Notes: a model not told the origin generated them from the letters alone. A DNA stretch of 33,506 bases from Bacteroidales bacterium (GCA_030596125.1 JAUVKT010000020.1:1-33506), one strand, 5' to 3'. Positions 1 to 33,506 are shown, counted from the stretch's first letter. Program-made: numbers and translations.

Positions 1-3000
1 CTCATCACAGTAAATGATATTACTCCGCCAACAGCGACCAATCCACTACCAGTTGATGTAGAGTGTTCAGCTGATGTGCCGGTGACAGATATTACAGTAG
101 TTACTGACGAGGCAGATAACTGTACTGCAGCACCAGTTGTAGTATGGGTATCAGATACCAGTGACGGCAATACATGTCCTGAAATAATCACCAGGACATA
201 TTCAGTAACAGACGACTGTAGTAACACAATCAATGTTACCCAGACTATCACTATAAATGATGTCACACCACCAACAGCAACCAACCCTGCACCGATAAGT
301 GTAGAATGTGCAGCCGATGTGCCTGCCCCGGATGTAACGGTAGTTACCGACGAGGCAGATAACTGCGCCGGACCAATCACGGTAGCCTTTGTAAGTGATG
401 TTAGTGATGGTAATACCTGTCCTGAAATCATCACAAGGACCTACAGTGTAACAGACGACTGTGGTAACTCAATAAACGTTACTCAGACAATAACAATACT
501 TGATATTACTAATCCGGTTATCAGTGACTGTCCGGCAGATATTTCAGTGCCATCAGGAGCTGGAACCTGCGATGCTGTTGTTACCTGGACAGATCCGACA
601 GCAACGGATAACTGTAATCTGGTAAGCTTTATTGGAAGTCATGCATCAGGAGATACATTTACTGCAGGTACTACGACTGTAACATTTACTGCGACTGATG
701 AGTGTGGAAATATTGAAGTTTGCAGCTTCGATGTTACTGTTACAGATAGTGAAGTTCCTGTTGCAAGTTGTGTTGGAGATCAGTCAAGAAATACTGATTC
801 AGGAAGTTGCGATTATACAGTTGTCGGAACAGAGTTAGACGCCACAGCAACAGATAATTGTTCGGTTGCAACACTTGTTAATGATTTTAACGGTGCAGCT
901 ACTCTTGCAGGAGCTGTTATACTGCCAGGTGTTACTACAATAATATGGACTGCGACTGACGGTAATGGCAATATCGGAACCTGTCAGTCTGATATAACTG
1001 TTACAGATAACGTGATACCGGTACTTGTAACTAAAGATGTTACAGTTGATATTGGTGCCGGAAATGTAGCAATAATAGATAGTTCATATGTATGGGATGA
1101 CCTGTTATCATCTGATAATTGTGGTATTGTAGCAGTTACAATTGATGAGGATACATTTGATTGCACTGAACTTGGAGCTAATATAGTTAATGTTACTGCT
1201 TTCGATGCAGAAGGTAATTCAGCTACAGGCTCAGCTACAGTAACTGTTAACGATCCGAATATTGTTTCAGTTGATGCAGGCAATGACGATGCTATTTGTA
1301 TAACAGATGGCAGTTACATACTGGCAACAGCTTCAGTAACTAACGGAACAGTATTGTGGGGAACAACAGGTGACGGTACATTTGATGATCCGGCACTCAT
1401 TAATCCTACATATACATTAGGTGCTACTGATGCCGATAGTGTTAAACTGTACATTGACGCTACAGCAATCTTGGGATGCTCTGTTGCTACAGATACTATG
1501 AAGCTGACAATTAGTAATGTGCCGACAGCATATGCCGGTTCTGATATTGATCTCTGCGGAGCCCCGGTTGATGTTACGATTACTGAAGCAACAGCCACTA
1601 ATGGAACTATTCTGTGGACATCCTCAGGAGATGGAACTTATGATGATAATACGATTATTGATCCGGTTTATACCTTTGGTCCTTCCGACACGGGTCCTGT
1701 TACATTTACATTAACAGTTACAGGCCCTGGAACCTGTGGAGTAGCTACTGATGATATGGTTATTAGTTTTGTCGCAGCGCCAACTGCTGATGCTGGTGCA
1801 GATGATGCTGTATGCGGATCAGCAGTAACTTATGATATTACTGATGCTGCTTCATCGGGAGGTATAGTACAATGGACTACAGGCGGAGACGGATCTTTTG
1901 ATGATGATGCTATTGATAATCCGGTTTACACATTCGGAACCACCGACATAAATGCAGGAAGCGTTACATTGACAATGACAGTTGCCGGCGGCGGAACATG
2001 CCCTGATGCAATTGATGATAAGGTGATAACTCTTAATGAGATACCTGGTATATCAGTAACGGAGCATACAGATATCACATGTAATGGTCTGACTGATGGT
2101 GTAGTCAGAATTGATGGTACAGGTACCACCCCACCATATCAGTTTGCTGTTGACGGCGGGCCATATCAGGCTTCCGGTGATTTCACAACACTTAGTACCG
2201 GAGCACACCTGTTCAGTGTAATGGATGCAAACGGATGTACAAAGGATACTACGATCACTATTGTTGAACCGGCCCCATTTACGATGGTTCTTGATAATGT
2301 GGATCATAATTCATGTTATCAGTCAAATGATGCAGCTATTTATGTTACAGCATCCGGTGGAACTACTCCATATGCTGTGAGTTGGACAGGACCAAATGGA
2401 TTTACTGCAACAGATCTGAATATTACAGGTCTTGAGGCGGGTCTCTATTCATTAAACCTTACTGATGCCAATAGTTGTAATGTGATAACCCTTGATACTA
2501 CTATAACAGAACCTCCGCAGATAATAATAACTCCTGATACGGAATCGGATTACAATGGATTTGGGGTTAGTTGCAACGGTGACAATGACGGATTTATCGA
2601 GGTTGATATAACCGGAGGAACCGGTACCCTGACAATTTTATGGACAGGACCAAATGGATTTTCTTCAACTGCTGCCGATATTATAGATCTTGAGGCGGGT
2701 GATTATTCATTAACTGTAACTGATAATCTGGGTTGTGCCGAAACATATGATGTAACTTTAAGTGAGCCTACGCCTATAGTAATTGATTATTTGGTAACTG
2801 ATGCAGATTGTCCGGGTGAACTAACAGGAGCAATTGATCTGACTGTAACGGGTGGAGCCGGAAATTTCGTTTATCTCTGGAGTGATGGCGATACGGGTGA
2901 TGACAGATCAGGTATTGTGTCGGGTGATTATACCGTAGATGTAACAGACATTAACGGATGTACAGAGCAGGCACTGATTACGGTAGATGTCACCGGAATT

Positions 3001-3273
3001 AATTGCCTGGTAGTCCCGGAGATCATAACCCCTGGAAATGTTGACGGTAAAAATGATGAATTGATAATCAGGCATATTGATCTGTATCCTGATGCTGAGA
3101 TAAAGATATTTAGCAGGTGGGGTAAACTGATTTACTCAGCTAAAAATCTTTCTGAGAACAGATGGGACGGATCATTTAAAGGAAAACCATTGCCTGTTGA
3201 ATCATATCATTACATTCTTGATCTGGGTGATGGATCTACTCCAAGAACAGGGACAATTACTATTATTAGATAA
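1..3273 (+). CDS. Large secreted repeat adhesin with type IX type B sorting domain (5' partial)
   Basis: The frame is open from the first base, so the N-terminus lies outside the window; 1090 residues are visible. Domains in order: two 81-residue Cys-containing Ig/HYR-like repeats (nt 13-255 and 256-498), a HYR-type domain (about nt 510-750), two related beta domains (to about 1250), three PKD-like repeats rich in D-A-G (about 1265-2040), four SprB-type repeats with C-N-G and W-x-G-P-N-G-F motifs (about 2045-2995), and a C-terminal gliding-motility/T9SS type B sorting domain (about 3010-3270; P-x-I-I-T-P-G-N-x-D-G, then F-S-R-W-G). Proteins of this kind are exported by the type IX system and displayed on, or released from, the cell surface. 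The PorP/SprF gene 22 bases downstream is the expected partner. The ligand is unknown; a role in adhesion or gliding is inferred from family only. Confidence 0.93.
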   Translation, partial: LITVNDITPPTATNPLPVDVECSADVPVTDITVVTDEADNCTAAPVVVWVSDTSDGNTCPEIITRTYSVTDDCSNTINVTQTITINDVTPPTATNPAPISVECAADVPAPDVTVVTDEADNCAGPITVAFVSDVSDGNTCPEIITRTYSVTDDCGNSINVTQTITILDITNPVISDCPADISVPSGAGTCDAVVTWTDPTATDNCNLVSFIGSHASGDTFTAGTTTVTFTATDECGNIEVCSFDVTVTDSEVPVASCVGDQSRNTDSGSCDYTVVGTELDATATDNCSVATLVNDFNGAATLAGAVILPGVTTIIWTATDGNGNIGTCQSDITVTDNVIPVLVTKDVTVDIGAGNVAIIDSSYVWDDLLSSDNCGIVAVTIDEDTFDCTELGANIVNVTAFDAEGNSATGSATVTVNDPNIVSVDAGNDDAICITDGSYILATASVTNGTVLWGTTGDGTFDDPALINPTYTLGATDADSVKLYIDATAILGCSVATDTMKLTISNVPTAYAGSDIDLCGAPVDVTITEATATNGTILWTSSGDGTYDDNTIIDPVYTFGPSDTGPVTFTLTVTGPGTCGVATDDMVISFVAAPTADAGADDAVCGSAVTYDITDAASSGGIVQWTTGGDGSFDDDAIDNPVYTFGTTDINAGSVTLTMTVAGGGTCPDAIDDKVITLNEIPGISVTEHTDITCNGLTDGVVRIDGTGTTPPYQFAVDGGPYQASGDFTTLSTGAHLFSVMDANGCTKDTTITIVEPAPFTMVLDNVDHNSCYQSNDAAIYVTASGGTTPYAVSWTGPNGFTATDLNITGLEAGLYSLNLTDANSCNVITLDTTITEPPQIIITPDTESDYNGFGVSCNGDNDGFIEVDITGGTGTLTILWTGPNGFSSTAADIIDLEAGDYSLTVTDNLGCAETYDVTLSEPTPIVIDYLVTDADCPGELTGAIDLTVTGGAGNFVYLWSDGDTGDDRSGIVSGDYTVDVTDINGCTEQALITVDVTGINCLVVPEIITPGNVDGKNDELIIRHIDLYPDAEIKIFSRWGKLIYSAKNLSENRWDGSFKGKPLPVESYHYILDLGDGSTPRTGTITIIR
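13..498 (+). repeat. Two tandem 81-residue protein repeats within the adhesin
   Basis: Two adjacent in-frame 243-base units each start with N-D-[IV]-T-P-P-T-A-T-N-P and end with N-V-T-Q-T-I-T-I. By eye about 63 of 81 residues match, including long identical stretches around D-G-N-T-C-P-E-I-I-T-R-T-Y-S-V. Many matching codons differ synonymously, so the duplication is not recent. The first unit lies at the window edge, so more copies may exist upstream. Confidence 0.85.
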
Positions 3274-3295
3274 ATTTAATTAATTTCGGGGCCTG

Positions 3296-4288
3296 ATGAG
3301 AGTTATGAAAAGGATTTTAGTAGTGATTACCGGAATTATGCTGGGTATTAGTCTTAATGCCCAGCAGGTTCCGGCATATAGCCAATATGTAATGAACGGA
3401 TTTCTGATAAATCCGTCATATGCTGGAAATGATGGCTATACTTCTGTTAATCTTACTGCAAGGGAACAGTGGTTGGGACTGGCCAATTCACCAAGCAACT
3501 ATGCAGTGAGCTTTCAGACAAGGATACTAAAAACCAGTTTTATTCAGAAATCAACATCAGTAAGAAAAAAGCTTGTCAGGCCGACAAGGGGAGGAAGGGT
3601 AGGCCTTGGTGGTTATGTTTTTAATGACCAGAATGGGATTATTAAGCGAACAGGCTTTGAAATGGCTTATGCTTATCATATTGATCTACGGAACTACAGG
3701 CAACTTTCTTTCGGTCTTGGAGCTACGGCATACCAGTTTGCAATCGATATTGATGGCGCTGTTGTGACGGATATAGATGATGAATTTCTCAATAATTATG
3801 ACAGGGTTGTTTTTATTCCTGATTTTAATTTCGGAGCAAGCTATACAACAAGGACATATTATGTCGGGTTTGCGGCAACTCAACTATTCAGGGGAACTTT
3901 AACACTTGGGAATACAGCAAAAAACCCACGTACCGAACTTGGACATTTTTATTTGTCAGGTGGAATAAAGGTTCCTCTTGCGGGTAATGAATGGATACTC
4001 GAGCCTTCGGCATTGTTCAAGTCTTCTGATATGTTGTTTAAGTCGTTTCAGGCAGATATTACTACAAGGATATATTACAAGCAGGATTATTGGGCAGGAT
4101 TATCTTACAGGACCCAGGATGCTCTGATTGTTTTGTTGGGATTTACCTATGACAGGTTCTATTTTGCCTACGCATTTGATTTTTCACTTACAGATATACG
4201 AAATTACAGCTTTGGGTCGCATGAACTCTCTTTCGCTGTTAAATTTGGTGATAGCGCAAGAAGATACAGGTGGCTTAACAGATATTAA
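3296..4288 (+). CDS. PorP/SprF family type IX secretion outer membrane protein
   Basis: A 330-residue protein with a signal peptide (hydrophobic core after M-K-R, cleavage near L-N-A-Q) followed by the family signature Q-x-P-x-Y-S-Q-Y-x-x-N-x-F-x-x-N-P-[AS]-Y-A-G. The rest has alternating aromatic/polar strands, consistent with an outer membrane beta barrel, and the C-terminus is short and basic. In known systems SprF-like proteins sit beside genes for type B sorting-domain cargo and are needed to secrete or anchor that cargo; here it follows the adhesin by 22 bases. ATG at 3305 is an alternative start that begins directly at the signal peptide. Family assignment is firm; cargo specificity is inferred from position. 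Confidence 0.93.
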   Translation: MRVMKRILVVITGIMLGISLNAQQVPAYSQYVMNGFLINPSYAGNDGYTSVNLTAREQWLGLANSPSNYAVSFQTRILKTSFIQKSTSVRKKLVRPTRGGRVGLGGYVFNDQNGIIKRTGFEMAYAYHIDLRNYRQLSFGLGATAYQFAIDIDGAVVTDIDDEFLNNYDRVVFIPDFNFGASYTTRTYYVGFAATQLFRGTLTLGNTAKNPRTELGHFYLSGGIKVPLAGNEWILEPSALFKSSDMLFKSFQADITTRIYYKQDYWAGLSYRTQDALIVLLGFTYDRFYFAYAFDFSLTDIRNYSFGSHELSFAVKFGDSARRYRWLNRY

Positions 4289-4308
4289 GATATATCGCTG
4301 CATAACCT

Positions 4309-5724
4309 ATGAACAGGTTCTTATTTTTTGGAATTATACTTAGTGCATTCCTTATATCCTGTAGTGAAAAGCACTATGTTGATAATGATAATATTAAGCT
4401 TATTTTTTCAGAAGATACTATTCATTTTGACACTGTTTTTACAACTATTGGTACTATTACCCGTGAACTGAGGGTTATTAACCCATACTCAGGCTGGGTG
4501 AAAGTTGATGAGATCAGGCTGGCAGGTGAGAGCAGTTCATATTACAGGTTAAATATTGATGGTGCTCCTGCGCAGGGTGTAAGAGACGTGGAAATCGCCC
4601 CGGGAGACAGTATATTTATTTTTATCGATGTAATTATCGATCCGGTAAACAGTGATAATCCTATAGCAATAACCGACTCCATTGTTTTTAGTTTATACAA
4701 TTCCCAACAGGATGTAGATCTTGTTGCCTGGGGTCAGGATATTAATCTTATTAATGGAGAGAAGGTGCAGACTACAACATGGGTAAGTGATAAACCTTAT
4801 GTTATCTACAACTCAATGATGGTTGATACAAATCAGACACTTACAATTAAAGAGGGTGCACAATTACTTTTTCACAGAGGATCGACTATGTATGTTGCAG
4901 GAAATGTTTTAGTTGAAGGGAGTGTTGAGTCGCCTGTTATTTTTACCAGTGACAGGCTTGAGGGATTATATAACGATATTCCCGGTCAATGGGGAGGAGT
5001 TTATTTTATCAACGGAAGCACTGGAAATATAATAGAAAATCTGATAATACAGAACGCTGAGACCGGTTTGCACCTTGGTAACCCTGGCTCAGTGGATATT
5101 GCTCCTGACCTGGAAATAGGCAATTCTGTAATTCAGCATATGACTGTAAGCGGGTTATCTTCACTGGGTGGCACGATCACTGCATCAAATTGTGTTATAA
5201 CGCATTGTGGTTATTATTGTGTCTTTATTGCTAAAGGAGGAACCTATGATTTTACGCATTGTACTATTAATAATTTATGGGATTATGGAGTAAGAGTCAG
5301 TCCGGCTGTATTGATATCTGATTTTTTTGATTATGATGAAGTCAGGTATACCGGGGAGTTGGTACGGACCGGGTTTTACAATTCTGTTATTTATGGCAGT
5401 ATGGAGAGCGAAATTAGCGTTGTCTCATTAACCGGTAATCCCTTAAACTGTCTGTTCGACAGGAATATTCTGAAACTGGAAATAACAGAAGGGTGGGATG
5501 GTTATAATTTTGAGAATTGTATTATTAACAGTGACCCCCTGTATATTTCCGGTATCAATTATGATTTCAGACCTGACACACTGTCGCCCATGGTGGATGC
5601 AGGTCTGGTTAACTACGGCACACTTTATCCCAATGATATCAGAGGATATTCACGGGTGATTGACGAAGCCCCGGATATTGGTGCCTATGAACGACAAACC
5701 GGTGAAAATTCTTCAGAAAAATAG
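4309..5724 (+). CDS. Parallel beta-helix lipoprotein with choice-of-anchor Q-like end
   Basis: A 471-residue protein with a lipoprotein signal; the lipobox L-I-S-C puts the lipidated Cys at residue 18. An N-terminal beta-sandwich-like part (about 25-150; I-H-F-D-T-V-F-T-T-I-G is typical of Bacteroidota surface proteins) is followed by a right-handed parallel beta-helix region (about 170-400) with repeated short strands such as A-G-N-V-L-V-E-G and Asn/Gly turns. The end contains S-P-M-V-D-A-G and D-I-G-A-Y-E, the hallmark of choice-of-anchor Q proteins. It lies 20 bases after the PorP/SprF gene and overlaps the next gene by 38 bases, so probably one transcript. No polysaccharide-lyase catalytic residues can be recognised; it may bind glycans or be a structural surface protein. 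Confidence 0.85.
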   Translation: MNRFLFFGIILSAFLISCSEKHYVDNDNIKLIFSEDTIHFDTVFTTIGTITRELRVINPYSGWVKVDEIRLAGESSSYYRLNIDGAPAQGVRDVEIAPGDSIFIFIDVIIDPVNSDNPIAITDSIVFSLYNSQQDVDLVAWGQDINLINGEKVQTTTWVSDKPYVIYNSMMVDTNQTLTIKEGAQLLFHRGSTMYVAGNVLVEGSVESPVIFTSDRLEGLYNDIPGQWGGVYFINGSTGNIIENLIIQNAETGLHLGNPGSVDIAPDLEIGNSVIQHMTVSGLSSLGGTITASNCVITHCGYYCVFIAKGGTYDFTHCTINNLWDYGVRVSPAVLISDFFDYDEVRYTGELVRTGFYNSVIYGSMESEISVVSLTGNPLNCLFDRNILKLEITEGWDGYNFENCIINSDPLYISGINYDFRPDTLSPMVDAGLVNYGTLYPNDIRGYSRVIDEAPDIGAYERQTGENSSEK

Positions 5725-6757
5725 TAGACTCTGTGTTTTTGTATTAACTGTAATTATTTTATCGCAATTTGTTACAGCACAGGATAATATTAACGCCAGT
5801 TACAGAAGCAGTATAAGAATTATGTTCTATAATATCGAGAACCTGTTTGATACTATAGATTGTGATCTCAATGATGATGAGTTTCTGCCTTACGGAGAGA
5901 GAAGGTGGAACAGATATAAGTATTATCGCAAGCTTGAGAATATATTTAAGGTAATAGTACTATCAGGTAATCAAAAATCCCCCGATATAATAGGTCTTTG
6001 CGAGATAGAAAACATCAATGTGCTTAATAGTCTTGTTCACTCTACCTACCTTGAAAAGGAGAATTATTTAACTGTTTATGCCGACTCTTATGATAAGAGA
6101 GGGATAGGAGTAGGACTTCTGTATAAAGCAGATTTTGAGCTGATTGGAAATGAGTTGTGGTATCCTGTTGATGCAGATGGCGATACACTTTCAACGCGAT
6201 CTGTTTTACATGTTACTCTTTCGGATAATTACGACACTCTGCATATTGTTGTTACTCACTGGCCTTCAAGAAGGGGAGGAGTCAGTGCAACAGAGAAAAA
6301 CAGAAAGGTGGTGGCTTCATTGATCAGGGATAATTATAACCGGCTTACAGAACTAAACGGACCTGATATGAAGTTTGTTATTATGGGTGATTTAAACAGC
6401 GAACCTGAATCCGAAACTGTTACCCGGGTTCTCGGAGTTAAAAAAAATAGTGGACCGCCTGATCTGACAGGTCTGTATTCCCCCGAATGTTCTTATTCAG
6501 GTAATGCATTGGGTAGTTACAAATATCAGGGAACCTGGGTCAGTTTTGACCAGTTTATTATTTCGGGAAGTATAATATATCCGGCATCCGGGTACCGGTA
6601 TATAGCAGGATCGTATCGTGTGGTTGATAATTTGTTACTGCTTATAGAAGATTCGCGCTACAGGGGGCTGAAACCTTATTCTACATGGGTAGGCCCGGTT
6701 TACAAGGGGGGATTCAGCGATCATCTTCCTGTTGTTTTAGACCTGGGAGTTAAATAA
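5687..6757 (+). CDS. Secreted endonuclease/exonuclease/phosphatase-fold protein
   Basis: A 356-residue protein starting at ATG 5687 (M-N-D-K-P-V-K), with a signal peptide ending near V-T-A-Q. The metal-dependent phosphodiesterase motifs are in order: M-F-Y-N-I-E-N-L-F-D, L-C-E-I-E-N, T-H-W-P-S-R-R-G-G, M-G-D-L-N-S-E-P and a final F-S-D-H-L-P-V. The general acid/base His, the Asp-Asn pair and the terminal Asp-His are all present, so it should be active. An upstream TTG at 5660 in the same frame would bury the signal peptide and is not preferred. The start overlaps the end of the lipoprotein gene, suggesting coupled translation. Substrate (extracellular DNA, nucleotide or phospholipid) cannot be told from sequence. 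Confidence 0.9.
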   Translation: MNDKPVKILQKNSRLCVFVLTVIILSQFVTAQDNINASYRSSIRIMFYNIENLFDTIDCDLNDDEFLPYGERRWNRYKYYRKLENIFKVIVLSGNQKSPDIIGLCEIENINVLNSLVHSTYLEKENYLTVYADSYDKRGIGVGLLYKADFELIGNELWYPVDADGDTLSTRSVLHVTLSDNYDTLHIVVTHWPSRRGGVSATEKNRKVVASLIRDNYNRLTELNGPDMKFVIMGDLNSEPESETVTRVLGVKKNSGPPDLTGLYSPECSYSGNALGSYKYQGTWVSFDQFIISGSIIYPASGYRYIAGSYRVVDNLLLLIEDSRYRGLKPYSTWVGPVYKGGFSDHLPVVLDLGVK

Positions 6758-6760
6758 GTA

Positions 6761-8176
6761 TTATTTTACAGGTTTTAAACCTAACTCATCGGCCTTTTTC
6801 AGCATAAATTTCTTTGCCGCATTATATTCGTTAGGGATTATTCCATCAAGAATTGCATCTTTAATGGCATCCTTTATGATACCTACGTTAACTCCGGGTT
6901 TAATGCCAAATGTCTCAATTATCTCCAGACCGTCAATTGGAGGTTGAAAGTTCCTGATATGATCCCTCTCTTCAATGTTCTCTAACTTTTCGCGTACCAG
7001 TCCAAATTTTTCCAGGTGGAGCTTTACTCTCTTCTCATTTTTTGATGTTATATCTGCCTCGCAGAGTATCATAAGGTCGTCGATATCATTTCCGGCTTCA
7101 TAAAGTAGCCTTCTTATAGCCGAATCGGTTACCTCTTCCTGTGATAGATAAATTGGCCTGAGATGCAACCCTACTAGTTTTTTAACATACTTCATATTCT
7201 CATTCAGGGGTAGTTTCATTCTTCTGAATATATCAGGAACCATTTTTGACCCAATAAACTCGTGACCATGAAATGTCCATCCCACGCCTTCACTATATCT
7301 TTTAGTAACAGGTTTGGCAATATCATGAAGAAGAGCTGCCCACCTGAGATACAGGTTATCTGATTTTTTACTGACGTTATCAACTACCTGTATCGTGTGA
7401 TCAAAATTATCTTTATGCCCCTTATTCTCCTTGATATCAACACCTTTTAGGTTATGCAGCTCCGGAAAAAACCGGAAAAGGAGTCCGCTTTCGTGAAGTA
7501 ATTGCAACCCTGTTGATGGTTTTTCAGACAATAGAATTTTATTTATTTCTATTGATATTCTCTCCCCTGATACAATATCAATACGATCTGAGTTTTTTAT
7601 TATCGAATTAAAAGTTACGGGGTCTATAACGAATTTTAGCTGGCAGGCAAACCTGATAGCTCTCATCATTCTAAGCGGATCATCAGAAAAAGTCTTATCA
7701 GGGTCTTGTGGGGTTATTATTAAACCGGTACTGAGATCCTTCATGCCATTAAAAGGGTCAATAAATTCTCCGTATGTCTCTTTGTTTAGACTGATCGCCA
7801 GTGCATTGATAGTAAAATCCCTTCTTAACAGATCATCTTCGAGTGTGCCGTTTTCGACATAAGGTTTTCTTGAATCATTTCTGTAAGACTCTTTTCTGGC
7901 ACCAACAAATTCAATGTCAGATCCCTTGTAACGGAACATTGCTGTTCCGAAATTCTTAAACAGGCTGACTTTTATTTTTGGATTCAATCTGTTTGCAACC
8001 TTCTTTGCGATATCAATACCACTTCCGATAATAACAATATCTATATCCATATTAATCTGTTTTCTCCCCAGAATACAATCACGAACATAGCCTCCAATGA
8101 CAAATCCTTTTACTCCCGACTCGGTAATCACATCGGAAATAGTGTCAAATATTGTATTATGCAGACATTCCTTCAT
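6761..8176 (-). CDS. cca: CCA tRNA nucleotidyltransferase with HD domain
   Basis: A class II nucleotidyltransferase/poly(A) polymerase-type protein that adds or repairs the 3' CCA of tRNAs. It has the head motif G-G-Y-V-R-D, the catalytic D-I-D-I strand, R-R-D-F-T-I-N-A-L and D-P-x-R-M-M-R-A-I-R-F-A. A C-terminal HD domain has H-D-I-A-K-P plus a second H-G-H-E. The length of 471 residues suits the HD-containing branch. ATG at 8176 is chosen; an in-frame TTG at 8191 would add five residues. It is convergent with the upstream (+) gene, 3 bases apart. The tRNA in this window carries no encoded CCA, consistent with a need for this enzyme. Confidence 0.93.
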   Translation of the reverse strand: MKECLHNTIFDTISDVITESGVKGFVIGGYVRDCILGRKQINMDIDIVIIGSGIDIAKKVANRLNPKIKVSLFKNFGTAMFRYKGSDIEFVGARKESYRNDSRKPYVENGTLEDDLLRRDFTINALAISLNKETYGEFIDPFNGMKDLSTGLIITPQDPDKTFSDDPLRMMRAIRFACQLKFVIDPVTFNSIIKNSDRIDIVSGERISIEINKILLSEKPSTGLQLLHESGLLFRFFPELHNLKGVDIKENKGHKDNFDHTIQVVDNVSKKSDNLYLRWAALLHDIAKPVTKRYSEGVGWTFHGHEFIGSKMVPDIFRRMKLPLNENMKYVKKLVGLHLRPIYLSQEEVTDSAIRRLLYEAGNDIDDLMILCEADITSKNEKRVKLHLEKFGLVREKLENIEERDHIRNFQPPIDGLEIIETFGIKPGVNVGIIKDAIKDAILDGIIPNEYNAAKKFMLKKADELGLKPVK

Positions 8177-8209
8177 ATATAGATATGACAATATGATATT
8201 AATTCATGT

Positions 8210-8217
8210 CAAAATTA
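8210..8217 (-). promoter_or_regulatory. Candidate -7 box for cca
   Basis: On the minus strand this reads TAATTTTG, an exact match to the Bacteroidota -7 consensus TAnnTTTG. It predicts a leader of about 30 bases before ATG 8176. No good TTTG -33 box is seen, so confidence is moderate. Confidence 0.4.
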
Positions 8218-8300
8218 CAATTAAAGTTAAAATATACCTATTAGTAATGATATTTGAACAACGGTATGGTATTTGACGTTAGAGAAGTAAAAAATATATT

Positions 8301-8660
8301 ATGGTTGAGTTTTTAACAAAAGAGACATTTCTATCCAAGGTTTTTAACTTTGAGGAAAACAAAGATTGGAAATATGAAGGTGAAAAGCCGGCACTTATTG
8401 ACTTTTATGCTGATTGGTGCCAGCCTTGTAAAATGGTTGCTCCGATACTTGAAGAACTTGCTGAAGAGTATGGTGACAAACTGGATATTTATAAAATTGA
8501 CACAGAAGCTGAACAGGAGCTTGCCGGTATTTTCGGAATAAAAAGCATTCCTTCATTACTTTTTGTACCAAAAGAGGGACAACCACAGATGGCTATGGGT
8601 GCACTTCCGAAAGATACTTTCGAGAAAGCCATTAAGGATGTTTTGGGTGTGGAAAAATAA
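8301..8660 (+). CDS. trxA: Thioredoxin
   Basis: A 119-residue cytoplasmic thioredoxin without a signal peptide. The active site is D-W-C-Q-P-C-K (Cys40 and Cys43) and the cis-Pro loop is S-I-P-S (Pro84). The fold order matches the family (D-F-Y-A-D-W before the active site, then I-D-T-E-A-E, then I-K-S-I-P). It is slightly longer than E. coli TrxA because of about 15 extra N-terminal residues. The redox motif is C-Q-P-C instead of the common C-G-P-C, which may shift its potential. It is monocistronic, divergent from cca, and followed by a non-coding stretch ending in a terminator. Confidence 0.94.
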   Translation: MVEFLTKETFLSKVFNFEENKDWKYEGEKPALIDFYADWCQPCKMVAPILEELAEEYGDKLDIYKIDTEAEQELAGIFGIKSIPSLLFVPKEGQPQMAMGALPKDTFEKAIKDVLGVEK

Positions 8661-8728
8661 GAAATATTAAAAAAAAGTTAAATTTCAAAAAAAAAGCCAA
8701 CTGTTTGTGTAACAATTCGTATCTTTAA

Positions 8729-8841
8729 TACGTTAAACAAACAAAAGGTAACAACAAAAAACAACATTAGTTTGTTTTCTGGGATTTAGGTTTAGGGACA
8801 TTAGGGAAAATCAGGGCACGTTCAGGTCCTGATTTTTTTTT
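8729..8841 (+). ncRNA. Possible small RNA or long trx 3' UTR
   Basis: There is no ORF between trx and xseB. TACGTTAA at 8729-8736, with TTTG at 8704-8707 (21-base spacer), loosely resembles a Bacteroidota promoter. AAACAAAC (8735-8742) can pair with GTTTGTTT (8770-8777), four GGG runs follow (8781-8816), and a strong terminator closes the unit. It could equally be the trx 3' UTR; the promoter match is imperfect. Confidence 0.3.
8807..8841 (+). terminator. Intrinsic terminator after trx / candidate sRNA
   Basis: AAAATCAGG (8807-8815) pairs perfectly with CCTGATTTT (8828-8836), followed by further T residues to 8841. The U tract lies on the plus strand, so it serves rightward transcripts. It abuts the xseB stop codon and may also block transcripts arriving from the right. 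Confidence 0.8.
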
Positions 8842-9037
8842 ACTGCATTTCTTCAATTATCTTGTCTATCTCCTTTTCGGTGTCCCTTAATTTTCCCTGA
8901 CATAGTTTAAGTAGCAGCGAGGCTCTTTTTACCTTTCCGGTAAGTTCATCAACATCCGGTTCTCCGTTTTCAATCAATTCAAGAATCTCCTCAAGTTCAG
9001 CGACTGCTTCATTAAATGTTGGCTTTTTTTCTGACAT
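8840..9037 (-). CDS. xseB: Exodeoxyribonuclease VII small subunit
   Basis: A 65-residue, highly charged helical protein with the family pattern T-F-N-E-A-V-A-E-L-E-E-I-L, then I-E-N-G-E-P-D-V-D-E-L, then a second coiled-coil helix. Several XseB chains bind the C-terminal helices of one XseA to form the enzyme that degrades single-stranded DNA to oligonucleotides. Starts one base after the end of the upstream kinase gene, so it is the last gene of the operon. It is separated from xseA by two sensor kinase genes, which is unusual because the two subunits are commonly adjacent. Confidence 0.93.
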   Translation of the reverse strand: MSEKKPTFNEAVAELEEILELIENGEPDVDELTGKVKRASLLLKLCQGKLRDTEKEIDKIIEEMQ

Positions 9038-9038
9038 A

Positions 9039-10976
9039 CTAACTTTTTATGTGAATAAAAAAAGTAGTTCCTTTTTTACTGTTGCTCTCAAAGCTAATAT
9101 AACTATCATTAATTTCTGCTATCTGGCGGGCTAAAAGGAGTCCCAGACCAAGCTTTTTATCACTCTTGTTAATATCGTCTTTATACCTGTTAATATCAAA
9201 AATAGTGTTCTGGAGTGAAGCAGGTATACCTGATCCAAAATCGGTGACAGAAATAATTGAACCGGTTCGGGCTATTTGTCCTCTGATAATTATTTCTGAA
9301 CTGATGACTGATGCTTCAACACTGTTTTTAATAAATATTGTGAGTATTGTCTTCAGAGAGTGTCTGTCAAAATCGACTGTAAGTTCAGGATCTATGTCAA
9401 ATCTTATCTTTATCTCTTTTTTAATAGTCATCCGTAGCAACTCGGGCAGTAATTCATGCATATAGTCACTTACATTGATCATTTCGTTGCTTATATTGTA
9501 TTTCCGGCGCTGAAGCTTCGACCAGAGTAGTATTCTTTTAAGCGATCTCTCAATTGATGTAGCGAGGTTATCAATGCTTTTAAGTTCGTTTACAAAAGAG
9601 AGTATCTCAAACTTCTTAAGTGTGAGTTTGTGGAGTTTATTAAGTTTGTTGGTGAGATCGTTAAATGGAACAGATAGTTTATATGAGATCATTGTAAAGA
9701 AGACATTCTTATTTTCACGAAGTAGTAGCAGGCTATCTTTGTATTTTACAGACCTTTCGTATGCTTTTTCAAGGTCAAGTTTACTTGTTACAAGCTGCCG
9801 GTTTGAATTACGAATGGAATAAAAGCTTATAAGAAGGTATGTACCTGCAATCCCGAGGATAAATAGTGAGAAATAAATGAAAGATTTTATATGTTCTTCA
9901 GTTCTTATTCGCCGTAAAATATACTTATTCACCTCTTCACTTTGTCTTATCTCTTCTTCGGCGGTGTAAATATCCAGACGCGTTTTTGAGTTTTCAATTA
10001 TCCCAGAGGTTCTCAGTCTCTCAATTTCACTGTTTACTTCCCTTGCTATTGCTGAGTATTCAAATGATTTTTTTAAATTACCTTCTGTTAATAGCTGTTG
10101 TGAAAGAGACTTATAGAATTCAACCGGGTTATATATCTCATCATAAATATGGCTCAAATCACTGATTCTGTCAATTCTGTCAGCAGCCTCGGCAATATTT
10201 CTCCGGATAAGGAAAAACCTTGCATACCTGTAGTTTATTTTTGATTCATATTCCGGTGAGTTAATTAACATTGACTCCTGTTTCATGAGATCAATCCATT
10301 CGTCAGCGTTCGAAGGGGAGGCAATTAAACAATTATCTGCCAGGAAGCTATAACAATCAATCTTTCTTATATATCCGGTAATGTCAGAATAGTAATCTAC
10401 CGCTTCATGTAACGATACTATGCTTTTAGCGTGCATGCCAAACCGAAGATAGACTTCGCCCAATGTGGTAAATCCGTCACCAATTCTTCTGTTATTACCT
10501 GATTGTTGCCTGGTTTCAAGAGATCTTTTAAAGTAATCTATACATTTAATTGTATCGTTTTTTGTAAGATAGATTACACCTATGTTATGGGTCTCAGTGG
10601 CAATCCCATCCATATAGCCTATGCTGTCATAAATATGTAATGCCAGGTTGTAATTCGTTTCAGCTTCATTGTAAAGGCCGGATCCTATGTAAAGGTTTCC
10701 GGTAAGGTTAAGATTGTCTGCAATTATTACCGGATCTCCTGTCTTGTTCGCCAGTTCCTTTCTTATATCAGCAATTATAAGACCTTTCATAAGCGAACTC
10801 TTTTCATATGACAGAGCTGCCTTTTTTAATTCAATTAGTTTTGTAGAATCACTTAATGGCTCAAGCCTGGCAATAAGTGTATCACAGAATCTGTCCTGGC
10901 CTTTTAATCCAGTGTAAGCTGATCCTGTAAGGAGAATCAAAAAGATCATTATATATTTTCCTCTTATGCTCCTCAT
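9039..10976 (-). CDS. TPR sensor histidine kinase-like protein lacking the H-box His
   Basis: A 645-residue protein: signal peptide (about 1-26), TPR-like helical region (about 40-320), coiled coil, one membrane segment (about 364-388), a HisKA-like region (about 415-490) and a HATPase_c domain (about 535-645). The ATP-binding boxes look intact: Asn551 (I-K-N-S-V-E-A), D579-F-G-S-G583 and G610-L-G612. The H-box reads I-S-Y-K-L-S-V-P-F, so Tyr432 replaces the phospho-accepting His of the usual S-H-E-L-R-T-P. It should bind ATP but not autophosphorylate in the normal way. It overlaps the upstream kinase gene by 4 bases (ATGA) and is probably co-translated with it. No response regulator gene is adjacent. 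Assignment as a pseudokinase partner is inference. Confidence 0.87.
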   Translation of the reverse strand: MRSIRGKYIMIFLILLTGSAYTGLKGQDRFCDTLIARLEPLSDSTKLIELKKAALSYEKSSLMKGLIIADIRKELANKTGDPVIIADNLNLTGNLYIGSGLYNEAETNYNLALHIYDSIGYMDGIATETHNIGVIYLTKNDTIKCIDYFKRSLETRQQSGNNRRIGDGFTTLGEVYLRFGMHAKSIVSLHEAVDYYSDITGYIRKIDCYSFLADNCLIASPSNADEWIDLMKQESMLINSPEYESKINYRYARFFLIRRNIAEAADRIDRISDLSHIYDEIYNPVEFYKSLSQQLLTEGNLKKSFEYSAIAREVNSEIERLRTSGIIENSKTRLDIYTAEEEIRQSEEVNKYILRRIRTEEHIKSFIYFSLFILGIAGTYLLISFYSIRNSNRQLVTSKLDLEKAYERSVKYKDSLLLLRENKNVFFTMISYKLSVPFNDLTNKLNKLHKLTLKKFEILSFVNELKSIDNLATSIERSLKRILLWSKLQRRKYNISNEMINVSDYMHELLPELLRMTIKKEIKIRFDIDPELTVDFDRHSLKTILTIFIKNSVEASVISSEIIIRGQIARTGSIISVTDFGSGIPASLQNTIFDINRYKDDINKSDKKLGLGLLLARQIAEINDSYISFESNSKKGTTFFIHIKS

Positions 10977-12901
10977 TTTCCTGCCGGGATATTAATAGTT
11001 ACTTTGGTTCCACTGTTTACACTGGTTTGTATATCAAGGCTACTGTTTCCGATTTCAAGCAGCTCAATACAAATAGCCAGACCAAGACCACTTCCTTTCT
11101 CATTTGATGTACCTGTCCCGGATGTCAGATATTCTCTTTTTAATAATTTTTCACGAATCTCCTCTTCCATTCCAATGCCATAATCAGTAACAGAGATCTG
11201 AACAATATCCGAATTTGATTTTAACTGAACATCAATTGAACTGTCAGGATTGCTGAATTTTACAGCATTGCTAATTAAATTTCGCAAAACCGATTTCAGA
11301 ATATCCGGATTTATATACACAGATACATTTTCACCTGTTTCTGACTTTATAGTTATCTTTTTCTTTTTAGCGGAGGGCTTAAACAGAGTGATAATATCCT
11401 TAATTACAGGATAAACAATAAATGTTTCTGACTCCAGATTTCTCGAATCATCCTGTACTATTGCCATGCTCTTGAGATTTACCAGTAGCTGATTTAGCTG
11501 GAATGAAGTATCAGCGAGAAGGGAAGAGTACTCACGTATATCTTTTATTTTCAGAATCTCATGATCGGTGATAATTAACTGTGAAAAACCGAGAATTGCC
11601 TGGAATGGATTTATCAGATCGTGCGCAAATACTGATATAAGTGTATCGAGAAGCCTGTTTTCCTTTTCGATCTCCCTGTTTTTCTTGTTTATCTCCCTGT
11701 TTACCGTAGTAAGTTTCTTTGTTTCAACAGATAATTGTTTTCTTAATTGTTTTTTCAATTTACGAGTGTGTTGCAGTACTATTACCAGAATTGAAAACAA
11801 TATTAAAATAGCGAAGAGGTAGATAATAAATTTTCGTTGAACGATCTCTTTCTGATTATTTTCGGCAATCTCCTTTTTAATTGTCTGGTTAATTATTTGA
11901 TCCCTGTTAAAGGCATATTCGGCTAACAGGGGAGCAATAAGATCATTTCTGTCTGTAGAACTTTTATTGTATTCAAGATTATCAGCTATCGAATTATATT
12001 TAGCAGCCATCTCAAAATTCTCCAGGGCTGTGTAAGATGCAGCCATATAATTTACAACTTCATCGAGGTCGTCAATAAAAGCTTCGTTTGCGGTAGAATA
12101 GACCTTATTTCCAAGTACAATAACCTCTTCAAAGTTTTTCTTATTCAGGTAATATTTCATAGCAGGAATACAGAAGCCCAGTTTGTCAATATAATTTATG
12201 CTATCCGTGAGCTCACTTAACCCTTTTTCTATCCATTCCCATGCTTTTCCCGTTTCATCAAGGGAGTTATAGTTATTAATTATTATACCGATTATTGCGA
12301 TAATTGAAAAATCAATCTTAGCCGGATCAAAATTATAATATAGTTCGGTAGCTAAAGAGAGGGATTCTTCATAATTGCCAGTGGCTGCCTCAGCCTCTGC
12401 AAGATTAATTGTATAGATTGCTCTGTTTGTTGCACTCTCTGCTGACGAAAATTCAATAGCTTTTTTCAGGTATTTGATGATAGATTCATAATCTTCTATC
12501 TCATAAAAAATTACGGCGATGTTATTTAATACGTGTGAGAATCCATTATAATAATTGGCAGAGGTGAACAGGTTGAGTGCTTCGAGGTAATGGGCGAGTG
12601 CCAGGCCGTTTTCGTTTGTGTAATAATAATAGATCCCTTTGTAATTGTCAATAATTCCTTTATTTAAAGGCATGTCGGGATAGCTAACATCAAGAAGAAT
12701 ATTAATACAGTCATAAAACCCATCAAAATCACCTTCATCAAGCATTTTGGTGCTTAAATCATAATACTCGAGTAAAAAATAATCCCTGAAACCTTCAAAT
12801 GGGGGATACTCATAGCATTCCGGGAATAGTGTAACCTGTCCGGTCGCTCCAATAGAAAGAAACGTTAGAATCCCAATAAAGACTTTCTTAATTTTGTTCA
12901 T
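10973..12901 (-). CDS. TPR-containing sensor histidine kinase
   Basis: A 642-residue protein with the same architecture as its downstream neighbour: signal peptide (1-21), periplasmic TPR-like helices (about 35-310), one membrane segment (about 358-377), a long coiled coil (380-420), HisKA and HATPase_c. The H-box is F-A-H-D-L-I-N-P-F with His427. The N-box Asn545 (L-I-S-N-A-V-K-F-S), D573-Y-G-I-G577 and G603-S-G-L-G607 are present, so it should be an active kinase. It starts 37 bases after xseA. There is no fused receiver domain and no adjacent regulator, so its phosphotransfer target is elsewhere. It is probably paralogous to the next gene, judged from shared domain order and size; overall sequence identity is low by eye. 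Confidence 0.9.
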   Translation of the reverse strand: MNKIKKVFIGILTFLSIGATGQVTLFPECYEYPPFEGFRDYFLLEYYDLSTKMLDEGDFDGFYDCINILLDVSYPDMPLNKGIIDNYKGIYYYYTNENGLALAHYLEALNLFTSANYYNGFSHVLNNIAVIFYEIEDYESIIKYLKKAIEFSSAESATNRAIYTINLAEAEAATGNYEESLSLATELYYNFDPAKIDFSIIAIIGIIINNYNSLDETGKAWEWIEKGLSELTDSINYIDKLGFCIPAMKYYLNKKNFEEVIVLGNKVYSTANEAFIDDLDEVVNYMAASYTALENFEMAAKYNSIADNLEYNKSSTDRNDLIAPLLAEYAFNRDQIINQTIKKEIAENNQKEIVQRKFIIYLFAILILFSILVIVLQHTRKLKKQLRKQLSVETKKLTTVNREINKKNREIEKENRLLDTLISVFAHDLINPFQAILGFSQLIITDHEILKIKDIREYSSLLADTSFQLNQLLVNLKSMAIVQDDSRNLESETFIVYPVIKDIITLFKPSAKKKKITIKSETGENVSVYINPDILKSVLRNLISNAVKFSNPDSSIDVQLKSNSDIVQISVTDYGIGMEEEIREKLLKREYLTSGTGTSNEKGSGLGLAICIELLEIGNSSLDIQTSVNSGTKVTINIPAGK

Positions 12902-12938
12902 ATTCCCCTATGAAGATCAGACGTTACAATTTGTGAAA

Positions 12939-14324
12939 TTATTTACTAATTTCAAAAATTTCACTGCTTAATTTTCCATCATATAATATAGTAGTGACTT
13001 TTTCTCCCTTATTCAGACCTTTAATACCTTTTACTGCTCTGTTATCCTTTAGTGTAATTGAGTATCCGCGTTTTAATACATTTTCAGGGCTAAGGTGATG
13101 AATTAATTTGCCGATCTGTTTAATTTTCAGATTCTTGTCATACAAGTTCCTGCCGGGTTCTGTTTGTAATTTGATCAGCTTGTCTGATAATAACCCTTGT
13201 TTTATGTTTATGTAGAACTTAAGGTTATTAATCAGGTGACCTGCTTTTGATAAGATTTCCTGTTCTTTTGACCTGAGGAGAAGTTTTACCCTGTTTTCGA
13301 GAACCATACTCCTGGTTTTAAGCAGGTTTGATTTTTTTACTATCTCATTTCTTGCTACAGGCATTAATTTCAGGCTGAACGTTTCAATTTTGGTTCGGTT
13401 TGACTTCAATATTCTTTCTGTATTATCGATTATAGAGTCTTTAATGGACAGAAGATGATTTTCAACTGATGCAGTGGTTTCAATTATTAAATCAGCCGCA
13501 GCAGTAGGGGTTTTACAATTTCGGTTTGCAACAATATCGGTAACCGAAAGGTCTTTGTCATGGCCTATGCCGGTAATTACCGGTATGGGGAATTGGGTTA
13601 TGAAATAGCCCAGTTCATAATTATCAAACCAGTTAAGATCTGTCTGAGATCCTCCTCCCCTGACAATCACCACAACATCATAATTAACCGGACCGGCATT
13701 TATCCTGTCGAAAGCACTAATTATTGAGAGTGATGTTTCATAACCTTGCATTGCAGCATGGAACAGATCTGCTTCATAGGTGTACCCGTAAGGGTTATTG
13801 ATGAGATGATCACTGAAATCCTGATAGCCTGCTGCTTTCTCAGATGAAATTACTGCAATATTTTTTGGCAGCAGGGGAAGCGATAACAGCTTGTTCATTT
13901 CAATAACACCATCACTCCTGAGCCTGTTTATGATCTCTCTCTTCTTCAATGCGAGGTCGCCGATAGTGAATTTTGGGTCAATGTCAAGAATAATAAGGCT
14001 GAGTCCATACAAAGAGTGATACTCAATCTTAACTTTCACCATTATTCTGAGTCCTTCAGCCAGGTCGTGACCAGCTGTAGTTTTAAAGTATGGAATGAGC
14101 AACCGGGCCTGCCGGTTCCAGATTATTGCTCTTATGCGAGCTATTACATTGTTATCATGAGAACTGGTTTCAGTCAGTTCAAGGTAATAATGTCCCGAAT
14201 AATTTATTTTCAGCTCTGACACCTCTGCTCTTACCCAATACTCTTCGGGTAATTTGTCGATTAATGATTCTCTTATTCTCTCCTGTAATTCCGAAAGAGA
14301 AAAGTTATTGATACTTTCTTTCAT
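12939..14324 (-). CDS. xseA: Exodeoxyribonuclease VII large subunit
   Basis: A 461-residue catalytic subunit, close to the usual length (E. coli about 456). It has an N-terminal OB-fold DNA-binding domain (about 6-110, starting F-S-L-S-E-L), then the conserved core with V-R-G-G-G-S-Q-T-D-L-N-W-F-D-N and I-T-G-I-G-H-D-K-D-L-S-V-T-D, then T-P-T-A-A-A-D-L. A long helical coiled coil (about 285-400) is where XseB binds. It overlaps the S8 peptidase gene by 4 bases (ATGA). The enzyme acts in mismatch and recombination repair and trims single-stranded DNA. Confidence 0.96.
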   Translation of the reverse strand: MKESINNFSLSELQERIRESLIDKLPEEYWVRAEVSELKINYSGHYYLELTETSSHDNNVIARIRAIIWNRQARLLIPYFKTTAGHDLAEGLRIMVKVKIEYHSLYGLSLIILDIDPKFTIGDLALKKREIINRLRSDGVIEMNKLLSLPLLPKNIAVISSEKAAGYQDFSDHLINNPYGYTYEADLFHAAMQGYETSLSIISAFDRINAGPVNYDVVVIVRGGGSQTDLNWFDNYELGYFITQFPIPVITGIGHDKDLSVTDIVANRNCKTPTAAADLIIETTASVENHLLSIKDSIIDNTERILKSNRTKIETFSLKLMPVARNEIVKKSNLLKTRSMVLENRVKLLLRSKEQEILSKAGHLINNLKFYINIKQGLLSDKLIKLQTEPGRNLYDKNLKIKQIGKLIHHLSPENVLKRGYSITLKDNRAVKGIKGLNKGEKVTTILYDGKLSSEIFEISK

Positions 14325-15964
14325 TCTCCGGTTTTTATAATAATTGCTTTTTCATTGAATCCCGATCCTTCCGCAGCCAAAATATATGGTCCCGGCCGCA
14401 GATTGCGGAATTCCGGTATTTGCATAACAGGGCCATTATCTCCCTTAAATGTCCTGCTTATCATTAATGATCCGGATAGATTATATATCCTGATCTCCAG
14501 ATCGTTAATTATATCGTTAACTCGTAAGAAAAGGTCTCTTTTGGCCGGATTGGGATAGATGACAATTCTTTTGCTTTTTGAAATGATCACTTCGTTAAGC
14601 CTTACCCATGAATTGTAGAAATTTGCAATACCGTATCCATAGAGAGAATCGGGAAAAACGTATCTGTCGGCGCCAATTTTAATAGAATTTATTATGTCTT
14701 TGTTGGTTGCAGCAGGGTAGGCCTGCATAAGGCAGGCTGTCAGGCCGGAAGCAATCGGGCATGAGAAAGAGGTGCCATTTCCCTGTTGCACAAAGCCTGG
14801 GTTTCTTTGGTAAGATACTTCAACCCCCATAGTGGTGATATCGGGTTTAACACGCCTGTCGTATGATGGTCCGGCAGAGGAGAAACCTGAAATAATACCA
14901 TATTGATTAATAGCTCCTACTGCCAGTACATTCTCATTATCGGCAGGAGCAGTGATGTATTTCCATGGTTCATCCCTTGAATTTCCGGCTGAATTTATAA
15001 CGACCATGCCACGGGAACAGGCAATGCCGGCAGCTTTGGAAATAAAAATTGTTTCTCCGTCCATCTGGTGGTACACATAATTATAAGCCGGATCGTCAAA
15101 CAGTGAATATCCTAATGAAGTTGACAGAATATCCGCTCCGGCACTATCGGCAAATTCTGCTGCAGCTACCCAGAAATCTTCTTCAACCGGGTATTCGGAT
15201 CCGACATCTTCACTTCGTAACAGAATATATTCAGCTCCGGGGGCCGAGCCTTTAATATGTCCCGGAATATCACCTGCAAGTATTGAAAGTACTGCAGTAC
15301 CGTGGTAACTATGATCGAAAACATAGTCTGTTTGTAATACAAAGTCATAGGTCGGACCAACTCTGTTATCCAAAAACAGATGGCTTAATGATTCTACCAT
15401 ATTCCCATAGGTGAACCCCGCATCAATTACAGCGATTAGAATTCCATCACCCTCGAAACCCATATTATGCAGGTTGTCTCCTCTGACTATCTCAAGTTGA
15501 CATCTGAATGATGGAGATTCATCAGATAAGTATTCTTCCTCAAATTTTCTGATTATAGATTGCCCTTTTCCTGTAACAGGAGGCTTAACAAGCTTTATCG
15601 AGTCAATAAATGATATCCCGGTAAGTATCGGTTTATCGACAGGCAGTTGGGTAGTCACTACTACTGTATTCATCCATTTTGATACACAATGTATATTAAG
15701 GCCCCTTTGCCTTAAAGAATCGAGATATGGCTTATGCAGTGGCAGGTCGGAATAACCGGTTGTAACACCGTTTTTTATTCGTCGTTCAATAGATCTCAGG
15801 GAGAGATAGTCTTCGGGAATATACTGATATTGATTTGATCCTCCTTTATCATTGAGGTAAATACGATAAAAATAATCTGAATTACTTTCTGTCTGTGCAT
15901 ACAGGCTGAGAGTAAATAAAGCACACGGAAGTATTAGTAATATCTTACTGAACAGAGTATTCAT
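14321..15964 (-). CDS. Secreted S8 subtilisin-like protease with type A T9SS sorting domain
   Basis: A 547-residue protein with a signal peptide (about 1-24), a pro-region (25-150) and a peptidase S8 domain (about 160-455). The triad is visible: Asp181 (A-V-I-D-A-G-F), His221 (H-G-T-A-V), Ser399 (G-N-G-T-S-F-S-C-P), with oxyanion Asn328 (S-A-G-N). The C-terminal 80 residues form a type IX secretion type A sorting domain (I-Y-P-N-P-A, then I-Y-N-L-S-G, then L-R-P-G-P-Y-I). It should be exported across the outer membrane and either attached to the surface or released. It lies 3 bases after the MORN gene and overlaps xseA by 4, so secretion and DNA-repair genes share a transcript, with no evident functional link. 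Confidence 0.94.
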   Translation of the reverse strand: MNTLFSKILLILPCALFTLSLYAQTESNSDYFYRIYLNDKGGSNQYQYIPEDYLSLRSIERRIKNGVTTGYSDLPLHKPYLDSLRQRGLNIHCVSKWMNTVVVTTQLPVDKPILTGISFIDSIKLVKPPVTGKGQSIIRKFEEEYLSDESPSFRCQLEIVRGDNLHNMGFEGDGILIAVIDAGFTYGNMVESLSHLFLDNRVGPTYDFVLQTDYVFDHSYHGTAVLSILAGDIPGHIKGSAPGAEYILLRSEDVGSEYPVEEDFWVAAAEFADSAGADILSTSLGYSLFDDPAYNYVYHQMDGETIFISKAAGIACSRGMVVINSAGNSRDEPWKYITAPADNENVLAVGAINQYGIISGFSSAGPSYDRRVKPDITTMGVEVSYQRNPGFVQQGNGTSFSCPIASGLTACLMQAYPAATNKDIINSIKIGADRYVFPDSLYGYGIANFYNSWVRLNEVIISKSKRIVIYPNPAKRDLFLRVNDIINDLEIRIYNLSGSLMISRTFKGDNGPVMQIPEFRNLRPGPYILAAEGSGFNEKAIIIKTGE

Positions 15965-15967
15965 GGG

Positions 15968-16762
15968 TTACCATTTCACTACACCGGATTTTTCAGGATC
16001 TTCAATCTTCCCTCCTTTTTTTTCAAGCATATCGAGGTATTCAGTCTCTTTTCTGATTAATTCGGTTCTGTTTTCAGGGATACCATTATGATATACAATC
16101 GTTTTACCCTCCGTTCCGTTGGCATTATAAAACTTCCATCTCCCATCTCTGACATCATTTTTGTACAAACCAACAATCTCTTTCTTTCCATCAGGATGAA
16201 AAGATTGAAATGAACCGTTTACTTTACCAATCACATATGACGATAAAAGACATATTGTGCCATCAGTGAAATATTGTTTCCATGCCCCGTCTTTTATATT
16301 ATTCTTATAATTAATCTCCTCTGCTATGTTTCCGTTCCAGTGATATTTTATACTGGGACCCTCTTTGGAATTATTAATATAATTCTCCCTGCAGATAAGG
16401 CAATCTTCAAACCTGGCGGAGTAAAATTTCCATATCCCTGTTCTCATTTGTTTTATATAGATCCCTCTGGCAGCTATAAAACCGCCCGGATGATAGAAAG
16501 TGGCATCAACCGAATCGGTTGTTCTGCTGTGGATAAGTATTGATATCAGATCACCATTCTGGTAGTATCTTTTAAATTCACCTACAGGTTTGCCATCAAT
16601 AAAATATCCATCATACAGGATGTTCCCGTTTTCAAATTTTTTTATCCATTTACCCTGCTTAATACCGTTTTCATCAACCCTGTTATTAAGCTCCTGCTCT
16701 TGCGAAAAAGCAATCTGAAAGGTAAATATGAGAAATATGGTTGTAATCTGTCTGATCATCAT
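15968..16762 (-). CDS. Exported MORN-repeat (YwqK-like) protein
   Basis: A 264-residue protein with a signal peptide (cleavage near A-F-S-Q). It then has about six MORN/YwqK-type repeats of the form G-x-W-[KI]-x-[FY]-x-x-x-G and N-G-x-[IK], for example N-G-I-K-Q-G-K-W and D-G-A-W-K-Q-Y-F-T-D-G. Such repeats build a beta-solenoid sheet. Database entries often label these as YwqK family antitoxins, but no toxin gene is adjacent and the protein is exported, so an antitoxin role is not supported here. It is the first gene of the six-gene run ending in xseB. ATG codons at 16762 and 16759 are both possible starts. Confidence 0.85.
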   Translation of the reverse strand: MMIRQITTIFLIFTFQIAFSQEQELNNRVDENGIKQGKWIKKFENGNILYDGYFIDGKPVGEFKRYYQNGDLISILIHSRTTDSVDATFYHPGGFIAARGIYIKQMRTGIWKFYSARFEDCLICRENYINNSKEGPSIKYHWNGNIAEEINYKNNIKDGAWKQYFTDGTICLLSSYVIGKVNGSFQSFHPDGKKEIVGLYKNDVRDGRWKFYNANGTEGKTIVYHNGIPENRTELIRKETEYLDMLEKKGGKIEDPEKSGVVKW

Positions 16763-16782
16763 ATAAAATGAGTTTTGTATTG

Positions 16783-16819
16783 TAAAAATAAAAAAACGCC
16801 CTGAATAATCAGGGCGTTT
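16783..16819 (-). terminator. Intrinsic terminator of dnaK
   Basis: A perfect 11-bp stem (AAACGCCCTGA at 16794-16804 with TCAGGGCGTTT at 16809-16819) with a 4-base loop is followed on the minus strand by a T-rich run. It lies 24 bases after the dnaK stop and just ahead of the MORN gene, so the downstream operon needs its own promoter or read-through. Confidence 0.9.
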
Positions 16820-16843
16820 CGATATTTATCTGACAGGGAGAGT

Positions 16844-18742
16844 TTATTTAACCTCTTCAAAATCGACATCTGTAACTTCGTCATCTCCGTCACCTTTAGC
16901 TTGCTGTTGTCCGCTTTCCGGGTCGGCCTGGGGTTCTCCCTGTTGTGATTTGTATATCTCCTCGGAAGCTGCCTGCCATAGAGTATTCATCTCATTCATA
17001 GCCTTCTCGATTGCATCAAGGTCCTGATTCTTATGAGCTTCTTTCAGATCGGCAAGTGCTTTCTCAATGGGCTCTTTTTTATCTGCAGGAAGTTTATCTC
17101 CAAACTCTTTGATCTGTTTTTCAGTCTGGAAGATCATACTATCGGCTGCGTTTATTTTATCCACAGTCTCTTTGGCTTTCTTATCAGATTCTTCGTTAGC
17201 TTTAGCTTCATCTTTCATCTTCTGAATATCTTCATCACTTAAACCTGATGATGCTTCAATCCTGATACTTTGCTCTTTACCTGTTCCCTTATCCTTAGCT
17301 GCTACATTTAATATACCGTTGGCATCAATATCAAAGGCTACTTCAATCTGCGGGATTCCTCTGGGTGACGGTGGTATTCCATCAAGATGGAATCGTCCGA
17401 TTGTTTTATTACCTGCTGCCATTGGTCTCTCTCCCTGAATTACATGTATTTCAACTGAAGGCTGATTGTCTGCTGCAGTTGTAAATGTCTCAGTCTTTTT
17501 CGTAGGAATGGTTGTGTTAGACTCGATAAGCTTTGTCATTACTCCACCCATTGTTTCAATACCGAGTGAAAGAGGTGTTACATCAAGCAGAAGAACATCT
17601 TTTACTTCTCCTGTAAGAACACCTCCCTGGATTGCTGCACCAATGGCAACTACCTCATCGGGGTTTACACCTTTTGACGGAGTTTTACCAAAGAATTTCT
17701 CTACAACTTCCTGAATGGCAGGGATCCTTGTCGAGCCACCCACAAGAAGAACTTCATTAATATCGGAGGGTTGCAGGCCTGCATCTTTCAAAGCCGTTTT
17801 ACATGGCGCTATAACTGCCTGGATAAGACTATCTGCGAGTTTCTCAAAGTTGGCACGGGTAAGGGTTTTAACAAGGTGTTTCGGAATACCGTCTACCGGC
17901 ATTATATATGGAAGATTTATTTCGGTACTGGTTGAACTTGACAGTTCAATTTTGGCTTTTTCTGCTGCCTCTTTTAACCTTTGAAGGGCCATCGGGTCTT
18001 TTTTCAGGTCTATACCCTCGTCCTTCTTAAATTCTGAGGCCAGCCAGTCGATTATGACCTGGTCGAAATCATCACCACCAAGATGAGTGTCGCCGTTAGT
18101 CGATTTAACTTCAAATACTCCATCTCCAAGTTCCAGAAGTGATATGTCGAATGTTCCTCCACCAAGATCGAAAACTGCAATTTTCAGATCTTCAGCTTTT
18201 TTATCAAGGCCATAGGCAAGTGCTGCGGCAGTAGGCTCGTTAATTATTCTTTTTACTTCCAGTCCGGCAATTTCACCTGCCTCTTTAGTGGCCTGGCGCT
18301 GCGAATCATTAAAATATGCAGGTACAGTAACAACAGCTTCTGTAATCTCCTGACCAAGATAGTCTTCGGCAGTTTTCTTCATTTTCTGAAGAACCATTGC
18401 TGAAATTTCCTGTGGTGAGTAGAGCCTCTCATCAATTTTTACGCGTGGGGTGTTGTTGTCTCCTTTAACTACAAGATAGGGGACTCTCCCAATATCCTTC
18501 GAAACATTACCAAACAACTCGCCCATAAATCTTTTTATGGAGTAGATTGTTTTAGTTGGATTAGTGATTGCCTGACGTTTTGCAGGATCACCAACTTTCC
18601 TCTCGCCGTTTTCAATAAAAGCGACTATAGAGGGGGTTGTGCGTTTCCCTTCACTGTTAGGGATAACCACCGGTTCATTACCCTCCATAACCGAAACACA
18701 GGAGTTTGTTGTTCCTAAATCAATACCAATTATCTTTCCCAT
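16844..18742 (-). CDS. dnaK: Chaperone DnaK (Hsp70)
   Basis: A 632-residue Hsp70 with a complete nucleotide-binding domain ([12 protein letters not shown] near the N-terminus, D-L-G-G-G-T-F-D phosphate loop, G-G-S-T-R-I-P), the linker [13 protein letters not shown], a substrate-binding beta domain and a helical lid. It ends in an acidic tail with [13 protein letters not shown]. It folds nascent and stress-damaged proteins with DnaJ and GrpE. Neither grpE nor dnaJ is adjacent. No CIRCE element is present; a sigma-54-like sequence lies upstream. It is flanked by its own terminator, so it is a single-gene unit. Confidence 0.98.
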
Positions 18743-18783
18743 TATATATTATTTAATATGTTATCGTTTTTTCAATTGATTTA

Positions 18784-18798
18784 TCAATGATTGTGCCA
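18784..18798 (-). promoter_or_regulatory. Sigma-54-like -24/-12 element upstream of dnaK
   Basis: The minus strand reads TGGCAC, AATCA, TTGA, close to the sigma-54 consensus TGGCAC-N5-TTGC with exact spacing; only the last C of the -12 box differs. It predicts a start about 25-30 bases before the dnaK ATG. The -12 GC dinucleotide is normally important, so this is suggestive only. Confidence 0.4.
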
Positions 18799-18955
18799 TC
18801 CGGGATTTAACAGTGTTTCATGAAAAATTGACACTTTGTAAACTTCTTCTTTTCAATATTGAATGTTAAAGTGACAAAAAGACATGAAAACAAGCAGTTT
18901 CTTTTGGTTGATCGCCGATAAAGCAGTAGCAGTACATTTATCTGAAACAAATTCG

Positions 18956-18963
18956 TAGCTTTG
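18956..18963 (+). promoter_or_regulatory. -7 box for panB
   Basis: TAGCTTTG matches TAnnTTTG exactly and predicts a short leader of about 20-25 bases before ATG 18991. It also shows that the upstream in-frame TTG at 18961 lies inside the promoter and is not the start. No clear -33 TTTG is seen. Confidence 0.55.
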
Positions 18964-18990
18964 TTGCAGAAACCTCAAAGAAAGTATATT

Positions 18991-19806
18991 ATGTCAATCC
19001 ATAAATCGGTTAAACGGGTAACTACTCATGTCCTTAATGAGATGAAGCTAAAAAACGAGAAGATAGCGATGCTTACTGCATATGACTACTCCATGGCAAA
19101 GATCGTTGATGAGGCCGGTATTGATGTTATACTGGTAGGCGATTCTGCATCAAATGTCATGGCAGGACATGAAACTACTGTCCCGATTACTCTCGAAAAT
19201 ATGATCTATCATGCCCAGTCGGTTGTGAGAGCAGTAAAAAGAGCCCTTATTGTTGTAGATCTGCCTTTTGGAACATACCAGGGAAATTCCAAAGAGGCCC
19301 TTATATCTGCTGTAAGAATTATGAAGGAGACAGGGGCACATGCAGTTAAACTCGAAGGGGGAAGAGAGATTTGTGAATCGGTTGAGAGAATTTTATCTGC
19401 AGGCATACCGGTAATGGGTCATCTCGGCCTCACTCCGCAGTCGATACACAAATTTGGCACCTATGTTGTCAGGGCTAAAGATGAAAATGAAGCAAACAGG
19501 CTGGCGGAGGATGCGGTGTTGCTACAGGAAAAAGGTGTATTTGCAATTGTGCTGGAGAAGATACCGGCCACGCTGGCAGAGCAGGTTACAATTAGTCTGA
19601 ATATCCCGACTATCGGGATTGGTGCAGGACACGCAGTAGACGGGCAGGTTTTGGTGTTACATGATATGCTGGGTATTACTCAGGAATTCTCACCACGTTT
19701 TCTAAGACGTTATCATAATCTCTATCAAGAGATTGGCGGGGCTGTTAAGAGTTATATTAATGATGTGAGGTCGGTAGATTTTCCAAATGAGAAAGAGCAA
19801 TATTAA
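18991..19806 (+). CDS. panB: 3-methyl-2-oxobutanoate hydroxymethyltransferase
   Basis: A 271-residue PanB, first committed step of pantothenate synthesis: it transfers a hydroxymethyl group from methylenetetrahydrofolate to alpha-ketoisovalerate. Conserved features include L-T-A-Y-D-Y-S at the start of the barrel, [31 protein letters not shown] and I-G-I-G-A-G (with D-G-Q-V-L-V-L-H-D). ATG 18991 (M-S-I-H-K) is chosen because the longer frame starts at TTG inside the -7 box. It overlaps the pseudouridine synthase gene by one base (TAATG), so they form an operon. No panC or panD is nearby. Confidence 0.96.
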
Positions 19807-20489
19807 TGATGAAGATACTCTATGAAGATAATCATCTGATTGCCGTAAATAAAAGTGTATCTGACCTTGTACAGGGTGACAAAACTGGCGATCAGACACT
19901 TGCTGATCGTGTACGTATTTACATTGCTGAAAAATACAATAAACCGGGAGAGGTATTTCTCGGGATAACTCACCGGCTGGATCGTCCGGTAAGCGGGGCC
20001 GTTCTGTTTGCCCGTACTTCAAAAGCACTTGAGCGGCTGAACCGTATGTTCAGGGAAGGGGAGATTGATAAACAATATCTGGCAATTGTAAAAGAACGAC
20101 CACCTGAAGATGAAGCAAAAATTACCCATTTTCTTAAAAAGAATGAAAAGCAGAATAAGTCATATGCTTATGACAATATGGTAAAAGGCAGTAAGGAGGC
20201 CTCTCTTACCTATAAGATGCTTGCCAGGACTGATAAATATTACCTGCTGGGTATTACTCTTCATACAGGCAGACACCATCAGATAAGGTGTCAGCTTGCC
20301 AGGATCGGTTGCCCGGTTAAAGGTGACCTTAAATATGGTTTTCCAAGATCCAATGCCGACGGGGGTATTTCACTTCATGCCGGAAGTATAAGTCTTATTC
20401 ATCCGGTGAAAAAAGAGAAATTGATTATCTCAGCCCCCATTCCCGGAAATGATTTATGGCCGCTGTTTAGCGATTTTATAAAAATGTAA
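19806..20489 (+). CDS. RluA-family pseudouridine synthase
   Basis: A 227-residue RNA pseudouridine synthase with the catalytic motif H-R-L-D-R-P-V-S-G (Asp in R-L-D), an N-terminal I-L-Y-E-D-N-H-L-I-A-V-N-K motif and the C-terminal R-x-H-Q-I-R-C-Q-L signature. It lacks an S4 domain, as in RluA-like short members. The D-L-V-Q-G-D-K-T-G-D loop is typical of Bacteroidota homologues. The target (rRNA or tRNA uridine) cannot be assigned. The start overlaps the panB stop by one base; ATG at 19809 is an equally good start. Confidence 0.92.
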   Translation: MMKILYEDNHLIAVNKSVSDLVQGDKTGDQTLADRVRIYIAEKYNKPGEVFLGITHRLDRPVSGAVLFARTSKALERLNRMFREGEIDKQYLAIVKERPPEDEAKITHFLKKNEKQNKSYAYDNMVKGSKEASLTYKMLARTDKYYLLGITLHTGRHHQIRCQLARIGCPVKGDLKYGFPRSNADGGISLHAGSISLIHPVKKEKLIISAPIPGNDLWPLFSDFIKM

Positions 20490-20515
20490 ATGGCTGCCCG
20501 TAAAAGACAGCCATT
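20489..20515 (-). terminator. Hairpin between convergent genes
   Basis: AATGGCTG (20489-20496) pairs perfectly with CAGCCATT (20508-20515). On the minus strand the stem is followed by TTTACATTTTTAT, fitting a weak terminator for the exported protein gene. There is no U tract on the plus strand, though it may still stop or protect the panB-rluA-like transcript. Confidence 0.45.
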
Positions 20516-20553
20516 AATCGAAACTGAATATATCAGAGGTCAGGATGTTATCT

Positions 20554-20997
20554 CTATTTTTTCTCTTTTATCTTTTCAACCACTTTCTTCTCCTTAACTA
20601 CTTTCTTTTCACCCTTTTTCATCACTTCTGTATCTATAGTAACCTTTTCACCTTCAACATGAACTTTTCCATCCTTTATCGTAATAACAGCATCCCCGTC
20701 TATTACCAGCTCGGTAACTTCCCCTTTTGACCTGATAATAATATGTGAGCTTCCCTCTTTTATGTCAACATCATGATGTTTGAAGATAGCCATATCTTTA
20801 TGGATATCCTTATGGCCATCTTTATGGGCTTTATGGTCCTTATCAATAGAAATCCAAACGGAACCATCTTTATCCCCCTTTTTCACTATATAAATATTCT
20901 CATCTTTTTCACCTGTCTCTTCTTGTGCATTGGCAATATGGCTGGAAAAACCAAAGAAAAAAAACAGCATTGCTAAAAATATGGCACCTCTTTTCAT
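20554..20997 (-). CDS. Small exported His/Lys/Asp-rich protein, function unknown
   Basis: A 147-residue protein with a clear signal peptide (M-K-R, then a Phe-rich core, cleavage A-N-A-Q near residue 24). A His-rich stretch covers about residues 54-75 (His at 55, 58, 62, 66, 74 and 75, spaced by Lys/Asp), followed by short beta strands (S-H-I-I-I-R-S, T-E-L-V-I-D-G, A-V-I-T-I-K-D-G, K-V-H-V-E-G). The tail is very Lys/Glu/Val-rich with no sorting domain. I do not recognise the family. It diverges from the histidine kinase operon across a shared operator-like region, suggesting co-regulation. Metal binding in the periplasm is possible from composition, but unproven. Confidence 0.75.
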   Translation of the reverse strand: MKRGAIFLAMLFFFFGFSSHIANAQEETGEKDENIYIVKKGDKDGSVWISIDKDHKAHKDGHKDIHKDMAIFKHHDVDIKEGSSHIIIRSKGEVTELVIDGDAVITIKDGKVHVEGEKVTIDTEVMKKGEKKVVKEKKVVEKIKEKK

Positions 20998-21020
20998 CTC
21001 ATATTAATTTAGTTATAAGG

Positions 21021-21028
21021 CAAATATA
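21021..21028 (-). promoter_or_regulatory. -7 box of the His-rich exported protein gene
   Basis: The minus strand reads TATATTTG, an exact TAnnTTTG match, about 24 bases before the start codon. The nearest phased GTTAA repeat lies 22 bases upstream, in the -33 region. Confidence 0.55.
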
Positions 21029-21050
21029 TTGCATTATCAGACTCAATCCA

Positions 21051-21088
21051 GTTAAGTCGGGGTTAAAAGAAGTTAAGAAAAAGTTAAA
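21051..21088. promoter_or_regulatory. Operator-like array of four GTTAA[G/A] repeats
   Basis: GTTAAG, GTTAAA, GTTAAG and GTTAAA begin at 21051, 21062, 21072 and 21083, that is spacings of 11, 10 and 11 bases, one helical turn each. OmpR/PhoB-type regulators typically bind such phased direct repeats. The array sits between two divergent -7 boxes (21021-21028 minus and 21116-21123 plus), so the adjacent response regulator probably controls both sides. Confidence 0.6.
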
Positions 21089-21115
21089 ATCTCTTCAGGT
21101 ACCACAATAAAATAA

Positions 21116-21123
21116 TATTTTTG
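21116..21123 (+). promoter_or_regulatory. -7 box of the histidine kinase operon
   Basis: TATTTTTG matches TAnnTTTG exactly. It ends 4 bases before the ATG at 21128, so transcription would begin at or very near the start codon, giving a leaderless or near-leaderless mRNA. Confidence 0.5.
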
Positions 21124-21127
21124 TGAT

Positions 21128-22741
21128 ATGCGAAGATGGAAGTTTACAGGACTTGTAGTGTTGATGGTTTTTTCACTGCTGGGCATTATCTGGGTTCAGA
21201 TGGTTTGGATCAATAATGCTATTGCAATAAGAAATGGTCTTTTTAACAAGTTAGTGTACCAGAGTCTTCAGTCTACAGCAAGAAAGATTGAGATGACCCG
21301 CCAGATGGAGTTTTACCGGAGGATGATGATTGCTGATTCATTACTGCAGTCACAGACCACCGATATGAAAACCAATCCTTTTGATCAGGATAACGATGAG
21401 AATATTATTATAAGATCGGGTACAGTGGGCACTTCTGAGACATTTTCATTCAAAATGACCGATAATGGGAGGGAGGTAGGGTTCTCGGGCGATTACCAGG
21501 CGGAAGTAATTACCGATAGCACCCCTTATGTAATTAAGTATGACAACAGGGTAACGGCTTTTGATGGTGCAAGGTACGCCACAGGCGATGAGTTGGTTGT
21601 TAACCAGCAGGAATTCCGGCATTGGCTCAGCACGAAATCAGCGGAATTGAGAAGGATGGGGGATCAGATGGTAAATGAGATATACAATTGGGAACTTAAC
21701 ACCAATACTGATAGAAATATTGTACTCAATACACTCAGGGAGGATCTTGGCAACTCGGGTATATTTACACCATTTGAATTTGCAATTCTGGAAGATAACA
21801 GGGTGGTGGATGGTTTGTATAACAGGGCTTCGGAAAAAGAATTCATAGGCAGTAACTACTCGGTAGCCCTTTCCCCCGATCGTCTTATAAAGAAGAATAC
21901 CAGATTATCTGTCGTGTTCCCTGAACGAAAAAATTACATACTTGGATCAATGTCAGTTTTACTGGGAGCATCCATGCTGTTTTCAATAATTATACTATTT
22001 ACATTTGCACTGAGTATCTTCTTCATAATCAGGCAAAAAAAGACATCAGAGATGAAATCCGATTTCATCAATAATATGACACATGAGTTTAAAACTCCCA
22101 TTGCAACCATATCACTTGCTGCTGACACAATAGCTAATTCGAAGATCATTGGCAATGAAGAGAGAATCCGGCATTTTGTAGGAATGATAAAGAAAGAGAA
22201 TACACGAATGAATAAACAGGTTGAGAATATCCTGCAGATCTCCTCTCTTGACAGGCATGATTTAGAGTTTGATTTTCAGCATGTTGATATTCATTCTATT
22301 ATTGCCAGATCTATAGAGACCATAGGAATCCAGGTGGAGGAAAGAAACGGGAACATATTCTTTTTCCAGGAAGCAGAGAATCCGTTTATTGAGGGAGACA
22401 GGGAGCACCTTACTAATCTGGTACATAATCTGCTTGATAATGCTAATAAATATTCACCTGAAAATCCCGAAATTACAGTTAGAACAGAAACGGTTAATAC
22501 CAGTTTAATGATCTCTGTTGAAGATAAGGGAATCGGAATGAACCGCTCTGTTCAGTCAAAAATATTTGAAAGATTTTATCGTCAAACCGGTGGTAATGTG
22601 CATAATGTAAAAGGTTTCGGACTTGGTCTTAGTTATGTCAGTGCAATCGTTGAGGCTCATAAAGGGCATATAGAACTGTTTAGTGAGCCTGGTAAGGGAA
22701 CAAGATTTAAAGTATATTTGCCACAAAGTCTTGAAAAATGA
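21128..22741 (+). CDS. Membrane sensor histidine kinase
   Basis: A 537-residue kinase with two membrane segments (about 8-30 and 270-302) flanking a periplasmic domain of about 240 residues. HisKA has His319 in N-M-T-H-E-F-K-T-P-I. The HATPase_c domain has Asn438 (L-L-D-N-A-N-K-Y-S), D466-K-G-I-G470 and G496-F-G-L-G500. All motifs are intact. The architecture and the overlapping OmpR-type regulator resemble the RprX/RprY pair of Bacteroides; this is a likeness from memory, not a verified orthology. There is no HAMP domain obvious between TM2 and HisKA. It overlaps the regulator gene (ATGATGA junction), so they are co-translated. The signal sensed is unknown. Confidence 0.93.
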   Translation: MRRWKFTGLVVLMVFSLLGIIWVQMVWINNAIAIRNGLFNKLVYQSLQSTARKIEMTRQMEFYRRMMIADSLLQSQTTDMKTNPFDQDNDENIIIRSGTVGTSETFSFKMTDNGREVGFSGDYQAEVITDSTPYVIKYDNRVTAFDGARYATGDELVVNQQEFRHWLSTKSAELRRMGDQMVNEIYNWELNTNTDRNIVLNTLREDLGNSGIFTPFEFAILEDNRVVDGLYNRASEKEFIGSNYSVALSPDRLIKKNTRLSVVFPERKNYILGSMSVLLGASMLFSIIILFTFALSIFFIIRQKKTSEMKSDFINNMTHEFKTPIATISLAADTIANSKIIGNEERIRHFVGMIKKENTRMNKQVENILQISSLDRHDLEFDFQHVDIHSIIARSIETIGIQVEERNGNIFFFQEAENPFIEGDREHLTNLVHNLLDNANKYSPENPEITVRTETVNTSLMISVEDKGIGMNRSVQSKIFERFYRQTGGNVHNVKGFGLGLSYVSAIVEAHKGHIELFSEPGKGTRFKVYLPQSLEK

Positions 22742-23430
22742 TGAGCACTTCACTAAAAATATTCCTTGTTGAGGATGACCTTAGTTTCGGTTCAGTACTG
22801 AAATCTTACCTTGAGATAAATGAATTTGAGGTAACATGGATTAATGATGGTAAGTATGCAGTTGAAGCATTCAAAAAAAATAGTTTTAACCTCTGTATTC
22901 TCGATGTTATGCTTCCTAATGTTGATGGCTTCACCATTGCACACGATATCAGGGAACTGAATAAGAGGGTGCCGATAATCTTTCTTACGGCGAAAAAATT
23001 AAAGGAGGATGTTCTGAAAGGATATGGAATTGGGGCTGATGAGTATATTACCAAACCGTTTGATACCGATATTCTGCTTGCCAAAATAAAGGTTATAGTA
23101 TCACGAACTGGTGCCGTTAAGCAGACAAAAGATGTAATGGAGATTGGAATATTTAAATTTAACAGAAAGATCCGTATCCTCTCTGATGGCGTTGAAGAGA
23201 GAAAACTATCTCCCAAGGAGGCTCAACTGCTTGAAATGCTTGCAGCCTCTTCTAACACTTTGTTAAGCAGAGAGGTGGCTTTAAAAGCAATATGGGGATC
23301 GGATGATTATTTTACTGCAAGGAGTATGGATGTATATATTACAAAGCTTCGTAAGTATCTTTCAGATGATCCGGGTATTCAGATCAGGAATATACATGGC
23401 GCCGGTTTTCAGATGATAATCGAAAACTAA
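22738..23430 (+). CDS. OmpR-family response regulator
   Basis: A 230-residue regulator with a receiver domain (acidic pocket E12-D13-D14, phospho-acceptor Asp56 in I-L-D-V-M-L-P, Thr84, Lys106 in I-T-K-P-F-D) and a C-terminal winged helix (about 130-228; S-P-K-E-A-Q-L-L-E-M-L and R-S-M-D-V-Y-I-T-K-L-R-K-Y-L). It is the cognate partner of the overlapping kinase. ATG at 22738 or 22741 may be used. Its class binds phased direct repeats, matching the array at 21051-21088 upstream of its own operon; autoregulation is inferred. Confidence 0.95.
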   Translation: MMSTSLKIFLVEDDLSFGSVLKSYLEINEFEVTWINDGKYAVEAFKKNSFNLCILDVMLPNVDGFTIAHDIRELNKRVPIIFLTAKKLKEDVLKGYGIGADEYITKPFDTDILLAKIKVIVSRTGAVKQTKDVMEIGIFKFNRKIRILSDGVEERKLSPKEAQLLEMLAASSNTLLSREVALKAIWGSDDYFTARSMDVYITKLRKYLSDDPGIQIRNIHGAGFQMIIEN

Positions 23431-23431
23431 C

Positions 23432-23914
23432 TCAGTCACCGAGACTCTTTTTATTGAATTTGAATGGCAACAATCCGCTTATCCCATCAATCACCCTGAT
23501 CTTTTTATTTCCATATAAAATAATTCTGATCTTTTCGCCTGAACGCTCTTCCTCTTCAGCTATTATCTGTCTGCAATTTCCACACGGAGAAACAGGCTCC
23601 GGGGTAAACTCATTATTTGTTATAGCACTTATCGCCAGTGTCCTGATAGGGATATCAGGATAATTTGCCCCGGCATATGTAATAACTGTCTGTTCTGCAC
23701 ACGAACCTGACGGAAACGCTGCATTCTCGCGATTATTGCCTTTTAGCAACTGTTCATTTCCCAGCCTCACACATGCACCAACCCTGAAACCTGAATATGG
23801 AGCATATGCATTTTCTGCGGCTGCCATTGAAGCCTTAACGACCTCCCTGTCGTTCTCATTTAATTCACTCAGATCACGGAATTCATCAAAATAGATCTCA
23901 ATTTTATTTTTCAC
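23432..23914 (-). CDS. cdd: Cytidine deaminase
   Basis: A 160-residue enzyme converting cytidine/deoxycytidine to uridine/deoxyuridine in pyrimidine salvage. Zinc ligands and proton shuttle are visible: Cys72 and Glu74 in S-C-A-E-Q, and Cys111/Cys114 in P-C-G-N-C-R-Q. Substrate-binding Asn/Glu are in E-N-A-A-F-P. The motif has Gln after C-A-E where many tetrameric enzymes have Arg (C-A-E-R), a small departure that may affect the zinc environment. It is convergent with the response regulator gene with a single base between them. Confidence 0.94.
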   Translation of the reverse strand: MKNKIEIYFDEFRDLSELNENDREVVKASMAAAENAYAPYSGFRVGACVRLGNEQLLKGNNRENAAFPSGSCAEQTVITYAGANYPDIPIRTLAISAITNNEFTPEPVSPCGNCRQIIAEEEERSGEKIRIILYGNKKIRVIDGISGLLPFKFNKKSLGD

Positions 23915-24005
23915 AGAGTCTCCTTTATTACAGTTAATGTTTAAAATTAATAAAATAAGTTAATTAAAAGTATTGCATCATTTCCAAAATAATTTAAGGT
24001 ATTAC

Positions 24006-24013
24006 TATTTTTG
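24006..24013 (+). promoter_or_regulatory. -7 box of the glucosaminidase gene
   Basis: TATTTTTG is an exact TAnnTTTG match 16 bases before the ATG at 24030. TTTC at 23981-23984 could be a weak -33 box (21-base spacer). The 115-base gap to cdd holds nothing else recognisable. Confidence 0.5.
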
Positions 24014-24029
24014 AACAAATTATAAAAAC

Positions 24030-25058
24030 ATGAAATATCTCCGGTGGCTTTTATTTATTATGCTTTTTGTATCCTCCTGTCATTCCACGCGTACTGTGGT
24101 GCAACCGAATAATACTATTAAGCATGCAAAGGGGGAGGTTAACAATTATACAAACCTTTATGCGGGTTTTGCCATATCGGAGATGGAGCGAACCGGTGTC
24201 CCTGCAAGTATTACACTGGCTCAGGGAATTATTGAATCAGATTATGGAAGAAGCAGGCTTGCTCGTGTGGCAAATAATCACTTTGGAGTAAAATGTCATA
24301 ATGACTGGAAAGGAAAGAAGATCTATCACGATGACGATAAAAGAGGTGAATGTTTCAGGAAGTATAGCAGGGTAGAAGATTCTTTTACAGATCATTCCGA
24401 TTTTCTCGTTAATGGCTCAAGATATGATTTTCTTTTCGACCTGAAAAGGGACGATTATAAGGGATGGGCAAGAGGATTGAAAAAGGCGGGTTATGCCACT
24501 AACCCTAAATATGCCAACATGCTTATAAATTCTATTGAAGAGAACCATCTTTATCTCTATGATAATATGTTAACCGGTAGAAGGCGTGGAAATAACAAAC
24601 CGGAAACTGAACCGGATAAACTTAGTGTGACAAACCCTGTGATAACTGATGAAATACCTGAGGAAGAAGACATTGATAATTTTGTGATCACAAGAAATGA
24701 AAAGCGAACAGGTACTGTTAATCGCATACAATATGTAATAATAAAAGAATCTGATACTTATAAGAGCCTTGCATCGGAATTTGACCTTCTGAGCTGGGAA
24801 TTATTCAGGTATAATGATCTTGAGGACGGTAGTGAATTAACACCGGGGATGCTTTTATACCTGCAGCCAAAACGAAACAAGGCCGAAGCCGGAAATGATT
24901 TTCACATTGTAAAAGATGGGGACTCCATGTGGAATATCTCTCAGTTATATGGGATTAAATTAAATACTTTGTATGAACGAAACCGTATAGAATCGGGGAC
25001 TGAGCCTGCCGTTGGGACTGAATTATGGCTCAGGCAGACTAAACCTGAAGGTCTATAG
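24030..25058 (+). CDS. Glucosaminidase-domain lipoprotein with LysM repeats
   Basis: A 342-residue lipoprotein (lipobox V-S-S-C, Cys17). A mannosyl-glycoprotein endo-beta-N-acetylglucosaminidase/FlgJ-type domain spans about 40-180: catalytic Glu69 in Q-G-I-I-E-S-D-Y-G-R-S, then N-N-H-F-G-V-K-C, then Y-x-T-N-P-K-Y-A-x-x-L. An acidic linker (about 195-225) leads to two LysM-like modules (about 228-275 and 291-338; the second, H-I-V-K-D-G-D-S-M-W-N-I-S, is clear, the first degenerate). It should bind and cut peptidoglycan glycan strands in the periplasm during cell wall remodelling. Its 3' end overlaps the convergent fmt by 20 bases. Confidence 0.93.
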   Translation: MKYLRWLLFIMLFVSSCHSTRTVVQPNNTIKHAKGEVNNYTNLYAGFAISEMERTGVPASITLAQGIIESDYGRSRLARVANNHFGVKCHNDWKGKKIYHDDDKRGECFRKYSRVEDSFTDHSDFLVNGSRYDFLFDLKRDDYKGWARGLKKAGYATNPKYANMLINSIEENHLYLYDNMLTGRRRGNNKPETEPDKLSVTNPVITDEIPEEEDIDNFVITRNEKRTGTVNRIQYVIIKESDTYKSLASEFDLLSWELFRYNDLEDGSELTPGMLLYLQPKRNKAEAGNDFHIVKDGDSMWNISQLYGIKLNTLYERNRIESGTEPAVGTELWLRQTKPEGL

Positions 25059-26019
25059 TCATTTCAAAACCATCAAGGTTTATGCCTCTCAGGAATTCAG
25101 CAGCTGTCATAAGATTTTTCCCTTCAGGTTGTAGCATCAGAATATTTATGTAGCCATCTTCTACAGCAACCTTCAGACTGTTTTTCTCACTGAGAATAAT
25201 TGTTCCCGGCTTAATCTGGTGTAGCGATATTTCATATGCAGAGGCAGTAATCTTAATCAGGATCTCTTTTTTCTGCCCTTTAAGGAGAGCCCTTGCTCCC
25301 GGGCGTGGTGATAGCCCCCTGATAAAATTGTGTATTCTTTCGGAAGAACCTCCCCAGTTAATAAAACAATCGGAGGGAAATATCTTTGGTGCACTCTTAA
25401 TAACATTATTTTCTGTTAGTAATTTTGTTTGATCTGTTAACTGAGCACTGTCTGACCAAAGTAACCTGACAGTCTCTTTAACAAGTGAAGCTCCCATTTC
25501 CATTAAGCGATCATGTAATATGCCTGCTGTTTCGTCTGGACCAATTGATGTCTCTTCACTGAGTATAATTTTCCCGGTATCGATCTCTTTATCAAGTAAA
25601 AATGTTGTTACACCGGTTTTTGTTTCGCCGTTAATAATTGCATGGTTAATTGGAGCAGCCCCACGGTATCGTGGAAGCAGTGATGCATGCAGGTTAAAAG
25701 TGCCTTTTGCCGAAATTTCCCATACCGATTCGGGTAACATTCTGAATGCTACTACAACAGCAATGTCGGGCTTCAGATCAGTAATACTTCTGATAAAACC
25801 TGGATCTTTAAGATTTCCTGGTTGCAGCAGAGGGCTTAAACCAGTCTTGTCGGCATATTCGGCAACGGCAGACCGTCTTAACTTCCTGCCACGTCCTGCA
25901 GGCTTGTCGGGGGATGTTACTATACCTACAATATTGTGATTACTATTGTGCAGGGCTTTAAGGCTTGCAACAGCAAAGCCGGGTGTACCCATAAATAATA
26001 TCCTGGGTTGGTTCTTCAT
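25039..26019 (-). CDS. fmt: Methionyl-tRNA formyltransferase
   Basis: A 326-residue enzyme that formylates initiator Met-tRNA using 10-formyltetrahydrofolate. It has M-G-T-P-x-F-A at the N-terminus, the tRNA-binding loop region K-P-A-G-R-G-R-K-L, the catalytic set F-N-L-H-A-S-L-L-P-R-Y-R-G-A-A-P-I (Asn109, His111) with Asp147 in D-K-E-I-D-T-G, and a C-terminal OB-like domain (about 210-320; G-L-S-P-R-P-G-A-R). Length is normal. No def gene is adjacent. It is convergent with, and overlaps, the glucosaminidase gene. Confidence 0.96.
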   Translation of the reverse strand: MKNQPRILFMGTPGFAVASLKALHNSNHNIVGIVTSPDKPAGRGRKLRRSAVAEYADKTGLSPLLQPGNLKDPGFIRSITDLKPDIAVVVAFRMLPESVWEISAKGTFNLHASLLPRYRGAAPINHAIINGETKTGVTTFLLDKEIDTGKIILSEETSIGPDETAGILHDRLMEMGASLVKETVRLLWSDSAQLTDQTKLLTENNVIKSAPKIFPSDCFINWGGSSERIHNFIRGLSPRPGARALLKGQKKEILIKITASAYEISLHQIKPGTIILSEKNSLKVAVEDGYINILMLQPEGKNLMTAAEFLRGINLDGFEMTIDLQV

Positions 26020-26148
26020 GCTTTCAGCAGGTAAAACTAAAAAAAATGAATTGATTAACGCTATTTGTGTTCAACATCATACGGTAATAGTTAATAAATC
26101 GGTAACTAATTTATATTTTTATGGTTTCATTTTAAATTGAGGGTCGTT

Positions 26149-26799
26149 ATGCATAATAAAACAAATGTTTTTCATTGGCGCAGTTACATAAGTTTTGCAT
26201 TGGCCATTACTTTTCTGATGATTTCAGTTTCAGGTATTATTTTGTATCTCGCTCCTCCGGGAAGGATTGCCAGATGGATATCATGGATGATGCTTGGAAT
26301 GTCGAGAGCCCAGTGGGAATCGCAGCATACACTCTTTTCTTGTCTTTTTATTATTCTTGTAGTTGTTCATCTTTTTTTTATGAACTGGCAACTATTTTTT
26401 TCTTATCTCAAAAATAAGATTGAGAATGGGAAATCTTATTCAAAAGAGATAATAACCGCATCGGCAACCATTTTTGTCATATTTGTTATTACACTTTTTG
26501 AAATACCTCCTGCTGTGAATGTTATGAATCTGGGCAGCCTGTTTTCGGATTCATGGGGTAAAAAGATCAGTCATCCTCCTGTTCCGCATACCGAAGAGAT
26601 GACCCTTAATGAAATAGCAGCTAACCTGGTTGACACCACAACCGATATCCTTATTGAGAAAATGAGATCGGCAGGATATAAAGTGAATGGTGGAGATCAG
26701 ACCCTTAATGAGGTTGCAGACCTGAATGGGGTTTCTCCGGCAACTGTTTTTGATGCAATAAGCCCGGGATTTACTCTGTTTCGGTTGAAGGCAGATTAA
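26149..26799 (+). CDS. DUF4405-like membrane protein with three membrane segments
   Basis: A 216-residue protein from ATG 26149 (an in-frame TTG at 26137 is less likely). Three hydrophobic segments lie at about 12-35, 60-84 and 100-119. His9, His60 and His74 occupy positions resembling heme-ligand His residues of small cytochrome b-like proteins. A soluble C-terminal domain (about 130-216) has two short helical motifs, T-L-N-E-I-A and T-L-N-E-V-A-D-L-N-G-V-S-P. The pattern fits DUF4405-type proteins, suggested to act in membrane electron transfer. No redox partner is adjacent; it stands alone between fmt and ribBA. Function is inferred from topology and His spacing only. Confidence 0.75.
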   Translation: MHNKTNVFHWRSYISFALAITFLMISVSGIILYLAPPGRIARWISWMMLGMSRAQWESQHTLFSCLFIILVVVHLFFMNWQLFFSYLKNKIENGKSYSKEIITASATIFVIFVITLFEIPPAVNVMNLGSLFSDSWGKKISHPPVPHTEEMTLNEIAANLVDTTTDILIEKMRSAGYKVNGGDQTLNEVADLNGVSPATVFDAISPGFTLFRLKAD

Positions 26800-26803
26800 C
26801 CTG

Positions 26804-28051
26804 TTACTTATTCCTGCTCTGTTTGCGACAGGTCAGGTTATGTCCCATCTTATCAGCTTTTGTGCGCAGATAGAATTCATTATGCGGATTGGGAGGGATC
26901 TCCAGCGGAACAGTATCAATAATCTTAATCCCATAACCTTCGAGCCCGGCCCTTTTTACAGGGTTGTTGGAGATAAGTTTTACTTTACCAAGTCCAAGCT
27001 GGTGCATAATATTTGCGCCAACGCCATAATCTCTTTCATCTTCACCGAACCCAAGTTCCAGATTAGCTTCAACAGTGTCACGCCCCTGCTCCTGTAACTT
27101 ATATGTTTTGATCTTATTGAAAAGTCCGATCCCCCGACCTTCCTGGTTCAGGTAAATTACCGCACCTTTACCCTCAGCCTCTACCATCTGCATGGCATGA
27201 TGAAGTTGTGGTCCGCAATCACATCTTAAAGATGCAAAAATATCACCTGTAAAACAGGAAGAATGAACTCTGACAAGTACTGGCTCATCCTTATCCCATG
27301 TCCCCTTGACAATTACGGCATGTTCCAGAAGGTTACTGGTTTGGCGGAACGGGATAAAATCAAAATTTCCAAATTCGGTTGGTAATTTTACCCTCTCACC
27401 CATCTCCACTATGCAATCTTCGTTTAGCCTGTAGGTTATCAGGTCCCGTATCGAGATTATTTTAACACCAAATTTTTCAGAGATATTTACCAGGTCTGGC
27501 AGCCTTGCCATGGTCCCATCCTCATTCATAATTTCAACCAGGGTGCCTCCCGGTCTTAACCCGGCCATTTTTGTAAGATCTACCGCTGCTTCTGTGTGGC
27601 CTGCTCTTCTGAGTATTCCTTTTGATTTTGCTTTGAGCGGGAAAATATGTCCCGGTCGGCCAAGTTGCTCCGGTTTTGTTTTGGGATTAACCAGGGCCGT
27701 AATTGTATTTGCCCTGTCAGAAGCTGATATGCCTGTTGATGTATTTTTGCTAAGCAGATCTACACTTACGGTAAACTGGGTTTCGTGCAGCGATGTGTTT
27801 TTCCCCACCATAAGATCTAATTCAAGCTTCTGGCATCTCTCCTCAGGAAGTGCTACGCAGATCAGTCCCCGGCCATTGGTAGCCATGAAATTGACGATTT
27901 CTGGCGTAATAAGTTCGGCAGCACAAATAAAGTCTCCTTCATTCTCCCTGTCTTCATCATCAACCACTATCACCATCCGTCCACTCCTGATCTCATCAAT
28001 GGCTTCCTCAATAGTATTAAACATGATACTGGTATTATTGCTTTTTGTCAT
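26804..28051 (-). CDS. ribBA: Bifunctional DHBP synthase / GTP cyclohydrolase II
   Basis: A 415-residue fusion for riboflavin synthesis. The N-terminal half (about 1-210) makes 3,4-dihydroxy-2-butanone 4-phosphate from ribulose 5-phosphate ([36 protein letters not shown]). The C-terminal half opens GTP (zinc Cys motif [15 protein letters not shown], then Y-L-x-Q-E-G-R-G-I-G-L). Both sites look complete. It is convergent with the DUF4405-like gene, 4 bases apart. It has an unusually good Shine-Dalgarno sequence for this phylum. The 105-base upstream gap is too short for an FMN riboswitch. Confidence 0.97.
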
Positions 28052-28059
28052 TTGCTCTC

Positions 28060-28065
28060 CCTCCT
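28060..28065 (-). promoter_or_regulatory. Strong Shine-Dalgarno sequence of ribBA
   Basis: The minus strand reads AGGAGG 8 bases before the ATG, a full anti-SD match. Most starts in this window lack any SD, so this one stands out and supports ATG 28051. Confidence 0.75.
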
Positions 28066-28088
28066 GGTATATTGCATCAAATTTGACA

Positions 28089-28096
28089 CAAAAGTA
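28089..28096 (-). promoter_or_regulatory. -7 box of ribBA
   Basis: TACTTTTG on the minus strand is an exact TAnnTTTG match, predicting a leader of about 34 bases that includes the AGGAGG. The -33 region is only AT-rich. Confidence 0.5.
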
Positions 28097-28125
28097 TTAT
28101 TTGTTACTAAATTTCCCTAATAAAT

Positions 28126-28163
28126 GAGATAGAAAAGCTCTCATAGATTCTATGATTTATCTC
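28126..28163 (-). terminator. Possible terminator at the end of the glycosyltransferase operon
   Basis: GAGATA (28126-28131) pairs with TATCTC (28158-28163), enclosing the palindrome CATAGATTCTATG (28142-28154). The outer arm overlaps the glycosyltransferase stop codon. The following minus-strand sequence is AT-rich but lacks a clean U run, so termination is uncertain. Confidence 0.35.
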
Positions 28164-29338
28164 ATGCGTTCAGCTTTTTCCCACGAAGCTGAATAATTCC
28201 CATTTATATAGTTCAGAATCCCTTTGAGGCTCGCAAGGTTCATTACTGAGAGGTAAAAAGGCAGGAAAAGAATTTTCATCTGTAAATGGGTATTTTGTAA
28301 TATGGCACCTGCAAAAACCATTAGGTAGAAAAGTGATTGCAACAGCATCGCGAGGGTATAAATATCAGGTTTAGGAGGTTGCAGGAGAAGGATAGACAGA
28401 TTCAGGATAAATATCAGGATAAATGCAAATGGCACAACAGTCCACCTCAGAACCTTGTGAGATATAAACTGGAACGAATAGAATCCGTATTTTAAAGGAT
28501 TAAGTACTTCCCGGTTCATTACCAGAGACTGTATGCCGCCAGTTGCTATTCTGACCTTCCTTTTAAATTCCTCCCTGATATTCAAGGATGCTTTTTCAAT
28601 TGCAAATGATAAAGAACTGTATTTTACCTTAAATCCTTTTTTGATTACACTGAGTGAAATACTAAAGTCATCATTGATAACATTCTCATCAATGTTTTCA
28701 AACAGTTCAGTACGGAGCCCTAAAAGTTCACCTGCACCACTTATGGTAGAATTGACTATTGATTCGAGTTTTTTAATATACGATTCATATTTCCAGTAAG
28801 CTCCTTCACCAGCACTAACAGCATTCCCTGTTCTACCAGTAGTTATACGTTTCTCGCCTGAGACGCAGGCTGTTGCAGGATCCTTGAAAAATTCTGCCAT
28901 ATGCCTTATCGACCCTTCATTCAGCATAGTATTGGCGTCGCTAAAAATGACTATTGGAGTTTTTACGAATTTCATTACCCTGTTGATGGCCTGCGATTTA
29001 CCTTCTTTAAGTTCCTGATGATATACTTCTATTTCAGGGTATGTTTTTAGAAGTTCAGGAGTACCGTCATCAGATCCGTCGGTTACCCAGATGATTTTCA
29101 GCTTGTTGGCCGGGTAGTCGAGGCAGGAAATATTGTCCATTTTGGTGGCAATAAAATCCTTTTCATTATATGCTGCTATTAACAGGCTCACTTCAGGGAA
29201 CTCCGAATCGGTAACATGGTGGTTGTTTTTTGACCCTTTCCTTTTAAAAATACTGATAGTGAACAATATAACAGTATATCCCATGTAGGTATACAGGATA
29301 ATACCGGTAAATATCCAGAATAGTATCTTCAGTATCAT
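28157..29338 (-). CDS. Membrane glycosyltransferase, family 2
   Basis: A 393-residue GT-A fold enzyme with one N-terminal membrane segment (about 5-28) and three at the C-terminus (about 298-385). Nucleotide-sugar motifs are S-L-L-I-A-A-Y-N-E, V-T-D-G-S-D-D-G-T, the metal site I-F-S-D-A-N-T and E-N-V-I-N-D-D-F-S. The processive Q-x-x-R-W motif is absent, though R-K-V-R-I-A-T-G-G-I-Q appears at that place, so it resembles single-sugar or short-chain transferases. It overlaps the upstream glycosyltransferase by 4 bases (ATGA), implying one pathway, probably a cell-surface glycan. Confidence 0.9.
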   Translation of the reverse strand: MILKILFWIFTGIILYTYMGYTVILFTISIFKRKGSKNNHHVTDSEFPEVSLLIAAYNEKDFIATKMDNISCLDYPANKLKIIWVTDGSDDGTPELLKTYPEIEVYHQELKEGKSQAINRVMKFVKTPIVIFSDANTMLNEGSIRHMAEFFKDPATACVSGEKRITTGRTGNAVSAGEGAYWKYESYIKKLESIVNSTISGAGELLGLRTELFENIDENVINDDFSISLSVIKKGFKVKYSSLSFAIEKASLNIREEFKRKVRIATGGIQSLVMNREVLNPLKYGFYSFQFISHKVLRWTVVPFAFILIFILNLSILLLQPPKPDIYTLAMLLQSLFYLMVFAGAILQNTHLQMKILFLPFYLSVMNLASLKGILNYINGNYSASWEKAERMR

Positions 29339-30546
29339 ATCAGCTGTTCGTTATAAAATTTCATTAATCCGGCTATATTATCTTTATTCAGGTGTTTATC
29401 CATTATATAATTATGCGAATTAACCTGTATTTTGTCAAGCATCCTCTTGTTTCTGATCAACATAGATACCTGTTTCCTGAATTCATGAGGTTCGTTGGCT
29501 ATAAGTAAATGTTCCCTGTTGATCACCTCCATACCTCCTGCACCGGTTGTTGTTGTGACAACTGCTTTCCCCATTGCCATGGCCTGTACTATTCTTATTC
29601 GCATTCCGCTGCCCGCCAACAGGGGAACCAGCAAAATTGTGCACTGGCTGATAAATTCATCAGCATTTTCAACTTCACCGGCAAATTCAATCCCGGGCAG
29701 GTTCAGTTTTCGCACAAGCCATTGAGGTGCATCTCTTCCTGCAATTCTTAATACAATATCCGGGTGTTCACATCTAAGCTCCTTCCATATATTCTTTACC
29801 ATCCATAACAGGCCCTCCTGATTGGGTCTCCAGTCGAGTGACCCGATATAAGCCAGCATGTTAGTATTTTCATTACTTCTTCCAGCTTCAGGCAGCTTGT
29901 CGATACCATACGGAACCATATAAGACGGAATGAATACACCGGCATCCCTGAAAAATTTCAGATCTGTTTTTGAAATTGAGACAAGCATATCGCAGCTTGC
30001 AGCTGACCTTATCTCATATTTCCTTATCTTCCGGGCAAGCGATCTGAAATAGATTTTTTTAAGAGGGTTTATTGTACTGGCAGCCATTCCTCTCCATATC
30101 TCGTTTTCAACATTATGTGTACGCAAAGAAATCAGAGCAGTGGAATGATTTCTTATGACAGGGATGTAGGGAGCAAGATTCATGCCCTCTATCTGGATGA
30201 TGTCGTAATCTTTGTTGCCCAGTAGCTTACATAATTTGTTTTGTAATTTACGGGACCGGAAACGTTTAATATTATACGGTATGGCTGAAAAGAAAAAGCT
30301 GATCACCAGCTCAATCGGGTTTATCACGGTATTTACATAAACTGTGTGGATATCTATCCTGTTGCTGATCGTTTCCGGAATCTTTTTGTTGTCATGTAAG
30401 TGTTTGGAACTTTCTATTGCCAGAAGACTCAACTCTGTTCTGGCTGAGAGCATTCCATTTACGATGGCTCCCACGGCAAGTGCCCCTCCGCTGTTGGCCG
30501 GCCACGGAATTTTATCACTCAGAATAAGTATTTTCATTCTGGCCAT
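29335..30546 (-). CDS. Glycosyltransferase, GT-B fold (family 1/4-like)
   Basis: A 403-residue soluble glycosyltransferase. The N-terminal half starts I-L-I-L-S-D-K-I-P-W-P-A-N-S-G-G, the acceptor-side glycine loop. The C-terminal half has Y-I-G-S-L-D-W-R-P-N-Q-E-G and the donor-binding region P-L-L-A-G-S-G-M-R-I-R-I-V-Q-A-M-A-M-G-K-A-V-V. ATG at 30546 or at 30537 (M-K-I-L-I-L-S-D) may be used; both overlap the end of the permease gene. It lies between an LptF/LptG-type permease and a membrane glycosyltransferase, suggesting a lipopolysaccharide or surface-glycan job. The sugar is unknown. Confidence 0.9.
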   Translation of the reverse strand: MARMKILILSDKIPWPANSGGALAVGAIVNGMLSARTELSLLAIESSKHLHDNKKIPETISNRIDIHTVYVNTVINPIELVISFFFSAIPYNIKRFRSRKLQNKLCKLLGNKDYDIIQIEGMNLAPYIPVIRNHSTALISLRTHNVENEIWRGMAASTINPLKKIYFRSLARKIRKYEIRSAASCDMLVSISKTDLKFFRDAGVFIPSYMVPYGIDKLPEAGRSNENTNMLAYIGSLDWRPNQEGLLWMVKNIWKELRCEHPDIVLRIAGRDAPQWLVRKLNLPGIEFAGEVENADEFISQCTILLVPLLAGSGMRIRIVQAMAMGKAVVTTTTGAGGMEVINREHLLIANEPHEFRKQVSMLIRNKRMLDKIQVNSHNYIMDKHLNKDNIAGLMKFYNEQLI

Positions 30547-31996
30547 TTTTAAAGGATAGAATTCTGACGATTTTCTTCAGGAAGAGTGAATAAGTTTCAC
30601 TGCTCATTATTACCGAGTCAGTGGTAGCTTTGTAGGTAAGGAACCCTCCAATAAAAAGTAAAACTATTGTCGAAGCCCACATCCCTGCAACAGCACTGGT
30701 GATACCCTCTTTGGCAAACTTTTCACCGGTTAAGGTCAGAACGTAATAGAAAACGAAAAAGAGAACTGAAATTACCACCGGCATTCCTAAACCTCCCTTT
30801 CTTATTATTGCACCAAGTGGTGCACCTATAAAAAAGAAGACCAGGCAGGCGAATGAAAGTGTAAATTTCTTATGCCATTCAATCTCATACTTCCTCAACC
30901 TTTTTATTTCCCTGTAAATTATCTGATTCTTTTCATTTACATATTTCAATCCTGTCCGGGCTAAGGTTAATGCGTAATTCACAACCGCCTCTTTTTCGAT
31001 AATTGGCATAGAGGCATAAAGTGAATCAACATTAAAAACCAGGTGCTCATTATTCACTGTCTCCCGGTTATCAATGTTCCTGGTGAAGTTTTTCCGTACA
31101 TATATTTTAGAATGCTGGAATTCAGAAATATGAGCATCTTGTCTTGTTGTAAGCTTTATTGACAATGAATCGATGAAGTAATTAAGCTGATTCATATCAA
31201 GCATTGTCTGGTGCGATTTAAACAGGTTCAGGTCGCTGCGGTCAAGATCGAATCCGGATAGTTCTAACAGGATAGTCTGCTTCTCAAAAGCATCACTCCT
31301 GAAGGGATATGAGCGATCTGATATTGATTTGTTTTTTTCGGTTATGTCATTGTAAGAATAACCATTATAAAGGGTAAATAACAGACCTGATTCGTTGGGT
31401 GTCATGTTCATATATCCGGAATCGGCATATATTAAGGAATTATTTCCTGCCTTTTCCCTGTGGTCATAGATAAGCACCTTCTCCAGCAGGTTTGTTACAG
31501 GGTCTTTGTCAGAGATTCTTATACTGAATCCCTCTATTCCGTTGTAGAATGTTCCTTCCTGAATATTTAATTCGGGTCGTTTTCTCCGAATATCATACAT
31601 CAGGGTACGGGATTTCTTGTTAGAGTAGGGTAGTACATTATTGGCAAAAAAGAAAGATCCCACGCTGATAAAGATTATCAGTATAGTAAGAGGCCTCATG
31701 ATCCGCTGTAGTGAAATACCTGATGATTTAAGGGCAGTAAGTTCAAAGTTCTCTCCCATGTTTCCGAAGGTCATCAGGGATGCCAGCAGTATTCCCAGAG
31801 GCAGGGCGGTAGGTACAAATACAAGTGAAAACTGGAAAAGGAGTTCCATCAATATCTTTAATTCGAGTCCTTTACCGGCCATATCATCGACATACATCCA
31901 CAGGAATTGCATTATCTGGATAAACAACACAATAAAGAATGTCAGTATCAGTGGTCCGATAAACGATTTCAGAACAAACCAGTCAAGTTTTTTCAC
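30515..31996 (-). CDS. LptF/LptG-family permease
   Basis: A 493-residue inner membrane protein of the YjgP/YjgQ family: three membrane segments at the N-terminus (about 14-36, 52-73 and 97-118), a periplasmic beta-jellyroll-like region (about 125-375) and three at the C-terminus (about 385-470). It starts with the typical L-D-W-F-V-L-K-S-F-I-G-P. It would pair with an LptB-type ATPase (not in this window) to pull lipopolysaccharide from the inner membrane towards the outer membrane. The larger periplasmic part is usual in Bacteroidota. It overlaps the glycosyltransferase gene downstream, so the two are probably coexpressed. Confidence 0.93.
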   Translation of the reverse strand: MKKLDWFVLKSFIGPLILTFFIVLFIQIMQFLWMYVDDMAGKGLELKILMELLFQFSLVFVPTALPLGILLASLMTFGNMGENFELTALKSSGISLQRIMRPLTILIIFISVGSFFFANNVLPYSNKKSRTLMYDIRRKRPELNIQEGTFYNGIEGFSIRISDKDPVTNLLEKVLIYDHREKAGNNSLIYADSGYMNMTPNESGLLFTLYNGYSYNDITEKNKSISDRSYPFRSDAFEKQTILLELSGFDLDRSDLNLFKSHQTMLDMNQLNYFIDSLSIKLTTRQDAHISEFQHSKIYVRKNFTRNIDNRETVNNEHLVFNVDSLYASMPIIEKEAVVNYALTLARTGLKYVNEKNQIIYREIKRLRKYEIEWHKKFTLSFACLVFFFIGAPLGAIIRKGGLGMPVVISVLFFVFYYVLTLTGEKFAKEGITSAVAGMWASTIVLLFIGGFLTYKATTDSVIMSSETYSLFLKKIVRILSFKNGQNENTYSE

Positions 31997-32016
31997 CTGT
32001 CAGATAAATTAATATA

Positions 32017-32024
32017 CAAAGGTA
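32017..32024 (-). promoter_or_regulatory. -7 box of the LptF/LptG-type permease operon
   Basis: TACCTTTG on the minus strand matches TAnnTTTG exactly, about 20 bases before the permease ATG at 31996, suggesting the operon starts here and not at the START-like gene. Confidence 0.5.
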
Positions 32025-32083
32025 TTGATTTTTTAGAAGAATAGCTGGTTACCCTTTACTCCTTGCCCTTCATCTTCATACTC

Positions 32084-32473
32084 CTACAATCCAAGGATAT
32101 GTCTTAGTTCAGAAATCTGAGAATCCCAGAGGTAGATAGCATCCTCTTTTTCATCCTCTTCTGCGAAGTCTGTGATAAGCAGTGCTACATCACCTGTTAG
32201 TTCTTCGATATTTAATTTAAACTCGAAGTATCTGTCATCATCATTATCAGAATTATCAGAATCGAGCCATTTAAACTTTACATTTTTATTATCCTTTAAT
32301 TGTGAAAGTTGTGCACGTTGCTCGGTTTGGTCCCATATAAAAGTATATATATCACCATCTACCTTAACATCGTCTGCGAACCATTCCGAAAGACCTTCGG
32401 CGGTGCTTAACCTTGAAAACAGAACTTTAGGGGAACTGTTAAGGGTATATTCCAGTTCGAAAATAACTTTCAT
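32084..32473 (-). CDS. START/AHSA1-like domain protein
   Basis: A 129-residue soluble protein with the pattern of small SRPBCC/START-like proteins: N-terminal strand F-E-L-E-Y-T-L-N-S-S-P-K-V-L-F, helix L-S-T-A-E-G-L-S-E-W-F-A-D-D-V, then alternating strands and a C-terminal helix. An acidic insert (S-D-N-S-D-N-D-D-D) lies mid-protein. The family binds hydrophobic ligands or chaperone clients, but nothing here identifies the ligand. It lies 87 bases upstream of the permease gene in the same direction and may be a separate unit because a -7 box lies between them. Confidence 0.85.
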   Translation of the reverse strand: MKVIFELEYTLNSSPKVLFSRLSTAEGLSEWFADDVKVDGDIYTFIWDQTEQRAQLSQLKDNKNVKFKWLDSDNSDNDDDRYFEFKLNIEELTGDVALLITDFAEEDEKEDAIYLWDSQISELRHILGL

Positions 32474-32545
32474 TATGAATTACATTTATATGATTGTTTA
32501 TCTCTTTCTGCAATATAAAGAAAATAAAGTAAATAAAAAATCGCT

Positions 32546-32576
32546 GTTGGACTTTTCTAATTATGTATTATATTTG
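32546..32576 (+). promoter_or_regulatory. Strong Bacteroidota-type promoter of the tRNA locus
   Basis: GTTG (32546-32549), a 19-base spacer and TATATTTG (32569-32576) match the TTTG-N19-TAnnTTTG consensus very well. Transcription should start near 32581. The first gene-like sequence downstream is the broken tRNA copy at 32629, and the intact tRNA follows. Confidence 0.75.
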
Positions 32577-32628
32577 CACCCGCAAAAGCACATAAAAAGA
32601 GAGTATTATATGTGTTTTTCAATAAGTT

Positions 32629-32745
32629 GGCGAGGTAGCTCAGATGGTCCCGATTTTTCAGAAATCGAAGATTTCGAAAAAAAATCGAGGATCCTCGAAC
32701 TGGACACAAAATCGTAGATTTTGGCCATTTCGGGATTAGAGCGCA
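32629..32745 (+). pseudogene. Broken tRNA-Met copy split by an 88-base insert
   Basis: Bases 32629-32647 equal positions 1-19 of the intact tRNA and bases 32736-32745 equal positions 20-29, with an insert at 32648-32735 in the D-loop. The rest (anticodon, T arm, 3' acceptor) is missing; the sequence diverges after 32745. It cannot make a tRNA. It sits directly behind the strong promoter, so it is probably transcribed as part of the leader of the intact tRNA. Confidence 0.85.
32648..32735. repeat. 88-base palindromic insert in the broken tRNA
   Basis: The ends are TCCCGA and TCGGGA, exact inverted repeats. Inside are GAAATC-gaa-GATTTC (32661-32675), the 14-base perfect palindrome TCGAGGATCCTCGA (32685-32698) and AAAATC-gta-GATTTT (32708-32722). 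It could fold into three hairpins closed by an outer stem. There is no ORF and no obvious target duplication. It looks like a small non-autonomous palindromic element. Confidence 0.7.
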
Positions 32746-32763
32746 TGAAGTTTTAATAATTAT

Positions 32764-32771
32764 TATCTTTG
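32764..32771 (+). promoter_or_regulatory. Second -7 box directly before the intact tRNA
   Basis: TATCTTTG matches TAnnTTTG exactly and ends 11 bases before the tRNA. No TTTG -33 box is at the right distance. The intact tRNA could have its own start here or depend on the upstream promoter. Confidence 0.35.
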
Positions 32772-32782
32772 AAATATTGTAT

Positions 32783-32856
32783 GGCGAGGTAGCTCAGATG
32801 GTTAGAGCGCAGGATTCATAATCCTGAGGTCTGGGGTTCAATTCCCCATCTCGCTA
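32783..32856 (+). tRNA. tRNA with CAT anticodon, probably elongator tRNA-Met
   Basis: A 74-base cloverleaf: acceptor GGCGAGG/TCTCGCT with G-U pairs at both ends, D arm GCTC-loop-GAGC, anticodon stem CAGGA/TCCTG with loop TTCATAA, variable AGGTC, T arm TGGGG-TTCAATT-CCCCA and discriminator A. The anticodon stem lacks the three G-C pairs of an initiator, and 1-72 is a G-U pair, so it is elongator Met, or less likely lysidine-type tRNA-Ile. CCA is not encoded (CAA follows), so it must be added by the CCA enzyme. Confidence 0.93.
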
Positions 32857-32863
32857 CAAGATG

Positions 32864-32897
32864 AAAAAGCTCCGGAGCATCCGCTCCGGAGTTTTTT
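32864..32897 (+). terminator. Intrinsic terminator of the tRNA
   Basis: AAAAAGCTCCGGAG (32864-32877) pairs with CTCCGGAGTTTTTT (32884-32897) with one G-T wobble and a 6-base loop, ending in six T. It begins 7 bases after the tRNA. Confidence 0.88.
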
Positions 32898-32972
32898 ATT
32901 TCAAGCCGGACCAAGCTTGCTTGGTATCCGGCCTGAAATAAAAACTCAATAATTTGCAGAGCAAATTTTGAG
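32897..32972. repeat. Two adjacent large hairpins
   Basis: 32897-32940: TATTTCA-a-GCCGGA plus CCAAGC pairs with GCTTGG, TCCGGC-c-TGAAATA. 32944-32972: CTCAATAATTTGC pairs with GCAAATTTTGAG with one bulge. They follow the terminator directly. No coding potential is seen. Confidence 0.65.
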
Positions 32973-33149
32973 CTTTATTATCTTGTAATGCACCCCCTCA
33001 GGGAATCACGATTCGCCCCAAGGCGGATCGTAATTCCCTTTTTTGCCTGATCGGACTTTATTACCTTGTTAAGCACCCCCTCAGGGAATCACGATCCGGC
33101 GCTTTGTGCTTCCGAAGCCTTGGTGAAGGAGCAGCGGATCGTAATTCCC
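32973..33149. repeat. Pair of 40-base direct repeats, each opening a hairpin
   Basis: Copies at 32973-33012 and 33056-33095 differ at about 3 of 40 positions; both contain GCACCCCCTCAGGGAATCACG. Each ends in an arm (GGGAATCACGAT) that pairs with a downstream ATCGTAATTCCC, giving hairpins at 33001-33038 and 33084-33149. The first loop is short, the second holds a 40-base interior with a partial inner stem. A diverged half site (GGGGAATTGTGAT) follows at 33158-33170. Confidence 0.7.
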
Positions 33150-33168
33150 TCTCCCATGGGGAATTGTG

Positions 33169-33186
33169 ATTTGTAAGATTTGTAAG
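33169..33186. repeat. Two tandem ATTTGTAAG nonamers
   Basis: Two perfect copies in tandem, matching the ATTyrTAAG family seen again at the right window edge. Confidence 0.6.
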
Positions 33187-33263
33187 ATTGCTGCGGTTTT
33201 GCTGGTCCCTTACGCCTTTAGCCCTTCGCCGTTAGCCTTTTGTCGTTTGTCGTTTCCAATAAA

Positions 33264-33296
33264 AGATGTCCACATTAATATAAAATATGGACATCT
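33264..33296. repeat. Palindrome AGATGTCCA / TGGACATCT
   Basis: Perfect 9-base arms (33264-33272 and 33288-33296) around a 15-base AT-only-like spacer. There is no T tract. It may be an operator, an element end or a hairpin; nothing nearby decides. Confidence 0.5.
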
Positions 33297-33376
33297 ATAA
33301 AAATCATGTTCAAAGATGTAGCCCTATAATAGCATTAGCAATGCAATTTTAGGTGCTGGCATGCAACCTGGTATGC

Positions 33377-33441
33377 TTTGACAGTAAAACAAGGAAATGT
33401 CAAATTCTTCCATATTTTGACAGTTGTGTCAAAATTGTCAA
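33377..33441. repeat. Cluster of TTTGACA/TGTCAAA half sites
   Basis: TTTGACA (33377), TGTCAAA (33398), ATTTTGACA (33414-33422) with TGTCAAAAT (33427-33435), and TTGTCAA (33435-33441). The middle pair is a perfect 9-bp palindrome with a GTTG loop, and the outer pair is also inverted. It resembles an operator cluster for an unseen gene to the right. Confidence 0.5.
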
Positions 33442-33469
33442 CCAAACAGGGATCGCAATGTGAATTTCA

Positions 33470-33505
33470 ATTTATAAGATTTATAAAATTCATAAGATTC
33501 GTAAG
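33470..33505. repeat. Four tandem ATTyrTAAG nonamers at the window edge
   Basis: ATTTATAAG, ATTTATAAA, ATTCATAAG and ATTCGTAAG are consecutive 9-base units. The array may continue beyond the window. Confidence 0.65.
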
Positions 33506-33506
33506 T

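Follow-up and report, generated by a model that had tools for sequence, protein, structure and literature searches.

Known pairs of sensor kinases and pseudokinases

Sensor kinases have mostly been treated as homodimers. The pairing of a kinase with a pseudokinase is known from FasB/FasC and DivL, while the location of such a pair between xseA and xseB, the genes of the DNA-repair enzyme exonuclease VII, together with the mirrored losses among relatives described below, appears to be new; our search of a literature library for a kinase within an xseA-xseB operon found no paper. In group A Streptococcus, FasB and FasC are encoded by adjacent membrane kinase-like genes and the products form a heterodimer, in which FasB has been proposed to phosphorylate FasC, the kinase domain of one chain being dispensable and FasC H246 being required (PMC12675982). 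Two adjacent genes from a Bacteroidales bacterium, here designated K1 and K2, are arranged alike, the likeness in their case being one of the genes alone. FasB and FasC differ from K1 and K2 in that both retain the His, have six membrane helices and lack TPR, and in that the regulator, FasA, is encoded within the Fas operon (PMC12675982). In Rhodobacter sphaeroides, CheA4 phosphorylates CheA3 (PMC6829392). As in K1/K2, the His and the kinase activity are divided over two chains; however, CheA3 and CheA4 are cytoplasmic chemotaxis kinases which are missing whole domains, whereas K1/K2 have lost residues only (PMC3591291, PMC6829392).

DivL of Caulobacter, a pseudokinase which regulates another kinase pathway, shares with K2 a Tyr in the H-box (Y550); its ATP site is impaired, and that of K2 is altered in part. 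It differs in being PAS-based and in that its Tyr matters, whereas the Tyr of K2 is not conserved and the candidate partner is the product of the neighbouring gene (PMC4211667, PMC5361649). Evolved ChrS of Corynebacterium is a further case, in that it remains important although catalytically dead and forms a pair with the paralogous kinase HrrS, but this ChrS is a laboratory mutant whose catalytic domain is frameshifted, and the two kinases belong to separate two-component systems (PMC9491836). Among named families, Porphyromonas FimS (NCBIfam NF053520) is the best for K1, with the same TPR-HisKA-HATPase organization. FimS contains TPR. The scores against NF053520 are 117 bits for K1 and 63 bits for K2, with a cut-off of 600, and neither protein is a member.

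Organization of the locus

The window, i.e., the whole stretch of DNA that was analysed (33,506 nucleotides; GCA_030596125.1 JAUVKT010000020.1:1-33506), contains a tight run of genes on the minus strand. In the direction of transcription these encode a MORN-repeat protein (15968..16762), an xseA neighbour that is kept in relatives; an S8 subtilase with a Por secretion tail (14321..15964); XseA, the exonuclease VII large subunit (12939..14324; Exonuc_VII_L in Pfam, 223 bits); K1, a TPR sensor histidine kinase of 642 residues (10973..12901); K2, a TPR pseudo histidine kinase of 645 residues (9039..10976); and XseB, the exonuclease VII small subunit of 65 residues (8840..9037; Exonuc_VII_S, 53.8 bits, cut-off 24). 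The successive gaps are 3, -4, 37, -4 and 1 bases. Both kinase reading frames and the 4-base ATGA overlap (10973..10976), which joins the stop codon of K1 to the start codon of K2, were found as described in an earlier reading made from the sequence alone. K1 and K2 are flanked by xseA and xseB and thus placed exactly between them, inside one tight exonuclease VII operon, the subunit genes of which are split by the kinases. We refer to the place of K1 as position A and to that of K2 as position B. The short xseB gene directly after K2 had been overlooked in the sequence-only reading.

The dnaK gene (16844..18742, minus strand) is located just upstream of the MORN-subtilase-xseA run, and the order of dnaK followed by the xseA run recurs in the relatives L018-L022, without the subtilase there. 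No response regulator gene is adjacent to the pair, as had been stated before, and this is literally true; the nearest receiver match lies about 8 kb away on the opposite strand, in an operon (21128..23430) of a HisKA kinase (21128..22741) and an OmpR-type regulator (22738..23430) whose genes overlap by 4 bases. The genome carries about 35 receiver matches.

Domain composition of K1 and K2

The results from Pfam searches indicate TPR_12, HATPase_c (73.6 bits) and a HisKA match below the cut-off (16.7 bits) in K1, and TPR_12, TPR_1 and HATPase_c (46.6 bits), with no HisKA match, in K2. Of the HisKA and HATPase domains previously attributed to both chains, HATPase_c is therefore recovered in both, while HisKA is sub-threshold in K1 and unmatched in K2. 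In each protein, a signal-like segment at the N-terminus is accompanied by a single strong membrane segment, located at about residues 358-376 in K1 and 365-388 in K2. Single-chain AlphaFold models (mean pLDDT 72.7 for K1 and 68.6 for K2) comprise in both cases a TPR solenoid and one long membrane/coiled-coil helix, together with paired DHp helices and a GHKL fold; in that of K2, confidence is low over the catalytic domain (pLDDT about 50-74). A structure search with the K2 model retrieved TPR proteins and sensor kinases, HK853 and DivL among them.

The H-box of K1, which had been described as intact, was confirmed both in the sequence, where H427 (codon 11621..11623) sits in VFAHDLINPF, and in the alignment. 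In a motif table of 91 related TPR kinases, the H, N, N, K, D, G and G residues, the lid Thr and GxGLG are kept in all six K1 orthologues. K1 and its orthologues thus have the acceptor His along with the N, G1 and G2 boxes which typify sensor kinases of the HisKA/HATPase_c type.

Conservation of the pair and loss of the phospho-acceptor His

A survey of the same family (117 genomes) identified five other genomes, four from genus g2 and one from g7, with strong homologues of K2 over its full length (39–43% identity, E value below 1e-130), and these same five also have strong full-length homologues of K1 (36–39% identity). In every one of them the two genes are adjacent, overlap by 8 bases and are located between xseA and xseB, so that the linkage claimed for the window extends to its relatives. 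When named genome contigs were scanned with the alignment, these five genomes came up again, as Bacteroidales or Bacteroidetes MAGs, while a scan of these contigs with the single K2 sequence as query gave no match. All clade relatives identified by name are MAGs, and the evidence, which is that of sequences, comes largely from such metagenome-assembled genomes.

Y432 of K2 (codon 9681..9683) shares one alignment column with H427 of K1, both being located in DHp helix 1 of the single-chain models, and in a profile alignment of the K2 orthologues this column lines up with the H-box His of HK853 (PDB: 2c2a). The presence of Tyr in place of the acceptor His, as read earlier, is confirmed by both alignments. 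K2 consequently lacks the phospho-acceptor His in the H-box that characterizes a sensor kinase. At this position the window genome has Tyr, the g7 genome Gly and the four g2 genomes Leu, so that His is absent from 6/6 K2 orthologues, each in a genome with its K1; it is present in 84 of the other 85 kinases of the motif table, i.e., those that are not K2 orthologues of the window clade. Judged from the alignment, the loss of His is conserved in the K2 clade and the Tyr is not. The expectation of a conserved Tyr in close genomes was thus not borne out, and the Tyr, being specific to this genome, would not matter for its chemistry. A conserved Tyr at the H position, such as defines proteins of the DivL type, is not found in the K2 clade.

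Two candidates for an alternative acceptor in K2 were rejected: the Tyr in its own right, as it is not conserved, and a displaced His in the DHp domain, since none is conserved among the clade relatives. The only invariant His of the K2 clade is H130, in the TPR part. Neither a substitute His aligning with the H-box nor a His in close homologues, each of which had been named as evidence against a His-less chain, was therefore encountered.

ATP-binding site of K2

All six K2 sequences keep the Mg-coordinating Asn551, D579, G581 and G583 of the G1 box, G610-x-G612, and L613. The ATP-binding boxes of K2 had been described as looking intact, which holds for the Mg-coordinating Asn, G1 and GLG but not for four other positions: the first Asn of the N-box is replaced by Ile in 6/6, the N-box Lys by Glu, Ser or Asp, the lid Thr in 5/6, and the first Gly of G2 in all six. 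These four positions are invariant or nearly so in the 85 other TPR kinases. The N-box Lys contributes to catalysis in this superfamily, yet CheA is active with an acidic residue at this position. With the motifs kept only in part and residues such as the N-box Lys replaced, nucleotide binding by K2 is plausible and catalysis doubtful.

Descent and constraint

In the TPR part, the identity within the clade is 41.3% for K1 and 41.7% for K2. In the DHp domain, K1 is the better conserved (73.5% versus 50.6%; 90.5% versus 50.4% in helix 1), while in the catalytic domain it is K2 (54.5% versus 46.5%; the site-bootstrap range of the difference is +1.3 to +14.6). This crossed constraint amounts to 31 points (18.7 to 43.0), and is absent, even slightly reversed, in a comparison group with two mostly complete kinases. 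The extra conservation of K2 is found in the first part of the catalytic domain, before G1, and in G1 itself; the lid and G2 are outside it, with G2 being 89% conserved in K1 and 59% in K2. The crossing fits a K2 catalytic domain that is kept for some use different from ordinary phosphotransfer, although it may carry out phosphotransfer as well.

According to the sequence-only reading, the His-less chain might bind ATP and phosphorylate its partner in trans. In its strongest form, K2 would be the main donor to H427, and the catalytic domain of K1 would be without a target in the heterodimer. The DHp domain of K1 and the catalytic domain of K2 are indeed the better conserved halves, residues Asn551, D579, G581, G583, G610, G612 and L613 are kept in 6/6 K2s, and there are precedents in FasB/FasC (PMC12675982) and CheA4/CheA3 (PMC6829392). 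Nevertheless, the N-box Lys, the first N-box Asn and the first G2 Gly are gone from all six K2s and the lid Thr from five, the extra conservation of K2 lies away from the lid and G2, and every catalytic motif is retained by K1. Given an ATP site altered at four positions in K2 and a full set of motifs in K1, trans-phosphorylation by K2 is possible but not favoured as it was stated, and an obligate trans kinase, although it is the chief alternative, seems unlikely to us.

The poor conservation of DHp helix 1 also bears on a model in which K2, linked to K1 solely by ancestry and operon position, acts separately: it would be either a sensor decoy or, like DivL, a homodimeric pseudokinase to which a response regulator binds. 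DivL, with a Tyr at the H position, has no kinase activity and acts as a sensor of a regulator in its phosphorylated form (PMC4211667). Other kinases match the K2 model about as well as DivL (PDB: 4q20) does, and K1 looks capable of acting alone. However, the part of DHp helix 1 in which a regulator would dock is poorly conserved in K2 (50%) while the lower part of helix 2 and the catalytic domain are conserved, and the model leaves unexplained the complementary losses in genera g3 and g12 (see below). We regard a separate role of K2 as distinctly improbable.

With regard to descent, the clade K2s score higher with a position-B profile than with a position-A profile in every region (6/6), which traces them to His-bearing kinases of position B. 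The window-clade K1s score about equally with the two profiles, and a tree in which all A kinases are held together is not rejected (p-AU 0.383). In the tree, the stems of both the K1 and K2 clades are long, with constraint following; that of K2 has 1.98 changes per column. A gene relaxed after duplication and by now functionless could produce such a stem and the loss of catalytic residues. After the stem, however, the conservation of K2 equals that of K1 in the TPR part and exceeds it in the catalytic domain across three genera, and the frames are full-length in 6/6. By this measure K2 is constrained rather than decaying, and its being on the way out is highly improbable. K2 as a chance or degenerate gene was likewise rejected, on the conserved locus and frames and on constraint.

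Losses in related genera

The sole exception among the 85 kinases at the H position is the upstream kinase of g3 (L023:3461-5422, minus strand), in which Asn replaces the H-box His and His a conserved Pro; the kinase downstream of it is complete. This case comes from one genome. In g12, the upstream kinase is complete and the downstream kinases (L087:4171-6111, L088:4126-6078 and L089:113-2077) keep the His but have decayed G1 (DEGKKI, DEGKGL or DGRKEI) and G2 boxes (GAGLAF, GTGLSF or GAGLAL), which, as far as these motifs tell, is a second and different way of breaking position B. No pair was read in which both His are missing. Together with the window clade, g3 and g12 represent three separate losses that hit different chains and different functions and left one complete partner each time, although three is a small number of degeneration events. 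The loss of the K2 His next to an intact K1 His in the window clade, and the breakage of the opposite partner in related bacteria, suggests that K1 and K2 work as one mixed unit. Relatives in which one or the other member is broken would serve as a natural experiment, informative about the parts that a kinase heterodimer requires and about phosphorylation in cis versus trans.

Proposed function of the pair

We consider it rather probable that K1 and K2 form a heterodimer in which H427 is the sole phospho-acceptor, catalysis comes from K1, and K2 acts as a pseudokinase that binds nucleotide and as a second TPR sensor. The two products of the operon would be the chains of one membrane complex, each having its TPR sensor in the periplasm, a single membrane helix, and paired DHp helices together with a GHKL domain. 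K1 would be the complete kinase, bearing the only acceptor His of the unit. K2 would pair with it via the DHp bundle and contribute the second sensor, and its altered, still nucleotide-shaped catalytic domain would mainly set the activity of K1; K2 is thus probably a nucleotide-binding regulator. In a variant, K2 might trans-phosphorylate H427 weakly or in a modified way. The phosphate would then pass to a response regulator encoded elsewhere.

The architecture, the linkage, the loss of the His and of part of the ATP site, the orthology of K2 to His-bearing kinases and the crossed constraint are read directly from the sequence; the formation of the heterodimer, the direction of regulation, the signal and the regulator are what we infer. 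At the sequence level, the adjacency, joint conservation and complementary motif losses of a pair of the FasB/FasC kind are all found here. Against a heterodimer, genes of a conserved operon could stay linked even if their products do not contact each other, and K1, which looks complete alone, could be a homodimer.

Distribution of the locus in the family and the order

Across 23 loci that were read, tandem pairs of TPR kinases lie between xseA and xseB in 10 genera of the family, and at most of these loci the genes overlap slightly or are a few bases apart; beyond the window clade these genera are g3, g5, g9, g11, g12, g13 and g14. In g6, g8, g10 and g15, xseA is directly followed by xseB with no kinases, which provides an empty control. 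In an order-wide search of 393 genomes, from which 40 further loci were read, four more families proved to have a kinase pair at this place and six more a single TPR kinase, in either case directly between xseA and xseB. Among the ten best loci from other members of the class, outside the order, none has xseB beside a TPR kinase. That the exonuclease VII operon is associated order-wide with envelope TPR kinases calls for an explanation. One that is conceivable, albeit rather doubtful, is an obligate heterodimer across the order that coordinates exonuclease VII with an envelope signal, its catalytic duties drifting between the chains, with the loss falling, depending on the lineage, on the His or the ATP site of chain B or on the His of chain A.

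Genus g4 probably has the kinase insert too, since in L083 xseA is followed by the first part of a TPR-kinase-like protein (about 8290..8652), which is cut off by a scaffold gap (N run). At three loci (L143:2376-5024, L144:6853-9450 and L145:7727-10426), the first gene after xseA encodes a TPR protein that has no kinase domain and takes the place of the first kinase. The L143 protein, the only one of the three run on Pfam, contains a SpoIIE (PP2C-type) phosphatase domain, and those of L144 and L145 align with it.
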